From: Parabacteroides gordonii MS-1 = DSM 23371
GTDB lineage: Bacteria; Bacteroidota; Bacteroidia; Bacteroidales; Tannerellaceae
Assembly: GCF_000969825.1 (NCBI RefSeq)
Contig: NZ_KQ033919.1
Location: 3,422,749 to 3,486,748 of the forward strand
Direction of reading: 5' to 3'
DNA length: 64,000 nucleotides
A program made the translations under genes and the position numbers. This document shows positions 1 through 64,000 of the stretch, piece after piece. The notes under the pieces were generated by a model. It worked only from the letters and a program-made list of their open reading frames with translations, had not been told where the DNA came from and did not search any database. Positions within the stretch are counted from its first letter, which is position 1. Every line of letters begins with the position of its first letter.

Positions 1-48
1 AATTCGTCTCATATGTTCTGTATGTTGAATTTATGATGAAATCGGATA

Positions 49-1263
49 TTATTGATCCAGGTCGAATCCCGGAGTGATAGTTTCTTCTGTCCAGGGAGCA
101 ATGGTTACATGAACCAATACGTTGAATTGAATATTTTCCAGGTCGTTGTCCAGCATCGGGATCAACTCGACTTCCATATTATAGATAGTACCCGCTTTAA
201 AATCGGCTGCTGTCATTTCGGTGTTCACATTTCTTAAATACTTCACGATGTTGGCGAAACGAGCCGTGTTAGCCAGTGCCGGGTTGAATACGGCTAAATC
301 GGTAGATGCCAGATTGGCTATATTTAGATCGGCCAGATCGAGATGGATTTTAGGTAATTGATCACTCGGGAAAATATTGAATGCATAACTCTTATCTGCC
401 GGAAGTGTAAGAGGTAGATCTTCATAGCTACCGCCTGTGTATTTACTGTAGTTGGCATAAGCTGCTGCATCTACGGCTGTAGGCTGGTTGAAGAGCCATT
501 TGCCTTCCAGAATATTATTTACGGAAGATGCATTGTTGTACAAGTCTGCAACGCTGGTTGAATCATGATAGGTGGTATAAAAGTTATTCAGATAAATACC
601 TTTCAGTTTCGGATCGAATCCAGTCCAGCTAACGGTTGCTTGTTTCTGGCTACCGCTAATTACACGCGTAAATTCAAAGGAACCGCTTGGTTTAACAATA
701 ACTTTCGTGATCTGTAAACGGGCTACGATCGGCTTAATAGTCACATTCGCCGTATACGTTTTACCTGAAGTGGGATCCGGGTCTATCGGTTCGCTTTCGA
801 TTGGTGTAAGATCCTCATCAACACCAAAATACAGCACTTCGGAACCCTGCTGCTGCGCGAGCGTGGTCGTTATTTGATTATCTGTAACGGCTGTGCCCGG
901 ATTACCGTAAACATATACTTTGGATATGGTTTGTGGCACGTTGATAAACTTGTATCCTTTATCCGGATTTACCAGTTTATCCCAGTTAGAATTTACAGTT
1001 GCATCTTTAGTGATGGTTTCAGATTTAACAACGGCTCCGCTGGCATCTGTCAGGTTGATAAGCACACTGTTTACGTTCATCGTATCTTTGGTGAGGAAGT
1101 TTCCGGCTTCTGTAGCCCTGGTTTTTACTCCCGACATTCCTGCCAGTGATACAGATATTGATTTTGTCCCTTGATTATTATCCGGAACGAGTGATTCGTC
1201 GTCGTTACAAGCGAATAATGCGGAAGCTGCAAATAATGCTATAAATAAATTCTTGATTTTCAT
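49..1263 (-). CDS. Fimbrillin (FimA/Mfa1-like) lipoprotein
   Basis: Probable structural subunit of a Bacteroidales surface fimbria, about 404 residues. The first 19 residues form a lipoprotein signal ending in a lipobox (ALFAC), so Cys19 should be lipidated. About 30 residues after that Cys is a KTRAT segment, resembling the Arg-Ala site where Porphyromonas FimA pro-subunits are trimmed. The C-terminus (VTIAPWTEETITPGFDLDQ) has the hydrophobic-PW signature of this superfamily. An upstream ATG at 1321-1323 would add 20 charged residues before the signal peptide, so I chose the ATG at 1261-1263. The gene lies 154 bp downstream of the DUF3575 gene on the same strand; later genes of the locus may lie off the left edge. 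Family membership is confident; major or accessory subunit is undecided. Confidence 0.75.
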   Translation of the reverse strand: MKIKNLFIALFAASALFACNDDESLVPDNNQGTKSISVSLAGMSGVKTRATEAGNFLTKDTMNVNSVLINLTDASGAVVKSETITKDATVNSNWDKLVNPDKGYKFINVPQTISKVYVYGNPGTAVTDNQITTTLAQQQGSEVLYFGVDEDLTPIESEPIDPDPTSGKTYTANVTIKPIVARLQITKVIVKPSGSFEFTRVISGSQKQATVSWTGFDPKLKGIYLNNFYTTYHDSTSVADLYNNASSVNNILEGKWLFNQPTAVDAAAYANYSKYTGGSYEDLPLTLPADKSYAFNIFPSDQLPKIHLDLADLNIANLASTDLAVFNPALANTARFANIVKYLRNVNTEMTAADFKAGTIYNMEVELIPMLDNDLENIQFNVLVHVTIAPWTEETITPGFDLDQ

Positions 1264-1417
1264 AACTTTTTTGAAATTAATGATTGATACTCTGTGTGGA
1301 AGTCTTTCCTCCCTGCCTGTCATTAGTGGTCTCTATTGCCCCGGCAAAGCATAAGAATGGCCGTACATATAAAAGTATATGTATATTGTTTATGATATAT
1401 TTCTTGATATTTCCTTT

Positions 1418-1999
1418 CTATTTAAGGATGTAGATGAGGCTTAAACCTGCTTTGGTTGGCCCGAAGTAGTTCCTGTGGCCGTCTTTGATTTTAGAACCAC
1501 ATTTACCGCAAGGATATTTATCATAATCCAGATAAGCATAGCCAACGCCGATCGTTGCTTCCACACTTAGCCGTTTACTTAGTATCCAGTGGTAACCGTA
1601 TGAAACTCCGGCACCATAGAGGTTGCCTTGATAACGGTGGTCTTTCAACCCCAGCATCTTGATGCCGCCAACGTTGTATTCGGCATAATGTGCATGAAGT
1701 CCGAAAAAGTGTCCGTTAAACCGCTCGCAAGTCCAGTAGCGTAGTTCGGGTTGAACCAGCCAGTGTTTGAGCTTTCTGCTATCGGAAAATGTCCACGGAT
1801 TGTAATTTCCCGACAGGTCGAGTGTAAATTTATCGGATAGTCCTATTTCAATCCCCAGGTTCGGGGTTGTAGTCGCCCAATATAATGCGTTTGTCTTGAT
1901 AGCGAAAACTGGTAAATGGTTCTTATTCTCTTTTACTTGTGCTGCTATACCACTGACAAATGCATAAATAATGCATATTATCAATAATCCTCTTCTCAT
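1418..1999 (-). CDS. DUF3575 family outer-membrane protein
   Basis: A 193-residue protein with a cleavable signal peptide (about residues 1-20) and alternating aromatic and polar strands typical of a small beta-barrel. Family features are KTNALYWATTTPNLGIE near the start, NYNPW, LHAHYAEYNVG and a late YPCGKCGSK motif with a CxxC pair. It is clearly paralogous to the protein at 25409-25975, which heads the second fimbrial operon. DUF3575 genes are usually found in Bacteroidales fimbrial loci, and the gene here precedes a fimbrillin. Its biochemical role is unknown; an envelope function in fimbrial assembly is inferred from context. Confidence 0.8.
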   Translation of the reverse strand: MRRGLLIICIIYAFVSGIAAQVKENKNHLPVFAIKTNALYWATTTPNLGIEIGLSDKFTLDLSGNYNPWTFSDSRKLKHWLVQPELRYWTCERFNGHFFGLHAHYAEYNVGGIKMLGLKDHRYQGNLYGAGVSYGYHWILSKRLSVEATIGVGYAYLDYDKYPCGKCGSKIKDGHRNYFGPTKAGLSLIYILK

Positions 2000-2196
2000 C
2001 GTACTTTTTACTCACTAATTGTTAAAACTCTCTGAAGAATCTCCCTTTTTTGATAACCTTCTAAAAATCTAATGTTTACCCTTTAAGATTCTTGCTCTCT
2101 TTTGAATTAAAACAAGCGTGATTCAGATAAGTTTTGGAAAGTGTGTAGAATAATATATTTTGACATAAAATTTAACTTCGATGATACTATTTAAGG

Positions 2197-2610
2197 TTAA
2201 AAGGGGTCAAAACTTACATAGTCGTCGCCTAAATAACCGGATAGTTCGTCATTATATATATGTAGTTCGTCAAAGTAAATATAGTCCCCATTGTCATATT
2301 CCATATAAATAGAATCAAAGTAATCATCATGCCATTCCCAATAGAATTTATATTTAAATTCTTTGAAATCACCAGGGTAATCGCTGAAATAACGTATGAT
2401 TCTTTCTTCCCCTCTGCCATTGGAATGGAAAATAAGTCTTTGTTCGCAGTAAAGTCCGTCAACATCATAATAGTCGTCATACCATCCGGCGCCATTGCAA
2501 AGAATATATTCTGGATCGTCTATATGATCGAATGGTTTGTCTACACAGCTATTAAATCCGCAAAGTATAGTTAACAGGAATATCAGACTGAGTATATTTG
2601 TCTTTTTCAT
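2197..2610 (-). CDS. Small acidic lipoprotein of unknown function
   Basis: About 137 residues. The N-terminus (MKKTNILSLIFLLTILCGF) leads to NSC, a plausible lipobox, so it is probably a lipoprotein. The mature part is very rich in Asp, Glu and Tyr (for example WYDDYYDVDG) and resembles small Bacteroides lipoproteins often annotated lipocalin-like or DUF-only; I do not recognise a specific family. The ATG at 2608-2610 is preferred because a TATATTTG promoter box on the minus strand (2634-2641) lies just upstream, and the upstream in-frame ATG at 2634 would overlap that box. It sits between the XRE regulator and the DUF3575 gene. Confidence 0.55.
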   Translation of the reverse strand: MKKTNILSLIFLLTILCGFNSCVDKPFDHIDDPEYILCNGAGWYDDYYDVDGLYCEQRLIFHSNGRGEERIIRYFSDYPGDFKEFKYKFYWEWHDDYFDSIYMEYDNGDYIYFDELHIYNDELSGYLGDDYVSFDPF

Positions 2611-2633
2611 GACGGTTATATTTAATAATAGCA

Positions 2634-2641
2634 CAAATATA
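2634..2641 (-). promoter_or_regulatory. -7 promoter box (TATATTTG) of the small lipoprotein gene
   Basis: Minus-strand TATATTTG matches the Bacteroidetes -7 consensus TAnnTTTG and predicts a start about 19 nt before the ATG at 2610. No convincing -33 TTTG is seen. Confidence 0.5.
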
Positions 2642-2734
2642 ACCTTTGTTTTTGAAATGAGGGTAATTACACCAAGAGAACTTCTTTCAACATTTGAATA
2701 TTATTCTGATGTAATTACCCTGATTCAAAAGGTT
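2641..2734. repeat. Long imperfect inverted repeat with perfect 12-bp inner arms
   Basis: AGGGTAATTACA at 2660-2671 is perfectly inverted at 2710-2721 across a 38-bp spacer. Similarity continues outward: the left flank reads AACCTTT..TTGAA and the right flank, reverse-complemented, AACCTTTTGAA. It separates the XRE gene from the lipoprotein gene and abuts the latter's promoter box. It could be a terminator or operator, a miniature element, or a small invertible segment. Confidence 0.6.
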
Positions 2735-2736
2735 CT

Positions 2737-3039
2737 TTATAACGTAGGAGTCAGTTCAATAGTTAATCCCAGAGCGTTCATGATCCGGTAGAAGGTGGCA
2801 ACGCTTGGAATAGTAATCCCTTTTTCTATTCGAGAAATATAGGATTTATCTGTTCCGATACGTTTTGCAAGTTCCTCCTGAGTGAGCTGTGCTTTTTTTC
2901 GGGCATCAAGTATAATCTGACTCGTGTAAAAAGCGTATGCTTCTTCATCGAACTTAGTTCGTTCGGGAGTACCCGGTTCCCCATATTGAGCACTAAGTAC
3001 TGTGCTGTAATCCCTGATTTTATGATCGTTTGTCTGCAT
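2737..3039 (-). CDS. XRE-family HTH regulator (HigA-like)
   Basis: A 100-residue protein with a helix-turn-helix over about residues 45-95 (AQLTQEELAKRIGTDKSYIS, then RIEKGITIPSVATFYRI), the standard Cro/C1 or HigA-antitoxin pattern. The N-terminal ~40 residues contain the FDEEAYAFY segment often seen in HigA-type antitoxins. No toxin gene lies next to it, so it is an orphan regulator or a solitary antitoxin. A near-perfect palindrome at 3058-3075 directly upstream is a likely autoregulatory operator. Its placement between the fimbrial anchor gene and the lipoprotein/DUF3575/fimbrillin genes makes local control possible, but this is inference. Confidence 0.8.
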   Translation of the reverse strand: MQTNDHKIRDYSTVLSAQYGEPGTPERTKFDEEAYAFYTSQIILDARKKAQLTQEELAKRIGTDKSYISRIEKGITIPSVATFYRIMNALGLTIELTPTL

Positions 3040-3043
3040 ATGA

Positions 3044-3051
3044 CAAAGATA
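3044..3051 (-). promoter_or_regulatory. -7 box (TATCTTTG) of the XRE gene
   Basis: Minus-strand TATCTTTG, an exact TAnnTTTG match. It ends only 4 nt before the ATG at 3039, implying a very short or absent leader if used. Confidence 0.45.
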
Positions 3052-3057
3052 ATTAAA

Positions 3058-3075
3058 GTTGTATAATTATGCAAC
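3058..3075. promoter_or_regulatory. Palindromic operator candidate upstream of the XRE gene
   Basis: GTTGTATAATTATGCAAC differs from its own reverse complement at a single base pair (16 of 18 positions symmetric). It overlaps the region just upstream of the XRE -7 box, as expected for an autorepressor site. Confidence 0.5.
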
Positions 3076-3101
3076 TGATGGGTCGCTTTATTATATGTAG
3101 G

Positions 3102-4049
3102 TTATTCCGGCAATTCATTATCTTCCAGCTCATCCCATTTGCCGTTGTTTCCGATGATCAGATTGAATGTGTTTTCTGTTTCATCTGGTTTGGGAGGTGT
3201 ATATAAGATACCTGTGTAACGGATTATTTTGTTGGCGATAGGGGTAATACCGGTCACTGTCCGTTTTCGCATGATCTGGTTATCCGGGCCAATAGAAGTA
3301 AGTGTGACGGATATCTTTTCATCGGTTGCCGGAATAAAGGAGTAAAAGGAATGGATTTTACCGGATTGGCCTTTCTCTTCTGTTCGAAACTCATAAGAGA
3401 AATTATTGGTTACTGAGGATATATCCCCTTTTCCGGTCAGGATCTCAAGCTGGTTCGGATAATGACTGACAGTCAGTTCAAACCGGGCAATATCTTCCGG
3501 TATTTTGTCGGCTGCCTTGAACTCTATTCGGCTGACAATCCGTTGCAGGCTTATATCTACATTTGTCTCCTCTCCTTCTTTCAAATGGAGTGCCTGGTTT
3601 TTATAGAAGGAGTCGGATGGCTCATCAAAGCTAAATACATCTTTAGAAAACGTAGCCAGTTTCGATTGATGTGCTAACAGGTAAACCTGATAATTACCGG
3701 CAGGCAGTGTATCGTAAACAATACCGAAGTCAGGTTCTGTGTCTACATGGTATGTTCTGTGTTTTACCAACTGAAGTTGGTCACCATCTTTGTAAACCAG
3801 GTATTCGATTGCAGAACATAATTCTTTTAATTCCTTTTCGGGATTATCTTCACCGGGAACAACCGGTTCGGGAACCGTGTTAGGCGGCATACTGCGTGTA
3901 GGGGAGAAGGGAAGCACCTCCTTTTGTAGTTGAACACTAAATTGTACCGGAAATAAATTCTGTACAATTTCAATTTCGTCCGAAACCGGACTACTACAAC
4001 CTGCAAACCAGAATATGCAGGCTAATGCATACAAGTCTTTCTTTTTCAT
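3102..4049 (-). CDS. FimB/Mfa2-family fimbrial anchor lipoprotein
   Basis: A 315-residue lipoprotein: MKKKDLYALACIFWFAGC is a signal peptide ending in a lipobox Cys. The body has the two-sandwich pattern of FimB/Mfa2 anchors, with the typical VYKDGDQLQLVKHRTYH strand and LPAGNYQVYLLAHQ (aim/PaGnYqv) segment. A PTRS site after about 50 residues could be a trimming site. In Porphyromonas such proteins cap and anchor the fimbria at the outer membrane. It is the first gene of this minus-strand locus; CAAAGAAA at 4081-4088 (TTTCTTTG on the minus strand) is a one-mismatch -7 box. Confidence 0.7.
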   Translation of the reverse strand: MKKKDLYALACIFWFAGCSSPVSDEIEIVQNLFPVQFSVQLQKEVLPFSPTRSMPPNTVPEPVVPGEDNPEKELKELCSAIEYLVYKDGDQLQLVKHRTYHVDTEPDFGIVYDTLPAGNYQVYLLAHQSKLATFSKDVFSFDEPSDSFYKNQALHLKEGEETNVDISLQRIVSRIEFKAADKIPEDIARFELTVSHYPNQLEILTGKGDISSVTNNFSYEFRTEEKGQSGKIHSFYSFIPATDEKISVTLTSIGPDNQIMRKRTVTGITPIANKIIRYTGILYTPPKPDETENTFNLIIGNNGKWDELEDNELPE

Positions 4050-4151
4050 AGTGAAGGAATTGTTAATGATAAAATCTACACAAAGAAAATACTTATTTTG
4101 GAAATTAAAAAATATTAAGTAGATAACTTATGGATTTGCAGGGAACTTTTC

Positions 4152-4159
4152 TAGTTTTG
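4152..4159 (+). promoter_or_regulatory. -7 box (TAGTTTTG) of the TIM-barrel gene
   Basis: Exact TAnnTTTG match 42 nt before the ATG at 4202. A TTTG at 4135-4138 is too close for the usual -33 spacing. Confidence 0.45.
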
Positions 4160-4201
4160 TAGAAAACAGACTCAATGTAATAACCTTAAAATTAAAAGAA
4201 A

Positions 4202-5194
4202 ATGGCACGTCCTGTAACATTATGCACCCTGCAATGGGGTGACTTACCTCTGGAAACAGTTTGTGAAAAAGCGAAAGCTTTCGGATATGACGGATTGGAA
4301 TTGGGTTTGCCCAATCATCTGGATGTTCGTCGCACGGATCAGGCTTACTATGACGGTATAAAAGAACTGTTGGCCAAATATGACCTGAAGCTTTTCTGTA
4401 TCTCGATCCATTTGATCAGCCAGGCGGTTTGCGATAAGATCGACCAACGGCATAAAGCGGTACTTCCCGATTGTATCTGGGGAGACGGCGAACCGGAAGG
4501 TGTACGCCAGCGTGCAGCCGAATATATGGTGCAGACAGCCCGGGCTGCAAAAGCTTTGGGTATCGATGTGGTTGCCGGATTTACCGGTAGTCCTATCTGG
4601 CAATGGCTTTATTCGTTCCCCCCGGTAACGGATCAGATGATTGAAGATGGTTATGCCGACTTCGCCCGTCGTTTTACCCCGATCATGGATGAATACCAGA
4701 AGCTGGGTGTTCGCTACGGTCTGGAAGTGCACCCTACGGAAATCGCTTTCGACACCTATTCAGCCCGTAAGGCGTTGGATGCGTTGAATAACCATCCTGC
4801 GTTCGGTTTCAATTACGATCCGAGCCACATGGGGTATCAGGGGGTAGATTATGTAGATTTTATCAACCAGTTCCCCGACCGTATTTTCCATGTTCACATG
4901 AAAGATGTTTACTGGAGCGATACCCCGAAACAGATCGGCGTATTTGGCGGTCACTCAACCTTTGGAGACTCCCGCCGCTATTGGAATTTCCGCAGCATGG
5001 GACGTGGTAGGATTTGTTTCGAAGAAATTATCCGTGCCCTGAATGATATCAACTACCAGGGGCCGTTATCGGTAGAATGGGAAGATAGCGCGATGGATCG
5101 CGAACATGGTGCGCGCGAATCCTGCGAGTTCGTTAAACAGGTCGATTTTCAACCTTCAGGACATGCGTTCGATGCTTTCTTTGATAAGAAATAG
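4202..5194 (+). CDS. Sugar phosphate isomerase/epimerase (xylose isomerase-like TIM barrel)
   Basis: A 330-residue cytosolic protein without a signal peptide. Motifs of the AP-endonuclease-2/xylose isomerase-like fold appear in order: YDGLELGLPNH (about 30-40), GLEVHPTEIAFD (about 178-189), FNYDPSHMGYQG (about 200), HVHMKDVYW (about 231) and SVEWEDSAMD (about 295). The Glu, Asp, His and Glu residues in these motifs are the usual divalent-metal ligands. The substrate cannot be read from sequence; relatives act on keto sugars and inositol derivatives. It is monocistronic, with the convergent toxin gene downstream. Confidence 0.85.
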   Translation: MARPVTLCTLQWGDLPLETVCEKAKAFGYDGLELGLPNHLDVRRTDQAYYDGIKELLAKYDLKLFCISIHLISQAVCDKIDQRHKAVLPDCIWGDGEPEGVRQRAAEYMVQTARAAKALGIDVVAGFTGSPIWQWLYSFPPVTDQMIEDGYADFARRFTPIMDEYQKLGVRYGLEVHPTEIAFDTYSARKALDALNNHPAFGFNYDPSHMGYQGVDYVDFINQFPDRIFHVHMKDVYWSDTPKQIGVFGGHSTFGDSRRYWNFRSMGRGRICFEEIIRALNDINYQGPLSVEWEDSAMDREHGARESCEFVKQVDFQPSGHAFDAFFDKK

Positions 5195-5250
5195 TAGATG
5201 ATTTTTAACGGATGTGGATTTCGTAGGTAGCAGGCCAGATGCAAGAATTA

Positions 5251-5526
5251 TTATTTGTCGTTGTAATGACCATAGGCATTAACAACAAGTACATCTATTC
5301 TGTCTTCACGTATTTCATATACCAGACGGTGTTTGTCTGTTATCCTGCGAGACCATATTCCAGAAAGATTACCTCGTAATTGCTCCGGTTTTCCTGTTCC
5401 TGTTTCCGGATGCTCCATAAGTTCTACAAGTAACTTTACCAACTTCTTATACGCAGACGGTTCATTCCTTTTTAACAAACGAATATCTTCTGTTGCATCA
5501 TCTGTGTAACTTAAATCATAGCTCAT
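5251..5526 (-). CDS. YoeB-family toxin (mRNA interferase)
   Basis: A 91-residue RelE/YoeB-fold ribosome-dependent endoribonuclease. Diagnostic features are the N-terminal YDLSYTDDATEDI strand-helix, the EQLRGNLSGIWSRRITDKHR segment with the basic catalytic surface, and a C-terminal GHY matching the His-Tyr end of YoeB. The length is normal. Its ATG overlaps the antitoxin stop by 4 bp (5523-5526), giving translational coupling with the antitoxin made first. Classical pairing would be YefM; the partner here is not an obvious YefM/Phd. Confidence 0.88.
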   Translation of the reverse strand: MSYDLSYTDDATEDIRLLKRNEPSAYKKLVKLLVELMEHPETGTGKPEQLRGNLSGIWSRRITDKHRLVYEIREDRIDVLVVNAYGHYNDK

Positions 5527-5828
5527 AGCTTTTCCAGGAGTTTGAATAATTCATCCTTTCCACTGACTGTAGTTACTTTCCCTTGCATTGCTTCTTCTCG
5601 AGAGTGTTGGATACGTTTGATATTACGAGCGTCAGAAAAATAATTGTCTCCAGATGGACTAGGGTTGTTCAAAGCCGCATCAATAGTATTTGCTTGTTCT
5701 AAGATTATATTTTCCATATACTTTTTCAAACTAATACCTTTTGCAGCAGCAGCCATAGCCAGACTACGAACAGCTTCGACCGGAAGATCAACTGCCTTCC
5801 TTTGTTTTAAAAATTCTGTTGTTTCCAT
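5523..5828 (-). CDS. Antitoxin of the YoeB-type pair
   Basis: About 101 residues. The N-terminal half (LPVEAVRSLAMAAAAKG then SLKKYMENIILEQA) looks like a ribbon-helix-helix or short helical DNA-binding region, and the acidic, polar C-terminal half ending ELFKLLEKL would wrap the toxin. I chose the ATG at 5826-5828 (METTEF) because the upstream candidate at 5849 falls inside the -7 box TATATTTG (minus strand, 5847-5854). A strong 14-bp inverted repeat lies immediately upstream. It precedes and overlaps the toxin gene, the usual antitoxin-first order. Confidence 0.82.
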   Translation of the reverse strand: METTEFLKQRKAVDLPVEAVRSLAMAAAAKGISLKKYMENIILEQANTIDAALNNPSPSGDNYFSDARNIKRIQHSREEAMQGKVTTVSGKDELFKLLEKL

Positions 5829-5846
5829 ATTCAAAATGTTTTGATA

Positions 5847-5854
5847 CAAATATA
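5847..5854 (-). promoter_or_regulatory. -7 box (TATATTTG) of the toxin-antitoxin operon
   Basis: Minus-strand TATATTTG, an exact TAnnTTTG match. It predicts transcription starting about 14 nt before the antitoxin ATG at 5828. Confidence 0.6.
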
Positions 5855-5857
5855 TGT

Positions 5858-5898
5858 ATTATATGCATAATATGCAATATGATTATTATGCATATAAT
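5858..5898. promoter_or_regulatory. Operator: paired inverted 14-mers upstream of the toxin-antitoxin operon
   Basis: ATTATATGCATAAT at 5858-5871 and its exact reverse complement ATTATGCATATAAT at 5885-5898, 27 bp apart start to start. Each core (ATATGCATAA / TTATGCATAT) is itself nearly palindromic around ATGCAT. The block covers the -33 region, as expected for toxin-antitoxin autorepression. Confidence 0.7.
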
Positions 5899-5948
5899 AT
5901 TATTTTAACTCAAATGTCAAGCTGTTTTTCTATTTGACAAAATGACAC

Positions 5949-6008
5949 TAGTATAGCGACTAATCGGGATTAATATAGCGGGTAAATTGAATTAGTATCG
6001 CGACTAAT
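5949..6008. repeat. Three-unit array with 22-bp period
   Basis: TAGTATAGCGACTAAT (5949), TAATATAGCGGGTAAA (5971) and TAGTATCGCGACTAAT (5993) are 16-mers separated by 6 bp, so the period is exactly 22. Units are small inverted repeats (ATTAGT-N6-ACTAAT in the third) and a T-run follows. See the matching arrays at 30572, 45837 and 59397. Confidence 0.7.
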
Positions 6009-6060
6009 ATTTTTTAACATACTAAAAGGAAAGCGTTAAGGCGAAATAAGAAACAAATAG

Positions 6061-6068
6061 TAACTTTG
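6061..6068 (+). promoter_or_regulatory. -7 box (TAACTTTG) of the DUF4248 transcript
   Basis: Exact TAnnTTTG match. It implies a leader of about 290 nt before the ATG at 6365, beginning with the hairpin region at 6078-6127. Confidence 0.5.
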
Positions 6069-6077
6069 TGAAACAAC

Positions 6078-6127
6078 AGAAAAAGGTGGCTCGACTATCG
6101 GATAACAATATCCGGTGGCCGGGCCTT
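6078..6127 (+). terminator. Leader hairpin resembling an attenuator upstream of DUF4248
   Basis: AAAAAGG near 6080 and CCTTTTT at 6123-6129 can pair around an inner stem CGGATA-ACAA-TATCCG (about 6099-6114), followed by T's. It starts within about 10 nt of the predicted transcription start. A second stem GCACCG/CGGTGC (6179-6203) follows. Confidence 0.45.
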
Positions 6128-6238
6128 TTTGTTTACATCAATCAGTTAACCTTACATCGATACATCTTCATTGCTTGTGCACCGTGCTGTTAACCTTCGG
6201 TGCTTCAAGTGTAAAACAACTTAAAAAAAGAAAGACTC

Positions 6239-6349
6239 ATGGAGTATAGAATAATCAAATTCGGAATATATGCGTCGGTAAGCAGCGATATGTACTTCTT
6301 ATCCGGCGGTGTTGCAGATCATAACAGTTTTATCAATCATAACAAATAA
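6239..6349 (+). CDS. Possible 36-residue leader peptide
   Basis: An ATG-to-TAA frame of 36 codons (MEYRIIKFGIYASVSSDMYF...) inside the leader of the DUF4248 gene, ending 15 bp before that gene's ATG. An A-rich purine stretch (AAAAAAAGAAAG) precedes it. No homologue is recognised; it could be chance. It is listed because its position, between a structured leader and a small gene, would suit an upstream regulatory peptide. Confidence 0.25.
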   Translation: MEYRIIKFGIYASVSSDMYFLSGGVADHNSFINHNK

Positions 6350-6364
6350 ATAAAAAATAAGCAT

Positions 6365-6601
6365 ATGAGCATAATTATGAATCGAGTATACGGCCATACA
6401 GAACTGGCCATACTGTATTTTCCTGGGATATTAGCAAAATCGGCATCTTCGCAGTTGTCTTCATGGATCAATCGTGATGAAGACCTATTGGCAGAGTTGA
6501 AGAAAGCGGGTTACAAAAAAGGCCAGCGTATGTATACACCCCGTCAGGTGGCTATCCTGAGAGATCACTTAGGTGATCCCGAAACATGGAAAGGATGTTA
6601 A
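6365..6601 (+). CDS. DUF4248 domain protein
   Basis: A 78-residue cytosolic protein recognised as DUF4248 from RVYGHTELAILYFPGI near the start, a central SSWINRDEDLLAELKKAGY segment and the late MYTPRQVAILRDHLGDPE. The fold looks like a small winged-helix or MerR-like DNA-binding unit, but no function is established. Such genes are common in Bacteroidales, often near HU-like proteins or variable surface loci. The ATG at 6365 is used; an ATG at 6377 (MNRVYG) is an alternative. It lies behind a long structured leader and upstream of the giant surface-protein gene. Confidence 0.8.
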   Translation: MSIIMNRVYGHTELAILYFPGILAKSASSQLSSWINRDEDLLAELKKAGYKKGQRMYTPRQVAILRDHLGDPETWKGC

Positions 6602-7068
6602 AATAGAAACAATAATTAACGAAGCATTTAGGGCAATGGTAAAAAAGGCCGTGGTTTAACTCTATTTTAACAGATGTACGTGCGCGTACATTATATATGT
6701 ATAGAAACTAGAGAAAAAATCGGTACAAGGCGTATGTAATCGCATTGAAGGTATATAAAACAAAAGGTAGAACTGAAAAATGGAGTGACTAGGAAAAACG
6801 ATCGTTTTAATTCGTCAGCAAAGTTACTTATAGTTTCCAAACCGCCAAAGAAATCAATAAAATTATTCTCCTTCCTATCTTCTTTCTTATCAATAGAATA
6901 CGAAAGTCTGTACAAAAATCCCGTTTCGAGTTACGAACAGATCATGACCAAAACAAAATGACTAGAAAAAACGATCCTTTTAGCTCGCCATTTAACAAAT
7001 GGTAACACTTGCGATCGGTATGGGTAGGCTTTTAAGTAACACTATTATTAATATTAAATTAAAGAATT
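6602..7068. other. Intergenic region upstream of the giant surface-protein gene
   Basis: No credible gene in 467 bp. It contains a palindrome ATGTACG-TGCG-CGTACAT (6674-6691) and two direct copies of a 31-bp element beginning TGACTAG (6786-6816 and 6959-6989). A strong promoter for the downstream gene must lie here but no exact TAnnTTTG box was found near the ATG. Confidence 0.5.
6786..6989. repeat. Pair of 31-bp direct repeats (6786-6816, 6959-6989)
   Basis: Both copies read TGACTAG, G or A, AAAAACGATC, then (G/C)TTTTA and a TCG-containing end; 26 of 31 positions match by eye. The first contains a perfect palindrome AAAACGATCGTTTT. The spacing is 173 bp. A related AAAAACGATC sits upstream of the second fimbrial operon (25151-25160). 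Confidence 0.55.
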
Positions 7069-10000
7069 ATGAACAAAAAGTTTTCTACGTTAGTAGCTGC
7101 ACTGTTAGCTTCGGGTGGATTGTTCTACGCTGTAGACGCAATGATCCTGCCTGCAGGTGACGGGGTGGCTCAAACATTTGTAGGGGTAAGAACGGCTGAC
7201 AATGAAGCTACGGCTGAGGTTGTGGCTTGCAACTCTTCTATTGCAAAAGGGAAATTTGTTGCTGCCTGGAGAGTCAAAACGGTTTCGGGCCCTCATTACT
7301 ATCTGGAAGTAGCAGATGCTAGCGCCTCTGACTGGATCTTATGTGAAGGTAAGATTCAGAAGATTACAGGTGATAATGTAGCTTTCGCTGCACAAAAAGC
7401 TATTGAAATCACTATTGCTGCTGACAATAGACTTATGTCAGGTAGTGACTTTCTTGTAATTGACACGAAAACAGGTGCTGTTTCTTTAGGTGATACCAAA
7501 GCCGGTAATGCGTACTTGTTTAGTGACAAGACAACACAGGTTGCACCAGAAGCTATTGGCTCGACAAGCGGTAGTCTCGCTTTGGCAACAAACGTGACTA
7601 CTCAGACTGTTGGTACAAATGATGTAAAGTGGGAGGAAACTCCAGAAAAGGAAGGGACGGTAAAGCTTTCTAGTTCGGTAAGCAGCGCAGAAACTGAGTG
7701 GAGTATTGAAAAAAGTAGTGGTAATTTCTATCTAAGGCAAGGTTCTTCTTATTTGAAGAATGTAGATGGCGGATTAATACTTGTTTCTGCTTGTCCTACA
7801 GATGACGCTTCTGTAGTGTCTGTTGCAGGAGTTAATCACGGCCTTCAGATAGGTGGTAAATATTTATCTGCAAATTTGACTTTGGGAGATGGTGAGGATG
7901 CGGCAACTGGGTTCTATTTGGTGAAAAATCCTAACACTTCTATGCCTAGTGCAGAATCAGGCATTGCGGCAGGTAATTATAATGTTGTTAGTGTCCAAAG
8001 CACAGAATTAGGAAACACTGTCACCAACTGGGAAGAGCTTGTAATTAACCAGGCCATTAAACCCGCCTCAGCTACCCTTGCACAAAACACCTATAGCAGT
8101 ACAGCTGTCGAAGTAGGTGAAAAATGGACGGTTACTGCTGACAATAATGAGTTAACTGTTAAAAGCGCCAACTATTTCTTGAATGCTCCTACTAGTGATA
8201 ACGATGTTGTATTGGGTAAAGAAACCGAGGCTACTCCATTAACATTTGATGGTGCTGACGGTGCTTTGAAGAGCGGAGCCCTCTTCCTTATGAATAATAG
8301 TGGCATTAAAACTAACGATGGGGGAACAGGAAAAAAACTCTATCTCTTTACCGAAGCAGGAGTATTAGTAACTGATGCGACAAAGATCGATCCGGCTACT
8401 AGCTATCTTATCGCAGAAAAGAAAGCAACTACGACTGCCACTGAAATGGTAAATGTTACCGTTGTTAAGCAAACTCCGGGTGCCCCTGGTGCAGATATAC
8501 CGGGCATGGCTGAAAATGGCTTAAGTGTCGATGGAGAAAGTGGAGAGATTACTGTCTCTAGTGAAGAAACAAAGAATATCCCTGCACCTGCCACTGTTGC
8601 AATTGGAGAGAATGTTCTTTCTGTTGTATCAGGCAAAGTAGTTTATTTACCGGCTAAAGAAGCAGCTAAAGCTGACTCTTGGGTATTGGTAGATGGTAAA
8701 TATAAGAATGTAGATCTTGAAAAAGCAGGTGAAACAAAGATTTGGCTGAAAGCAGCTGAAGGCCTGTTCAAATCGACAGCTGCTCCTTTTACATTAGTAG
8801 AAAATACTACTGCTGCTTCTACTTTTATAGCTAAGCCGGAAGGTAAATTGGCTATTACTGATGGTGGAAATACAAAAGAATTCAATGACGTCGTTTTGAC
8901 TGCAACCGGTGAAGCTACCGCAGCAACTATTGCTGATGCCAATAAGGGTATCCATTTGACTTCTGTTGCAACTGGCAATACAGTTCTTTTGGGTAATGGT
9001 ACTCAATTTGTTGGAACAGACGGAACAGGATCAAAAGACAACGCTACTCTTTGGGTTGTTAGCAAGACTGCTACAACTACTGTCGGCACATATCGTTACT
9101 CTTTCAAACAGAAAGATACTGAGACTTATTTTGAAGTAGGGGACGTAAACGAGTTTACTGCAGAAGACTATAATGGAGGTTTTGCATTAAAGGCTCCGAA
9201 TGGTCAGTACGTTTCAATTTCCAATAAAGGAGTAGCTTCTTTGGTTAGTGAATCAACATCTTCTGCCCTGTTCGGTATTCCTGCCAGTGCAAAACCATTC
9301 ACAGCTAAAGAAATCCTTTCAGACCACGGTACACTGACAAGCTTCAACCTGTCTTTGTGGGATAAAAAGGATGGTACTTCAACTTTGGTTCAGAACCCGT
9401 TTGAAAATGCTGACCTGGTTCCGGTATATTATGATGCTGCAAAGAAAACATTCACTCCGATCACAGCCGATAACGCTTCTACACTTACTAATCCTAGTAC
9501 TTTCTTATTGAAGAAAGGCAGCAGCTATATCGTTGTTGAAACAACAAAAGACTCTGAATGGAGTAACATCAACACCGAACTGGTTAAGGGTGGCTACAAG
9601 TTTGTCACTTTGAGCGAAAAGGCAATGGCTGATGTAATGACGACCGGTGAATGGAAAGACGGCTCTTATGCTCCGTACTTTACATTCAACTTCGATCAGA
9701 ATAGTGTAGATGCTGGCGTGGCAACTGCCAAGACTCCAATCTATACGATCGAAGTATCTGATAAGGATAAAGCGAATGCAAGTAAAATCTCTACATTCAC
9801 TATCAAAACAGGTGCACAGGCCGGTACTTATCTGACAACTTCTTCAGAGGCTGCTTACTGGGTATACGCAGAATTCAGTGCAAACAACGCAGTTCGCGGT
9901 GACTCCGACAAGGATTACAACCCGCTGAACATGAAGTATGTAAACATTACATTCGTAAACCATGCAAGCATAACCTGGAATAACATCAAGCTGAATGACA

Positions 10001-11925
10001 AAGTGCTGGGTGCAGAAGTAAAACCTGCTGATGCAGACAACTTCCTGTTCTCAAAACCGGAAGGCCAATGGGCTGTTCAGATGTCTGCCGCAACTGCTGC
10101 TGTAGCTAAAGGCGAAGCATTGGATAATGTTTATGGCTTTACTTTCGTAAACCGTGAAAGTGGCAAAAAGTATTCAGTTGACAAGATGTATTATCTGGGT
10201 AACAACAAGTATGCGGTTGCCAGCTCTTCTAAATTTGCTGAAAATGCAGGTACACTTCGCGATACTTTGGCAATCACTCCGGTAGAAGGATTGAAGAATA
10301 ACACAATCCAACGCGACGGTTACAAGAACCTGACAGCTGAAGAAGTACAGGATCAATTGTTCAACCTGTTGCTGGCTTCTTCTGAAGAAGATTACTATGT
10401 AGGTGAAAACCATACAGCTAAGAGTCACTTCCTGGGCTTGTCTCATGATGCAGACGCTGCTGTAAACTGGAGAATCGTTCCGCTGACAGCTGCCAGAGCT
10501 TACAATGCAGACAAAGAACTGACTCAGGCTTCAGACTCTGTATATGTATTCAATCATCCGCAGTATTATAAAGCTTCCGACAAGAAGTTCTATCAGTACA
10601 ACGATACATTGGCTATCATCGGTTATGCTTTGCAGAACACGGCTAACGATGAATTCCTGACTTACGAAAATCCGCAGACAACAGATAGATTGTCTATGAT
10701 TTGCGATCCTAATTTCAAATCTTACACAACGACTAAGAATATCTCTGAAGCTTATCGTTTCGTATTGAAAGAAAAGGGAACAGACCTGTACAACATCATC
10801 GGCGTTGACTATCCTACATATAAAAATGGTCTCGTAGAAGATGAAACAACTCATGCAACTCTGGATTTGAGTAGCAAGCTGTACGGTGCTACCACGCTGA
10901 CAAAACAGGGTGCTGTAGAAGTAGTAGGTGCTTATGCTCAGATCAACTCTAACGACCTGTTCAAAGTACAGAAGTTAGGTGCTCCTGAATATCGTCTGCA
11001 GAGCATGGGTGACACGATCCGCATCTTCCGTCAGGAAAATGATTACGATCAGATGTATGAAAACGGTGAATTCCTGAACCTGGGTAACAAGGCTCAGTTG
11101 ACAACTATGGCTCCGGCCCTGTATGTTGACACTGCTTATGTGAAACGTGGTAACAACAACCGTTATCAGTATCTGTTGGTTGTTAATCCGGAATATAAGG
11201 CAGCTGTTTACGACAATGCAAACCACCTGTTGAAACCGGATACAATGTACGGTCGTTTCCTGGTGAACCTGGTTGACACAGCAAATGTAGCTTACCAGAA
11301 CGGTGCTATCCATGCTAACAAGTATATCAACGATACTGAAGCAGGTGAAACATATGCTAAGTTAGGTTTCGTATATGGTTTCCGCACAGCCGACAAACTG
11401 TATATCACCGACAAGAACTATAAGAAGAGTGCGAAAGCATCTGATGTAATCGACCTGGGCACAAGCGACTTCAACACCGCTAAGTTCGCCTTCCGTTACA
11501 TCGATCCGATCAACCACGAAGCCGACGGTTCATTCAAGATCCAGACAGGTTACTACGACTATAACGCTTACATTGCTAAGAACAAACAGCCGGAAGTAGC
11601 AAACAATGGTTACCTGAAGAACATCAACGGTGTAGTAGTTGTAGCTAATGGTTACGAAGCAGGTGACAAGTTTGATCTGGCTGCAGAACACTCAAACCCG
11701 ACAGCTAACGAAGGTATCAACACATCTGAAGTATCAGTAATTGCTAAGGAAGGTGAAGTTGTTATCAACGGTGCAGCCGGCAAGACAGTAGTGATCACGA
11801 ATGTTCTTGGTCAGACAATCGCCAGCACAGTTCTTTCTTCCGACAACGCTACTATCTCTGCTCCTGCAGGTGTAGTTGTAGTAGCCGTAGAAGGTGAAGC
11901 AGCTGTAAAAGCAATCGTAAAATAA
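7069..11925 (+). CDS. Giant secreted surface protein with DUF6383-like / type IX sorting-like C-terminus
   Basis: A 1618-residue protein with an N-terminal signal peptide (MNKKFSTLVAALLASGGLFY). The body is Thr/Ala/Ser/Val rich with very few Cys and many short strand-like segments such as YLEV, FLVID, YLVKNP and YVGENH, suggesting a long chain of beta modules. The last ~75 residues (GEVVINGAAGKTVVITNVLG, then PAGVVVVAVEGEAAVKAIVK) fit the pattern of a type IX sorting domain: a G-rich strand, an LGQ turn, PAG-V-V and a basic tail. I associate this with DUF6383, common in Parabacteroides. A surface-layer or adhesin role is inference. Codons are plainly more biased toward the highly expressed set (CTG, GTA, AAC, TTC) after about 9.3 kb. 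Confidence 0.75.
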   Translation: MNKKFSTLVAALLASGGLFYAVDAMILPAGDGVAQTFVGVRTADNEATAEVVACNSSIAKGKFVAAWRVKTVSGPHYYLEVADASASDWILCEGKIQKITGDNVAFAAQKAIEITIAADNRLMSGSDFLVIDTKTGAVSLGDTKAGNAYLFSDKTTQVAPEAIGSTSGSLALATNVTTQTVGTNDVKWEETPEKEGTVKLSSSVSSAETEWSIEKSSGNFYLRQGSSYLKNVDGGLILVSACPTDDASVVSVAGVNHGLQIGGKYLSANLTLGDGEDAATGFYLVKNPNTSMPSAESGIAAGNYNVVSVQSTELGNTVTNWEELVINQAIKPASATLAQNTYSSTAVEVGEKWTVTADNNELTVKSANYFLNAPTSDNDVVLGKETEATPLTFDGADGALKSGALFLMNNSGIKTNDGGTGKKLYLFTEAGVLVTDATKIDPATSYLIAEKKATTTATEMVNVTVVKQTPGAPGADIPGMAENGLSVDGESGEITVSSEETKNIPAPATVAIGENVLSVVSGKVVYLPAKEAAKADSWVLVDGKYKNVDLEKAGETKIWLKAAEGLFKSTAAPFTLVENTTAASTFIAKPEGKLAITDGGNTKEFNDVVLTATGEATAATIADANKGIHLTSVATGNTVLLGNGTQFVGTDGTGSKDNATLWVVSKTATTTVGTYRYSFKQKDTETYFEVGDVNEFTAEDYNGGFALKAPNGQYVSISNKGVASLVSESTSSALFGIPASAKPFTAKEILSDHGTLTSFNLSLWDKKDGTSTLVQNPFENADLVPVYYDAAKKTFTPITADNASTLTNPSTFLLKKGSSYIVVETTKDSEWSNINTELVKGGYKFVTLSEKAMADVMTTGEWKDGSYAPYFTFNFDQNSVDAGVATAKTPIYTIEVSDKDKANASKISTFTIKTGAQAGTYLTTSSEAAYWVYAEFSANNAVRGDSDKDYNPLNMKYVNITFVNHASITWNNIKLNDKVLGAEVKPADADNFLFSKPEGQWAVQMSAATAAVAKGEALDNVYGFTFVNRESGKKYSVDKMYYLGNNKYAVASSSKFAENAGTLRDTLAITPVEGLKNNTIQRDGYKNLTAEEVQDQLFNLLLASSEEDYYVGENHTAKSHFLGLSHDADAAVNWRIVPLTAARAYNADKELTQASDSVYVFNHPQYYKASDKKFYQYNDTLAIIGYALQNTANDEFLTYENPQTTDRLSMICDPNFKSYTTTKNISEAYRFVLKEKGTDLYNIIGVDYPTYKNGLVEDETTHATLDLSSKLYGATTLTKQGAVEVVGAYAQINSNDLFKVQKLGAPEYRLQSMGDTIRIFRQENDYDQMYENGEFLNLGNKAQLTTMAPALYVDTAYVKRGNNNRYQYLLVVNPEYKAAVYDNANHLLKPDTMYGRFLVNLVDTANVAYQNGAIHANKYINDTEAGETYAKLGFVYGFRTADKLYITDKNYKKSAKASDVIDLGTSDFNTAKFAFRYIDPINHEADGSFKIQTGYYDYNAYIAKNKQPEVANNGYLKNINGVVVVANGYEAGDKFDLAAEHSNPTANEGINTSEVSVIAKEGEVVINGAAGKTVVITNVLGQTIASTVLSSDNATISAPAGVVVVAVEGEAAVKAIVK

Positions 11926-12099
11926 GTAACTATTTATAATCAATAAATTTAAATTTGACTGCGCGGTTGTTTCTATGCATTTTTAATCAATCAACTAATT
12001 ACCCCGTGAGGGCGAACAAGCGGTCGATATTAATACTAAAGTAATGAAATAAAGTTCTTCTGTTCTACCTCTGTGAAGAGCAAAAACAGACAAAAAGGT

Positions 12100-12135
12100 A
12101 AGCCGTTCCAACTAATTGGTTGGGGCGGCTTTACT
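12100..12135 (+). terminator. Terminator downstream of the giant surface-protein gene
   Basis: AAGCCGTTCCAAC (12100-12112), loop TAATTG, GTTGGGGCGGCTT (12119-12131): a 13-bp stem with two G-T pairs followed by TACTTCGTTT. Nothing else is evident in the 306 bp between genes except the ddh promoter box. Confidence 0.75.
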
Positions 12136-12195
12136 TCGTTTATGACCTCATAACTTTTCTTTATAAGCTACGGCTGGATTTTCAGCAATTATAAT

Positions 12196-12203
12196 TAACT
12201 TTG
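12196..12203 (+). promoter_or_regulatory. -7 box (TAACTTTG) of ddh
   Basis: Exact TAnnTTTG match 28 nt before the ATG of ddh at 12232, giving a leader of about 24 nt. Confidence 0.6.
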
Positions 12204-12231
12204 CGGTTGGTTGAAAAGTAAAAACTAAAGT

Positions 12232-13128
12232 ATGAAGAAAATTAGAGCCGCCATCGTTGGATATGGCAACATTGGAAAGTATGTGTTAGAGGCCCTGGAA
12301 GCTGCTTCTGATTTTGAAGTGGCAGGTGTTGTACGTCGTAATCCGAATGACGTACCGGACGAATTGAAAGCTTATGTTGTAACAGACAGCATTACAAAGT
12401 TAGATAAAGTAGACGTTGCCATCCTTGCAACTCCTACACGCAGCGTTGAAACGTACGCAAAGGAAATTCTTGCATTAGGTATCAATACAGTGGATAGCTT
12501 CGATATTCACGGCGGTATCGTAGACCTGCGCCGTTCGTTGGATGCCGTAGCCAAAGCACATAATACAGTAGCTGTAATTTCTGCCGGATGGGATCCGGGA
12601 AGCGACTCTGTTGTACGTGCCCTGCTGGAAGCAATGGTTCCGAAAGGTATTACTTATACAAACTTTGGCCCGGGTATGAGTATGGGACATACGGTTGCTG
12701 TGAAAGCGATCGAAGGCGTGAAAGCCGCGTTGTCAATGACTATCCCGATGGGTACAGGCGTTCACCGTCGTATGGTATATATCGAAGTGAAAGACGGTTA
12801 CGATTTCAAGCAGGTAGCTGCTGCTATCAAAGCTGATGATTATTTTGCACATGACGAAACACATGTAATGCAGGTGGAATGTGTAGACAACCTGCTGGAT
12901 ATGGGACACGGTGTGAACCTGGTTCGCAAAGGTGTTTCCGGTAAAACGCAGAACCAGTTGGTTGAATTCGATATGAAGATCAACAATCCGGCTCTTACAG
13001 CCCAGATCCTTGTAGCTGTAGCCCGTGCAAGCTTCAAACAGCAGCCGGGTGCTTATACAATGATTGAACTGCCGGTGATCGATATGATCTGCGGAGAAAG
13101 AGAAGACCTGATCAGACGACTTGTTTAA
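12232..13128 (+). CDS. ddh: meso-Diaminopimelate D-dehydrogenase
   Basis: A 298-residue NADP-dependent enzyme converting tetrahydrodipicolinate, ammonia and NADPH directly to meso-diaminopimelate for peptidoglycan and lysine. The N-terminal Rossmann fold shows AAIVGYGNIGKYVLEAL. Family-specific segments follow: VDSFDIHGGI, SAGWDPGSDSVVRALLEAM and NFGPGMSMGHTVAVKAI, which line the substrate pocket in known Ddh structures. Length is standard. It is the first gene of a close run with lgt (10 bp gap), the flavodiiron gene and nagB. No oddities. Confidence 0.93.
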   Translation: MKKIRAAIVGYGNIGKYVLEALEAASDFEVAGVVRRNPNDVPDELKAYVVTDSITKLDKVDVAILATPTRSVETYAKEILALGINTVDSFDIHGGIVDLRRSLDAVAKAHNTVAVISAGWDPGSDSVVRALLEAMVPKGITYTNFGPGMSMGHTVAVKAIEGVKAALSMTIPMGTGVHRRMVYIEVKDGYDFKQVAAAIKADDYFAHDETHVMQVECVDNLLDMGHGVNLVRKGVSGKTQNQLVEFDMKINNPALTAQILVAVARASFKQQPGAYTMIELPVIDMICGEREDLIRRLV

Positions 13129-13138
13129 TACAATAAAT

Positions 13139-13984
13139 ATGCTCGATTTTATTACCTGGACGGCTGACCCCGCCATATTTTCCATAGGTTCACGCGAAAT
13201 ACGCTGGTACGGACTTGCTTTCGCAATCGGTTTCTGGATTGGTTATTCCATCGTGAGCCGGATGTGGAAAAATGAAAAACTTCCTCCCGCATGGATCGAC
13301 TCTTTGTTGATCTACACCATGTTGGGTACTGTGATCGGAGCCCGTTTAGGACATTGCCTGTTCTACGACCCCGGATATTATCTGGCCAATCCGATCGAAA
13401 TATTGAAAGTATGGGAAGGTGGATTAGCCAGCCACGGCGGTACATTAGGTATCGTTATTGCCATTTATTTCTATTCCAAGCGCATCACCCACAAAAGTAT
13501 GCTTTGGACATTTGATAAACTGGTTGTCCCAACCGGTTTGGTTGCGGCTATGATCCGTTTAGGTAATTTGATGAACCATGAGATTTACGGTCATCCGACC
13601 GATCTTCCCTGGGGATTTCGTTTTATTGAGAACCTGCATGCCTGGAAAATGGGGGCGGAGCCGATCTTTACGGTTCCCAGTCATCCGACCCAGTTGTATG
13701 AAGCACTGTGTTATTTAGTCACGTTCGCGATCTGTATGTGGCTTTACTTTATAAAGAAAGAATGGAAGCGTGAAGGTCTTATATTCGGGGTCTTTATGAT
13801 CTGTATATTCGGCTCGCGTATCTTCATCGAGTTCTTAAAGAATAACCAGGAAGCTTTTGAGGATAATATGGTATTGAATATGGGGCAGTGGCTCAGTATA
13901 CCATTTGTTTTGGCGGGCTGTTGGTTTGTCTGGAGAGCTTTGACAAGAAAGCCCAATAACTACGAAGAATTAAAAATAAAGTAA
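13139..13984 (+). CDS. lgt: Prolipoprotein diacylglyceryl transferase
   Basis: An inner-membrane enzyme of about 281 residues that transfers diacylglycerol from phosphatidylglycerol to the lipobox Cys of prelipoproteins, so it acts on the fimbrial lipoproteins in this window. About seven hydrophobic helices are visible. Signature segments are EIRWYGLAFAIGFWIGY, GGLASHGGTLG and the lgt signature RLGNLMNHEIYG with its catalytic-region Arg. The ATG at 13139 (MLDFITW) is used; an in-frame TTG at 13121 would overlap the end of ddh. The stop overlaps the next gene's ATG by 1 bp. Confidence 0.93.
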   Translation: MLDFITWTADPAIFSIGSREIRWYGLAFAIGFWIGYSIVSRMWKNEKLPPAWIDSLLIYTMLGTVIGARLGHCLFYDPGYYLANPIEILKVWEGGLASHGGTLGIVIAIYFYSKRITHKSMLWTFDKLVVPTGLVAAMIRLGNLMNHEIYGHPTDLPWGFRFIENLHAWKMGAEPIFTVPSHPTQLYEALCYLVTFAICMWLYFIKKEWKREGLIFGVFMICIFGSRIFIEFLKNNQEAFEDNMVLNMGQWLSIPFVLAGCWFVWRALTRKPNNYEELKIK

Positions 13985-15177
13985 TGTACAAATTAAAAGA
14001 AATAGCAGATAAAGTATATTATGTAGGAGTAAACGACCGTCAGAAGGCCCTCTTCGAAAATATGTGGCCTTTACCGTATGGTGTTTCCTATAATTCGTAT
14101 TTGATTGTAGATGAGAAAACTGTATTGATAGATACAGTGGATGTTTGCTACTCCGATATATTTTTGAAAAAAATAGCTGATGCGCTCGATGGCCGTACGC
14201 TCGACTACCTGATCGTCAACCATATGGAACCCGATCATGCCGGTAGCATCCGCCTACTGCGCCAGCAATATCCGGATGTGCAGATTGTCGGTAACAAACA
14301 GACCTTCGGCATGCTGGACGGATATCATGGCATCACGACCGGACTTCATGAGGTAAAAGAGGGCGATACGCTGAATATCGGACATCACCACCTGACTTTC
14401 TACATGGCTCCGATGGTACACTGGCCTGAAGTGATGGTCACTTACGACTCGACAGATAAACTGTTATTCTCTGCTGATGCGTTCGGTACATACGGAACCT
14501 TGGATGGTGGCGTGATCGATGAAGAAATGAATGTTGATCATTTCTGGGAAGAGATGATCCGTTATTATTCTAATATTGTAGGTAAATACGGAAATCCGGT
14601 ACAGCGTGCTTTGCAGAAGCTTTCTGCGCTCGAGATCAATACGATCTGTTCTACTCATGGCCCTGTGTGGCGTAAGTATGCAAAGAAAGCGATCGATATC
14701 TACGATCGTATGAGCCGTTATGAAGGGGAAGACGGTGTAGTCGTTATCTATGGCAGTATGTATGGCAATACGGAACAGATGGCGGAAGCGATCGCTTCGT
14801 CATTATCGGCTCATGGTGTGAAGAATATCGTATTACATAATGTCAGCAAGAGTCCTGCATCGTATATCCTGAAGGATGTATTCAAATATAAAGGTCTTAT
14901 TATCGGTAGCCCGACTTATTCAAACAGCCTGTTCCCTGAAGTGGAAGCGGTGTTGAGCAAGATCGAAATGCGCGAGGTGAAAAACCGCTTGTATGGCTAT
15001 TTCGGTTCCTTTACCTGGGCGGGAGCGGCTGTTAAACGCCTGACTGCTTTCGGTGAAAAGATGAAATGGGAAACCGTTGGTGCCCCCGTTGAACAAAAGC
15101 AAGGAATGAAAGCCGATAAATACGAAGAGTGCTGGGCCTTGGGCGAAGCGATGGCTACTAAACTAAAAAACATATAA
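13984..15177 (+). CDS. Flavodiiron protein (A-type flavoprotein, FprA family)
   Basis: A 397-residue cytosolic enzyme reducing O2 to water and/or NO to N2O. The N-terminal metallo-beta-lactamase-like domain (about 1-245) has the diiron ligands: HMEPDHAG, MVHWPEVM, SADAFG and STHGPVW. The C-terminal flavodoxin domain (about 255-397) begins VVIYGSMYGNTEQMAEAI, the FMN phosphate loop, and continues GSPTYSNSLFPEV. No rubredoxin or further domain is fused. This is a typical oxygen-defence gene of an anaerobe. The ATG overlaps the lgt stop (TAATG), indicating coupled translation. Confidence 0.92.
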   Translation: MYKLKEIADKVYYVGVNDRQKALFENMWPLPYGVSYNSYLIVDEKTVLIDTVDVCYSDIFLKKIADALDGRTLDYLIVNHMEPDHAGSIRLLRQQYPDVQIVGNKQTFGMLDGYHGITTGLHEVKEGDTLNIGHHHLTFYMAPMVHWPEVMVTYDSTDKLLFSADAFGTYGTLDGGVIDEEMNVDHFWEEMIRYYSNIVGKYGNPVQRALQKLSALEINTICSTHGPVWRKYAKKAIDIYDRMSRYEGEDGVVVIYGSMYGNTEQMAEAIASSLSAHGVKNIVLHNVSKSPASYILKDVFKYKGLIIGSPTYSNSLFPEVEAVLSKIEMREVKNRLYGYFGSFTWAGAAVKRLTAFGEKMKWETVGAPVEQKQGMKADKYEECWALGEAMATKLKNI

Positions 15178-15201
15178 TAACCTGTTTAAAATACAAACGT
15201 T

Positions 15202-16014
15202 ATGAGACTAATTATTGAACCTGATTACGAGCAACTCTCAAAGTGGGCTGCCAATTATGTAGCTGCAAAGATTAAGAAAGCTAATCCGACTGCAGAAAAA
15301 CCTTTTGTACTGGGATTGCCTACGGGATCGTCTCCTCTGGGTATGTACAAGAACCTGATCGAACTGAACAAACAAGGGGTTATCTCTTTCCAGAATATCA
15401 TCACTTTCAATATGGATGAATATGTAGGATTGCCGAAAGATCATCCTGAAAGCTATCATTCGTTCATGTGGAACAACTTCTTCAGCCATGTAGACATCAA
15501 GCCGGAGAATGTTAATATCCTGAACGGTAACGCTCCCGACCTGGAAGCTGAATGTGCTGCTTACGAAGCTAAGATGAAAGCGGTTGGTGGTGTAGACTTG
15601 TTCTTGGGTGGTATCGGCCCTGACGGTCATATCGCATTTAACGAACCGGGTTCTTCCTTGTCTTCACGCACACGTGTAAAATCGCTGACTACAGACACGA
15701 TCATCGCTAACTCTCGTTTCTTCGATAACGATGTAAACAAAGTGCCGAAGACTTCTGTAACTGTAGGCGTTGGTACCGTACTGGATGCAAAAGAAGTATT
15801 GATCATGGTAAATGGCCATAACAAAGCACGCGCTTTGCAGCAGGCTGTTGAGGGATCTGTTAACCAGATGTGGACAATCACAGCTTTGCAGATGCACCCG
15901 AAAGGTATTATCGTTGCCGACGAAGCTGCTTGCGCCGACATCAAAGTCGGAACTTATAACTACTTCAAAGATATCGAAAAAGATAACCTTTGTCCTTGTA
16001 GCTTGCTGAAGTAA
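15202..16014 (+). CDS. nagB: Glucosamine-6-phosphate deaminase
   Basis: A 270-residue enzyme converting glucosamine 6-phosphate to fructose 6-phosphate and ammonia. Family motifs are [38 protein letters not shown] (catalytic Asp), [18 protein letters not shown] (catalytic Asp/His region) and [19 protein letters not shown]. Length is that of the short bacterial form, not the long NagB fused to another domain common in some Bacteroides. It is the last gene of the ddh-lgt-flavodiiron run, 24 bp after the previous stop, and is followed by a strong hairpin terminator. Confidence 0.94.
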
Positions 16015-16031
16015 GACGATCTGTTATTAAA

Positions 16032-16074
16032 TAAAAAAACGGAGCTGTACCTGAATGGAATAGCTCCGTTTTTT
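16032..16074. terminator. Bidirectional terminator between nagB and the TonB-family gene
   Basis: AAAAAAACGGAGCT (from 16034) pairs with AGCTCCGTTTTTT (to 16074) around a loop of about 14 nt. A-run and T-run on either side let it work in both directions for these convergent genes. Confidence 0.85.
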
Positions 16075-16076
16075 GT

Positions 16077-18203
16077 TTAGTCCTTATTACCTGATATAAT
16101 TCCCGGATCATCGTCCATATTCTGGACGGCTTTGCGGATGCTTTTAAATTGTTTGCCGAAATTGAGGTTGAAGTTAAACTTGACGACAACCGTCCTGGCC
16201 ATATTATTACTGTGGATATCCGATTTTACCGGATTAAGCGCCGACCAGTTTTCATTTTCTGACCTGTAAGTCTTGATGAATGGATTATATAATCCGGCCA
16301 TGACCGACCAGGCCGGCATTTTATAGTCTACCATAAGTGTGTGCATCAGATCGCCTTTCATCAGTTGTTCCCCGTAAACATACCTGTTGGGGGGAGTGAT
16401 AGTGGTAAAATTTGCGATCCAGTTGCGATAAGAAAAATCGATATTGACACGGAGCGATTTCATCGTGTAGGTGTGTAAATAGTTGTTGCCATGACTGATA
16501 TACCGGTTTAGTCCGGGAATGACCGATATATTGATATGATCTTTCCACGGCTTTATATGGAAGGCAACCTCGAAGGCTAGGTTCTGGAAGGATTTCTGGT
16601 TGTCGTAAGTCCGGATAAACAGACCGTCTTCGTAGAAAACAGACTCCATGATCGGTTTATGCTCATAGTCATAAGTAATAAGGGCGTCTATTCCGAATAG
16701 CTTTTGGTTGTACCCCGCATTAAAGGACTGGTTGATGCTTTGGTATGATTTCAATGCCGGATTACCCCTTCGTACCTGCAGTATATCGATGGGTTGTTCC
16801 ACATCGTTGAGGTAAGCGATAGAGGGAGTGTTGTTCTTTAGAGCGGCACTATAGCGAAAAGATAGGTTCTGATTGGGATTGTAGGTGATACGTAAGGAAG
16901 GTTGTAAGGCATACTTTTCATTTTTGTTATTGCGCTGGCTGTAGTAAAAACGGGAAAAGGCGAGGTTTGCCATGTAACTCCATTTACCTGTCTTCAACAA
17001 ATATTCTGCATAAGCAAAGCTTTCGCTTTGTTTCATGGATACGTCGGTAACGGTTGTTCCCGTATATGTATTATCCGTATAAGACTGTGTATGTTTCAAC
17101 CCACCGGTAAACTGGCTTTTCCCTATTCTTTTTTCATAGATACCCTCTGCTATCAGGGAGTATTTCTTTCCTGAAATGTCGGATAGTATATCCGTTTCAA
17201 GATCGTTTTCTCTCGTCTCTTGATAGATGCGGGTGTTCTCTGTCCTGATATAAGTGCCTACCAGGTTGAATATCAGCGATTGGTCATTTCTTAAATTGCG
17301 TTGAAAGTAAAGATCCAGTGCCGGGATGCGGTTCTTTTCTACCGTATGATCGTAAATAGACAGGGGCGTCTCGGATCCGGAAGAATATAATTTGCTTTTG
17401 CGGTCTTCGTATCCTGCCGGGAAATCGTTGAAGCTATAGCGGAATTGTGCATTGAAGATATATTTATCCTTCTCCTGCAGGCTGTAGTTCAGATTTGAAT
17501 ACAGGACTTTTTTATTGAAAAGAGTGGGTTCTCCTATTTCCTGCCGGTGTAATACATGATCGGGGAAGAAGAATTTTTCATCATATTCGCGTGTCCAGTC
17601 ACCTTTACGCTGAATAAAACGGACATTTGCTGAAAACTCAGACTGCCCGTTGTTATATTTGGCAGAAAGCATATCGTCTATAGAAGTCCGGCCGCCTCCA
17701 ATGTTATGAAAGGCACCGCCACGGATATTACCTCCCGATTCTTTTTTGCGTGTGATGTAATCGATCACTACAGCGGCATTTCCATAACGTACTCCCGGAC
17801 TGTCGTGATATTCAATCCGGACGATATCTTCCGGGTTCAGGGCGGCTATTTCGGGATAGGTAACGAGTATTCCGTTGATCCTTAATTGTACTTCTCCGTT
17901 GCCGGAAGTTGTTATTTCTCCGGACATTACGTCTACCATAATACGGGATAACTGCATTTTATTCAACAGGTCGACACCGTCGGTTGCAGTTTTTTTCTGT
18001 GTTCCGGAAGGTAGTATCGATAATTTGTCTCCTTTATTAATAACAGACTTGGCTGTTATGGTTACTTCCTCCAAAGAAAAAGAAGAGGAAGTAACAAATG
18101 TAGAATCCGCCTGCATTATGACCTGTTGGGCCGACACTGGCGGAAATATTAAAAATATAGTTGCAATAAGTGATAAAATTGTTTTTGTCTTCATACGATT
18201 CAT
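16077..18203 (-). CDS. TonB-dependent receptor-like outer-membrane beta-barrel
   Basis: A 708-residue outer-membrane protein. A signal peptide (about residues 4-25, ending PVSAQQ) is followed by LEEVTITAKSVINKGDKL, a TonB-box-like region, and a plug domain (about 60-155, including DGVDLLNKMQL, LRINGILVTYPEI and NPEDIVRIEYHDSPGVRYGN). The remainder is long beta-barrel strands. The CarboxypepD-like N-terminal domain of SusC proteins is absent, so it belongs to the smaller outer_membrane_beta-barrel receptor group. Ligand unknown. ATGs at 18203 and 18194 are both possible. No SusD gene adjoins it. Confidence 0.78.
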   Translation of the reverse strand: MNRMKTKTILSLIATIFLIFPPVSAQQVIMQADSTFVTSSSFSLEEVTITAKSVINKGDKLSILPSGTQKKTATDGVDLLNKMQLSRIMVDVMSGEITTSGNGEVQLRINGILVTYPEIAALNPEDIVRIEYHDSPGVRYGNAAVVIDYITRKKESGGNIRGGAFHNIGGGRTSIDDMLSAKYNNGQSEFSANVRFIQRKGDWTREYDEKFFFPDHVLHRQEIGEPTLFNKKVLYSNLNYSLQEKDKYIFNAQFRYSFNDFPAGYEDRKSKLYSSGSETPLSIYDHTVEKNRIPALDLYFQRNLRNDQSLIFNLVGTYIRTENTRIYQETRENDLETDILSDISGKKYSLIAEGIYEKRIGKSQFTGGLKHTQSYTDNTYTGTTVTDVSMKQSESFAYAEYLLKTGKWSYMANLAFSRFYYSQRNNKNEKYALQPSLRITYNPNQNLSFRYSAALKNNTPSIAYLNDVEQPIDILQVRRGNPALKSYQSINQSFNAGYNQKLFGIDALITYDYEHKPIMESVFYEDGLFIRTYDNQKSFQNLAFEVAFHIKPWKDHINISVIPGLNRYISHGNNYLHTYTMKSLRVNIDFSYRNWIANFTTITPPNRYVYGEQLMKGDLMHTLMVDYKMPAWSVMAGLYNPFIKTYRSENENWSALNPVKSDIHSNNMARTVVVKFNFNLNFGKQFKSIRKAVQNMDDDPGIISGNKD

Positions 18204-18311
18204 TTCTTGTTCCGTTCATCCGGTTTGTTGTAAATTAAACTTGTACTGATTTTGATAGCTATCTACTATCTGTGACGAATGACCGGAAAGAATATTTTAA
18301 AAGTGAAAATC

Positions 18312-18341
18312 TTTGTATTTTAATTTAAGTATGTATCTTTG
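18312..18341 (+). promoter_or_regulatory. Promoter (-33 TTTG, -7 TATCTTTG) of the small barrel gene
   Basis: TTTG at 18312-18315 and TATCTTTG at 18334-18341 are 18 bp apart, the best full match to the Bacteroidetes promoter consensus in the window. Leader about 95 nt. Confidence 0.7.
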
Positions 18342-18439
18342 GTCTGTGTTTATGAGTAAAAGCAGACATTGCGGAAATAAAATCGTTTAAGTTTATTGAG
18401 ATAGTATTTTGTGTTTAATATCTAAAACAATTATGTAGT

Positions 18440-19039
18440 ATGAAAAAGAGCTTATTATTATTACTTCTTTTCGTGGCATTTCAGGTAAGTGCACAAGAAT
18501 TTCATTTTATTCCGAAGATTGGTCTGAATATGGCCAATATAACAAATTCTGATGGAAGTATGAAGCCGGGGCTGAATATTGGGGTTGCTGGTGAAGTGAT
18601 GATGACTGAACGTTTTGCCATTGAACCGGGAGTATTCTATTCGATGCAGGGAACAAAAGACAAAGAGAGTGGTACGACAATGAAAATCAAAAATGATTAT
18701 CTGAACATACCTGTTTTGTTTAAAGGCTATGTCTATGAAGGATTTAACCTGTTTGCCGGCCCGCAGCTGGGATTTAAGGTATCTTCTAAGATAAAAGCGT
18801 CTCAGTCGGGAACTTCAGTTTCTACAAGTGAAGGTAGTGATTTATTTAAAACCGTTGACTTCTCCATTGTATTGGGAGCCGGATATCAGTCACCTATGGG
18901 TTTCCTTGTTTCTCTGAATTATAATATCGGTTTGACAAATACGATCAATAAAGATAAGTTCTCCTCTCTTTTGGGAACAACTGTTGATGAAACATGCCGT
19001 AACGGTGTACTTCAGCTAAACGTAGGCTGGCGTTTCTAA
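18440..19039 (+). CDS. Small outer-membrane beta-barrel (PorT/porin-like) protein
   Basis: A 199-residue protein with signal peptide MKKSLLLLLLFVAFQVSAQ and a mature part of about eight amphipathic strands, including FIPKIGLNMANI, FAIEPGVFYSMQG, LNIPVLFKGYVYEGFNLFAG, GAGYQSPMGF and the terminal LQLNVGWRF. The C-terminal aromatic residue is the outer-membrane barrel signal. It fits the outer_membrane_beta-barrel_2 / PorT-like group. Function is not predictable; many such proteins are abundant envelope components. It has its own consensus promoter and stands alone. Confidence 0.8.
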   Translation: MKKSLLLLLLFVAFQVSAQEFHFIPKIGLNMANITNSDGSMKPGLNIGVAGEVMMTERFAIEPGVFYSMQGTKDKESGTTMKIKNDYLNIPVLFKGYVYEGFNLFAGPQLGFKVSSKIKASQSGTSVSTSEGSDLFKTVDFSIVLGAGYQSPMGFLVSLNYNIGLTNTINKDKFSSLLGTTVDETCRNGVLQLNVGWRF

Positions 19040-19135
19040 AATAATTTAAAGCCGGATTATGCAAACTTTAGAGCGAAATTTGGATAATCCGGCTCTTAAA
19101 GAATCTCTATTTTTGTGGTATAAATATTTACTACC

Positions 19136-20179
19136 ATGAAAAAAACGATTGTAACCTTTCTACTTTTAACTTTGTCTCTGCAAATCCTTTGGGGACAAGA
19201 GCAGATCTTGCCGGTGCCTTCCACGCAGCCAAGTCCGGCGCAGCAAAAACAGATTGCCCGCAAATACGGTATGTTCATTCATTTCGGAATCAATACTTTT
19301 CATGATCAGGAATGGACGGATGGTTCGAAACCGGCTTCTTCTTATCAGCCAACCGCCGTCGATGCAGATCAATGGATCAGGGTCGCTAAGGAGGCTGGTA
19401 TGAAATATGTGATCCTCACTGCAAAACATCATGAAGGATTCTGTCTGTGGGACAGCAAATATACAGAATATGATGTAGCAAATTCCGGAAACAAAACGAA
19501 TGTAATAGAAGCAATTGCCAAAGCATGTAAGAAATATGATATTGGCTTGGGATTGTATTATTCTTTGTGGGATAGGAAAGTAAATGCCGATGTGAAAGAC
19601 AGGAGTCTGGATGCGGAATATAATAAATATCTGTTGCGCCAACTGGATGAGTTGATCGACATCGTGCAGCCTTATACCAATATCGTAGAGTTCTGGTTCG
19701 ATGGAGGATGGGAAAAAGAAAACGATCGCTGGCCGGTGAAAGAAATCTACCAGACGATCAAATCAAGAGAGCCTGACTGCCAGGTCGGTATAAACTGGAG
19801 CATCGGTTTACCGGATAACCCGGATGCACATCCTGTATTGCCGGAAAACCAGAAAGCAGGTTATCCGATCCGTTATTTTCCGAGCGACTTCCGCTTAGGT
19901 GACCCGTATCTGCCGGTAGATGATGATCCGAAGGTTTTTACACATGACGGTAAAGAGTATTATATGCCCTGGGAGTCTACTATCTGTATCAGCGAACGCT
20001 GGTTCTATAACACCACGGATAAGAAGTATAAGCCGGTCGATGAATTAGCCCGCTTATACCGTCAGTGCACAAAGAATGATAATATCCTTATTCTGAATTG
20101 CCCTCCGGCACGCGACGGTAAGATCCGTGACTCGGATATCCGGTTGTTGAAGGATTTGCGTAAGGTTATCAATGATTAA
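19136..20179 (+). CDS. Alpha-L-fucosidase (GH29)
   Basis: A 347-residue exported glycoside hydrolase that removes terminal alpha-L-fucose from glycans such as mucin or milk oligosaccharides. The signal peptide is about residues 1-21 (ending LWGQEQ). The GH29 (beta/alpha)8 barrel shows KYGMFIHFGINTF, YVILTAKHHEGFCLWDS and VEFWFDGGWE, whose Asp is the expected nucleophile. No C-terminal carbohydrate-binding domain is present, so this is a catalytic-domain-only member. Its 3' end overlaps the convergent TPR gene by 11 bp. It is not in an obvious polysaccharide utilisation locus. Confidence 0.9.
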   Translation: MKKTIVTFLLLTLSLQILWGQEQILPVPSTQPSPAQQKQIARKYGMFIHFGINTFHDQEWTDGSKPASSYQPTAVDADQWIRVAKEAGMKYVILTAKHHEGFCLWDSKYTEYDVANSGNKTNVIEAIAKACKKYDIGLGLYYSLWDRKVNADVKDRSLDAEYNKYLLRQLDELIDIVQPYTNIVEFWFDGGWEKENDRWPVKEIYQTIKSREPDCQVGINWSIGLPDNPDAHPVLPENQKAGYPIRYFPSDFRLGDPYLPVDDDPKVFTHDGKEYYMPWESTICISERWFYNTTDKKYKPVDELARLYRQCTKNDNILILNCPPARDGKIRDSDIRLLKDLRKVIND

Positions 20180-20432
20180 ACATATCTTTGTTATAAAAAT
20201 CTAATATTTTGATCTGAGCATTATAGGCTGTCTGAGCCGGGCTATCCGGATTTAGTTCCATAGCTGTCAGATAGTTGTTCAGGGCCTGACGGATATCTCC
20301 CATTTTGCGGTAGACATTTCCACGCAGATAAAACGCTTCATCGTCTGAAGCGTTTTTTTTAATGTACTCATTCAACAAACGCAATGCTTCGTCTGTTTTA
20401 TTATCGTTGATAAGTTGTCTGATTGTTTCCAT
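20169..20432 (-). CDS. Small tetratricopeptide-repeat protein
   Basis: An 87-residue protein made almost entirely of two TPR units: TDEALRLLNEYIKKNASDDE and FYLRGNVYRKMGDIRQALNN, followed by YLTAMELNPDSP. No signal peptide or membrane segment. It probably acts as a cytosolic protein-protein interaction module; its partner is unknown. A TATCTTTG box on the minus strand (20459-20466) lies just upstream, giving a short leader. It converges on, and slightly overlaps, the fucosidase gene. Confidence 0.75.
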   Translation of the reverse strand: METIRQLINDNKTDEALRLLNEYIKKNASDDEAFYLRGNVYRKMGDIRQALNNYLTAMELNPDSPAQTAYNAQIKILDFYNKDMFNH

Positions 20433-20458
20433 GTTGAAATAATGTGATATTTTGTGGA

Positions 20459-20466
20459 CAAAGATA
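20459..20466 (-). promoter_or_regulatory. -7 box (TATCTTTG) of the TPR gene
   Basis: Minus-strand exact TAnnTTTG match 26 nt before the ATG at 20432. Confidence 0.55.
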
Positions 20467-20551
20467 ATTCTGAAGAGGTTACATACATAATAATCACGGT
20501 TTAAAAAACTGTTTTTTTGTTACTGATATACGGTTACGTTAATTATTTGTG

Positions 20552-20559
20552 TATGTTTG
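20552..20559 (+). promoter_or_regulatory. -7 box (TATGTTTG) of topA
   Basis: Exact TAnnTTTG match 30 nt before the ATG at 20590, divergent from the TPR promoter. Confidence 0.55.
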
Positions 20560-20589
20560 CACTCGATTTCTAAAAAGTGAAAAGTGATT

Positions 20590-22944
20590 ATGCAAAAGAA
20601 TCTGGTAATAGTGGAGTCACCCGCCAAGGCAAAAACCATTGAAAAGTTCCTCGGAAAAGATTTTAAGGTTATGTCGAGTTACGGGCACATCCGCGATTTG
20701 AAGACAAAAGATTTTAGTATAGATATTGAGAACAATTATGCTCCTCAATATGTGGTTCCGGCTGATAAGAAGAAGCTGGTTTCCGAATTAAAATCCGAAG
20801 CAAAAGCAGCCGAGCAGGTATGGCTCGCATCCGATGAGGACCGTGAAGGAGAAGCTATATCCTGGCATCTGTACGAAGTTTTGGGATTGAAGCCGGAAAA
20901 TACAAAACGTATTGTCTTCCACGAAATTACCAAGAATGCCATTTTGCACGCTATTGAAACGCCGCGCGATATAAACATCGATCTGGTAAATGCTCAGCAG
21001 GCACGTCGTGTATTAGACCGTATCGTGGGTTTCGAGCTGTCCCCCATTCTATGGAGGAAGGTGAAGCCGGCTTTATCCGCCGGTCGTGTACAGTCGGTGG
21101 CTGTCCGCCTGATTGTTGAACGCGAACGTGAGATCAACGATTTCGTTTCGGAAGCGGCTTACCGTGTAATTGCCAATTTCATCCTTCCGGACGGAACAAC
21201 AATATTGAAAGCGGAACTGAATAAGCGTTTGAAAGATAAGAAAGAGGTTATGGAGTTCCTTGAATCCTGTAAGGCCGCTTCTTTCACTATCGACGAGATC
21301 ACTAAGAAACCTGTTAAGAAATCACCGGCACCTCCTTTTACGACATCTACTTTGCAACAGGAAGCGGCCCGTAAACTGGGTTATTCCGTATCGCAGACTA
21401 TGATGATCGCACAACGTCTGTATGAATCAGGATTGATAACCTATATGCGTACCGACTCGGTGAACCTGAGTGACTTGGCTCTGGGAACGGCTAAAGAAGC
21501 GATCCTGGAAACGTACGGAGAAAAGTATCATAAGTTCCGCCAGTACCATACCAAGAGTAAGGGGGCACAGGAAGCGCACGAGGCAATCCGTCCTACCTAT
21601 ATAAGTAATGTAGAGATAAGCGGTTCCGCACAGGAAAAGAAATTGTATGAGCTGATCCGTAAACGGACAATTGCGTCTCAGATGGCTGATGCCGAACTGG
21701 AACGTACAACGATCTCCGTTTGTATCAATAATAAGAAAGAAAAATTCGTGGCGGTGGGTGAAGTTATCACCTTCGACGGTTTCCTTCAGGTATATCGCGA
21801 AAGCTACGACGATGATAACGACAAAGAACAGGATAAGGAAAACGGTTTGTTGCCTCCTGTAGAACTGCACGAAGTGCTGACATTGAATGATATCGTGGCT
21901 ACGGAACGTTTCACACAGCGTCCGCCGCGTTATACGGAAGCCAGCCTTGTACGCCGCCTGGAAGAACTTGGTATCGGTCGTCCTTCTACTTATGCTCCGA
22001 CTATTCAGACGATCCAGAATCGCGAATATGTGGTAAAAGGTGACAAGGAAGGTACGGAACGTACATATAGTGTCGTAACACTGGCTAAAGGAAAGATCAA
22101 AGATGCTGAAAAGAAAGAGGTAGTAGGGGCAGACCGCAATAAGTTGATGCCTACGGATATCGGTACAGTTGTCAACGACTTTCTGATGGAATACTTCCCG
22201 TCTGTAATGGATTATAATTTTACAGCCAGTGTTGAAAAAGAATTCGATGCTGTGGCTGAAGGCGATATGATCTGGACAAAAGCGATAGACAAGTTTTATA
22301 AGATGTTCCATCCGATCGTGGAAGAAACAGCCGCTTTAAAGACTGCACATAAGGTCGGTGAACGTGAGTTGGGTATCGATCCGAAAAGTGGTAACCCTGT
22401 ATTTGTAAAGATCGGTCGTTATGGTCCGGTTGTACAGATCGGCCAGGCACATACTGAAGACAAAGAAGCTCCGAAGCCTCAATTTGCCACTTTGATGAAA
22501 GGACAGTCGATCGAGACTATCACATTGGAAGAAGCCTTGAAGTTATTCGATCTTCCCCGCACGATCGGTGAATATGAAGGAAAAGAAATGGTGGCGGCTG
22601 TTGGCCGTTTCGGGCCATTTATCCGTCATGACGGTAAATTCATCTCTATCCCGAAAGACCTGAATCCTCTTTCTATCACAGTGGAAGAAGCGATAGTGTT
22701 GATCGATGAGAAACGTAAGAAAGATGAACAGCGCTTCCTGAAGAAGTTTGAGGAAGATCCTGATCTGGAAATATTGAATGGTCGTTATGGCCCTTATATT
22801 ACCTATAAAAAGGCTAATTACCGGATACCGAAGACTGTTACCGAACCGGAAAAACTCACTTTGGAAGATTGTATGAAGATCATCGCTGAAGCGGCAGAGA
22901 AGCCGGCAACACCGAAAAAGCGAACAACAAAGAAGAAAGCATAA
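20590..22944 (+). CDS. topA: DNA topoisomerase I
   Basis: Type IA topoisomerase of about 784 residues that relaxes negative supercoils. The Toprim domain starts NLVIVESPAKAKTIEKFLG and has the metal site SDEDREGEAISWHL. RVQSVAVRLIVERE and the active-site Tyr in LITYMRTDSVNLS follow. The C-terminus carries three glycine-rich TopA repeats (GRYGPVVQIG, GRFGPFIRHDGK, GRYGPYITYKK) and a Lys-rich tail (PKKRTTKKKA) in place of Cys zinc fingers, as usual in Bacteroidetes. The ATG at 20590 is preferred to the in-frame GTG at 20584. Followed by a strong terminator shared with argS. Confidence 0.96.
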   Translation: MQKNLVIVESPAKAKTIEKFLGKDFKVMSSYGHIRDLKTKDFSIDIENNYAPQYVVPADKKKLVSELKSEAKAAEQVWLASDEDREGEAISWHLYEVLGLKPENTKRIVFHEITKNAILHAIETPRDINIDLVNAQQARRVLDRIVGFELSPILWRKVKPALSAGRVQSVAVRLIVEREREINDFVSEAAYRVIANFILPDGTTILKAELNKRLKDKKEVMEFLESCKAASFTIDEITKKPVKKSPAPPFTTSTLQQEAARKLGYSVSQTMMIAQRLYESGLITYMRTDSVNLSDLALGTAKEAILETYGEKYHKFRQYHTKSKGAQEAHEAIRPTYISNVEISGSAQEKKLYELIRKRTIASQMADAELERTTISVCINNKKEKFVAVGEVITFDGFLQVYRESYDDDNDKEQDKENGLLPPVELHEVLTLNDIVATERFTQRPPRYTEASLVRRLEELGIGRPSTYAPTIQTIQNREYVVKGDKEGTERTYSVVTLAKGKIKDAEKKEVVGADRNKLMPTDIGTVVNDFLMEYFPSVMDYNFTASVEKEFDAVAEGDMIWTKAIDKFYKMFHPIVEETAALKTAHKVGERELGIDPKSGNPVFVKIGRYGPVVQIGQAHTEDKEAPKPQFATLMKGQSIETITLEEALKLFDLPRTIGEYEGKEMVAAVGRFGPFIRHDGKFISIPKDLNPLSITVEEAIVLIDEKRKKDEQRFLKKFEEDPDLEILNGRYGPYITYKKANYRIPKTVTEPEKLTLEDCMKIIAEAAEKPATPKKRTTKKKA

Positions 22945-22961
22945 TAGAAAGTGCAATATAT

Positions 22962-23006
22962 AAAAAAGGTTCCTGTTGAATTGATCAGCAGGAACCTTTT
23001 TTTATA
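22962..23006. terminator. Bidirectional terminator between topA and argS
   Basis: AAAAAAGGTTCCTGTTGA pairs with TCAGCAGGAACCTTTTTT around a 5-nt loop: a stem of about 18 bp with A- and T-runs at both ends, serving the two convergent genes. Confidence 0.9.
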
Positions 23007-23022
23007 GGTGATATTTTCGTTC

Positions 23023-24816
23023 TTACATTCTTTCAGGAACTTCGATACCCAGCAACGACATACCTGATTTTACAATCTTAGCAACGTTGGCAGATAATAC
23101 CAGGCGGAATTGTTTGATCTCGGCATTCTCTTCACGAAGGATAGAGAAGTCGTGATAGAACTGGTTGTATTCTTTTACCAGGTCGTAGATATAATTGGCA
23201 ATGAAAGCCGGGCTATATTCTTTACCTGCTTCTTTTACCGTAGTGGCATAGTCGGCAATCATCTGTACCAGTCCTTCTTCTTTCTCAGAAATAGGAGTAT
23301 TGGCAGGCAGTTGTTCCGGTAATACAATGCCTTGTTCGGCAGCTTTGCGTAAAACGGAACAGATTCGGGCGTAAGTGTACTGAATGAACGGGCCTGTATT
23401 TCCATTGAAATCGATTGATTCTTTCGGGTTGAAGGTCATGTTCTTACGCGGATCGACTTTCAGTATGAAATATTTGAGAGAACCCAGACCGACAATACGG
23501 GAAATATTGGCTGCCTCTTCCTCTGTCATTTCATCCAGTTTGCCGAGTTCCTGGGATATTTCGTGAGCTGTATTGATCATTTCGTCCATCAGGTCGTCTG
23601 CATCGACTACAGTTCCTTCGCGGCTCTTCATCTTTCCTTCCGGCAGTTCGACCATACCGTAAGAGAAGTGTACCAGGCCCTTTCCGAATTCGAAGCCCAG
23701 TTTATCGAGCAGGATAGATAATACCTGGAAATGATAGTTCTGTTCGTTACCGACTACATAGATCATTTTATTGATTGGGAAATCGTCGAAACGAAGTTTG
23801 GCTGTACCTATGTCTTGTGTCATATATACGGAAGTACCGTCGGCACGGAGCAGCAGTTTCTCGTCCAGTCCGTCTTTGGTCAGGTCGGCCCAGACAGAAC
23901 CGTCTTCGCGGCGGTAGAAGATGCCTTTTTCAAGTCCTTCCATCACTTTGCCTTTTCCTTCCAGATAGGTTTGTGATTCGTAGTAAATCTTATCGAAGTC
24001 TACGCCCATCATTTTGTAGGTTTCATCGAAACCTGCGTATACCCAACTGTTCATCTTTTCCCACAGGGCGCGTACTTCTGCATCGCCGGCTTCCCATTTG
24101 CGAAGCATTTCGCGGGCTTCTGCCATCAAGGTTGATTGTGCTTCGGCTTCTTCTTTGGTTAGGCCTTTGGCTTCCAGCTCTTTTAGTTCCTGTTTGTAAT
24201 GTTTGTCGAATAAGACGTAAAAGTCGCCGATCAGGTGGTCGCCTTTCTTGCCGGATGATTCGGGAGTAATGCCTTCACCCCATTTCTGCCAGGCAAGCAT
24301 GGATTTACAGATATGGATACCACGGTCGTTTACGATATTGGTCTTTACTACCTTGTTGCCGTTTGCTTTCATGATCTCTGCCAGACTATAACCAAGCAGG
24401 TTGTTGCGAACATGGCCTAAATGCAACGGTTTGTTTGTATTAGGAGAAGAATATTCGATCATAACGAGCGGGGACTGTTCCGTCACCGGAATGATACCGT
24501 AAGAAGGCTGTGCATTAACTGTATTCAACAGATCGATCCAGCAAGGACCGGCAACAGTCAGGTTAAGGAAGCCTTTTATTACATTGAATTCAGCGATAGC
24601 CGGTTCGTTCTTATGCAGGTATTCGCCGATTTCCTGGGCCGTTTGTTCCGGTGATTTCTTCGATGCACGAAGAAATGGGAATACAACCAGGGTAAGATGT
24701 CCTTTAAACTCTTTCTTTGTTTTCTGCAACTGTATCTGGCTCACTGAAACTTCAGCTCCATACAGTTCTTTTATGCCGGCAATGATTGCACCGGTAATCT
24801 GCTGTTCAATAACCAT
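23023..24816 (-). CDS. argS: Arginyl-tRNA synthetase
   Basis: A class I aminoacyl-tRNA synthetase of 597 residues charging tRNA-Arg. It has the N-terminal Arg-tRNA additional domain (about 1-110), the HIGH-type motif in SPNTNKPLHLGHVRNNLLGY, the KMSK-like region EGKMKSREGTVVD and a C-terminal DALR anticodon-binding domain ending LSANVAKIVKSGMSLLGIEV. Length is normal for Bacteroidetes. A TACCTTTG -7 box lies upstream on the minus strand (24854-24861). Single-gene transcript. Confidence 0.96.
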   Translation of the reverse strand: MVIEQQITGAIIAGIKELYGAEVSVSQIQLQKTKKEFKGHLTLVVFPFLRASKKSPEQTAQEIGEYLHKNEPAIAEFNVIKGFLNLTVAGPCWIDLLNTVNAQPSYGIIPVTEQSPLVMIEYSSPNTNKPLHLGHVRNNLLGYSLAEIMKANGNKVVKTNIVNDRGIHICKSMLAWQKWGEGITPESSGKKGDHLIGDFYVLFDKHYKQELKELEAKGLTKEEAEAQSTLMAEAREMLRKWEAGDAEVRALWEKMNSWVYAGFDETYKMMGVDFDKIYYESQTYLEGKGKVMEGLEKGIFYRREDGSVWADLTKDGLDEKLLLRADGTSVYMTQDIGTAKLRFDDFPINKMIYVVGNEQNYHFQVLSILLDKLGFEFGKGLVHFSYGMVELPEGKMKSREGTVVDADDLMDEMINTAHEISQELGKLDEMTEEEAANISRIVGLGSLKYFILKVDPRKNMTFNPKESIDFNGNTGPFIQYTYARICSVLRKAAEQGIVLPEQLPANTPISEKEEGLVQMIADYATTVKEAGKEYSPAFIANYIYDLVKEYNQFYHDFSILREENAEIKQFRLVLSANVAKIVKSGMSLLGIEVPERM

Positions 24817-25408
24817 ATTCTTACTATATAATATTCTGATTTTATTTTGTGTGCAAAGGTACGTGATTATTTTCTAAAAACCTGCGTATGGGGTTTTTGA
24901 ATTAACTGTTTGTTTGCCCTTAATCCGTCTTCCCGAAAGAGGAATATATTGTTTACCTATTTGTTGATAATATTTACAAATCATACAGTTTCGCGATGTT
25001 GTTTTTTTCATAAATTGCAAATAAAGTCGTGATGGCTGGCAAGTGTTTCGAAAAACGCAAATGCCAGTATTCGTCCATTTGTTATAGGTTGTAATAGTGA
25101 GTGTTAACGCATAATATCAGAAACAACAATAGAATAGTAATTTGTTTGAGAAAAACGATCTTTGTGACTGAAAGAAAGAGTGTTATTTGGGAGGTCGCTT
25201 ATTATCGGATATTGCGGTTATATCTAAATTAGGTGAAAAGTTAGTGTTGAATAGAACGCGCTAAAACTCTATGAGTATCAAAATCCTTTTTCTTTTAGAT
25301 AATAATGAGTGCTAAAATCATTAACTGCTTCAATTTGGGCAGGCAATGTAATAGTATTCATAAAACCAGTTTTGGGATACATATTCCGTTAAATATAAAG
25401 TCTTATAG
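24817..25408. other. Intergenic region between argS and the second fimbrial operon
   Basis: No gene is seen in 592 bp. It holds the argS -7 box (24854-24861), a small stem AAAAACC/GGTTTTT (24876-24898), a hairpin CTGGCA...TGCCAG (25036-25067, with inner GTTT/AAAC) and a near-consensus box GATCTTTG (25157-25164). If used, that box gives the fimbrial operon a leader of about 240 nt. Confidence 0.45.
24854..24861 (-). promoter_or_regulatory. -7 box (TACCTTTG) of argS
   Basis: Minus-strand exact TAnnTTTG match 37 nt before the argS ATG. Confidence 0.6.
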
Positions 25409-25975
25409 ATGAAAAGAGCATTTATACTCCTATTTTTCATACTCGGGTGTCTGGCCATCGAGAGTAAAGCGCAGAAAATAGCGCTTAAAAGCAATCTTTT
25501 GTACGATGCCACTACGACTATGAACCTGGGTGTGGAGTTTGGATTGGCCCGTAAATGGACATTAGATATTCCTGTCAACTATAATCCGTGGAAACCTGAT
25601 AACGGCAGACGTTTGCGTCATTGGGGAATACAACCGGAAGTTCGCTACTGGTTCTGCGAAAGTTTCAACCGTACGTTTGTCGGGCTGCATGCCCATTATG
25701 CCGATTTCAATGTCGGTAAATTACCCGGTATTTTTAGTGAGAACATGCAAAAGAACCGTTATCAGGGACATTTGTATGGAGGAGGTCTTTCGGTTGGTCA
25801 TTCCTGGATATTAAAAAAACGATGGAGCATCGAAGCTTCTATCGGTCTGGGATATGCTCGTATAGAATATGAAAAATATCCTTGTGCGGAATGTGGTTCC
25901 AAACTGAAAGATACGGGACGGAACTATTTCGGTCCGACGAAAGCGGCTTTGTCTATTATTTATCTGATTAAATAA
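25409..25975 (+). CDS. DUF3575 family outer-membrane protein, fimbrial operon
   Basis: A 188-residue protein with signal peptide (ILGCLAIESKAQ) and the DUF3575 pattern: LKSNLLYDATTTMNLGVEFG, NYNPWKPDNG, LHAHYADFNVGK, YPCAECGSK and the end FGPTKAALSIIYLIK. It is a close paralogue of the protein at 1418-1999, with the same CxxCGSK. It is the first gene of a four-gene fimbrial operon, 7 bp before the DUF3868 gene. A Cys inside GCLAIES might suggest a lipobox, but the AQ cleavage site fits better. Confidence 0.83.
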   Translation: MKRAFILLFFILGCLAIESKAQKIALKSNLLYDATTTMNLGVEFGLARKWTLDIPVNYNPWKPDNGRRLRHWGIQPEVRYWFCESFNRTFVGLHAHYADFNVGKLPGIFSENMQKNRYQGHLYGGGLSVGHSWILKKRWSIEASIGLGYARIEYEKYPCAECGSKLKDTGRNYFGPTKAALSIIYLIK

Positions 25976-25982
25976 AAGCAGA

Positions 25983-27491
25983 ATGATGAAAAGAAATATA
26001 CAATTCATTATATGCCTGTTGGCTTTTATCTGTCTGAATATTCTTCAGGTAAAAGCACAGTCACGTTCTTATGAGGGAAATATTACAGTGAATCCCGTAA
26101 GGTTGGAACAGGTAGGTGACTCTCTTTATATAGATATGGATATTGTCCTGAATGGCGTAAAAGTCAAATCAACCCGTGGAGTGGACTTGATCCCGCAGTT
26201 GGTTTCTACGGAGAAAGGCTGTAATCTGCCTAAAGTAACAATGAAAGGGAGGGATGAATACCGCGTTTACGAACGTTCGCTTTCTCTCATGAATGCGGCA
26301 GAGAAGGCAGGTTATGAAAGACCTTATATCGTTAAGAAAGTAAATAAACCGACAAACGAAACCATCCGGTATCGCTATATCCTTCCTTATGAATCGTGGA
26401 TGGCTGACGCTCATCTGGAGATGCAGCGGGATGAATGCGGGTGTGGCGAGACGTTATTGATGAAGGTGGAACCGGTTGTAGATCGGGTAACGCTGGAATA
26501 TATACCGGAGCCCTACGTCATTGTTCCTCATATGGCTTTTATTAAACCGGTGGTGGAAGAGATCAAGCGGCGTGACATACAGGTGGAAAGTTTCCTCGAT
26601 TTCGAAGTGAACAAGATGGATATCCGTCCCGAGTATATGAACAACCCGCAGGAATTGGCAAAGATCCGTTCGATGATCGACGAACTGAAGTCCGATCCGA
26701 GTATCGAAGTGAAAGATCTGGATATTATCGGTTACGCATCACCCGAAGGCTCACTGGCAAACAATAAACGTTTGTCCGAAGGGCGTGCCGTGGCATTGCG
26801 CGATTATCTGTTGTCCCGCTACGATTTCTCACGCAGCCAGTATCATACTGTCTTCGGTGGTGAGAACTGGGAAGGTTTGGTGAAAGCGCTTAATACCGGT
26901 GATATAGAATATAGAAACGAAATACTGGCGATCATCGAGAATAATCCGGTCGATACAGAAAGAAAAGCAAAGTTAAAGCAGCTTCGTGGAGGAGTGCCTT
27001 ATCAGTCTTTGCTGAGAAATGTATATCCGCGTCTGCGTGTTGCTGTTTGTAAAGTAAACTTTAATGTAAAGAATTTTGATGTGGAAGAAGCGAAGGTGGT
27101 AATCAAAACGCGTCCGCAGAACCTGAGCCTGAACGAAATGTTTATGGTGGCCAATAGTTATCCGGCCGGTTCGCAGGAGTTTGTCGATGTGTTCGAAGTA
27201 GCTGTACGGATGTATCCGGAAAATGAGATAGCCAATATGAATGCGGCAGCAGCAGCTATCCTGCGTAATGATCTGGTTGCAGCCGAACGTTATCTGAATA
27301 AGGTAAATTCAAAAGAACCGGAATATACCAATTCGCTGGGTGTAGTCGCTTTATTGAAAGGAGATTATAACCAGGCTGAAAAATATTTGAAAGCAGCCGC
27401 CGATTCAGGGTTGGAAACAGCCAAAGATAATCTGAATGAGTTGGCGAAGAAAAAGGTGAATATTGCTGAGATAAAGGAGAAAATGAGATAA
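25983..27491 (+). CDS. DUF3868 / OmpA-like fimbrial accessory protein
   Basis: A 502-residue exported protein (signal peptide ending LQVKAQ). The N-terminal region (about 25-170), with VRLEQVGDSLYIDMDIVLNG, is DUF3868. The centre (about 185-300) has an OmpA-like peptidoglycan-binding look: FLDFEVNKMDIRPEYMNNP, then DIIGYASPEGSLANNKRLS and GRAVALRDYL. The C-terminal third has TPR-like helices (AAAAAILRNDLVAAERYLNK, GDYNQAEKYLKAAA). It probably ties the fimbrial assembly apparatus to the cell wall. This is inferred from domains and from its fixed place between DUF3575 and the fimbrillin. Confidence 0.82.
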   Translation: MMKRNIQFIICLLAFICLNILQVKAQSRSYEGNITVNPVRLEQVGDSLYIDMDIVLNGVKVKSTRGVDLIPQLVSTEKGCNLPKVTMKGRDEYRVYERSLSLMNAAEKAGYERPYIVKKVNKPTNETIRYRYILPYESWMADAHLEMQRDECGCGETLLMKVEPVVDRVTLEYIPEPYVIVPHMAFIKPVVEEIKRRDIQVESFLDFEVNKMDIRPEYMNNPQELAKIRSMIDELKSDPSIEVKDLDIIGYASPEGSLANNKRLSEGRAVALRDYLLSRYDFSRSQYHTVFGGENWEGLVKALNTGDIEYRNEILAIIENNPVDTERKAKLKQLRGGVPYQSLLRNVYPRLRVAVCKVNFNVKNFDVEEAKVVIKTRPQNLSLNEMFMVANSYPAGSQEFVDVFEVAVRMYPENEIANMNAAAAAILRNDLVAAERYLNKVNSKEPEYTNSLGVVALLKGDYNQAEKYLKAAADSGLETAKDNLNELAKKKVNIAEIKEKMR

Positions 27492-27528
27492 ATAAATGAG
27501 TAAAAATTAGTAATTAAATTTGAGTGAA

Positions 27529-29322
27529 ATGAAAAAGAAGTATTTTTTAATGTGTGCACTGGCAGGCTTTATGTTTGCATCGTGTAGTGAAAGTCTACCG
27601 GATGGTGGAGATGATGGTGGCGGTGGTAATACAGGTGGAGACGCCTGGGTTTCGCTGAATATTCAGACAGCGGGAACTACCAAGGCTTTGCATGATCCTG
27701 ATCAGGAAAATGGTACGGCTGAAGAAACAAAAGTCGATAAGATAATGGCTATTTTCTTTGATGATCATCTTACGGTAGCTAATTCAAATAATCCTAATCT
27801 GGTAAGTGTTGTGTCATGGGATACCGGAGATGCAGAAATAGGTGATCCGGGACAGCCTGTCGGAAAACCTACAAAAGCATTTAAGGTGGATAAGACTTCG
27901 AAAGCATTTTTGATTGTATTAAATCCATCTGCAGCTTTTGAAGCAAATGTAGCTTCAGCTAGTGATTTTACTACTGTAAATCAGGCAATTACTGGTACTG
28001 ATGTGAGTTCGGTTATTGGAGGTTCAAGTCAAAATAGCTTTATGATGACAAATGCCAAAGGAAAATTAGAGCCGACAACAATTACAACTTCTGGTAATTC
28101 AACTACGGTAGTTGATGATGATTTGGTTACTTATGCAACTGCAGCTGAAGCGGAAACAAACTATTATTCTGTTTCCGTAGATCGTGTTGCGGCAAAAGTT
28201 CGTTTGTTTGCAGATACCAACTATCCGGGAAATAGTATGAATATTAATACCGTAGGATGGACTTTGAATGTAACGAATAGAAAATACTACCCGATGTCTG
28301 AAAGAGATAAAACATGGTTGGAAGGTACTGTGCGTGGTTGTATCACTCCGTTTGATATCTGGAAATTCGGTTCTTATAGAAAAGACCCGAACTATACAGG
28401 ACAGAAAGGTACGGCTATCACTGATGCTTCTTATATTGCAGATTATCATTACTATACGCATGCAACGGCTCCGACATGGCAGAATGCTACAGCTGATTCT
28501 ACTGGTCCTAATGCCTCTAAGACGCCGGCTTTGTATTGTTTGGAAAATACCCAGGTAGCAGCTGATAACTACCAGGCCTACACTACACATGTTTTGTTGA
28601 AGGTGGAAAGTCAGCCTAAAGGATTGAAACTTCCGGATAATAAAGATAATTATACTGGTGGAGCTTACGACGGAGATGCCAATAGCGATGCCGATGTGGA
28701 TGCTTCAGGAAATGTTAAATCAGGAAGTGACTGGATTCAGATTGGTACTAATGGGTATTATTCTTACAAATTGGTTCAGAAGTACATTGAGGCGGAATTA
28801 ACTTCAAAATATAAGGATAAAGACCCGGATAATTACCTTCAAACTTCAGTTACCAATTCATTTGGTGCTTACATTGATTCTTTAGTGAAATATAATGTAT
28901 CAGGTGTGACTCCTGTTACTCTTCCTACAGCAGAAGCCTTTAAGGCTAAAATTACTGATTTAACCTATTCTTCAGTGGAAGATGGAGCGAAGCAAATTGC
29001 AGCAGAATTCTATCAAGCTGGAGTTATAGCATATGGAGCAGCCGCTTATGGAAATGTATCTTATTACGAAGGTGGAGAAGGTTATCATGTTATTATGATT
29101 AAGCATGATAATGATACGGATAACACAAACAATATGTATGGTGAATTTGGTGTGGTACGTAATTCCGTATATGACATTGCTATTAAGGATATAAAGACTC
29201 CGGGTTATCCGATTATTCCTGAGCCTGATCCAGAAAAGCCGGATGAGGTAGATGAAAGTTATATTTCTGTACAGATTGATATCAATCCTTGGACCTGGTA
29301 TAGACAAGAAGTGGATTTATAA
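27529..29322 (+). CDS. Mfa1-like fimbrillin, major subunit lipoprotein
   Basis: About 597 residues. The signal peptide MKKKYFLMCALAGFMFASC ends in a lipobox, followed by a Gly/Asp-rich linker (DGGDDGGGGNTGGD) and a VSLNIQTAGTTKA strand with a possible trimming site. The body fits the Mfa1-type fimbrillin family, with RVAAKVRLFADTNYPG and a GEFGVVRNSVYDIAI segment near the end. The C-terminal SVQIDINPWTWYRQEVDL is the characteristic closing strand. The ATG at 27529 is used; a frame extension starts at 27520. It is followed by a terminator-like hairpin before the anchor gene, which would favour more subunit than anchor. Confidence 0.85.
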   Translation: MKKKYFLMCALAGFMFASCSESLPDGGDDGGGGNTGGDAWVSLNIQTAGTTKALHDPDQENGTAEETKVDKIMAIFFDDHLTVANSNNPNLVSVVSWDTGDAEIGDPGQPVGKPTKAFKVDKTSKAFLIVLNPSAAFEANVASASDFTTVNQAITGTDVSSVIGGSSQNSFMMTNAKGKLEPTTITTSGNSTTVVDDDLVTYATAAEAETNYYSVSVDRVAAKVRLFADTNYPGNSMNINTVGWTLNVTNRKYYPMSERDKTWLEGTVRGCITPFDIWKFGSYRKDPNYTGQKGTAITDASYIADYHYYTHATAPTWQNATADSTGPNASKTPALYCLENTQVAADNYQAYTTHVLLKVESQPKGLKLPDNKDNYTGGAYDGDANSDADVDASGNVKSGSDWIQIGTNGYYSYKLVQKYIEAELTSKYKDKDPDNYLQTSVTNSFGAYIDSLVKYNVSGVTPVTLPTAEAFKAKITDLTYSSVEDGAKQIAAEFYQAGVIAYGAAAYGNVSYYEGGEGYHVIMIKHDNDTDNTNNMYGEFGVVRNSVYDIAIKDIKTPGYPIIPEPDPEKPDEVDESYISVQIDINPWTWYRQEVDL

Positions 29323-29361
29323 TTCCTAATGATAAATTCGAGATCATTTTAATATAAAAGA

Positions 29362-29426
29362 GGGTGTGTCAAAAGTGTTCCGCTCTGTGTTAAGCACGGG
29401 GAAAAGATACTTTTTGACACAGCCCC
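29362..29426 (+). terminator. Intercistronic hairpin between Mfa1-like and Mfa2-like genes
   Basis: GGGTGTGTCAAAAGT (29362-29376) pairs with ACTTTTTGACACAGCCCC (to 29426) across a loop of about 32 nt, followed by TTTACTTTTAAC. A stem this strong should stop a large share of transcripts while leaving some readthrough. Confidence 0.7.
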
Positions 29427-29578
29427 TTTACTTTTAACAAAGAAGTTTCCGGAGACTTGATAAAACTTTGGGATTAATGTTTTGACGGAACAGGCAGTTC
29501 TGTCCACCGAATTGGAAATAACGAGAAAAGAGATTGCTCTTTTCCTTTATATATAGAACAATTAGAAAACTAAAAGAT

Positions 29579-30544
29579 ATGAGGCTAAAAAACCTATTAC
29601 GTCATATTACCATGTGGATTCTCCTTATCGGCTCCCTGATAATGACCGCATGCGATAGCTTTAACGAAGATCTGCCGGAGTGCCGTCTATTTGTTAAGTT
29701 TAAGTACGATTACAATATGGAATTTACAGACGCATTCCATTCGCAGGTGGATAAAGTGGAGCTTTATGTATTTGATAAAGACGGTAAGTTCCTGTTCAAA
29801 CAAGCGGAAGAAGGGAGTGCGCTTGGTACGGGTAGTTATCTGATGAGTGTTATGCTTCCTGTTGGCGAATATCAGTTTATGGCCTGGGCTGGTGCACACG
29901 ATTCTTATGATATAGCTTCATTACAAACCGGCGTATCTTCTATTGAAGATTTGAAACTACAATTGAAACGTGAAGAAACACTTATTATCGATAAAGAACT
30001 GGAACCGCTTTGGTATGGGGAGATTAATAAAGTCGATTTTACGGGGACGACGGATCAGACGGAGGTGATTAACCTGATAAAAGATACTAACAAAGTACGG
30101 TTTGTTTTTCAGGGAAGCAATGAAGATTCGTGGGGAGTGGATGTGAATGCCTATACGTATGAAATAATCGAATCGAATGGCTATCTGGCACATGATAACT
30201 CTTTACTGAAAGATGATAATTTGAGTTATCGCCCTTATCATATTGAACAAAAGAATCTGGCGGCAGGAATTATCGAGCTGAATACAATGCGGTTTCTGAA
30301 TAACCGCGCAGCTCGTTTTGTGGTGACAGAGAAAGCTACAGGCAGGAAAATGCTTAATATCAACCTGACTGATTTCCTGGTAATGACAAAGATCGAAGGT
30401 CATAATATGACTTCGCAGGAATATCTCGACCGTGAAAGTGAATATAAGATCGTCTTTTTCTTTGCAGATAATGATCCCTGGTTGGCTTTGCAGATTAATA
30501 TCAACGGTTGGACCTGGTATTTCCAGACAGAAGGAGGATTATAA
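29579..30544 (+). CDS. Mfa2/FimB-family fimbrial anchor lipoprotein
   Basis: About 321 residues from the ATG at 29579. The signal peptide MWILLIGSLIMTAC provides the lipobox Cys. The body has family strands CRLFVKFKYDYNMEFTDAF, DKVELYVFDKDGKFLF, LPVGEYQFMAWAGAHD and a C-terminal LALQININGWTWYFQTEGGL close to that of Mfa1/Mfa2 proteins. It probably anchors and limits the length of the fimbria made from the preceding gene product. In-frame codons upstream to 29534 precede the signal peptide and are less likely to be translated. It ends 27 bp before an array of 22-bp hairpins and a T-run. Confidence 0.83.
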   Translation: MRLKNLLRHITMWILLIGSLIMTACDSFNEDLPECRLFVKFKYDYNMEFTDAFHSQVDKVELYVFDKDGKFLFKQAEEGSALGTGSYLMSVMLPVGEYQFMAWAGAHDSYDIASLQTGVSSIEDLKLQLKREETLIIDKELEPLWYGEINKVDFTGTTDQTEVINLIKDTNKVRFVFQGSNEDSWGVDVNAYTYEIIESNGYLAHDNSLLKDDNLSYRPYHIEQKNLAAGIIELNTMRFLNNRAARFVVTEKATGRKMLNINLTDFLVMTKIEGHNMTSQEYLDRESEYKIVFFFADNDPWLALQININGWTWYFQTEGGL

Positions 30545-30571
30545 CCTCATTTCCTCGATAACGTTCAAAAA

Positions 30572-30662
30572 GTTTCTTCCGGATGAAACAATAGTTTCAA
30601 CGGCATGAAACAAAAGTTTCTCCCTAGTGAAACAACTGTTTCATAAGGTAGAAACTTTTTTT
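30572..30662 (+). repeat. Four-unit hairpin array, 22-bp period, ending in a T-run
   Basis: Four tandem GTTTC-N8-GAAAC units start at 30572, 30594, 30616 and 30638, with 4-bp separators and unrelated 8-nt loops (TTCCGGAT, AACGGCAT, TCCCTAGT, ATAAGGTA). Seven T's follow the last unit, so it may also terminate the fimbrial operon. Confidence 0.85.
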
Positions 30663-31036
30663 ATTCAGGCATGTTGTTGTGATTCTGTCCTGTTGTTGCG
30701 GAATTCGAAACGTGTATTGCGTCGATATGGGATATGCGGCAGCTGCACGAAGATGGCGGTCGGTAAGTTTCGAATAGCACAAGAGGTCGCCGAATAATGG
30801 TTGAAATAGAGTATTCGGAGGCACCTTAGATGTGGTATCAGAACCAAATTTAGGCTGTTAATTGGCTGAAAAGCAGGATCTTTGTAATGTGATAAATGAA
30901 ACGGGACCGAAGTCCCGTAATCATATTTTGTTTGTAATGAAGATACTCACCTGTTTAATCAGGTAAGTTTAATATTAATACTAGTGTGGGTTCCAGGGGG
31001 CAGTGATGTTCTCTGGAATTATTTTTTGTATGACAG
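30663..31036. other. Intergenic region without recognised gene
   Basis: Beyond the hairpin array no supported gene is seen. Short overlapping minus-strand frames at 30624-30847 lack a recognisable domain. GGGAC..GTCCC near 30903-30918 (ACGGGACCGAAGTCCCGT) is a compact hairpin of about 7 bp. No promoter match was assigned. Confidence 0.35.
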
Positions 31037-31066
31037 AAAAGAGACTTCTCCGGTGAAAAGCCTCTT
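31037..31066 (-). terminator. Terminator of the HU gene
   Basis: AAGAGACTT and AAGCCTCTT (31039-31066 on the plus strand) form a 9-bp stem with one mismatch; read on the minus strand it is followed by TTTTCTG. It lies just after the HU stop codon. Confidence 0.6.
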
Positions 31067-31088
31067 CGATTGTAAAATATGACGTTAC

Positions 31089-31361
31089 TTATTTAATCAT
31101 ATCGTTTAATTCTGCACCGGCTTTGAATTTAACCGCTTTACGTGCTGCGATTTCAATGGGTTGTTTTGTCTTCGGGTTAACACCTTTACGGGCTGCTTTT
31201 TCGGATACAGAGAAAGAACCGAAACCTAAGAGAGCGACTTTGCCACCGGCCTTCAATTCCTGAGATACTGTTTCAACGAAAGCATCGACAGCTTTCTTTG
31301 CATCAGTTTTGCTTAAACCGGCTTTTGCCGATACAGCTGAGATAAAATCTGTTTTGTTCAT
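31089..31361 (-). CDS. HU family DNA-binding protein
   Basis: A 90-residue nucleoid protein. It has the helical N-terminus MNKTDFISAVSAKAGLSKTD, then ALLGFGSFSVSEKAARKGVN with the beta-arm Arg/Lys residues, NPKTKQPIEIAARKAVKFKAG and a short final helix. Residues match the HU/IHF family throughout, with full length for HU-beta type. It wraps and bends DNA. It stands alone, divergent from the rhomboid genes, with its own terminator. Confidence 0.95.
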   Translation of the reverse strand: MNKTDFISAVSAKAGLSKTDAKKAVDAFVETVSQELKAGGKVALLGFGSFSVSEKAARKGVNPKTKQPIEIAARKAVKFKAGAELNDMIK

Positions 31362-31519
31362 GATGGTTTGATAATTAATATATTAAACAATGATTGTGAT
31401 AGCCTAAAGGTCGGGTCAAATGTAGTTTTATTTTAATATTCTGCAAAGGAAAACGTTGTTTTTTTTATTGATTTACTATGTTTTAGTACTATTTGGCGGA
31501 AAAACAATCAAAATATATT

Positions 31520-31527
31520 TACCTTTG
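31520..31527 (+). promoter_or_regulatory. -7 box (TACCTTTG) of the rhomboid operon
   Basis: Exact TAnnTTTG match only 13-22 nt before the candidate ATGs at 31540, 31546 and 31549. It rules out frames extended upstream to 31456 as the main start. Confidence 0.6.
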
Positions 31528-31539
31528 CCGCAAATTGAT

Positions 31540-32256
31540 ATGTATATGATGAATCAAAATAGCTCGGGGTTCTTGAATAGTATACCGCCGGTTACAAAAA
31601 ACCTTATCATTATAAATCTCCTTTTCTGGGTAGCCAGCCTGGTTTTACCGAAGATGGGGATCGACCTGGTGCAGATTTTAGGTTTGCACTTTCCGGGTGT
31701 GAAGGATTTTTATCCGTTTCAGTTTGTTTCCTATATGTTTATGCACGATACGCGCTCTTTCGGACATGTTTTCTTTAATATGTTCGGGGTGTATATGTTC
31801 GGACGTGTTCTCGAAAATGTTTGGGGGCCGAAACGTTTCCTTACATTTTATCTGGTGACAGGTATTGGTGCCGGTATTGTGCAGGAATTGGTTTGGGCGT
31901 ATTCGGTTCAGTCTTTTGCCAGCGCTAACGGTTTGACGCTTTTCGAACTGGTGAAGATGGATCCGTCGCTGAATATGATGGTTACGATCGGAGCTTCGGG
32001 AGCGGTGTTCGGTATCTTGTTGGCATTTGCCATGTTATTCCCGAATGTACCTTTGTTCCTGATGTTTATTCCGATACCTATAAAAGCGAAATATTTTGTT
32101 GTGTTTTACGGTTTGGCTGAACTATTTATGGGGGTATCCAGTTTTGGTGGAGACACGGTGGCACACTTTGCCCATTTAGGCGGTATGCTGTTCGGTTATT
32201 TTATGGTTCGCTACTGGAAAAAGAAAGATGCAGACAATGGAAAGTATTTTTACTAA
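31540..32256 (+). CDS. Rhomboid family intramembrane serine protease (first)
   Basis: About 238 residues with six predicted membrane helices. Rhomboid signatures are the FGHVFFNMFGVYMFGR segment (HxxxN), the catalytic Ser in TIGASGAVFGILLAFAM (GxSG) and the catalytic His region HFAHLGGMLFGYFMVRY. It cleaves membrane proteins within or near their transmembrane segments; the substrate is unknown. Start choice: ATGs at 31540, 31546 and 31549 all follow the -7 box at 31520-31527. It overlaps the second rhomboid gene by 29 bp. Confidence 0.9.
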   Translation: MYMMNQNSSGFLNSIPPVTKNLIIINLLFWVASLVLPKMGIDLVQILGLHFPGVKDFYPFQFVSYMFMHDTRSFGHVFFNMFGVYMFGRVLENVWGPKRFLTFYLVTGIGAGIVQELVWAYSVQSFASANGLTLFELVKMDPSLNMMVTIGASGAVFGILLAFAMLFPNVPLFLMFIPIPIKAKYFVVFYGLAELFMGVSSFGGDTVAHFAHLGGMLFGYFMVRYWKKKDADNGKYFY

Positions 32257-33115
32257 TCTGAAGAATACATTCCGGGCAGGAAATATACTGGCAAAGCTTA
32301 TATATATAAATGTAGGGCTTTTTATCCTGATCCGGTTGATGGGAGTGATCTTTTTGCTCTTCAATATTCCCGGAATATCCTTTTTGCAATATTTGCAGAT
32401 GCCTTCGTCGCCCGAACTGTTATTGTATCGGCCCTGGACGGTTATTACTTATATGTTCACTCATTTCGACTTCCTGCATATTCTTTTTAATATGTTGTGG
32501 TTGTACTGGTTTGGCGGACTGTTCCTGAGTTTCTTCAGCGAGCGGCAACTGGGCGGGTTATATCTGTTGGGAGGGATTGCGGGAGCAGTCTTGTTTATGC
32601 TGGCATATAACATTTTTCCTTATTTCCAGACTGTGGCCTCTTCCAGTTATCTGATGGGAGCATCCGCATCGGTGATGGCTATTGTTTTTGCTGTCTCGTT
32701 TTACCGGAAAGACCTTGAGATAAATCTGTTCCTGATTGGGCGTGTCAAATTGATCTATCTGGCGTTGTTCACTTTTGTGATCGATTTGCTGGCTATCACT
32801 TCCGATAATGCCGGAGGTCATATCGCTCATATTGGCGGAGCCCTGTTCGGTATCTGGTTCGCGATGCGTATCAAGAAAGGAAAGGATCTGACTGCTCCGA
32901 TGAACCGTCTGTTGGATTGGGTAGTAAACCTGGGTAAAAGGAAACCCAAAATGAAGGTGACATACAAACGTGCGGAAACTGATTACGAGTATAATGCCCG
33001 TAAAAACCGTGAGTCGGCCGATCTGGATGCTATTCTGGACAAACTGAAACGTTCGGGATATGAAAGCCTTTCAGCAGATGAAAAAAGACAATTATTTGAT
33101 GCCAGTAAAAAATGA
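32228..33115 (+). CDS. Rhomboid family intramembrane serine protease (second)
   Basis: A 295-residue paralogous rhomboid. It shows FDFLHILFNMLWLYWFGGLF, the catalytic Ser in LMGASASVMAIVFAVSF (GxSx with Ala where Gly is usual) and the His helix AGGHIAHIGGALFGIWFAMR. A cytosolic C-terminal tail of about 70 residues ends in a small helical region (ILDKLKRSGYESLSADEKRQ) often seen in Bacteroidetes rhomboids. It overlaps the previous gene by 29 bp and the next by 4 bp (ATGA), so all three are translationally coupled. Confidence 0.88.
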   Translation: MQTMESIFTNLKNTFRAGNILAKLIYINVGLFILIRLMGVIFLLFNIPGISFLQYLQMPSSPELLLYRPWTVITYMFTHFDFLHILFNMLWLYWFGGLFLSFFSERQLGGLYLLGGIAGAVLFMLAYNIFPYFQTVASSSYLMGASASVMAIVFAVSFYRKDLEINLFLIGRVKLIYLALFTFVIDLLAITSDNAGGHIAHIGGALFGIWFAMRIKKGKDLTAPMNRLLDWVVNLGKRKPKMKVTYKRAETDYEYNARKNRESADLDAILDKLKRSGYESLSADEKRQLFDASKK

Positions 33116-34227
33116 GTGAGGGCCTGAAAACACTAAAACTATTATTCAAGTCATTGTTCGTTTTGACCAATGTCCTGATCGTTGTGCTGTTTATCGCTTC
33201 GGCCTGGTCGGATCGTGTATCTCCCGATACAGCTCTTGTCTTTTCTTATTTGGGACTGGCTTTCCCTATTCTGTGTGTCCTGAACCTTTGTTTTATTATT
33301 TATTGGTTATTCCTGTGGGAGTGGCGTTTCCTGTTGATCGGGTTGAGTGCCTTTCTTCTTTGTTGGGGGCCGGTGAAAAAGTATTTCCCTTATCATAGTC
33401 AGACAAAAGATATTCCCAAAGAGAATGTGCTGAAGGTGCTGACGTATAATGTGATGGGTTTTGGCTATAAAGATCATACGAAAGATTCGCCTAATAAGAT
33501 TATACAGTATATTGCATCTTCAGGTGCCGATATTGTTTGCTTGCAGGAATATGCAGTCAGCAAATCGGATAAGTTTCTGACCCCGAATAAATTGTTTCGG
33601 GCATTGGATATGTATCCGTATCGTTCGGTCATTTCGGTTAATTCGTCCGGCTATTTGAGCTCAGGGATAGCTGTTTTTTCCAAGTATCCTATTTCAAACT
33701 CCCGGAGAGTAGATTATAAAAGCGATTATAACTGTTCTTCCGTGCATGAACTGAATGTGAAAGGTAAGAAGCTGACATTGATCAATAATCATCTTGAGTC
33801 GTTTAAGCTGACGATGGAAGACCGCAGCCGGTATACGGCTTTTATCAAGAATATCAGTACGGATACTTTTGATGGAATAAAAGGTGCTTTGGAGCAGAAG
33901 CTGGGGCCCGCTTTCAGGATAAGAGCCAAGCAGGCTGAAGCCGTGGCTGCCGAAATAGCAAAGGCCAAAGGTGATTATGTATTGGTTTGTGGCGACTTTA
34001 ACGATACGCCGATCTCTTACGCCCATCGGACTATCCAGGGGCCATTGGTTGACTCGTTTGCCGAATCCGGCCGGGGAATGGGAGTAACCTATAATCAGAA
34101 TATGTTTTTATTCCGTATAGACAATATCCTGCATTCTTCGAATATGAAGTCAATAAATTGTACCATCGATAAGATACGCTATTCAGACCATTATCCTTTG
34201 TGGTGTTATCTGACAATGGAAAACTAA
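33112..34227 (+). CDS. Membrane-anchored endonuclease/exonuclease/phosphatase family protein
   Basis: A 371-residue protein. The first ~95 residues contain about three hydrophobic helices; the rest is an EEP domain with the standard active-site motifs in order: VLTYNVMGFGY (Asn), DIVCLQEYA (Glu), VCGDFNDTPISYAHR (Asp and Asn) and YSDHYPLWC (Asp-His). The domain should face the periplasm or cytosol from an inner-membrane anchor. Substrate (nucleic acid, phosphoinositide-like lipid or other phosphodiester) is not predictable. It is third in the rhomboid operon with an ATGA overlap. Confidence 0.85.
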   Translation: MSEGLKTLKLLFKSLFVLTNVLIVVLFIASAWSDRVSPDTALVFSYLGLAFPILCVLNLCFIIYWLFLWEWRFLLIGLSAFLLCWGPVKKYFPYHSQTKDIPKENVLKVLTYNVMGFGYKDHTKDSPNKIIQYIASSGADIVCLQEYAVSKSDKFLTPNKLFRALDMYPYRSVISVNSSGYLSSGIAVFSKYPISNSRRVDYKSDYNCSSVHELNVKGKKLTLINNHLESFKLTMEDRSRYTAFIKNISTDTFDGIKGALEQKLGPAFRIRAKQAEAVAAEIAKAKGDYVLVCGDFNDTPISYAHRTIQGPLVDSFAESGRGMGVTYNQNMFLFRIDNILHSSNMKSINCTIDKIRYSDHYPLWCYLTMEN

Positions 34228-34257
34228 AAAGGAGACACCTTTTACGGCATCTCCTTA
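34226..34257. terminator. Terminator-like hairpin between EEP and DUF4468 genes
   Basis: AAGGAGA (34229-34235) and TCTCCTT (34250-34256) form a 7-bp stem immediately after the EEP stop codon, between convergent genes. It is a modest candidate. Confidence 0.5.
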
Positions 34258-34282
34258 CATTATATTATATAGGACGCGGTGT

Positions 34283-34837
34283 TTAATCTTCCTGTGTCGC
34301 GTCGAATACTTCCCCGAATAAATTCTCCGCAAAGAAGAAAGTTGCATTGCAGAATAGCAGAGGATCTTTAATTACAGCAATGGTGTTTGACTTGCCATTG
34401 TTCGCAATAACATTCTCTGCCGGATAGGTCTTGTATTTCTTTTCATTCATAGGATCGTACTGGTAAGAAATATCTGACAGTTCGATATTGTATTTCTCGT
34501 CGTGGCAGTATATTCTCATTTTGTACTTAACGATCGTTTTATCCGTATCGTTCAGAAGTAATTCGACTTTCGAGTTTATATTGATCGTCCCTTTCGATTT
34601 GCTGGACGTAACGCTCGACAGGAATACATCCTTTCCGTAAGTTTTTCTGGCCCACTTGTCGATGGCATTGAACAACTCACCCTTTTTCATGCCTTCTGCA
34701 TCAACTTCATCACTGTAGCATACTTTCCCGTTTTTCATGGGAGCGCATGATTCTACAGAACCTTTGTGTCCCTGTGCCATCGAGAGCAAGGGACACATCA
34801 GTAACAACAGGAATAATATATTCTTCGTCATCTTCAT
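34283..34837 (-). CDS. DUF4468-like secreted protein (second of pair)
   Basis: About 184 residues with signal peptide ILFLLLLMCPLLSMAQ. A single DUF4468-like domain is recognised from VCYSDEVDAEGMKKGELFNA, then IDKWARKTYG and the KYKMRIYCHDEKYNIELSDI strand pair followed by YQYDP. This family is thought to adopt a TBP-like fold and has no known function. ATGs at 34852, 34837 and 34831 are possible; 34837, directly after the upstream stop codon, is favoured. It is co-transcribed with the larger paralogue immediately upstream. Confidence 0.72.
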   Translation of the reverse strand: MKMTKNILFLLLLMCPLLSMAQGHKGSVESCAPMKNGKVCYSDEVDAEGMKKGELFNAIDKWARKTYGKDVFLSSVTSSKSKGTININSKVELLLNDTDKTIVKYKMRIYCHDEKYNIELSDISYQYDPMNEKKYKTYPAENVIANNGKSNTIAVIKDPLLFCNATFFFAENLFGEVFDATQED

Positions 34838-34839
34838 AC

Positions 34840-35862
34840 TTATCTGATCCATACGTTAAGAATTTCGCCGATAATGATCTTTTGTGTTCCTTCGGTTGAT
34901 TCCCCTTGTTTGATACACTGGATCATGAACCAGGTTTCAGGATCATCTTTCTTGGAGAAAGAGATTGTATAGAAGTCGTTATCTTTAACTGCTTTGTAAA
35001 CTTCGCTGTCCGGACTGATGGAGATCGAAGCGATGTCCTTTCCGAACATTTTGCCCATCTCTTTCCAGGTGGCATAATGTTCCACTAATTTATCATTGTC
35101 GCCCGGAGTAACCTGCATCTTACTTTCCGGTAACATATTCAGCAAGGTAGACGGTACTTTATCCGGTTCAAAAGCGGTAAGTCCCTGGCATACTTCGGTA
35201 TTGTTGCTGACGGGAGCTTTAGCTATCTGCTGTGCGGGAACTGTTGCGGGAGCTGCTTGCTGCTGTACAGGAGCCACTGCATAAGCAGGAGCGACAACGC
35301 CTGCCGGCTGGATACCGAAGGCTGCATCGGCACTCTTGAACATATCGTCTGCGAAATCGATGGTTTTACGACGGAACTTGCCATTGCCACGGTTCAACTT
35401 GTCTTTCTTCTTGTTCAATGCAAATTTGTCTGTGATCCATTCTTCTGCCGTGTACTTTTCCGGATCGCGCTGGTAAGATACATTGTATTCGTAACGAATG
35501 CCCGACATCTTGATTATGGCGGCATTGTTCTCGCATTCGATCGTTACGCGATAGTTCATCAATGTACGGTCAAGCGACAGGGCTGTGCTCTGGAATACCA
35601 GATATTCTTCGCCGATAGCGGCAATATCGCCTTTCTCTTTATCGGAATAAACCAGGCGGCGTCCGTCTTCACTAAAGTATTTCTGTGCCCACGAGTACAT
35701 GATGTCGTAAATCTGATCCTTTGAAAGGGATGGTATACTTATCTCTTTGGTAAATACTACTTTGCCGTCATCTTCAGTTACGGCACCGGCTAAATACTTC
35801 TGATCCTCCTGCGCCATGAGCAGAGAAGGAATAAATAAAAGGAATAATAAGAGATGTTTCAT
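34840..35862 (-). CDS. DUF4468-domain secreted protein (first of pair)
   Basis: A 340-residue exported protein (signal peptide LLFLLFIPSLLMAQ). The N-terminal DUF4468 domain spans about 25-140 (VVFTKEISIPSLSKDQIYDI, LMNYRVTIECENNAAIIKMS, IRYEYNV). A Pro/Ala/Gln-rich linker (about 185-215, VQQQAAPATVPAQQIA) leads to a C-terminal domain of about 120 residues with WFMIQCIKQGES. Role unknown. A TATCTTTG box (minus strand, 35888-35895) lies 26 nt upstream, and the smaller paralogue follows with a stop/start separation of 2 bp. Confidence 0.75.
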   Translation of the reverse strand: MKHLLLFLLFIPSLLMAQEDQKYLAGAVTEDDGKVVFTKEISIPSLSKDQIYDIMYSWAQKYFSEDGRRLVYSDKEKGDIAAIGEEYLVFQSTALSLDRTLMNYRVTIECENNAAIIKMSGIRYEYNVSYQRDPEKYTAEEWITDKFALNKKKDKLNRGNGKFRRKTIDFADDMFKSADAAFGIQPAGVVAPAYAVAPVQQQAAPATVPAQQIAKAPVSNNTEVCQGLTAFEPDKVPSTLLNMLPESKMQVTPGDNDKLVEHYATWKEMGKMFGKDIASISISPDSEVYKAVKDNDFYTISFSKKDDPETWFMIQCIKQGESTEGTQKIIIGEILNVWIR

Positions 35863-35887
35863 GGTGAATTCTGTGTTTTTTTACTGG

Positions 35888-35895
35888 CAAAGATA
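35888..35895 (-). promoter_or_regulatory. -7 box (TATCTTTG) of the DUF4468 pair
   Basis: Minus-strand exact TAnnTTTG match 26 nt before the ATG at 35862. Confidence 0.6.
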
Positions 35896-35970
35896 TATAA
35901 TTGTACTCGAAATTAACTATGAGTGTGACAAATAATTATTCTAATTACTATATGACAAAGAAAAAAAGCC

Positions 35971-35978
35971 TATATTTG
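35971..35978 (+). promoter_or_regulatory. -7 box (TATATTTG) of secDF
   Basis: Exact TAnnTTTG match 55 nt before the ATG at 36033. Confidence 0.6.
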
Positions 35979-36032
35979 CACCCTGTGAAAAAACGAAAAA
36001 TAATAATGTAATAACATAAACTCAAGATTCAA

Positions 36033-39000
36033 ATGCAAAACAAGGGATTTGTAAGGGTCTTCGCGGTGTTACTTACGCTTGTATGTTTGTTCTATCTATC
36101 GTTCTCATTTGTAACAAGATACTACAACAACAAAGCCGCTGAGTATGCAGGGGGGGATCCGTCGAAAGAGAGTCTTTATTTAGACTCATTATCTACTCAA
36201 AAGGTGTGGTTGGGCTATACGCTCAAGCAGTGCCGTGAAATGGAAATTAGTTTAGGACTTGACCTGAAAGGCGGTATGAACGTCGTTCTGGAATTGAATG
36301 TGGCCGACGTAATCCGTTCGCTTTCAAACAATAATCAGGATGAGAACTTCAACAAAGCCTTAACAGCGGCTTATGCTCGCCAGGCAACCAGTCAGAAAGA
36401 CTTTATCGATCTGTTTGCAGAAGAGTACAAGAACCTGGACAGTGGCGCACGTTTGTCTGCCATATTCAGTACTTTTGAGTTGAAAGATAAAATTACTCCG
36501 CAGAGCACAGATGCTCAAGTTGTTTCTGTATTGAAAGAAGAGTTGAAAAGTGCTATCGATAATTCATTCAACGTATTGCGTACCCGTATCGACCGTTTCG
36601 GTGTGGTATCTCCGAACATTCAGCGTCTGGAAACAGCAGGTCGTATCCTGGTGGAACTTCCGGGTGTGAAAGAGCCGGAACGTGTTCGTAAATTGTTGCA
36701 GGGTAGTGCTAACCTGGAATTCTGGGAAACTTATCAGTTGCCGGAAATTTATCAGCAGTTGGTTGCTGCCGATAACATTTTGGCTACTGTACTGAAAGAA
36801 CACAACGACGAAGCCGTTGCTACTGAAACAGAAAGTGTATCTGCTGATGGCAATGATACGACTGTAACAGAAACAACCGTTGCCGAAGGTGAAAATACAA
36901 ACGAAGCTGACTCTTTGTTGGCTAAGATCGCTCAGGATAAACCGGAAGCGCAGGCAAACCAGTCAATGGAAGAGTTTGCTAAACAGCATCCGTTGTTTGC
37001 CTTGCTGCAGATCAACCAGTATAACGGTCAGTTAGGCCGTGGTGCTTCTGTGGGTGTGGCTAATGTAAGAGACATTCCTAAGATCAACGAATACCTGGCT
37101 ATGAAGCAGGTAAAAGACGTATTGCCTCGTAACCTCTCTTTGAAATGGGGTGTTAAGGCAATGGATGAAAAAGAACAGTACTTCGAATTATATGCAATCA
37201 AGGTTACTAACCGTGACGGTTCACCTGCTTTAGGTGGTGACGTAGTAACGGATGCTAACGCTGACTTCGTTCAGCAGGTTGGTCGTTCAGAACAACAGGT
37301 TAGCATGAGCATGAACGCAGAAGGTGCTAAAGCATGGGCTCGTTTGACAAAAGAAAATATCGGTAAGTCTATCGCTATCGTTTTGGATGATATGGTTTAT
37401 TCCGCTCCGAACGTAAACGACGAAATTACTGGTGGACGTTCTTCTATCACAGGTCACTTCACTCCGGAAGAAGCGAAGGACTTGGCAAACGTCTTGAAAT
37501 CAGGTAAAATGGCTGCTTCAGTACATATCGTACAGGAAGACGTTGTCGGTCCGTCACTGGGTCAGGAAGCTATCAGCTCAGGTGTTATCTCATTTGCACT
37601 GGCTTTGATCCTGTTGATGATCTATATGTGTGCATTCTACGGAATTATCCCGGGTCTGATTGCAGACGGTGCACTGGTATTGAACATCTTCTTTACAATG
37701 GGTATCCTTGCTTCTTTCCAGGCAGTACTTACTTTGCCGGGTATTGCCGGTATGGTGTTGACGCTGGGTATGGCGGTGGATGCTAACGTGTTGATCTATG
37801 AACGTACGAAAGAAGAGCTTCGTGCCGGAAAATCGTTAGGTAAGGCTATTGCCGACGGTTACAGCAACGCGTTCTCTGCTATCTTCGACTCCAACTTGAC
37901 ATCTATCATTACTGGTGTTGTATTGTTCTACTTCGGTACAGGTCCTATCCGTGGTTTCGCAACTACGATGATCATCGGTCTGTTCGCTTCTTTCCTTACT
38001 GCAGTCTTCCTGACTCGTATCGTTTACGAAGCATTACTGGCTAAAGATAAACTGAAGAATGTAACGTTTGTAACTTCAATCACAAAAGACCTGTTGACCA
38101 ATCCGAAGATCAACTTCCTGGGTGCACGTAAGGTAGGTTATATTATTCCTGCTGTTATCATCCTGTTGGGGGCTGTATCTATGATGACGATCGGTTTGAA
38201 CAACGGTATCGACTTCACCGGTGGACGTAACTATATCGTTCGTTTCGATCAGGATGTGAAGACTGACGAAGTTCGTGATATGTTGGATGCCCAACTGGAC
38301 GGTGCTGTAAGCGTTATCACTATCGGTACTCCGGATCAGGTTCGTGTTTCAACGAACTATAAGATTGATGATGCAGATCCTGCAGTAGACCAGGAAATCG
38401 AATCATTATTGTTCGAAGGCGTTAAACCGTTGCTTCCGCAGGGAACAACACTGGAACAGTTTACAACAACTTATATCCAGAGTTCACAGAAGGTAGGGCC
38501 GAGTATGGCTGACGACATCAAGAATAGCGCTATCATGGCCGTTATCTTCGCGATGTTCTGTATGGCTGCTTATATCCTGCTTCGTTTCCGCGACTGGTCA
38601 TTCTCCGTAGGAGCATTTGCGTCAGTGGCAGTAACAACATTGTGTATCATTTCTTTCTATACATTATTATGGAAACTGTTACCGTTCTCAATGGAAGTCG
38701 ACCAGACATTTATCGCGGCTATCCTGACGATTATCGGTTACTCTATCAATGATACCGTGGTTGTATTCGACCGTATCCGTGAAACGATCGGTCTGTATCC
38801 GAAGCGCGACCGTTACCAGGTGATCAATGATGCTTTGAACTCAACATTGTCTCGTACATTCAATACATCATTAACGACATTGGTTGTTGTACTGTGTATC
38901 TTTATCCTGGGTGGTAGCACGATCCGTAGCTTTACGTTCGCTATCCTGTTGGGTATCGTTGTGGGTACTTATGCAACATTGTTTATTGCTACTCCGATCG

Positions 39001-39059
39001 CATACGAATTGCAGAAGAGAAAGATCAATAAGAAAGCTGCAGCTGAATTAGCTAAGTAA
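36033..39059 (+). CDS. secDF: Fused protein translocase subunit SecDF
   Basis: A 1008-residue inner-membrane protein combining SecD and SecF, which use the proton gradient to assist late SecYEG export. The SecD half has MEISLGLDLKGGMNVVLE, a large periplasmic region with an acidic insert around residues 255-300, and the helix motif LTLGMAVDANVLIYERTKEE. The SecF half starts near 690 and has NNGIDFTGGRNYIVRF and IGYSINDTVVVFDRIRE. Twelve membrane helices are expected. Fusion is normal for Bacteroidetes. Codon usage is highly biased, consistent with strong expression. It stands alone between a clear promoter and terminator. Confidence 0.95.
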   Translation: MQNKGFVRVFAVLLTLVCLFYLSFSFVTRYYNNKAAEYAGGDPSKESLYLDSLSTQKVWLGYTLKQCREMEISLGLDLKGGMNVVLELNVADVIRSLSNNNQDENFNKALTAAYARQATSQKDFIDLFAEEYKNLDSGARLSAIFSTFELKDKITPQSTDAQVVSVLKEELKSAIDNSFNVLRTRIDRFGVVSPNIQRLETAGRILVELPGVKEPERVRKLLQGSANLEFWETYQLPEIYQQLVAADNILATVLKEHNDEAVATETESVSADGNDTTVTETTVAEGENTNEADSLLAKIAQDKPEAQANQSMEEFAKQHPLFALLQINQYNGQLGRGASVGVANVRDIPKINEYLAMKQVKDVLPRNLSLKWGVKAMDEKEQYFELYAIKVTNRDGSPALGGDVVTDANADFVQQVGRSEQQVSMSMNAEGAKAWARLTKENIGKSIAIVLDDMVYSAPNVNDEITGGRSSITGHFTPEEAKDLANVLKSGKMAASVHIVQEDVVGPSLGQEAISSGVISFALALILLMIYMCAFYGIIPGLIADGALVLNIFFTMGILASFQAVLTLPGIAGMVLTLGMAVDANVLIYERTKEELRAGKSLGKAIADGYSNAFSAIFDSNLTSIITGVVLFYFGTGPIRGFATTMIIGLFASFLTAVFLTRIVYEALLAKDKLKNVTFVTSITKDLLTNPKINFLGARKVGYIIPAVIILLGAVSMMTIGLNNGIDFTGGRNYIVRFDQDVKTDEVRDMLDAQLDGAVSVITIGTPDQVRVSTNYKIDDADPAVDQEIESLLFEGVKPLLPQGTTLEQFTTTYIQSSQKVGPSMADDIKNSAIMAVIFAMFCMAAYILLRFRDWSFSVGAFASVAVTTLCIISFYTLLWKLLPFSMEVDQTFIAAILTIIGYSINDTVVVFDRIRETIGLYPKRDRYQVINDALNSTLSRTFNTSLTTLVVVLCIFILGGSTIRSFTFAILLGIVVGTYATLFIATPIAYELQKRKINKKAAAELAK

Positions 39060-39080
39060 AAATAGCTGATCATAAGATAT

Positions 39081-39116
39081 AAAAAAGGCTGCCTCATCAC
39101 GAGGCGGCCTTTTTTC
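39081..39116 (+). terminator. Terminator of secDF
   Basis: AAAAAAGGCTGCCTC-ATCAC-GAGGCGGCCTTTTTT: a stem of about 15 bp with one mismatch or G-T pair and a strong T-run, 22 nt after the stop codon. Confidence 0.9.
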
Positions 39117-39242
39117 TTGCTTTTATTATGCTTCTAAACATATAAGTGAAATTGTTCGGACGTAAGGAAATAGTTACCTTGTAGGCCACTTATACGATGT
39201 TTTTCTGACAGATTGTAAGTAACAGATAAAAAGTCATCAGTT

Positions 39243-41240
39243 ATGCAAATACATCTTGATCGCCAATTGCCGGAATATCCATCTTTTGTTGCCGGTATCC
39301 GCCGCGCTCCTGATCGCGGTTATACGCTTACGCCCGCGCAGACCGAAACGGCATTGAAAAATGCTTTAAGGTACGTACCCAAAGAACTTCATGCAACGCT
39401 TGCTCCCGAATTTATGGACGAACTGTTGACCCGTGGAAGGATATACGGGTACCGCTACCGTCCGGAAGGAGACCTGAAAGCACGTCCCATTGAAGAATAT
39501 AAAGGGAACTGCCTGGAAGGGAAAGCCTTTCAGGTGATGATAGATAATAACCTGTGTTTCGACATCGCCTTGTATCCGTATGAACTGGTAACCTACGGTG
39601 AAACCGGACAGGTTTGCCAGAACTGGATGCAATACCGGCTCATCAGGAAATACCTGGAGGTGATGACACAGGAGCAAACCCTGGTTATCGAGTCGGGCCA
39701 TCCGCTGGGACTATTCCGTTCGAAGCCGGAAGCTCCCCGCGTGATCATAACCAACTCGATGATGGTGGGAATGTTCGACAACCAGAAAGACTGGCATATT
39801 GCCGCACAGATGGGAGTGGCCAATTACGGCCAGATGACAGCCGGAGGGTGGATGTATATCGGCCCGCAAGGTATCGTTCACGGAACATTCAATACATTGC
39901 TGAATGCAGGACGCCTGAAACTGGGCATACCGCAGGATAAAGATCTTCGGGGACATTTGTTTGTTTCATCCGGACTGGGCGGCATGAGTGGTGCACAACC
40001 CAAAGCTGCGGTTATAGCCGGAGCCGCCTGTATTGTTGCCGAAGTAGACCAGTCCCGAATAGAGACACGACGCTCGCAAGGGTGGGTTCAGTTGGTTACG
40101 GATGATAAAGCGGAAGCTTTCCGTCTGGCAAAAGAAGCACAGGCGGCCAGGGAACCTGTTTCAATCGCTTATCACGGAAACATTGTCGACCTGTTGGAGT
40201 ATGCCGGGGAAGCATCCATTCATATCGACCTGTTGAGCGATCAGACTTCCTGCCATGCCGTTTACGAAGGCGGCTATTGTCCGGTAGGTATCTCTTTTGA
40301 GGAACGAACTCGCCTGCTGTCGGGTGATCATGATGCATTTTGCACCTTGGTGAACCGTTCTCTATGCCGGCATTATGAAATAATAAAGAAACTGGTTGCC
40401 GCCGGTACTTACTTCTTTGATTACGGAAACTCTTTTATGAAAGCGATTTACGATGCCGGAGTGAAAGAAATATCCCGGAACGGCATTGACGAGAAAGACG
40501 GTTTTATCTGGCCTTCTTACGTAGAAGATATTATGGGCCCCGAATTGTTCGATTACGGCTACGGCCCTTTCCGCTGGGTATGCCTGAGCGGTAAGCATGA
40601 AGACCTGATAAAGACAGACCATGCAGCGATGGACTGCATCGATCCGGATCGTCGCGGGCAAGACCGGGATAACTATAACTGGATACGCGATGCCGAAAAG
40701 AACCGGTTGGTAGTCGGCACACAAGCCCGTATCCTGTATCAGGATGCCGAAGGACGGCTGAAGATCGCTCTACGCTTTAACCGGATGGTACGCGAGGGTG
40801 AGATCGGCCCTGTCATGCTGGGACGCGACCACCACGATGTAAGCGGAACAGATTCGCCCTTCCGGGAGACATCCAACATTTACGACGGCAGCAATGTGAT
40901 GGCGGATATGGCCGTGCAATGCTTTGCCGGGAATGCAGCCCGTGGCATGAGCCTGGTCGCCCTTCATAACGGAGGAGGCGTAGGGATCGGCAAAGCTATA
41001 AACGGCGGTTTCGGTATGGTGCTCGACGGAAGCGAGCGGGTAGACGACATTTTACGTTCCGCCATGCTGTGGGATGTTATGGGTGGCGTTGCGCGCCGTT
41101 CATGGGCACGCAACCCGCATGCGATCGAGACTTGCGAAGTGTTCAATCAGAATAATGAAGATCAGTATCATATAACACTTCCTTATATTCCAGAGGAAGA
41201 ATTGATACATCAAATAATAAAGACCTCTTTAAATACCTGA
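39243..41240 (+). CDS. hutU: Urocanate hydratase
   Basis: A 665-residue enzyme, the second step of histidine breakdown, hydrating urocanate to imidazolonepropionate with tightly bound NAD+. Family segments are GMFDNQKDWHIAAQMGVANY, SSGLGGMSGAQPKAAVIAGA (the NAD-binding glycine motif), LLSDQTSCHAVYEGGYCPVG and ALHNGGGVGIGKAINGGFGM. It is longer than the ~555-residue proteobacterial form, which is usual for the Bacteroidales type. First gene of a five-gene operon, 4 bp before ftcD. No clear -7 box was found upstream. Confidence 0.93.
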   Translation: MQIHLDRQLPEYPSFVAGIRRAPDRGYTLTPAQTETALKNALRYVPKELHATLAPEFMDELLTRGRIYGYRYRPEGDLKARPIEEYKGNCLEGKAFQVMIDNNLCFDIALYPYELVTYGETGQVCQNWMQYRLIRKYLEVMTQEQTLVIESGHPLGLFRSKPEAPRVIITNSMMVGMFDNQKDWHIAAQMGVANYGQMTAGGWMYIGPQGIVHGTFNTLLNAGRLKLGIPQDKDLRGHLFVSSGLGGMSGAQPKAAVIAGAACIVAEVDQSRIETRRSQGWVQLVTDDKAEAFRLAKEAQAAREPVSIAYHGNIVDLLEYAGEASIHIDLLSDQTSCHAVYEGGYCPVGISFEERTRLLSGDHDAFCTLVNRSLCRHYEIIKKLVAAGTYFFDYGNSFMKAIYDAGVKEISRNGIDEKDGFIWPSYVEDIMGPELFDYGYGPFRWVCLSGKHEDLIKTDHAAMDCIDPDRRGQDRDNYNWIRDAEKNRLVVGTQARILYQDAEGRLKIALRFNRMVREGEIGPVMLGRDHHDVSGTDSPFRETSNIYDGSNVMADMAVQCFAGNAARGMSLVALHNGGGVGIGKAINGGFGMVLDGSERVDDILRSAMLWDVMGGVARRSWARNPHAIETCEVFNQNNEDQYHITLPYIPEEELIHQIIKTSLNT

Positions 41241-41244
41241 AGTT

Positions 41245-42150
41245 ATGAGCAATTGGAGTAAAATTATGGAATGTGTCCCCAATTTTAGCGAAGGAAGGGA
41301 CTTGGGAAAGATAGAAAAAATAATAGAGCCATTCAGAGCCAAACAAGGAGTAAAACTGTTAGATTATAGTAATGACGAAGATCACAATCGTCTGGTGGTA
41401 ACTGTTGTCGGTGAGCCGGAAGCCTTGAAGGCCGCGTTGCTGGAAGCCATAGGGCAGGCAGTTGCGCTGATCGACCTGACCCGCCATAGCGGGCAGCATC
41501 CGCGAATGGGAGCGGTCGATGTCGTGCCGTTCATCCCGATCAAAGGATGTACGATGGAGGAAGCAGTGGCTTTGTCGAAAGAAGTAGGCGAACAGATTGC
41601 CGCATTGTACAATGTGCCTGTGTTCCTGTATGAAAAGTCGGCTTCGGCTCCTCACCGCGAAAACCTGGCAGCTGTCAGGAAAGGCGAGTTCGAAGGAATG
41701 GCGGAGAAGATCAAACTACCGGAGTGGCAACCCGACTTCGGCCCGGCCGAACGTCACCCGACAGCCGGAACAGTTGCCGTAGGTGCCCGTATGCCGTTGG
41801 TGGCTTATAACGTGAACCTCGGTACGGCCAATCTGGAGATAGCCAGCGATATTGCGAAAAAGATACGCTTCATAGGCGGCGGCTTGCGTTATTGCAAGGC
41901 AATGGGGGTGGAACTGAAAGAACGGGGTATCACGCAAGTCTCCATAAATATGACGGACTATACCCGTACCGCCCTCTACCGTGCTTTCGAGCTGGTAAAG
42001 GTAGAAGCACGCCGTTACGGGGTGCCGGTAGTCGGTAGTGAGATAATCGGGCTTGTTCCGATGGAAGCATTGATAGATACAGCTTCTTATTATCTGGGAT
42101 TGGAGAACTTTACAATGAATCAGGTACTGGAAGCAAGAATAATGGAATAA
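41245..42150 (+). CDS. ftcD: Glutamate formimidoyltransferase
   Basis: A 301-residue enzyme moving the formimino group from N-formiminoglutamate to tetrahydrofolate, releasing glutamate. The formiminotransferase N- and C-subdomains are complete: KIMECVPNFSEGRDLGKIEK, YSNDEDHNRLVVTVVG, RHSGQHPRMGAVDVVPFIP and a YNVNLGTANLEIASDIAKK segment. The cyclodeaminase domain fused to it in animals is absent and encoded separately by the gene at 43448. It lies 4 bp after hutU and 3 bp before hutI. Confidence 0.94.
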   Translation: MSNWSKIMECVPNFSEGRDLGKIEKIIEPFRAKQGVKLLDYSNDEDHNRLVVTVVGEPEALKAALLEAIGQAVALIDLTRHSGQHPRMGAVDVVPFIPIKGCTMEEAVALSKEVGEQIAALYNVPVFLYEKSASAPHRENLAAVRKGEFEGMAEKIKLPEWQPDFGPAERHPTAGTVAVGARMPLVAYNVNLGTANLEIASDIAKKIRFIGGGLRYCKAMGVELKERGITQVSINMTDYTRTALYRAFELVKVEARRYGVPVVGSEIIGLVPMEALIDTASYYLGLENFTMNQVLEARIME

Positions 42151-42153
42151 AAC

Positions 42154-43404
42154 ATGAAAGGAGATAAATTACTTATAAGAAATGCGTCGCAGGTCGTAAC
42201 CTGTTCCGGTTTTGAAGCGAAAAGAGGGGCGGAAATGTCCGACCTGCATGTTATTGAAGACGGGGCGGTAGTCGTTTCCGGCGGTATAATCACACATGTC
42301 GGACGGACGAAAGATATATTGCGGCAGGTGGATGTGGATGAATATCTGGAGATAGATGCCTCCGGCAGAGCGTTGTTGCCCGGCTTTGTGGACAGTCATA
42401 CCCATTTTGTATTTGGTGGTTACCGGGAAGAAGAGTTCTCCTGGCGGCAGAAAGGAGACAGTTATATGTCGATCATGGAACGTGGCGGCGGTATAGTCAA
42501 CACGGTCAACGCTACCCGCGAATGCGACTTCGAGACACTGTGGGGCATCGGTTACGAACGGTTGGACGAAATGCTCGATATGGGCGTCACCACCGTAGAA
42601 GGGAAAAGCGGCTATGGTCTCGATTTCGAAACGGAGTTGCGGCAGTTGCGCGTCATGGCCGACCTGAACGAGGAGCATCCGGTGGATGTTGTCTCCACCT
42701 ATCTCGGCGCTCACGCTACCCCACCCGAATATACCCATCAAACGGACGACTATATCACTTATATGATCGAGCAGGTACTGCCCGAACTCCGGTTGGAGAG
42801 AACCGTTACTTTCTGTGACGTCTTTTGCGAACAAGGCGTATTCTCCCTGAAACAAAGCGAACGCCTGCTCCGTGCAGCCAGAAGCCAACGTTTCAAACTG
42901 AAAATGCATGCCGACGAGATTGTCTCGCTGGGAGGTGCCGAACTGGCCGCTAAACTGAAAGTAGTTAGTGCCGACCATCTCCTGCATGCTTCCGACGAAG
43001 GAATAAGACGGATGGCACGCAGCGGAGTGATCGCCACCTTGCTTCCGCTTACCGCCTTTTCACTGGACGAACCGTTTGCCCGCGGGCGTGAAATGATAGA
43101 TGCCGGCTGTGCCGTAGCATTGGCCTCCGACTATAATCCCGGCAGCAGTTTCTCCTGTTCCATCCCGATGCTGTTCGCTCTGGCCTGCATCAAGATGAAA
43201 CTGACAGTGGAAGAAGCCGTTACCGCACTCACTATAAACGGGGCAGCCGCTTTGGGACGTGCGGGCAAGATCGGTAGTATCGATGTGGGAAAGAAAGCCG
43301 ACCTGGTTTTACTGAAGTATCCGTCTTATAAGTTCCTGCCTTACAATGTGGGAATGAATATTGTGGATACGGTCATCAAGGACGGTATTATCTATATGAT
43401 CTGA
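42154..43404 (+). CDS. hutI: Imidazolonepropionase
   Basis: A 416-residue amidohydrolase opening imidazolonepropionate to N-formiminoglutamate. The metal-binding HxH is in FVDSHTHFVFGGYREEEF; later ligands and substrate residues are in GKSGYGLDFETELRQLRVM, TYLGAHATPPEY, KMHADEIVSLGGAELA and ALASDYNPGSSFSCSIPM (Asp). Family length is normal. It follows ftcD by 3 bp. Together with hutU, ftcD, fchA and hutH it completes the tetrahydrofolate-dependent histidine pathway. Confidence 0.94.
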   Translation: MKGDKLLIRNASQVVTCSGFEAKRGAEMSDLHVIEDGAVVVSGGIITHVGRTKDILRQVDVDEYLEIDASGRALLPGFVDSHTHFVFGGYREEEFSWRQKGDSYMSIMERGGGIVNTVNATRECDFETLWGIGYERLDEMLDMGVTTVEGKSGYGLDFETELRQLRVMADLNEEHPVDVVSTYLGAHATPPEYTHQTDDYITYMIEQVLPELRLERTVTFCDVFCEQGVFSLKQSERLLRAARSQRFKLKMHADEIVSLGGAELAAKLKVVSADHLLHASDEGIRRMARSGVIATLLPLTAFSLDEPFARGREMIDAGCAVALASDYNPGSSFSCSIPMLFALACIKMKLTVEEAVTALTINGAAALGRAGKIGSIDVGKKADLVLLKYPSYKFLPYNVGMNIVDTVIKDGIIYMI

Positions 43405-43447
43405 GAAATAGGTTATTCATTGTTTAACACCTTAAATAAATTATACT

Positions 43448-44071
43448 ATGCTGGTAGACTTGACAATAAAAGGATTTTTGGCCGAAACAGCCAGTAACGC
43501 GCCTGTTCCCGGCGGAGGAAGCATCTCCGCCCTGAACGGGGCCATTGCTACTTCATTGACGGAAATGGTGGCGAACCTGACGATCGGGAAAAAGAAATAT
43601 GCCGACGTGGAAGGACAGATGAAAACGATCGCTACCGAAGCCGCCCTTATCCGCGAACGGCTTGTCCGCGACATCGACCGCGATAGTGAAGCCTACGACC
43701 GTGTGTTTGCCGCCTTCAAACTCCCGAAAGAGACGGAAGAGCAGATTGCCGAACGTAGCCAAGCTATCCAGGATGCGACCAAAGAGGCAGCCCTGGTTCC
43801 CATGCAGGTCGCCGAAGAGGTGGCCTCGGTGATGGAAACGATTATCTATGTGGCACATAAGGGGAACCGCAATGCCGTTACCGATGCCTGTGTCGCCATG
43901 ATGGCTGCCCGTACCTGTGTACTGGGTGCTTTGCTGAATGTCCGTATCAACCTGGGCTCGATCAAGGATGAAGCATTTGTGAAACGGATGCAGGAGAAAG
44001 CCGACTTTCTGGAAGCCGAAGCGATCCGTATCGAAACGAAGCTGCTTGATTGGGTTAAAACAATATTATGA
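43448..44071 (+). CDS. fchA: Formiminotetrahydrofolate cyclodeaminase
   Basis: A 207-residue all-helical protein of the FTCD-C family that converts 5-formimino-tetrahydrofolate to 5,10-methenyl-tetrahydrofolate and ammonia. Diagnostic segments are FLAETASNAPVPGGGSISAL, the folate-site loop, followed by TEMVANLTIGKKKY and RDSEAYDRVFAAFKLPKE. Its partner activity (ftcD) is two genes upstream. Its last codons overlap hutH by 4 bp (ATGA). It could also be called methenyltetrahydrofolate cyclohydrolase family, but operon context decides for cyclodeaminase. Confidence 0.92.
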   Translation: MLVDLTIKGFLAETASNAPVPGGGSISALNGAIATSLTEMVANLTIGKKKYADVEGQMKTIATEAALIRERLVRDIDRDSEAYDRVFAAFKLPKETEEQIAERSQAIQDATKEAALVPMQVAEEVASVMETIIYVAHKGNRNAVTDACVAMMAARTCVLGALLNVRINLGSIKDEAFVKRMQEKADFLEAEAIRIETKLLDWVKTIL

Positions 44072-45564
44072 TTATGGGTAATGTCTATTATGTAGGTTCC
44101 GAGCCTCTTACTTTCGAAAGTATAGAGCAGATACTTACGCAGAATATGAAGCTCGAACTGACACCCGAAGTGCGTGCCCGTATCCAGAACTGCCGCGACT
44201 ACCTCGACCGGAAGATCGAGCAGCAGGATGGGCCGCTTTACGGTATCACGACCGGCTTCGGCTCGTTGTGTAACAAGAATATCTCGTCCGACGAACTCAG
44301 CACCTTGCAGGAGAACCTGGTGAAAAGCCATGCCTGTAGCGTGGGCGACGAGGTAAGTCCTGTTATTGTCCGGTTGATGATGTTGCTGAAGGCGCATGCC
44401 TTGTCGCTCGGACATAGCGGGGTGCAGGTCATTACCGTACAGCGCATCCTCGATTTCTTCAACAATGATGTCTTGCCGATCGTTTACGACCGTGGCTCGC
44501 TGGGTGCTTCCGGCGACCTGGCTCCGTTGGCAAACCTCTTTCTCCCGCTTATCGGTGTAGGGGATGTCTATTATAAAGGAAAGAAACGTGAAGCTATCAG
44601 TGTGCTGGATGAGTTTGCCTGGAAACCGGTTCGCCTGAAGAGTAAAGAAGGATTGGCCTTGCTGAATGGTACGCAGTTTATGAGCGCTAACGGTGTCTTT
44701 GCCCTGATGCGTGCTTTCCGCCTTTCGAAAAGGGCTGATATGATTGCCGCCTTATCCCTGGAAGCGTTCGACGGGCGTATCGATCCGTTTATGGATTGCA
44801 TCCAGCAGATACGTCCTCATCCGGGACAGATAGAAACGGGTGCCGCTTTCCGTGAATATCTTGAAGGAAGCGAGTTGATCAACCGTAAGAAGGAACATGT
44901 GCAGGATCCTTATTCCTTCCGCTGTATCCCGCAGGTACACGGGGCGACGAAGGATGCTATCAACTATGTCTCCGGCGTACTGCTGACCGAAATAAACTCG
45001 GTGACAGACAACCCGACCATTTTCCCGGACGAGGACAAGATCATCTCCGGCGGAAACTTCCACGGCCAGCCTTTGGCGATCTCGTACGATTTCCTGGCTA
45101 TTGCCCTGGCCGAACTGGGTAATATCTCCGAACGTCGTGTGGCTCAACTGATCATGGGACTTCGCGGCTTGCCCGAATTCCTTGTTGCCAATCCCGGCCT
45201 GAACTCCGGTTTTATGATCCCGCAATATGCAGCCGCGAGCATGGTGAGCCAGAACAAAATGTACTGCTATGCCGCCAGCAGCGACTCGATTGTATCCAGC
45301 AACGGACAGGAGGATCACGTCAGCATGGGTGCGAATGCCGCGATCAAACTCTTCAAGATCATGGATAACCTCGATCTTATCCTGGCCATCGAGTTGATGA
45401 ATGCCGCTCAGGGAATAGAATTCCGTCGTCCGGCCAAAACATCCCCCGTCCTTGAAAAGTTCCTGAAAGACTTCCGCAAAGAAGTTCCTTTTATAGAGGA
45501 CGACATCGTGATGTACACCGAAATCCACCGCACGGTTGCCTTCCTGCGCAGGCACCCGCTGTAA
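44068..45564 (+). CDS. hutH: Histidine ammonia-lyase
   Basis: A 498-residue enzyme, the first step of histidine use, removing ammonia to give urocanate. The self-forming MIO cofactor derives from Ala-Ser-Gly in GSLGASGDLAPLANLFLPLI. An active-site Tyr is in LYGITTGFGSLCN, and SSNGQEDHVSMGANAAIKLF is a further family motif. Length is typical. It is the last gene of the hut operon, unusually placing the first enzyme at the end. The ATG at 44068 overlaps the fchA stop; an ATG at 44074 is an alternative. Confidence 0.95.
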   Translation: MIMGNVYYVGSEPLTFESIEQILTQNMKLELTPEVRARIQNCRDYLDRKIEQQDGPLYGITTGFGSLCNKNISSDELSTLQENLVKSHACSVGDEVSPVIVRLMMLLKAHALSLGHSGVQVITVQRILDFFNNDVLPIVYDRGSLGASGDLAPLANLFLPLIGVGDVYYKGKKREAISVLDEFAWKPVRLKSKEGLALLNGTQFMSANGVFALMRAFRLSKRADMIAALSLEAFDGRIDPFMDCIQQIRPHPGQIETGAAFREYLEGSELINRKKEHVQDPYSFRCIPQVHGATKDAINYVSGVLLTEINSVTDNPTIFPDEDKIISGGNFHGQPLAISYDFLAIALAELGNISERRVAQLIMGLRGLPEFLVANPGLNSGFMIPQYAAASMVSQNKMYCYAASSDSIVSSNGQEDHVSMGANAAIKLFKIMDNLDLILAIELMNAAQGIEFRRPAKTSPVLEKFLKDFRKEVPFIEDDIVMYTEIHRTVAFLRRHPL

Positions 45565-45583
45565 AGAGAGAATCCCAGAACTA

Positions 45584-45690
45584 GCCTTCATGCCTTCATC
45601 GTGTCCTTTGTTCCTTGATAAACAACCGGACACCGATGAAGGCACTTGCTCTTTTGGCTTTCATGTAGCCTTCATACGCCTTCATTATTC
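45584..45690 (+). repeat. Left inverted repeat flanking the Rpn gene
   Basis: A 107-bp block rich in GCCTTCAT (45584, 45592, 45668, 45678) that aligns end to end with the reverse complement of 47023-47129, including AACAACCG, GATGAAG and GCTTTCAT in the same order. By eye about two-thirds of positions agree. Confidence 0.65.
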
Positions 45691-45836
45691 TTTGTCGATC
45701 TCCATTATCCATATCATATCTCCCTATTTTCACCTTCTGATAAAACAATTAGCTAACGAACACTAAGCTCTTTCCTCATGATAGCTAAGCCCTCACGTCA
45801 TTACTATTAATCTCTTTACTCCTTAATTTCATAAGA

Positions 45837-45918
45837 GTAAGGCCTGTTTTACAAATACGTAAGGCCTAGATTGCAAATATGAAAGGCTTGCCTTACTTTT
45901 TTGTATGGCAAGCCTTTC
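45837..45918. repeat. Four-unit array with 22-bp period
   Basis: GTAAGGCCTGTTTTAC (45837), GTAAGGCCTAGATTGC (45859), GAAAGGCTTGCCTTAC (45881) and GTATGGCAAGCCTTTC (45903) are 16-mers separated by 6 bp: a period of exactly 22. Units 3 and 4 also pair with each other as a perfect 12-bp hairpin with TTTTTT in the loop. Confidence 0.75.
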
Positions 45919-45957
45919 ACTTATTAAATAGCAGACCTAAATGTTTAATAGTCTTAT

Positions 45958-45993
45958 GCTAAGGACTTAGTTGTAGTGAATTAAGTCCTTAGC
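45958..45993. terminator. Perfect 12-bp hairpin downstream of the Rpn gene
   Basis: GCTAAGGACTTA (45958-45969) and TAAGTCCTTAGC (45982-45993), loop 12 nt, 25 bp beyond the Rpn stop codon. T-runs are weak on both sides, so it may be a terminator or another structured element. Confidence 0.5.
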
Positions 45994-46018
45994 TTTTGGC
46001 ATCGGTATTTTCCCGTGT

Positions 46019-46918
46019 CTATAGTTTTTCTATTTCTTCGGGAGAGAGTCCTGTGCATTCCGATATTTCTTTAAGGTCATACCCTTTTTGCTTCATCGTT
46101 TTAGCAATCTGGTGGTTAGCTAATTGCTGACCTTCTTTCATGCCTTCCTTCATGCCTCTTTCCAATCCTTCTTTCATGCCCTTTTCCATGCCCTGTTTCA
46201 ATCCTTTCTCGTTAGCTTTCTCTATGGCATATTCTGTAGTGCAGCGCCAATCGCGGTAATTCTTCAGATTTTCATCGTACACGGCACGTTCGTGGGGAGT
46301 CATCGCATTCACGTTTGCCACATCGAGCAAGCGGCGGTAGGCTTCGTCTTTCTCCTTAAAGGGAGACATATCAAATAGATTCATATTCTTCAATACATAG
46401 ATCATATTTTCCAGAGGAGTGATACATTCCTCTTTCTGTAAATTAAATAACTCAAACGAAATATAGACTTGTTTCAGTTTGATTTCACCAAAAGATTTAC
46501 CTGTTACTTCATTCGCCAGTACTATATCCGTACGCCAGGTAGGGAAGTCGGGCAAGCTGAAGTTTAACAGGTAGATACCATATACCGGCAGCAATTCGTA
46601 CTTCCACTCCGATCCTATTTCTCCCTGACGGGAGATCATACGACAAATGTAATAAAATCCGCGGTTAAAGAAGTAACGTTGGGGGCAATTCTGCATTTCT
46701 AAGATAAACTTTGTCCCGTCTGTATCCTCACAAAGACAGTCGAAAATGATTGTACGTTGATCCATCGTTTCAGGACGTATCTCTTTATCAATGTAGATGA
46801 GATCTTTAACCAGACGCTCGCCTTGCAGAGTGGCGTTAATGAAATCGATGGCTACTTGTTTGTTACCGAATACAGCTTTGAAGCCGCTGTCGAGCATAAT
46901 GTTAACGTAATGTTCCAT
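46019..46918 (-). CDS. Rpn family PD-(D/E)XK nuclease / putative transposase
   Basis: A 299-residue protein of the recombination-promoting nuclease family. The N-terminus has MLDSGFKAVFGNKQVAIDFI, the nuclease core IIFDCLCEDTDGTKFILEMQ (D...ExQ), and YFFNRGFYYICRMISRQ, all standard for this group. The C-terminal region has a Lys-Gly-Met-Glu repeat tract (KGMKEGLERGMKEGMKEG, about residues 240-265) and a helix (DLKEISECTGLSPEEIEKL). Related E. coli proteins cut DNA and promote RecA-independent recombination. A TATCTTTG box (46964-46971) and a small CACCT/AGGTG stem (46942-46957) lie upstream. The gene sits inside inverted repeats of about 107 bp. Confidence 0.87.
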   Translation of the reverse strand: MEHYVNIMLDSGFKAVFGNKQVAIDFINATLQGERLVKDLIYIDKEIRPETMDQRTIIFDCLCEDTDGTKFILEMQNCPQRYFFNRGFYYICRMISRQGEIGSEWKYELLPVYGIYLLNFSLPDFPTWRTDIVLANEVTGKSFGEIKLKQVYISFELFNLQKEECITPLENMIYVLKNMNLFDMSPFKEKDEAYRRLLDVANVNAMTPHERAVYDENLKNYRDWRCTTEYAIEKANEKGLKQGMEKGMKEGLERGMKEGMKEGQQLANHQIAKTMKQKGYDLKEISECTGLSPEEIEKL

Positions 46919-46963
46919 AGCTTATGGTATGTAATGGTTAACACCTAATAGCAGGTGATGGGG

Positions 46964-46971
46964 CAAAGATA
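46964..46971 (-). promoter_or_regulatory. -7 box (TATCTTTG) of the Rpn gene
   Basis: Minus-strand exact TAnnTTTG match 46 nt before the ATG at 46918. Confidence 0.55.
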
Positions 46972-47022
46972 AGAATATTATTGAAAGAAGGTGTACGAAT
47001 AATAAAAAAGATGTAATTATAA

Positions 47023-47129
47023 CTTCAATGAACCCGATGAAGGGTACTATGAAAGCAAAAGGGTATAATGGCTTCATCTGTGATCGGTTGTTAATTAATA
47101 GCCAAAGACATAATGAAGGCGATGAAGGC
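47023..47129 (-). repeat. Right inverted repeat flanking the Rpn gene
   Basis: Contains ATGAAGGCGATGAAGGC (to 47129) and aligns with the left block in reverse complement. The 333-bp gap between the Rpn gene and the sigma gene otherwise holds only the Rpn promoter and leader. Confidence 0.65.
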
Positions 47130-47251
47130 ACTTTCGGTGAAACATTTAGAGGAAATCTGCACTTTATTTCGGTTCTTTGCAGAAAAAAATAAAAATCGCA
47201 TGCAGTATTTCCGCAGTCAATACATTTACATAATAAACACGCGCGGCGTTG

Positions 47252-47803
47252 ATGGGTGAAGAAGAACTGATAAGGCAGTGTATGCGGGGTGCGAATGCAG
47301 CCCGTAAAGAACTCTACGATACTTATGCCAAACAAATGTTAAGCATTTGTTACCGGTATACAGGAGGTATGGACGTGGCTTACGATCTGTTGCATGACGG
47401 ATTTCTGAAAGTCTTTTCATCCTGCTCCGGTTTTACGTATCGTGGGGAAGGGAGCCTAAAAGCGTGGATGAGCCGTATTTTTGTGAATACGGCACTCGAG
47501 TATCTTCGGAAGAAGGATGTACTCAAACAAATAGTCCCCCTTGATATGATTGCTGAAACAGAAGAGGATCCGCCGGAGGAGATCGAACAGATCCCAACGT
47601 CGGTTCTGATGCAATTCGTCCAGGAGTTACCGACGGGTTACCGTACAGTGTTTAACTTATATACATTTGAAGAACGAAGTCACAAAGAGATTGCCGAGCT
47701 CTTACATATAAACGAACGATCATCATCGTCGCAACTGTGTCGGGCAAAAGCAATGCTGGTAAAGAAAGTAAATGATTACATTCAGAAAGAAGCCGGAAGA
47801 TGA
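47252..47803 (+). CDS. ECF-type RNA polymerase sigma factor
   Basis: A 183-residue sigma-70 family protein with regions 2 and 4 only. Region 2: ARKELYDTYAKQMLSICYRY, YDLLHDGFLKVF and GEGSLKAWMSRIFVNTALEY. Region 4: LPTGYRTVFNLYTFEERSHK and EIAELLHINERSSSSQLCRA. The ATG at 47252 follows a TTG at 47249. Its stop overlaps the next gene (ATGA), which encodes a membrane protein with an anti-sigma-like N-terminus, so the pair is probably a sigma/anti-sigma unit sensing envelope state. Confidence 0.9.
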   Translation: MGEEELIRQCMRGANAARKELYDTYAKQMLSICYRYTGGMDVAYDLLHDGFLKVFSSCSGFTYRGEGSLKAWMSRIFVNTALEYLRKKDVLKQIVPLDMIAETEEDPPEEIEQIPTSVLMQFVQELPTGYRTVFNLYTFEERSHKEIAELLHINERSSSSQLCRAKAMLVKKVNDYIQKEAGR

Positions 47804-49101
47804 AAATGGAAGATAAATTAATACAGGAATACCGGATGCGGGAGATTGATTATCAGCTACCGTTGCCGGAGGATGGTTGGGAAAAGCTCGAAGCAGCGTT
47901 CTCTGCTACTCCGCAGGTCCGTCGCTTCCCTTATCGTTGGTTGGCGGCAGCAGTGTCTTTTTTGGCGGTTTTAGGTTCGTCTCTTTACTTTATGGGGATA
48001 GATAAGGAGATAGAACCGGTCTTGTCGGATATCGTTCTTCCTGCTGAACAAGGAAGTGGTATGCCTACTCCGGCTTTTGTTCCGGCGGAGGATGTGAAAC
48101 CGCAACCGGCAGCAAAACAACTGGTGGCTACCGTGCAAAAGAAAGAACCGGAATTACCGGGACTGACTGAAACGGTGTCGGAAATTTATATGTCTATCTC
48201 TGCTTATTTCCATGCAGAGGTGGGAGAAGGGGATGTCGTGGCAAATAATTCTAACAGCCGTTCGGTTGTGGAACATAGCGGTCAGTACGACTATGTTCCG
48301 GAGAGGAATTATGAGCCGTTGCCGAAGAAGAAGTCTTCGTCCGGCAAAGGGTGGACATTCGGTTTATACGCCGGAAATATGTTTGATCGTCATTCTTCTG
48401 CTACGGGAGGATTACAGATGTTGAATGGTTCGGCAACGCGTTCGGATGTAAGTGTGAATAATAACCCGGGTTCGGGAACTTTTGAAGATTACATGAAGAA
48501 TGTGGCTTCGAATGCGTCGAACTTCCGGGATCCGGGTGACTATTCCATGTTTGAACAGATCGCAGTGGCTAACTATCAGAAGCCTACGGGAACGAAGATA
48601 AAGCATAAGTTCCCTCTTTCGGCGGGGCTTACGGTGAAGAAGAAGATCAACGACCGGTTATCGGTGGAGAGCGGGTTGGTTTATACCTTCCTGTCGTCGG
48701 AACTTTCGGCCGGCGAAGTGGACTTCTATTCGCAGGAGCAGCGTTTGCATTACCTGGGTATTCCTTTGAAAGTGAATTATACCTTGTGGAAGAAAGACCG
48801 TTTGTCGGTTTATGCTTCTGCCGGAGGAATGGCCGAAATGTGTGTGGACGGTAGCCTGAATACCAATTATTACCTGAATAACGTCCGGGAGCGTAAAAGC
48901 AAGACTGATCTTGATGTGAACAAGGTGCAGTTGTCCGCTTTGGCTTCGTTGGGTGTACAATATGATATTTCTAAACCCGTTAGTATCTATGCCGAACCCG
49001 GTATCGCTTATTATTTTGATGATAAGAGTGTGGTTGAGACGATCCGGAAAGAGCAGCCACTCTGTGCATCGGTGCAATTCGGAGTTAGATTTGCTTTTTG
49101 A
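47800..49101 (+). CDS. Membrane-anchored protein with anti-sigma-like N-terminus and C-terminal beta-barrel-like domain
   Basis: A 433-residue protein. Residues 1-45 are cytosolic and charged (EYRMREIDYQLPLPEDGWEK), as in sigma-partner proteins. Residues about 46-66 are one hydrophobic helix (WLAAAVSFLAVLGSSLYFMG). A Pro/Glu-rich periplasmic stretch to about 180 leads to a C-terminal domain of about 250 residues with barrel-like strands (GWTFGLYAGNMF, PLSAGLTVKKKI, HYLGIPLKVNYTLW) and the terminal aromatic VQFGVRFAF. The gene overlaps the sigma gene by 4 bp. It is probably an anti-sigma factor that also carries an outer-membrane-type barrel; the topology is inferred. Confidence 0.7.
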   Translation: MKMEDKLIQEYRMREIDYQLPLPEDGWEKLEAAFSATPQVRRFPYRWLAAAVSFLAVLGSSLYFMGIDKEIEPVLSDIVLPAEQGSGMPTPAFVPAEDVKPQPAAKQLVATVQKKEPELPGLTETVSEIYMSISAYFHAEVGEGDVVANNSNSRSVVEHSGQYDYVPERNYEPLPKKKSSSGKGWTFGLYAGNMFDRHSSATGGLQMLNGSATRSDVSVNNNPGSGTFEDYMKNVASNASNFRDPGDYSMFEQIAVANYQKPTGTKIKHKFPLSAGLTVKKKINDRLSVESGLVYTFLSSELSAGEVDFYSQEQRLHYLGIPLKVNYTLWKKDRLSVYASAGGMAEMCVDGSLNTNYYLNNVRERKSKTDLDVNKVQLSALASLGVQYDISKPVSIYAEPGIAYYFDDKSVVETIRKEQPLCASVQFGVRFAF

Positions 49102-49133
49102 TGAATAGGTGAGGTTGATTTCCTGTACAGGAA

Positions 49134-49181
49134 AAAAGAGGAGCAGGGTTATTCCTTTGGAAGCCCTGCTCTTTCTTTTTC
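49134..49181. terminator. Terminator between the sigma operon and mrp
   Basis: GAGCAGGG (49141-49148) pairs with CCCTGCTC (49164-49171), flanked by AAAAAAGAG and TTTCTTTTT, so it can serve both convergent transcripts. Confidence 0.8.
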
Positions 49182-49200
49182 TATTGATAAGTGACAGTTG

Positions 49201-50310
49201 TCAGCTTTTACTTACGTGCACTCTTTGCGTAGGTGCCTGGTTTTCGTTGCGGTAGTTGATTTGTTCGACTACGTTTTCTGCCAGTTCGCGGAAAGCGGTG
49301 CCAGTGATTGTTTCCGGGTTTAAGGCTACAGGCGTTCCATTGTCGCCCCCTTCACAAATGCTCTGTACGATAGGGATCTGACCCAGTAAGGGGATATTCA
49401 GTTCTTCTGCCAGACGTTTGGCTCCTTCTTTTCCGAACAGGTAATATTTGTTCTCCGGAAGTTCGGCGGGAGTGAACCAGGCCATGTTTTCAACCAGTCC
49501 CAATACCGGTACGTTTATCTTTTCTCCGGTGAACATGCTGATACCTTTACGGGCGTCGGCCAGTGCAACCTCTTGCGGGGTGCTGACAACGATAGCGCCT
49601 GTGATAGCCAATGTCTGTACCAGAGTCAGGTGGATATCGCTTGTTCCCGGTGGCAGGTCGATCAGGAAGTAATCGAGATCGCCCCAGTTAGCATCACCGA
49701 TAAGCTGCTTCAGGGCGTTGCTGGCCATAGCGCCGCGCCACAGAACGGCATCTTCCTTATTGACAAAGAAACCGATCGATAATAGTTTCACTCCATAATT
49801 CTCGGCGGGTTGTATCAGGTCGCGGCCATCTACTTCTTCCATATAAGGACGGGCATCTTCCACATTGAACATCTTAGGTTGCGAAGGGCCGAAGATGTCG
49901 GCATCCAGCAAACCTACCTTGTAACCCAGTCCGGCTAAAGCGACTGCCAGGTTAGCGGCAACCGTACTTTTACCTACTCCCCCTTTACCGGAAGATACGG
50001 CGATGATATTTTTTACCTGCGGAAGCAGTTTGTCCGGTTCGGGACGCGCTACCTGGCGGGCTACTACTTCGATATTCCCTTTGATATCTACCTCTTCGCC
50101 TACATAAGTAAGGATTGCCGTTTCGGCTGCTTTTACTACCGATTTGATAAACGGATCGTTCGGTTTCTCAAATAGGAGAGAGAAGCTTACTTTATTGCCT
50201 TCGATCCGTATGTTGTCTTCCACCATGCCCATCTCTACCAGGTCTTTACCTGTTCCGGGGTAACGCACTTTAGCGAGTGCGTCCATGATCAGTTTAGGAT
50301 ATATAGCCAT
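49201..50310 (-). CDS. Mrp/NBP35-family P-loop ATPase (iron-sulfur carrier type)
   Basis: A 369-residue protein with an N-terminal MIP18-like (DUF59) domain (about 1-85) and an Mrp ATPase domain. The deviant Walker A is AVSSGKGGVGKSTVAANLAV, followed by GLLDADIFGPSQPKMF and YFLIDLPPGTSDIHLTLVQ. Such proteins carry or assemble Fe-S clusters. The CPxC cysteines usually found after the ENM motif are replaced (ENMAWFTPAELPENKYYLFG), so cluster binding at the standard site is doubtful. It lies 24 bp after trmB and probably shares its transcript. Confidence 0.9.
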   Translation of the reverse strand: MAIYPKLIMDALAKVRYPGTGKDLVEMGMVEDNIRIEGNKVSFSLLFEKPNDPFIKSVVKAAETAILTYVGEEVDIKGNIEVVARQVARPEPDKLLPQVKNIIAVSSGKGGVGKSTVAANLAVALAGLGYKVGLLDADIFGPSQPKMFNVEDARPYMEEVDGRDLIQPAENYGVKLLSIGFFVNKEDAVLWRGAMASNALKQLIGDANWGDLDYFLIDLPPGTSDIHLTLVQTLAITGAIVVSTPQEVALADARKGISMFTGEKINVPVLGLVENMAWFTPAELPENKYYLFGKEGAKRLAEELNIPLLGQIPIVQSICEGGDNGTPVALNPETITGTAFRELAENVVEQINYRNENQAPTQRVHVSKS

Positions 50311-50334
50311 AATATAATTGTATAATTGGTTGTC

Positions 50335-51093
50335 TTATTTGCCGGAAGCCAGTGCACTGCGTTTGCTCCGGTTGAAACTCCGGTAGGGGTCGAGCTCGAT
50401 CTCTACGTCCGGTTCGATGAGTTCTTCCCTTTCCTCACAAACAAATTTGATGTATTTGATGTTCAGTCCGCGGTCGAGCCACTGCTGTTCGTAATATGTC
50501 TTGATAGACAAGATATTGTCTGCCAGGTCGGAGTGATAAAGATCGTCGTTGCTGAACAGGACGGGGTAATGGTTGGCTTTCACCATTTCGCAGGTGTAGG
50601 TGTACATAAAGTTACTGTCCGTCTTCAGATGGATGATGCCATCTCCGGCCAGTATTTCGCGGTACATCTTCATGAAGCGAGTGGAAGTCAGTCGTTTGTT
50701 GACCTTTTTCATTTGCGGGTCGGGGAATGTGATCCATATTTCAGCAACTTCTCCGGGGGCGAAGAAATGGGAGATCAGTTCGATACTGGTGCGCAAGAAG
50801 GCTACATTTGTCATACCCGACTCCATAGAGTCTTTGGCTCCTGTCCACATACGGGCACCTTTGATATCTACACCGATGAAGTTCTTGTCCGGAAAGAGCC
50901 GTGCCAGTCCCACCGTATATTCACCTTTACCGCAACCCAATTCGAGTACGATCGGGTTATCATTCTTGAAAAACTCCTTGTGCCAGTGTCCTTTCAGCTC
51001 AAATCCTTTCTCCTGGAGAACGGCAAACGGATACTGGAAAACATGCGGATAACCCGCCATATCGTCAAACTTTGCTAACTTATTTTTTCCCAT
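50335..51093 (-). CDS. trmB: tRNA (guanine-N7-)-methyltransferase
   Basis: An enzyme of about 252 residues that methylates G46 of tRNA using S-adenosylmethionine. It has the SAM-binding [20 protein letters not shown], then [33 protein letters not shown] (the family active-site motif) and [13 protein letters not shown]. The ATG at 51093 (MGKNKLAKF) is used; it lies inside the 3' end of the LytTR regulator gene, a 14-bp overlap. A TATCTTTG sequence directly before it may be an internal promoter. mrp follows. Confidence 0.93.
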
Positions 51094-51799
51094 GCTGCAA
51101 AGATAATACAAATTCGTCGAAGAAGATATCCCGGTAGTTGTTACCGATGGCTATTTCGTATTTGTCGATGTAGATGTCGTTGTTGTCGAAGGAGGCGATT
51201 TGCTGGGTGTTTACTATGTACGAGCGGTTTACCCGCAGGAATATTTTAGGGAGCAGTTCATGGATTGCTTTCATACTGGTCTTGGTGATGATACGCTGGT
51301 CGGGAAGCTGTATGATCACATAGTCTTTTAAGCCTTCGATAAAGAGGACGTCTTTGAAATTTACTTTGAAGAAACGGCGTTCGGACTTGACGAACATAAA
51401 TTCGCTTTCTACATTTTCAATGTTTTCCTTTTCTCCGGTCAGCAGAAGGGCATGGTAAGCCATTGCCTTTTCAACCGCTTTCTGAAATCTTTCGGGAATG
51501 ATCGGTTTGACCAGATAGTCGACGGCATCCACTTCATAACTGTCGATGGCATATTCGGCATAGGCCGTTGTAAATATGACCAAAGTGCTTTTCGGGATGG
51601 TACGGGCAAATTCCAGTCCGGTAACCTTTGGCATGCGGATATCCAGAAAGATCAGGTCGACAGGGTGTTCATGGATAAACTTTGCTGCTGAGGCGGCATT
51701 GTTGAAAGAGCCGGCCAGCGTCAGTTGTCCGGTCTCATTTATCAGCATCTCCACTGCTTCACGGGCCAGCGGTTCGTCGTCTACGATTATGCAATTCAT
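51080..51799 (-). CDS. LytTR-type response regulator
   Basis: A 239-residue two-component regulator. The receiver domain (about 1-120) has the acidic pair in [18 protein letters not shown], the phospho-acceptor Asp in [18 protein letters not shown], a Thr in [16 protein letters not shown] and the Lys in [13 protein letters not shown]. The C-terminal LytTR DNA-binding domain (about 135-235) shows [45 protein letters not shown] and the IGNNYRDIF end. LytTR proteins bind direct repeats about 21 bp apart, which are present at 56427-56475. It overlaps the kinase gene by 4 bp. Confidence 0.93.
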
Positions 51800-52863
51800 A
51801 GTTCCAATTGTAAATTAACGGTGTAACTTTGTTTCATTTCAATGATTTCCAGCGAGTGACGGCCGGGATATAATAACTCCAGGCGTCTTCTGATATTCTT
51901 CAGTCCCAGGCCACCGATACGTGTCTCTTTTACCTCCTCTTCCGGGAGCGGTATGGAGTTTTCGCACCGGAATAGCAACCGGTTGTCCTGTACGATGAAA
52001 GAAAGATGTACGAACGAAGCATTCTCGCTGTCCGTATTATGCTTTACTGCATTTTCAACGAAAGGGATAAACAGGAGCGGAGGAAGCCATACCTTATTTA
52101 TATCACCTTCTTTCGATATGATATAGTTGAAATTATCCCGGCGTATCTTTTCCAGATTCAGGAAATCATTCATAAAATGAATATCCGAACTGAGCTGTAT
52201 CTTTTCCTGCGAACTGTCGTTAAGCTGGTAACGCAGCAGGTCTTCCAGCTTGAATAAAACTTCTGCCGCTTCGTCGCGTCCTTTTTTAATCAATACGTAG
52301 ACGTTGTTCAGCATATTGAAAAGGAAATGCGGATTGATCTGGCTTTTCAGGAATTTCAGTTCCGATTGCAGGGTGGCGGCTTCCAGTTCGTCTATGCGCT
52401 GGTTGTTGCTGATCCAGTGTTTAAAAATGACGAGGGCGGATGAGGCGGCAACCAGTAATCCGCAGGAGACTGTCGAAGAAATGATATTCAGCCACATCAC
52501 CGATGGGCTGGGTGGAATGCTTTCGAACCGGGTATCTTCGAAAAGGGTTTGAAGTGTACCGAGTATGATGATACATAACAGGATCAGGGTTGTTGAACTG
52601 AGCAGGTAACGGAGAAACCGGCCTTTGAGCAGGAATCGCGGTACCAGTACATAGGCATTGACATAGATAAGCATGTCGATCATCAGGAAATAACCGATCC
52701 AGGAGCGGATTCTGGGCGGGGTGATAATCAGTTCATCCGGTGTATCCCAGAACACATTGATCGTAATAAAGAAGACGATCAGTTGCAGCAGGAGATGCCT
52801 GTAAACCCTTTTCTGAGGACTTAGCAGAAAATCGGGTACTATATGGTCTGTCTTAGTTGCCAT
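51796..52863 (-). CDS. LytS/YehU-type sensor histidine kinase
   Basis: A 355-residue kinase with about four membrane helices in residues 18-150 and no large sensor domain. The kinase core keeps every key element: the phospho-acceptor His in LKSQINPHFLFNMLNNVYVL, the N-box in FIPFVENAVKHN and the G-box in IGGLGLKNIRRRLELLYPG. It should phosphorylate the LytTR regulator encoded next (ATGA overlap, 51796-51799). It overlaps the upstream pseudokinase gene by 11 bp, so the three are translationally coupled. Confidence 0.92.
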   Translation of the reverse strand: MATKTDHIVPDFLLSPQKRVYRHLLLQLIVFFITINVFWDTPDELIITPPRIRSWIGYFLMIDMLIYVNAYVLVPRFLLKGRFLRYLLSSTTLILLCIIILGTLQTLFEDTRFESIPPSPSVMWLNIISSTVSCGLLVAASSALVIFKHWISNNQRIDELEAATLQSELKFLKSQINPHFLFNMLNNVYVLIKKGRDEAAEVLFKLEDLLRYQLNDSSQEKIQLSSDIHFMNDFLNLEKIRRDNFNYIISKEGDINKVWLPPLLFIPFVENAVKHNTDSENASFVHLSFIVQDNRLLFRCENSIPLPEEEVKETRIGGLGLKNIRRRLELLYPGRHSLEIIEMKQSYTVNLQLEL

Positions 52864-53935
52864 GTGTATTCATTTTTAATGTAATGGTACTTGTACCTGT
52901 CGTCTTTTCCTGCGTGACGGATAAGGAATAATTATCCGGATAAAGAAGTTCGAGGCGGGTCTTTAAGCTGTCCAGTTCTTTCATGTCCGGTTCTGTCGGA
53001 TCGTCGAATCGGCAGGTGATATGTATCTCTTCTCCTTCCCGGTCGGCTTGCAACAGGATGGAAGGACGTTTTTCCTGTTTCACCGTCCTTTTCAAGGCAT
53101 ACTGGATGATCGGAACAAGCAGCAGGGGGGGAATCAGGACGCCTGTCAATGCTTTGTCGGAAACGATCTGATAGTCGAAAGTGTCCGAATAAAACTTTTC
53201 CAGAGCCAGGTAATGAGTCTGGAAGTTGATCTCGGAATTAAGCAGAACTTTATCACGTGCCCCGTCATACAGTTGATAGCGGAGTAGTTGGCTTAGCCTG
53301 AGCACCATATCGGCAGCCTTTTGCGGTTCGCTTTTGGATAGTACCCCTGTGCGGTTCAGCGTGTTGAACAACAGGGAGGGATTCACCTGCTCTTTCAGGT
53401 TATCCACTTCCGATTGTATCTGTTTCCTTTCCAGTTGGTTTACACGCTGGTTTTCTGTCATCCAGTGTTTTAACAGGACAGTCATGGATATACCGGTAAT
53501 ACAGATCATGTTCAGCATATAATCCGATAAACTATCCAGGATGCTTACCATATTAAAGTAAGAACCTCTAACGGGAGGAATACCGGATGAGGTGAATATC
53601 CAGTATTCCTGTACATATCGTAGTAAAATGAGCAATAAGACGGACACGGAAGAGCAAAGGATATAGACCAGATACTTTTTCTTTAGCAGCAACCTGGGAA
53701 CCAACAGATAAAGGTGCAGATAGCCTACAATGAAATAGGAGATTAGGGTACATATCCCGGCCAGGTAGACCTGATTTCCCAGTTGCTCTAGTCTGGCCCC
53801 AAAGGTATAGACGTTCTGGTTGAGCGATACAACTGTTACAGCCGCGAGCAATAAAATATGACGGGCTATCCTGTATCTGGGTTCAATTAGGAACTGGTAT
53901 AAGAAAGTTTGTTTGTTTATTTTGTTGTCGACCAT
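52853..53935 (-). CDS. Degenerate LytS-type histidine kinase (pseudokinase)
   Basis: A 360-residue paralogue of the next kinase, with about four membrane helices (residues 25-165) and the same overall order. The catalytic residues are lost: the His motif reads LKEQVNPSLLFNTLNRTGVL (Ser for His), the N-box reads VPIIQYALKRT (Tyr for Asn) and the G-box glycines are missing (ELDSLKTRLELLYPD). The frame is intact and overlaps the active kinase gene by 11 bp, so it is retained as a protein. It is likely a sensory or regulatory partner, perhaps in a heterodimer. It starts 64 bp after the TonB receptor gene. Confidence 0.85.
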   Translation of the reverse strand: MVDNKINKQTFLYQFLIEPRYRIARHILLLAAVTVVSLNQNVYTFGARLEQLGNQVYLAGICTLISYFIVGYLHLYLLVPRLLLKKKYLVYILCSSVSVLLLILLRYVQEYWIFTSSGIPPVRGSYFNMVSILDSLSDYMLNMICITGISMTVLLKHWMTENQRVNQLERKQIQSEVDNLKEQVNPSLLFNTLNRTGVLSKSEPQKAADMVLRLSQLLRYQLYDGARDKVLLNSEINFQTHYLALEKFYSDTFDYQIVSDKALTGVLIPPLLLVPIIQYALKRTVKQEKRPSILLQADREGEEIHITCRFDDPTEPDMKELDSLKTRLELLYPDNYSLSVTQEKTTGTSTITLKMNTHGN

Positions 53936-53999
53936 ACAGCGGCTTACTCTTTAGACTGTCCGAAATTACTATTTTATTTGGTATCTGTTTGCATACCGG

Positions 54000-56366
54000 T
54001 TAGAATTCTAGTTTGTAACTGATATTGCTGATAGGAATGCTGTTCCCGTTCCGTTCCATCACACCGCTTTTCAGATTGTAGTGATAACCGTAATATTCTT
54101 CCGTCCCTGTCACATTCAATGCCTTGATGGCGAACTCGTGTGCTACTTTCTTTCTGTTTATTTTGTAGCTGACCGTAAAGTTTGCGATAAACATGACCGG
54201 ATACTGTTCGGAATAAGCCCGTGTTTCGTCATATTGTGCTTCTTTGTCGGGATGTGCCAGGCTTGCTGCATGGTCGAGGGGAGAATAACGCTCTCCTCCT
54301 TGCAGGGTGAATTTGGCGTTGGCACTTAATATGTTCTGTCTTTTGGAACCTACCATCCACTCTTTGCCGATCAATGTGTTGAGGATAAACCGACGGTTAA
54401 ACCGTGTGTTGTGCCAGACGCCGTCTCCTCCTTTGTATTTCGAATCGAAAACAGAGGCTGTAACCAGGTAATAGAATCCGCGGCTCAGATATTGTTCCAG
54501 CGTGATGTCTACCCCGATATTACGTCCTTTCCCTTTGTTTATGAGAGCCTCTTCCACATAAAACTCTCTCCGGTTCAATACGGAATAGGAGCTGTCTGCA
54601 ATAACCGGAACGTCGTACAGGAATTGTGCATAAGGTTCGACTTTAAGAAGCAGATTGTCGGATAATTTATAGCCGAATGTCAGCATCAGGTGGTGAGCCT
54701 TGGTAAAGTCGAGGTCTTTGTTTACGGATTCCTTTCCGGTACTTTTGGAATTGACGAAGTAGACATCCATCTTTTCCATCCGGCTGTGCAAGCCATATGC
54801 CAAGGCAAACGAAGACTTAGTGGTCGGCGCCCATTTAATTCCCAACCGGGGTTCGAGAGTCCAACTATTATTAAGCGTCAGAACCTGGCTGTTCAAGCCG
54901 GCATTTACAGAAAGCCGGTCTGTGATACCGAAAGAGGAACTGGTGTAGGCTGAGATCAGGTCGGTCTGTCCTTTTCCTTTTGAGAGGGTGTTTAGCGGGG
55001 CCGTTTCAAAAGGAGCCAGGTTTAGACGCATATTATAGAACAAACGGGTATAGGTGAAACCTGTCTGGTTGGTATGGCGTGCACTGAATTTCCGGTTGTA
55101 GGAAGATGTCAGGATCAGGTTCGTCGTGTTGTTCTTCTGATAGGTGAACGGGCTGACGGTGTGATCGGCTGCATGGGCATCTTCTGTCGCATTCATACCG
55201 GAATAGGTGGCTGCTAAAGTTGTTTTCAACATTGCATTGTTCGGAAAGAAGTACCGGTGGCTTATCCCTCCGGCAGCCATATATTGTTTGGCTGTCGACT
55301 GGAAATTATCCCGGGTATGTTCCCATTCCAGCGGATCGTCCTCGAAATCGTTTTCGTATTTGTCGATCAGGCTGGTACCCCACACGGCAAAAGTACCGGC
55401 TTTACGTGTCGGAATGTTGAATTTGAAATTCAGGTCCTGGTAATTAAGCGTACCGCCCATGTCGAGGCCGGGATAAATGCTGTTAAGTAGTCCGGTAGTA
55501 GAATAGCGGTAGTTGAAGATATAGGAAGCCTGGTGGTTCTTGCTTAGAGGGCCCTCCGAAGCGACATCTATTCCCAATATACCTACCTGAAAGGTATTCT
55601 CCATTTTCCGGTTGTTCCCGTTACGCAGTTTCATGTCGAATACGCCGGAAACGGCATTCCCGTATTCGGAGGGAAAGGCACCCGTGAAGAAGTCGGAATT
55701 ACCCAGAACCTGGCTGCTGAGTGATGATAAGATACCGCCGCCCAGTATGGATATATCGGCAAAATGGTTCGGATTCGGTATTTCCACATCTTCCATTTTC
55801 CATTGCAGCAGGTGAGGGGCATTCCCGTGGATGGATATTCCGTTGCTGGACAGGTTGGCTGCTACTCCGGCAAACGAACTCACCAGGCGGGCAGGATCAT
55901 CCAGTCCTCCGGCATAACGGCTGGCTTCTTCCACACTAAGCATCCGGGCACCGGTAGCCGCCATTTTGTTGAGAGGCTGTTCCTTGTTGATCTGTGGGCG
56001 GACAACGACTTCGCTTAATTCGTTGACGTTTTCTTTCAGTGAGATGTCCAGATATACTTCCTTCGCGGATGTTACCAGTATTTCGCTGAAGATACCAGGT
56101 TCGTATCCGAGAAAAGAAGCCTGTACGTTATGCCGCCCTACCGGGATCTCCGGCAAAACGAATTGTCCGCGCTCGTCGGTTGTAGTGCCTGTGCCCGGCA
56201 TATCTGAAAGCATGATCGTTACATCAGGCATCGGATGACCGGAGGCCCGGTCGATAACTGTTCCGCGTATGTTTTGAACCGGCTGGGTGTTTCCCTTTTG
56301 TTGAGCACAAATGGATGTTGATAATAAAGAGAGAAGTAAGAATAATAAAAAGTCTCTTTTGTTCAT
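54000..56366 (-). CDS. TonB-dependent receptor with CarboxypepD-like N-terminal domain
   Basis: A 788-residue outer-membrane receptor. Signal peptide (LLSTSICAQQ), then a CarboxypepD regulatory-like domain (about 30-110: GTVIDRASGHPMPDVTIMLS, GQFVLPEIPVGRHNVQASFL), the strand ELSEVVVRPQINKEQPLNK, a plug domain (about 125-235) and a barrel ending ISNISYKLEF. No SusD partner adjoins it. It is the first gene of a minus-strand cluster with the pseudokinase, kinase and LytTR regulator, and may import or report their signal. TATCTTCG (minus strand, 56393-56400) is a one-mismatch -7 box. Confidence 0.88.
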   Translation of the reverse strand: MNKRDFLLFLLLSLLSTSICAQQKGNTQPVQNIRGTVIDRASGHPMPDVTIMLSDMPGTGTTTDERGQFVLPEIPVGRHNVQASFLGYEPGIFSEILVTSAKEVYLDISLKENVNELSEVVVRPQINKEQPLNKMAATGARMLSVEEASRYAGGLDDPARLVSSFAGVAANLSSNGISIHGNAPHLLQWKMEDVEIPNPNHFADISILGGGILSSLSSQVLGNSDFFTGAFPSEYGNAVSGVFDMKLRNGNNRKMENTFQVGILGIDVASEGPLSKNHQASYIFNYRYSTTGLLNSIYPGLDMGGTLNYQDLNFKFNIPTRKAGTFAVWGTSLIDKYENDFEDDPLEWEHTRDNFQSTAKQYMAAGGISHRYFFPNNAMLKTTLAATYSGMNATEDAHAADHTVSPFTYQKNNTTNLILTSSYNRKFSARHTNQTGFTYTRLFYNMRLNLAPFETAPLNTLSKGKGQTDLISAYTSSSFGITDRLSVNAGLNSQVLTLNNSWTLEPRLGIKWAPTTKSSFALAYGLHSRMEKMDVYFVNSKSTGKESVNKDLDFTKAHHLMLTFGYKLSDNLLLKVEPYAQFLYDVPVIADSSYSVLNRREFYVEEALINKGKGRNIGVDITLEQYLSRGFYYLVTASVFDSKYKGGDGVWHNTRFNRRFILNTLIGKEWMVGSKRQNILSANAKFTLQGGERYSPLDHAASLAHPDKEAQYDETRAYSEQYPVMFIANFTVSYKINRKKVAHEFAIKALNVTGTEEYYGYHYNLKSGVMERNGNSIPISNISYKLEF

Positions 56367-56392
56367 AACTGTCTTGTTTTATGATTATGCAG

Positions 56393-56400
56393 CGAAGATA
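56393..56400 (-). promoter_or_regulatory. Near-consensus -7 box of the TonB receptor operon
   Basis: Minus-strand TATCTTCG, one mismatch from TAnnTTTG, 27 nt before the ATG. The weak box fits an activator-dependent promoter with the direct repeats upstream. Confidence 0.4.
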
Positions 56401-56426
56401 CTTGTGTAGGAAGAGGGCTTTTTTAT

Positions 56427-56475
56427 TTGTAGACGGAAGGGGTTCTCTTGTAGATAGAATCCTTTTTATTGTAGA
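56427..56475. promoter_or_regulatory. Three TTGTAGA direct repeats, 21-bp period: candidate LytTR sites
   Basis: TTGTAGA occurs at 56427-56433, 56448-56454 and 56469-56475, spaced exactly 21 bp with unrelated sequence between. On the minus strand they read TCTACAA, upstream of the weak -7 box at 56393-56400. LytTR regulators bind direct repeats with this helical spacing. Confidence 0.6.
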
Positions 56476-56633
56476 CAAGGTAAATCCTGTATTTAGGAAA
56501 TAATATCATTTTTATTAGGTCAAAAGTCATTTTTTATAACTAACGTTCTTCATAAAATGCAGACCTTTGGAACGATCTAACGGATAATGTAGAATAGAGA
56601 TATAACGATACTTGTTTTAATAATAACATACGA

Positions 56634-59276
56634 ATGAAAAGACTGATACTAACATTTTGTGTTTCAACGTTCTTTAGTTTTTCCAATGCTAACGGGCAAT
56701 CAGCCGTCCGGTTGACCGGCCTGCAAAGTGACCATCTTGAAAATCCGATAGGAATAGATAATCCCGCTCCCCGTCTTTCGTGGAAGATGGAAGATAGCAG
56801 GCAGGGGGCGCGGCAACGTGCATACCGGGTGTTGGTTGGCAAAGACTCGATACAGGTGGCCGGCGGAACTGCCGATATGTGGGACACCGGAAAGCTAATC
56901 TCCGAAAATATATTGGTTACCTATGCCGGGAAGCCACTGGAGCCTTGTACGAAATATTACTGGAAAGTAATAAGTGATGATTTGCTGGAAAAGGAAGTCG
57001 TTTCGTCCGTCCATTCTTTTGAGACAGGCATGATGAGCATAAAGAACTGGCAAGGAGCCTGGATTGGCGACGGAAAAGACAAAGACTATCAGCCTGCCCC
57101 TTATTTTCGCAAGAAGTTTGCTGCAGGTAAAACGATAAAATCGGCACGCGCCTATATCGCTGCGGCTGGACTATACGAATTGTATATCAACGGAGAGAAG
57201 ATTGGTGACCACCGCCTCGATCCGTTGTACACCCGTTTCGACAGACGTAATCTGTATGTTACCTACGATGTAACCGGCCAGCTCCGGAACGGAGATAATG
57301 CCATAGGAGTGCTTTTGGGTAACGGATGGTACAACCACCAATCGAAGGCCGTGTGGGATTTCGACCGGGCTCCCTGGCGTAACCGGCCTGCATTCTGTAT
57401 GGATCTCCGTATCACTTACAGCGATGGAAGTGTCGAAACCATTCCTACCGATCTTAGTTGGAAAACTTCTTCAGGTGGACTGATCTTCAACAGTATCTAT
57501 ACCGGAGAGCATTACGACGCCCGTCTTGAACAGGCCGGCTGGAATATGCCGAACTTTGATGACTCTAAGTGGAATGGAGTGGGATACAGGGGCGCCCCTT
57601 CCCAAAACATTGTAGCGCAGCAAGCCCGTCCGATCCGTAATGTTCTGACTATTCCCGCAAAATCAATCAATAAGATAAATGAAAAGACGTATGTATTCGA
57701 TTTCGGACAGAATATGTCGGGAGTAACCCGGATAAATGTTTCGGGAGAGGAAGGAACAGAGGTCAGGATCATGCACGGAGAGCGGCTCTTTGATAATGGA
57801 CGTATCGATATGTCCAATATCGATGTTTATTACAGGGGAGATAAGGTGAAAGATCCTTTCCAGACAGATATATTGATCTTGAGTGGTGGTAAAGATGAGT
57901 TTATGGCAAAATTCAATTATAAAGGTTTCCGTTATGTGGAAGTAACCAGCGATAAGCCGATCGAACTCAATCAAAACAGCCTGACTGCTTATTTCATGCA
58001 CAGCGATGTCCCTTCTGTGGGAAAGATCAATACATCGAGCGAACTTGTCAATAAACTCTGGTGGGCTACCAATAACGCTTATCTGTCAAACCTGATGGGC
58101 TATCCGACCGACTGTCCGCAGCGTGAAAAGAACGGCTGGACAGGCGACGGTCATTTTGCCATAGAAACGGCTTTGTATAATTATGATGGCATTACAGTCT
58201 ATGAGAAATGGCTGGCAGACCATCGCGACGAACAACAACCTAATGGTGTTCTCCCTGATATTATCCCGACAGGAGGATGGGGATACGGCACGGATAACGG
58301 ATTAGACTGGACAAGTACGATTGCAATTATCCCCTGGGAGCTATATATGTTTTATGGTGACAGTAAACTGTTGGTCGACTGCTATGAAAACATTAAGCGT
58401 TATGTCGATTACGTAGACCGCACAAGCCCGAACCATCTGACTACCTGGGGACGTGGCGATTGGGTGCCTGTCAAGTCCCAGTCAAATAAGGAGCTGACAT
58501 CTTCCATCTATTTCTATGTAGATACCCGGATCTTGGCTAATGCAGCCAAGCTGTTTAACAAACAGGAAGATCTGGCTTATTACACGGCATTGGCGGAGAA
58601 GATAAAGAATGCGGTGAACGATAAATACCTGAATAAGGAAACAGGCATTTATGCCAACGGCAGTCAGACGGAATTAAGTGTTCCTTTACAATGGAAAATA
58701 GTTCCCGACAATATGATTGCTAAAGTTGCACAAAATCTGGCAAAGAAAGTGGAAGAAGCCGGATTTCACCTTGATGTCGGTGTATTGGGAGCCAAAGCAA
58801 TCCTGAACGCATTAAGCGAAAACGGATATGCGGAAACGGCCTATAAGGTAGCCGCGCAAGATACTTATCCTTCGTGGGGTTGGTGGATTGTCAACGGAGC
58901 AACGACTTTACTGGAGAACTGGGACTTGAAAGCCGAACGCGATATTTCAGACAATCACATGATGTTCGGGGAAATAGGCGGATGGTTCTATAAAGGCTTG
59001 GGAGGTATCTTCCCCGATCCTGAGCAACCCGGTTTTAAACATATCCTGCTGCGTCCAAACTTCGTAAAAGAACTGAAGCATTTCGAAGCACAACATGAAT
59101 CCCCTTATGGCCGGATCGTTTCCAAATGGAAGTGGGATAGGAGAAAGATTAATTATGAAGTGATCGTCCCAGCCAATAGTACGGCAACCCTTTATCTTCC
59201 GGACAATATAAAAGGTGATAAGGTGATCGAACTGGAAGCAGGCAGACACGATCTCATTTTAACCCTTTCAAAGTAA
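56634..59276 (+). CDS. Alpha-L-rhamnosidase (GH78)
   Basis: An 880-residue exported enzyme (signal peptide MKRLILTFCVSTFFSFSNAN) removing terminal alpha-L-rhamnose from plant or bacterial glycans. It has the N-terminal fibronectin-like RLTGLQSDHLENPIGIDNPA region, the Bac_rhamnosid_N domain (KTIKSARAYIAAAGLYELYI, NGWYNHQSKAVWDF) and the (alpha/alpha)6 catalytic barrel. The catalytic core includes GYPTDCPQREKNGWTGDGHF with acidic residues expected to include the general acid, and WGRGDWVP. The C-terminal beta domain ends RHDLILTLSK. It is divergent from the TonB receptor operon and shares the region with the 21-bp repeats. Confidence 0.92.
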   Translation: MKRLILTFCVSTFFSFSNANGQSAVRLTGLQSDHLENPIGIDNPAPRLSWKMEDSRQGARQRAYRVLVGKDSIQVAGGTADMWDTGKLISENILVTYAGKPLEPCTKYYWKVISDDLLEKEVVSSVHSFETGMMSIKNWQGAWIGDGKDKDYQPAPYFRKKFAAGKTIKSARAYIAAAGLYELYINGEKIGDHRLDPLYTRFDRRNLYVTYDVTGQLRNGDNAIGVLLGNGWYNHQSKAVWDFDRAPWRNRPAFCMDLRITYSDGSVETIPTDLSWKTSSGGLIFNSIYTGEHYDARLEQAGWNMPNFDDSKWNGVGYRGAPSQNIVAQQARPIRNVLTIPAKSINKINEKTYVFDFGQNMSGVTRINVSGEEGTEVRIMHGERLFDNGRIDMSNIDVYYRGDKVKDPFQTDILILSGGKDEFMAKFNYKGFRYVEVTSDKPIELNQNSLTAYFMHSDVPSVGKINTSSELVNKLWWATNNAYLSNLMGYPTDCPQREKNGWTGDGHFAIETALYNYDGITVYEKWLADHRDEQQPNGVLPDIIPTGGWGYGTDNGLDWTSTIAIIPWELYMFYGDSKLLVDCYENIKRYVDYVDRTSPNHLTTWGRGDWVPVKSQSNKELTSSIYFYVDTRILANAAKLFNKQEDLAYYTALAEKIKNAVNDKYLNKETGIYANGSQTELSVPLQWKIVPDNMIAKVAQNLAKKVEEAGFHLDVGVLGAKAILNALSENGYAETAYKVAAQDTYPSWGWWIVNGATTLLENWDLKAERDISDNHMMFGEIGGWFYKGLGGIFPDPEQPGFKHILLRPNFVKELKHFEAQHESPYGRIVSKWKWDRRKINYEVIVPANSTATLYLPDNIKGDKVIELEAGRHDLILTLSK

Positions 59277-59288
59277 TATTTGCAGTGA

Positions 59289-59325
59289 GGAGGCCGGCTT
59301 TTTTAGTCAGGCCTCTTTCTTTTTA
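59289..59325 (+). terminator. Terminator of the GH78 gene
   Basis: GAGGCC (59290-59295) pairs with GGCCTC (59310-59315), followed by TTTCTTTTTAT, 14 nt after the stop codon. Confidence 0.7.
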
Positions 59326-59396
59326 TATCGAATTATAGGAAGCTCTTACCTGTATTTCTGTTTTATGCTTACTGTGGTAGTTGTCAGTTGATTACA

Positions 59397-59513
59397 GTTT
59401 CCTCGTAGTTCTCTCTTGTGGAAACTGCAGTTTCTACCGCAGGAAACTATAATTTCTTAGGCGGGGAACTGGAGTTTCCTACCGAAGAAACTGCAATTTC
59501 CTAAGGAGGAAAC
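59397..59513. repeat. Hairpin array with 22-bp period downstream of the GH78 gene
   Basis: Four (G/A)TTTC-N8-G(A/G)AAC units start at 59430, 59452, 59474 and 59496, with 4-bp separators and loops TACCGCAG, TTAGGCGG, CTACCGAA and CTAAGGAG. A fifth GTTTC/GAAAC pair at 59397-59425 has a 19-nt loop. Same architecture as 30572-30662. Confidence 0.8.
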
Positions 59514-59531
59514 TGAAAGGAAACCGGGCAC

Positions 59532-59567
59532 AAAAAAAAGAGACACCTCTATGAAGTATCTCTTTTT
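59532..59567 (-). terminator. Terminator of the tRNA-Asn cluster
   Basis: Plus-strand AAAAAGAGACAC (59535-59546) and GTATCTCTTTTT (59556-59567) form a stem followed, on the minus strand, by eight T's. It lies directly after the last tRNA. Confidence 0.8.
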
Positions 59568-59570
59568 CTG

Positions 59571-59644
59571 CTCTTCCTCTTGGACTTGAACCAAGGACCC
59601 TCTGATTAACAGTCAGATGCTCTAACCAACTGAGCTAAGGAAGA
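59571..59644 (-). tRNA. tRNA-Asn(GTT), copy 3 in transcription order
   Basis: A 74-nt cloverleaf on the minus strand: acceptor TCTTCCT/AGGAAGA with discriminator G, D-arm GCTC...GAGC, anticodon stem TCTGA/TCAGA with loop CTGTTAA (anticodon GTT) and T-arm CTTGG-TTCAAGT-CCAAG. CCA is not encoded. Confidence 0.95.
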
Positions 59645-59679
59645 AAATATGTCTTTCAGTCTTTCCCGATGTCTTTTCG

Positions 59680-59753
59680 CTCTTCCTCTTGGACTTGAAC
59701 CAAGGACCCTCTGATTAACAGTCAGATGCTCTAACCAACTGAGCTAAGGAAGA
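59680..59753 (-). tRNA. tRNA-Asn(GTT), copy 2
   Basis: Identical in sequence to the copies on either side; anticodon GTT. The spacers are also nearly identical, so the cluster arose by tandem duplication. Confidence 0.95.
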
Positions 59754-59786
59754 ATATGTTTTTCAGTCTTTCCCGATGTCTTTCTG

Positions 59787-59860
59787 CTCTTCCTCTTGGA
59801 CTTGAACCAAGGACCCTCTGATTAACAGTCAGATGCTCTAACCAACTGAGCTAAGGAAGA
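59787..59860 (-). tRNA. tRNA-Asn(GTT), copy 1 (promoter-proximal)
   Basis: Identical 74-nt tRNA-Asn, first to be transcribed. A minus-strand TACTTTTG box (59922-59929) lies upstream. Confidence 0.95.
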
Positions 59861-59921
59861 ATTTTCAATCTTTCAGAAGTTTTCCGTATGCTTTCGTATA
59901 CCCCTTTCTGAAATTGCACTG

Positions 59922-59929
59922 CAAAAGTA
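59922..59929 (-). promoter_or_regulatory. -7 box (TACTTTTG) of the tRNA-Asn cluster
   Basis: Minus-strand exact TAnnTTTG match 62 nt before the first tRNA, divergent from the PfkB-kinase promoter. Confidence 0.5.
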
Positions 59930-59952
59930 GAGGTTCTTTTTGAAATATGCAA

Positions 59953-59960
59953 TATCTTTG
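59953..59960 (+). promoter_or_regulatory. -7 box (TATCTTTG) of the PfkB kinase gene
   Basis: Exact TAnnTTTG match 19 nt before the ATG at 59979, which supports that start over the in-frame codon at 59940. Confidence 0.6.
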
Positions 59961-59978
59961 CAGAAAAAAATTGAAAAA

Positions 59979-60956
59979 ATGAATACAATAGGCTTAGGAA
60001 ATGCTTTGGTGGATGTTTTATTGCGACTGGATAGTGATGAAGTATTGGCTGAAGTCGGTATAAAGAAGGGTGCAATGGATATGATCAACCAGGAACAGAT
60101 GATCGCTATCCGTAAAACACAGGAACGTCTGGAGAGAAGCCAGGCGCCGGGAGGTTCGGTTTGTAACACCATGCGTGCAATGGCGTGCCTGGGTGCAAAT
60201 ACCGGTTTTATAGGTAAAATTGGAACCGACTCGGTGGGCGAATTCTATGAACAGGCGCTGAAAGATGCCAGTGTGGCTCCTTACTTTATAAAGACACCGG
60301 GTATTTCAGGAAGCTGTACGGTGCTGATCTCGAAAGATGGCGAGCGTTCTATGGGTACATTCCTCGGGCCGGCTCCGACTATTACACCGGATGAGATAAA
60401 AGAAGAAATCCTTAGCCAATATGATTGTATTTATATAGAAGGATATCTTTTAGTAAACGAGGAACTGGTTCGTACCACGATGCAGAAAGCCAAGAAGCTG
60501 GGTCTGAAAGTAGCGCTCGATTTATCTAATTTTAATATCGTCAATGCTTTCAAAGGCTTGTTGGATGATATTATCCCTAAATATGTGGATATTCTTTTCT
60601 CTAACGAAAGCGAGGCTGAAGCCTTTACCGGGCTGACCGCTCACGAAGCCGTCAAAGTGCTTTCCGGAATGGTGGAAGTCTCTTTGGTTACGCTGGGCAA
60701 AGAGGGTGCGTTGGTAGGTAGCAACGGACAGGTGATCGCTGTTCCGGCAGAAGGAGGTAAACCCATCGACACAACGGGGGCAGGCGATCATTTCGCAGCC
60801 GGCTTCCTCTATGGCCAGTCTATCGGTGCCGGTTTGGAACAATCAGCCCGCATCGGATCACTCCTGGCCGGGTATATAATAGATGTGATCGGTGCCCAGA
60901 TCCCGGATGATAAATGGGAACAAATAAAGTTAAAAGTAGATACGATATTATCCTGA
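59979..60956 (+). CDS. PfkB-family carbohydrate/nucleoside kinase (adenosine kinase-like)
   Basis: A 325-residue cytosolic ribokinase-fold kinase. The N-terminal substrate motif is GLGNALVDVLLRLDSDEVLA; GGSVCNTMRAMACLGANTGF and IGKIGTDSVGEFYEQALKDA follow. The ATP/catalytic motif is DTTGAGDHFAAGFLYGQSIG, whose Asp is the catalytic base. The sequence is closest in style to the adenosine kinase/ribokinase-like branch, but the substrate is not certain. Monocistronic, with its own -7 box; the S41 protease gene follows 47 bp later. Confidence 0.87.
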   Translation: MNTIGLGNALVDVLLRLDSDEVLAEVGIKKGAMDMINQEQMIAIRKTQERLERSQAPGGSVCNTMRAMACLGANTGFIGKIGTDSVGEFYEQALKDASVAPYFIKTPGISGSCTVLISKDGERSMGTFLGPAPTITPDEIKEEILSQYDCIYIEGYLLVNEELVRTTMQKAKKLGLKVALDLSNFNIVNAFKGLLDDIIPKYVDILFSNESEAEAFTGLTAHEAVKVLSGMVEVSLVTLGKEGALVGSNGQVIAVPAEGGKPIDTTGAGDHFAAGFLYGQSIGAGLEQSARIGSLLAGYIIDVIGAQIPDDKWEQIKLKVDTILS

Positions 60957-61003
60957 AATGTGTTTTATGCATACATTTACATCGTTAATTAACTAAATAT
61001 TCT

Positions 61004-62764
61004 ATGTATAAGCAGATACGACGAGAAAGATTGATAGGTTTGTTTTGTTTACTGCTCCTCTTCGGGAGTATTATGCCGGGACAGGCTCAGAAAGATAACC
61101 GCTTTGAGGTGAGTAAGAACCTCGATATTTTCAATGCGCTGATAAAAGAAGTTGAAATGTTCTACGTAGACTCTGTCGATGTGGAAAAGACTGTTCGCCG
61201 GGGCATCAACAGTATGCTTGGTAGCCTTGACCCTTACACCGAGTACTATCCGGAACAGGAAATGGATAAGCTGAAAATAATGACTACCGGCGAATATGGC
61301 GGTATCGGTTCTTATATCCGCGGACGCCAGGAAGGTGGTGTCTATATTATCGAACCGTTTGAAGGAATGCCTGCCGCATTGGCCGGACTTCAGGCGGGTG
61401 ACCGTATCCTGGCTATCGATACGGTGGATGTAACGAATAAATCTTCCGACGAAGTCAGCAACCTGTTGAAAGGTGTGCCCAATACGAAAATGGGACTGAA
61501 GATACAGCGTCCGAACGAAAAGAAACCGCGTGAAGTGGAACTTATCCGTAAGCAAATACTTGTAGACCAGGTTACTTACTACGGTGTACGTGGCGATAGC
61601 GTTGGTTATATCTACCTGAAAGGTTTTACTGACAAGAGTGCCCAGGAAGTGAAGAATGCTTTCGAAGACCTGAAGAAAAATCATCATATCAAATCGCTGA
61701 TCCTCGACTTGCGCAATAACGGCGGTGGTCTGCTGGAAAGTGCCACACAGATTGTCAGCATGTTTGTTCCGAAAGGAAAGGAAGTTGTTTCAACTAAAGG
61801 AAAGATCAGCCAATGGGATCGTACTTATCGTACGGCCAATGAACCGCTGGATACGGTTATGCCGATGGCTGTCCTGATCAATGGCAACTCTGCCTCTGCT
61901 GCCGAGATCGTTTCGGGTTCGTTGCAGGATATGGATCGTGCCGTACTGGTCGGACAACGTTCGTTTGGTAAAGGGTTGGTTCAGTCTACCCGTGAATTGC
62001 CTTACAACGGAAGTGTGAAGATCACGATGAGTAAATATTATATTCCCAGCGGCCGTTGTATCCAGCAAATGGACTACAGCCACCGGAAAGCGGACGGTAG
62101 TGTGGATGCCATTCCCGACAGCCTGACATCGGTATTCTATACCTCTAAAGGCCGCCCAGTCCGTGACGGCGGAGGCGTTCGTCCTGAGTTCGAAATAGAA
62201 GAGGAAGAAATGCCGACGATGATGTATTACCTAGCTACGGATTTTGTGTTGGTTGACTTTGTTACCAATTGGGCGCAGAAGCATAAGACAATTCCTTCGG
62301 TAGAAGAGTTTACTGTATCTGACGAAGACTTCGAAGCATTCAAGAACTATGCAAAAGAAAAGAACTTCACTTACGACCGTCAGAGCGAAAAAGTCCTGAA
62401 GAATCTGAAAGAGATAGCCAAGTTTGAAGGCTACATGAACAGCGATTCAACGATCTTCAACGACCTGGAAGCCCGCCTGACTCCGAACTTGGACAGGGAT
62501 TTCGAGCTTTATAAAGAGCAAATCAAGAAGTTGATGGCTTCAGAGATCGTAAAACGCTACTATTTCCAGAAAGGAGAATTGCTGGAAAGCCTGAAGGATG
62601 ACGAAGTGCTTGAAAAAGCGTTGGAAGTCCTCGGTGATCAGGAATTATATAATAAGACATTGAGTACTCCGGAAAAAGGAGACAGTAAACCGGCTGAAGA
62701 CAACACTAAGTCGTCTACCGGAAGTGGAAATATTGCTTATGTGTTTGATCAAACCGTAGGGTAA
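61004..62764 (+). CDS. S41 family C-terminal processing peptidase
   Basis: A 586-residue exported serine protease (signal peptide ending MPGQAQ). An N-terminal helical region contains LGSLDPYTEYYPEQEMDKL. A PDZ domain (about 95-175) contains IEPFEGMPAALAGLQAGDRI. The S41 catalytic domain has LILDLRNNGGGLLESATQIV, the Ser in LINGNSASAAEIVSGSLQ and the Lys in GQRSFGKGLVQST. A C-terminal extension of about 180 residues, usual for Bacteroidetes tail-specific proteases, follows. It degrades or matures periplasmic proteins. It ends at a strong terminator. Confidence 0.93.
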   Translation: MYKQIRRERLIGLFCLLLLFGSIMPGQAQKDNRFEVSKNLDIFNALIKEVEMFYVDSVDVEKTVRRGINSMLGSLDPYTEYYPEQEMDKLKIMTTGEYGGIGSYIRGRQEGGVYIIEPFEGMPAALAGLQAGDRILAIDTVDVTNKSSDEVSNLLKGVPNTKMGLKIQRPNEKKPREVELIRKQILVDQVTYYGVRGDSVGYIYLKGFTDKSAQEVKNAFEDLKKNHHIKSLILDLRNNGGGLLESATQIVSMFVPKGKEVVSTKGKISQWDRTYRTANEPLDTVMPMAVLINGNSASAAEIVSGSLQDMDRAVLVGQRSFGKGLVQSTRELPYNGSVKITMSKYYIPSGRCIQQMDYSHRKADGSVDAIPDSLTSVFYTSKGRPVRDGGGVRPEFEIEEEEMPTMMYYLATDFVLVDFVTNWAQKHKTIPSVEEFTVSDEDFEAFKNYAKEKNFTYDRQSEKVLKNLKEIAKFEGYMNSDSTIFNDLEARLTPNLDRDFELYKEQIKKLMASEIVKRYYFQKGELLESLKDDEVLEKALEVLGDQELYNKTLSTPEKGDSKPAEDNTKSSTGSGNIAYVFDQTVG

Positions 62765-62788
62765 CTACATACTACAAGTATATAAAAG

Positions 62789-62831
62789 AACTCATGCTGT
62801 TGATTTTGAATCCGACTGCATGAGTTTTTTT
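62789..62831 (+). terminator. Terminator of the S41 peptidase gene
   Basis: AACTCATGC (62789-62797) pairs with GCATGAGTT (62818-62826) around a loop of about 20 nt, followed by TTTTTTAT. Confidence 0.85.
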
Positions 62832-62864
62832 ATGCGCTATCTTTAGATTTTTTTCAAATATGTT

Positions 62865-62872
62865 TATCTTTG
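62865..62872 (+). promoter_or_regulatory. -7 box (TATCTTTG) of the ECF sigma gene
   Basis: Exact TAnnTTTG match 89 nt before the ATG at 62961. Confidence 0.55.
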
Positions 62873-62960
62873 CCCGTGTTCTACTTTGAAAATAAAGAGT
62901 ACAATTCAATTATTAATTCAGTTAACCGGCTGTGTAATACTTACCTAATAGAAGCATATC

Positions 62961-63533
62961 ATGGATGAGAAAGCATATATAAAACTATTCAATTATATTT
63001 TCATGAATCATCGTGAACGCTACATTCGGTTCGCGTATTCATATACCTATAATCATGAAACTGCTGAAGATCTGGTTGCTGAAAGTCTGATGTACTATTG
63101 GGAAAACCGTGACAGGCTGGAAGATGTTAAAGATATTCCTTTATATATATTGATTATTATCAAGAATAAATGCCTGGATCATTTGCAGAGAGAACGTACA
63201 TGGAACAACATAGCGGAAAACTTACTTTCCAATAAAGAATGGGAGCTTCAAATGCGCATATCCAGCCTGGAAGCTTGCGAACCGGAAGCTTTATTCAGCG
63301 CAGAGGTACAGGAATTAATCAAAAAAACATTAGATAAATTACCTGAAAAATCAAGTCGTATCTTTATGATGAGCCGTTATGAAGGGAAAAGCTATCAAAC
63401 GATAGCCCGGGAAACGAGCCTTTCTGTAAAAAGTGTTGAGTTTCATATCAGCAAAGCTTTAACCGCTTTGCGTAAGGATTTAAAGGACTATCTGCCAGCC
63501 TTACTTTCTGTCTTCGATTTCTTCTATAATTAA
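62961..63533 (+). CDS. ECF-type RNA polymerase sigma factor (sigma/FecR pair)
   Basis: A 190-residue sigma-70 factor of the Bacteroidetes ECF group. Region 2: RYIRFAYSYTYNHETAEDLV and SLMYYWENRDRLEDV. A region 2.4-like LYILIIIKNKCLDHLQRER follows. Region 4: LPEKSSRIFMMSRYEGKSYQ and TIARETSLSVKSVEFHISKA. It is followed 64 bp later by a FecR-type anti-sigma gene, the standard arrangement that controls a SusCD-like polysaccharide or glycan utilisation locus, which would lie beyond the right edge. Confidence 0.92.
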   Translation: MDEKAYIKLFNYIFMNHRERYIRFAYSYTYNHETAEDLVAESLMYYWENRDRLEDVKDIPLYILIIIKNKCLDHLQRERTWNNIAENLLSNKEWELQMRISSLEACEPEALFSAEVQELIKKTLDKLPEKSSRIFMMSRYEGKSYQTIARETSLSVKSVEFHISKALTALRKDLKDYLPALLSVFDFFYN

Positions 63534-63597
63534 AAAAAACATTTTTTCTTTAGGGTATCTGCTCCTTCATTCGCCCTTATTATAGAAACAGGAAAAA

Positions 63598-64000
63598 ATG
63601 GAGCAGAAGTTATTATATAAAATGTTTAGTGGGGAGGCGACAGATAAAGAACTGACGCAGATCCGTCGATGGGTGAATGACAGTGAAGAGAACAAAGAAA
63701 TGTTCTATAAGGAACGTGCTCTTTATGATGCTCTGCTGTTTAATGACTTCCGGTTAGGTCCGCGTGTTCGCAAACGCCCTGCTTTTCTTTGGAAATGGGT
63801 GGGAAGTGTTGCTGCTGCTATTGTTACTTTATTTCTGTTGCAAAATATATCGATATTTGTCAAAAACGAACCTTTATCGGATATTGCCTTTAATACTATT
63901 AAAGTCCCTGCCGGGCAAAGGGTGGAAGTAACATTGTCGGACGGAACCCATCTCTGGTTGAATGCACGTTCTGAATTTTCTTATCCCGTTTCATTTAATG
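63598..64000 (+). CDS. FecR-family anti-sigma factor (partial, runs off the window)
   Basis: Starts at the ATG of 63598 with AGGAAAAA just upstream, and is open to the window end (134 codons). The cytosolic N-terminus (MEQKLLYKMFSGEATDKELT, then QIRRWVNDSEENKEMF) matches anti-sigma domains. A single membrane helix (about 66-85, WKWVGSVAAAIVTLFLLQNI) follows, then the start of the periplasmic FecR domain (IKVPAGQRVEVTLSDGTHLW, LNARSEFSYP). It should hold the preceding sigma factor until a SusC-like receptor signals substrate. Confidence 0.9.
   Translation, partial: MEQKLLYKMFSGEATDKELTQIRRWVNDSEENKEMFYKERALYDALLFNDFRLGPRVRKRPAFLWKWVGSVAAAIVTLFLLQNISIFVKNEPLSDIAFNTIKVPAGQRVEVTLSDGTHLWLNARSEFSYPVSFN

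Follow-up and report, generated by a model that had tools for sequence, protein, structure and literature searches.

In the sources surveyed here, as far as their available parts go, natural pseudo-histidine-kinases are described as single cases. FasBCA of group A Streptococcus comprises a regulator and two membrane proteins that resemble sensor kinases, all co-transcribed; in two-hybrid assays FasB and FasC form a heterodimer and no homodimer, and FasC, whose kinase domain is dispensable, is a proposed pseudokinase with H246 as a key residue in phosphate flow (PMC12675982). RocA, also of group A Streptococcus, is a membrane pseudokinase that interacts with the live kinase CovS, does not need its own histidine, and complements without its CA domain when overexpressed (PMC7028121). 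In RetS-GacS of Pseudomonas aeruginosa one kinase regulates another through a mixed DHp interface, RetS being the inhibitory partner (PMC12148439). BtsS/BtsR consists of a LytS-type kinase and a LytTR regulator, with BtsSR activating a transporter gene and the 5TMR-LYT input domain characteristic of LytS members (PMC10653868). For the truncated pseudokinase ChrS, heterodimerisation was not significant in the two-hybrid tests given in the available text. By analogy, FasBC, RocA-CovS and RetS-GacS would be precedents for the pairing of a dead with a live kinase and the ChrS result counts against it; on the same footing, the nearest known logic for the locus reported here is that of streptococcal FasBCA and RocA/CovS.

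The locus lies in Parabacteroides gordonii, within a window of 64,000 nucleotides (the whole stretch of DNA analysed), where four consecutive minus-strand genes form the cluster, listed here with two neighbouring genes:

54000-56366, minus strand: TonB-dependent-transporter-like outer membrane receptor, 788 aa, with a CarboxypepD N-terminal domain and a predicted plug and barrel
52853-53935, minus strand: dead kinase (kinase 1, pseudokinase), 360 aa, PF06580, with His replaced by Ser and neither N-box Asn nor G-box
51796-52863, minus strand: live kinase (kinase 2), 355 aa, an intact PF06580 histidine kinase, LytS-like, without a 5TMR-LYT match
51080-51799, minus strand: LytTR response regulator, 239 aa, with receiver and LytTR DNA-binding domains
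56634-59276, divergent from the cluster here: rhamnosidase
47249-47803, 3.3 kb beyond the cluster: ECF sigma gene

An earlier note on this DNA had given the four genes with junctions of 64, -11 and -4 bp, and an open reading frame check found this exact to the base: a 64-bp gap, with no terminator-like site found in it, between receptor and kinase 1, an 11-bp overlap between the kinases, and a 4-bp overlap between kinase 2 and the regulator. With a start at the ATG at 51093, the next gene, trmB, would share 14 bp with the regulator; it is left outside the unit because an opposite-strand ORF and a gap separate the two in genome G021; the rhamnosidase is kept out since its gene does not adjoin the cluster in G021 or G012. 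As had been claimed, no SusD, FecR or hybrid two-component protein is present: the four genes, trmB, mrp, the rhamnosidase gene and the PfkB gene beyond it include none of these, nor an ECF sigma gene, and the marker genes of a SusCD-type or FecR-type utilisation locus are absent from the cluster.

Both kinases match the Pfam His_kinase model PF06580 (63.0 bits for the dead and 79.9 bits for the live one). The H-box reads NPSLLFN in kinase 1 and NPHFLFN in kinase 2, and in kinase 1 the N-box Asn is missing together with the GGLGL box; all three motifs, including the H-box His, are present in kinase 2, in agreement with the earlier reading that only the second kinase is catalytically intact. 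The model of the dead kinase shows about four long helices at its N-terminus, which are taken as membrane helices. The regulator matches Response_reg and LytTR in Pfam, so that a live PF06580 kinase with its histidine and ATP motifs stands beside a regulator with receiver and LytTR domains, as in LytS/LytTR two-component systems. The earlier label "LytS kinase" holds for PF06580 and the intact motifs but is loose as regards the 5TMR-LYT input domain, which neither kinase matches in Pfam at E<=1; because this match is absent, we term the kinases LytS-like.

On the receptor only CarboxypepD domains pass the Pfam cut-off, with no match to a plug or barrel model at E<=1. Its AlphaFold2 model (pLDDT 80.5, pTM 0.80) nevertheless has the predicted plug and beta-barrel fold of TonB-dependent transporters: the best Foldseek match among solved structures is PqqU (9c4o, E 1.5e-23), and YncD, FepA and BtuB, all TonB-dependent transporters, are matched as well. 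A relative of the receptor in locus L098 passes the Pfam barrel cut-off, and with this fold the name "TonB receptor" given earlier can be kept.

Set against the described systems, again within the available parts of those sources, the cluster resembles FasBCA in having two kinase-like membrane proteins and one regulator, but FasBCA is without an outer membrane receptor and has six putative membrane helices where there are about four here. FasC moreover needs H246 in phosphate flow, whereas the dead partner here has neither the histidine nor the ATPase motifs: a pseudokinase supplying the phospho-histidine, as in a Fas-type system, does not fit a serine in the window and the lack of histidine in every first kinase of the 58 pairs counted below. 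The likeness to RocA-CovS is a membrane pseudokinase beside a live kinase; RocA, however, is an accessory to CovRS, with no shared operon and no receptor described. RetS-GacS shares the kinase-kinase control through DHp that is proposed here for the dead/live pair, but RetS inhibits and no TonB receptor is described. BtsS/BtsR likewise joins a LytS-type kinase to a LytTR regulator, although the 5TMR-LYT domain is unmatched here and neither a dead paralogue nor an outer membrane receptor is described for BtsS/BtsR. In a literature search of titles and abstract starts we found no description of a receptor/dead kinase/live kinase/LytTR layout, in line with the earlier remark that this layout is not known as a described system.

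We hypothesize, with a probability of roughly 60%, that the four genes form one self-regulating envelope-sensing unit in which dead and live kinase are paired and the regulator induces the receptor operon. The receptor would import a ligand through the outer membrane; the two kinases would pair via their DHp domains, with their membrane domains sensing this ligand or an effect of it; phosphorylation of the LytTR regulator by the live kinase would follow, and the regulator would then bind repeats spaced by 21 bp and induce the receptor operon. The dead kinase would be a sensing or modulating subunit—either a second sensor or a brake released by the signal—and, having neither phospho-histidine nor ATP motifs, would act through contacts only. 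The predicted binding sites lie ahead of the receptor gene:

56476-56469, 56455-56448 and 56434-56427 (span 56427-56476), minus strand: three direct repeats [GA]TCTACAA, predicted LytTR boxes, with an exact 21-bp period
56393-56400, minus strand: TATCTTCG, resembling the Bacteroides -7 box, a putative role

Related boxes stand at matching places in four orthologous promoters. The Bacteroides -7 box has the consensus TAnnTTTG, and TA[TC]CTTCG is present in 5/5 orthologous promoters compared. The TCTACAA repeats before the receptor gene suggest autoregulation. Repeats spaced by 21 bp were found in 15/42 promoters of the cassette (the other 27 have no repeat pair above the cut), in 27/31 receptor promoters of single-kinase loci, and in 22/268 control regions, where 21 bp likewise leads the other spacings (0.082 against <=0.071). 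The 42 cassette regions come from related, non-independent species and include broken-ORF starts (L068, L082) as well as receptors preceded by an extra small ORF; the 268 controls, taken away from single-kinase receptor genes, replaced a first control of 435 regions, which peaked at 21 bp because it included single-kinase-locus receptor promoters. We claim no further regulon targets: the repeat pattern has 34 genome matches with <=2 mismatches (three with one mismatch elsewhere in the genome) vs 46 for the reversed pattern, and a paralogous motif has 13 vs 25.

The single-kinase loci, found in Flavobacterium, Chitinophaga, Pedobacter and Mucilaginibacter, consist of a LytS-like/LytTR pair divergent from a TonB receptor. 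They have in common with the cluster an intact kinase, a LytTR regulator, 21-bp repeats and the TonB receptor, which passes Pfam Plug in 4/4 cases tested, but differ in the divergent arrangement and in having no dead kinase; the four receptors aligned are 19-24% identical to that of the window.

Conservation in relatives, which the earlier note had set as a test, extends well beyond the genus for the four-gene order. The 80 named loci were collected with a dead-kinase profile, so that figures drawn from them cannot be read as an unbiased census, and many of the species are closely related. They contain 47 dead-kinase places; an intact kinase follows in 44, the third position is taken by LytTR in 39, and of the 41 places with upstream sequence at hand 30 have a same-family receptor ahead of the dead kinase (29 by script plus L078, with its dead kinase split into two ORFs). 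In all 58 distinct adjacent kinase pairs (ORFs of 150-599 aa, >60 bits, exact duplicates counted once, leaving aside one pair that was a single broken dead kinase read as two halves) the histidine is missing from the first kinase and present in the second. Full-length same-family receptors (990-1784 bits) precede the pair in other genera. That receptor and signalling genes are unlinked neighbours, the pair and regulator controlling something else, we consider improbable, though gene order supplies some support for it: the receptor is absent in 11/41 places (DUF6268 in six, a CAAX-like protein in two, something else or nothing near in three) and so is not required by the kinase pair, and on these arrangements it is replaceable, the pair coming elsewhere after DUF6268, CAAX-protease-like or other genes. 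Among 40 further stretches with lower-scoring receptors, chosen along the receptor score ranking, only L187 adjoins a tandem kinase pair and L188 lies ~2 kb from one, and we rejected the wider receptor family as kinase-linked. Against the absence of a link stand the 30/41 places; the receptors listed at 1020 bits or more in a scan of 393 genomes of the order that scored two candidates in each, 7/7 of which lead the receptor-dead-live-LytTR order with motifs checked; and the repeats, whose sole zero-mismatch match in the genome is ahead of the receptor gene. It is far less probable still that the dead kinase is a duplicate in decay that is being lost. Its ATPase lobe has drifted (mean pairwise identity 0.29, against 0.55 for DHp, n=45) and is lost in G012, where the overlap with the live gene is retained, and its ORF is split in L078 and L079; yet its DHp is conserved about as much as in the live partners (DHp 0.58, lobe 0.53, n=45; one of the drift comparisons omits the close pair G021-G023). 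By these identities the dimerisation domain of the dead kinase is kept and the drift falls on its ATPase lobe; by a dN/dS of 0.05-0.19 the dead kinase is under purifying selection. The dead kinases are monophyletic (45/45 rows, SH-aLRT 100) in a tree on all columns, made without kinases <300 aa, ambiguous letters or the G021, G023 and G012 rows, and again with SH-aLRT 100 when the H-box and ATPase columns and two further long rows were removed. This clade of single origin occurs in at least four families, and since relatives in several families retain the unit, the dead kinase looks like a maintained component rather than debris.

How a paired dead kinase might act can be read in two ways, each of them tentative. 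One has the live kinase active as a homodimer and inhibited, as by RetS, through silent mixed dimers until a signal on the dead subunit frees the brake; a mixed dimer with one histidine-less side is necessarily inactive if the live enzyme acts in trans, and the matches of the dead kinase model include the RetS-GacS complex 7n0e (rank 35) along with many ordinary kinases. Against a brake stand FasC and RocA, proposed or found to be pseudokinases, which in the available accounts support their partners and do not block them. The other, just as doubtful, posits a Bacteroidales three-component family whose live kinase works only when joined in a mixed dimer to a dead twin turned signal receptor, the outer membrane gene in front, whether TonB receptor, DUF6268 or another, being an interchangeable input; activity solely in that dimer would imply phosphorylation in cis, on one side, and would amount to a sigma-factor-free path from outer membrane to transcription. 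The tandem genes and conserved DHp are consistent with a Fas-type heterodimer and go no further.

For the self-regulating sensing unit, the interest lies in a clade of one origin, in commensal gut bacteria and their relatives, whose members keep a constant place in the gene order next to an intact partner and frequently have a TonB receptor encoded alongside, together with predicted binding sites. Such a clade opens to experiment the question of how a kinase that has neither histidine nor ATP motifs alters its partner's output, and of whether a membrane kinase, rather than an anti-sigma factor, can be coupled to TonB receptors.

The neighbouring genes gave no recurrent partner family from which a substrate could be named, the commonest accounting for 5/101 flanking proteins (97 of the 162 collected, plus 4 from L048 and L054). 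A 702-aa ORF with both kinases in L085, a locus counted among the 47 places, was dropped as pairing evidence as its reading crosses an ambiguous base. L088 has a dead kinase and LytTR with no live kinase beside them, and L055 has a live-dead-live triple that falls below the 60-bit threshold and is outside the 58 pairs.

The four-gene unit of the window (G000:C1:3422749-3486748, from the 6.79 Mb host genome) is real and recurs elsewhere as a signalling cassette, and its pseudo-histidine-kinase has a single origin. Reading of the open reading frames (ORFs) bore out the four genes and their junctions as the earlier note had stated them, all co-directional and overlapping at two of the three junctions:

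54000-56366, minus: TonB receptor, then a 64-bp gap in which no terminator-like site was found
52853-53935, minus: dead kinase, overlapping the next gene by 11 bp
51796-52863, minus: live kinase, overlapping the next gene by 4 bp
51080-51799, minus: LytTR regulator

Pfam assigns CarboxypepD domains to the receptor, PF06580 to each kinase, and Response_reg and LytTR to the regulator. Because the Pfam Plug and barrel models gave no match in the window receptor, its structure was modelled with 28 relatives (pLDDT 80.5, pTM 0.80); the model resembles TonB-dependent transporters, the best match being 9c4o (PqqU, E 1.5e-23) and a further one Bacteroides BtuB (8bmx), in agreement with the TonB receptor proposed earlier. 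The model of the dead kinase (pLDDT 83.4, pTM 0.56) has four long N-terminal helices, here taken as membrane helices, followed by helices and a small alpha/beta lobe, and its best solved match is the GanS kinase domain (6swk, E 2.1e-07).

Comparison of the H-box, N-box and GGxG box agrees with the earlier view that only the second kinase is catalytically intact. In the motif table the live partners read INPHFLFN (with one exception, VNPHFLFN in locus L270) and the first kinases carry residues other than histidine at that position: E in 10 of the 45 dead kinases of the tree, A in 8, S in 7, Q, G and D in 4 each, T in 3, and R, I, L, V and N in 1 each. The N-box asparagine is absent from 42/45 dead kinases and present in 83/83 live ones, and the GGxG box is found in 0/45 dead kinases (mostly a gap at that place) versus 79/83 live ones. 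In every distinct adjacent same-strand pair (58/58) it is the second kinase that has the histidine and the first that lacks it; since the dead class is defined by the missing histidine, it is position and descent that are informative. A separate triple, not among these 58 pairs, lies at L055:7444-10646 (minus), where three consecutive kinase-like ORFs adjoin a SusC-like/SusD pair and a LytTR gene that runs divergently; the first and third match PF06580 with the histidine retained, and the middle one, without a Pfam match, reads VQPLMLLY at the histidine place and, on this motif, is read as a dead kinase in a different arrangement.

Conservation of adjacency in other Bacteroidales, the check put forward in the earlier note, was observed within and beyond the genus. 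A search of 34 further congeneric genomes gave close orthologues (70-81% identity) in 4 (G004, G012, G021 and G023), all with the receptor-dead-live-LytTR order, the receptor ORF of G004, a MAG, ending early. A second, paralogous cluster, DUF6268-dead-live-LytTR, is present in the host genome (with a GtrA-like gene next downstream), G004, G021 and G023. Named genomes were scanned with a profile built from 8 dead kinases, giving 385 confirmed loci; among the best 80, which were analysed, 44 loci hold 47 dead-kinase places, the single ORF of L085 that spans both kinases being counted as one. Downstream lies an intact kinase at 44 places, LytTR directly at 2 (L085, L088) and the sequence end at 1; upstream lies a receptor of the same family at 30 (29 by script, the thirtieth being L078 with its split dead gene), DUF6268 at 6 (4 by script; in L084 and L085 one ORF intervenes), something else or nothing near at 5 (L061, L075, L079, L083, L088) and the sequence end at 6. 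Named taxa include Bacteroides, Parabacteroides, Dysgonomonas, Butyricimonas and Tannerella; Sphingobacterium haloxyli (L098) is one from another order. At L088:7001-8828 the LytTR gene follows the dead kinase without an adjoining live kinase, and a prismane gene lies alongside.

With five candidates scored per genome and motifs checked, at least 9 of 393 sampled genomes of the order carry the dead-live pair (G000, G064, G093, G139, G167, G263, G370, G385, G404); two more pairs, in L262 and L266, have a CAAX-protease-like gene upstream. When receptors were ranked in genomes of the order, with two candidates scored per genome, all 7 receptors of at least 1020 bits among the matches listed lead the full four-gene order. 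Of 40 stretches selected lower in the ranking (953 to 533 bits), a tandem pair adjoins the receptor in one (L187) and lies about 2 kb away in another (L188), L212 has a different kinase gene about 3 kb off, and 37 have no kinase gene within view, some on short contigs. Thus a defined receptor subfamily, not the whole family, is tied to the pair.

A single clade unites the 45 dead kinases, its SH-aLRT support being 100 both with all columns and without the H-box and ATPase-lobe columns. Their 45 live partners form one group (support 86 with all columns, 62 with reduced columns), and unpaired kinases form a third (78 for 38 rows with all columns, 94 for 36 rows with reduced columns). The simplest reading of these trees would be one duplication and a single loss of catalysis, followed by long joint inheritance of the pair. 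The dN/dS ratios, 0.05-0.19 for the dead kinase (four close orthologues) and 0.05-0.13 for the live one (five), are informative only as an order of size because dS is above 1 for almost every comparison. Protein identity (5/6 pairs, four genomes) is 0.91-0.94 in the dimerisation domain (DHp), 0.73-0.82 in the membrane part and 0.65-0.72 in the ATPase lobe of the dead kinase, and 0.87-0.93, 0.70-0.76 and 0.80-0.84 in those of the live kinase; mean DHp and lobe identities are 0.55 and 0.29 across the 45 dead kinases and 0.58 and 0.53 across the 45 live ones. In G012 the dead gene stops near residue 224 of the other orthologues, so that the ATPase lobe is gone, and its overlap with the live gene start is retained. 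From the domain identities, dN/dS and this lobe loss, the dimerisation domain is the part best kept by selection.

The receptor promoter holds candidate boxes for a LytTR protein. GTCTACAA, ATCTACAA and again GTCTACAA follow at an exact 21-bp period at 56476-56427 (minus strand), 61-110 bases upstream of the receptor start codon; Markov resampling of the region, repeated 3000 times, gave no 7-letter triple at one spacing. Four aligned orthologue promoters keep related boxes at matching positions, the third best, and a TATCTTCG-like element downstream of them. A 9-letter pair with at most 1 mismatch at 21 bp precedes 15/42 cassette first genes versus 22/268 control regions (Fisher p 9e-6) and occurs in 27/31 receptor promoters of single-kinase loci versus the same controls (p 6e-21), p values that are too small because the species are related. 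The next-commonest spacing is 42 bp, twice the period, in cassettes (0.17) and 44 bp in single-kinase loci (0.23); 21 bp is likewise the commonest spacing in controls, at 0.08. A LytTR-system survey gives 9-bp repeats 11-12 bp apart and, in Bacteroides, 11-bp repeats 11 bp apart (PMC6193735), which correspond to periods of 20-22 bp. In the host genome, zero-mismatch matches fall only at the unit's receptor promoter for the typed pattern and only ahead of the paralogous cluster for the paralogous motif, which, since the patterns derive from those same sites, shows no more than the lack of any further exact match. The single-kinase loci (L089-L135, for example L102:4363-8724), in which one intact kinase and LytTR diverge from a TonB receptor, are a widespread simpler relative of the cassette.

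The cassette probably works through a mixed dimer of the dead and live kinases: the receptor would bring or report a signal, the LytTR regulator would become phosphorylated, and in that state it would induce the receptor operon. What can be read for this from the genes is one live kinase beside the regulator and a dead partner whose DHp is kept above all. As the dead subunit lacks the histidine, the live kinase in such a dimer would either phosphorylate its own chain (in cis) or be silenced (a brake). Consistent with the earlier note, no description of the layout was found in literature searched by title and abstract opening, with few subscription papers covered. The closest design found is FasBCA, in which two kinase-like proteins form a heterodimer and there is one regulator; FasC, however, carries a histidine that matters (PMC12675982), whereas the dead kinase of the cassette lacks it. 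RocA (PMC7028121), RetS (PMC12148439) and the laboratory-evolved ChrS pseudokinase are further cases in which a dead or non-canonical kinase acts on a live one, although heterodimers of truncated ChrS were not significant in two-hybrid tests (PMC9491836), a caution for the pairing model.

Between promoter and receptor, G021, G023 and G004 carry a 66-aa ORF:

L048:13141-13341, minus: 66-aa ORF
L050:9614-9814, minus: 66-aa ORF
L052:13764-13964, minus: 66-aa ORF

It resembles a truncated HU protein, with similarity to the first 38 positions of PF00216 slightly below the cut-off (21.0 and 20.4 versus 22.4 bits, two tested). In the window the ORF is missing and the receptor opens with the ORF's own initial codons (MNKR), as though the ORF start had been joined to the receptor by a deletion. 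Other features of the window are:

7069-11925, plus: 1618-aa ORF whose sole Pfam match at E<=1e-5 is a C-terminal DUF6383
47249-49101, plus: ECF sigma factor gene, then a 433-aa protein with an outer-membrane-barrel-like C-terminal part
59570-59860, minus: tandem array of three tRNA-Asn genes
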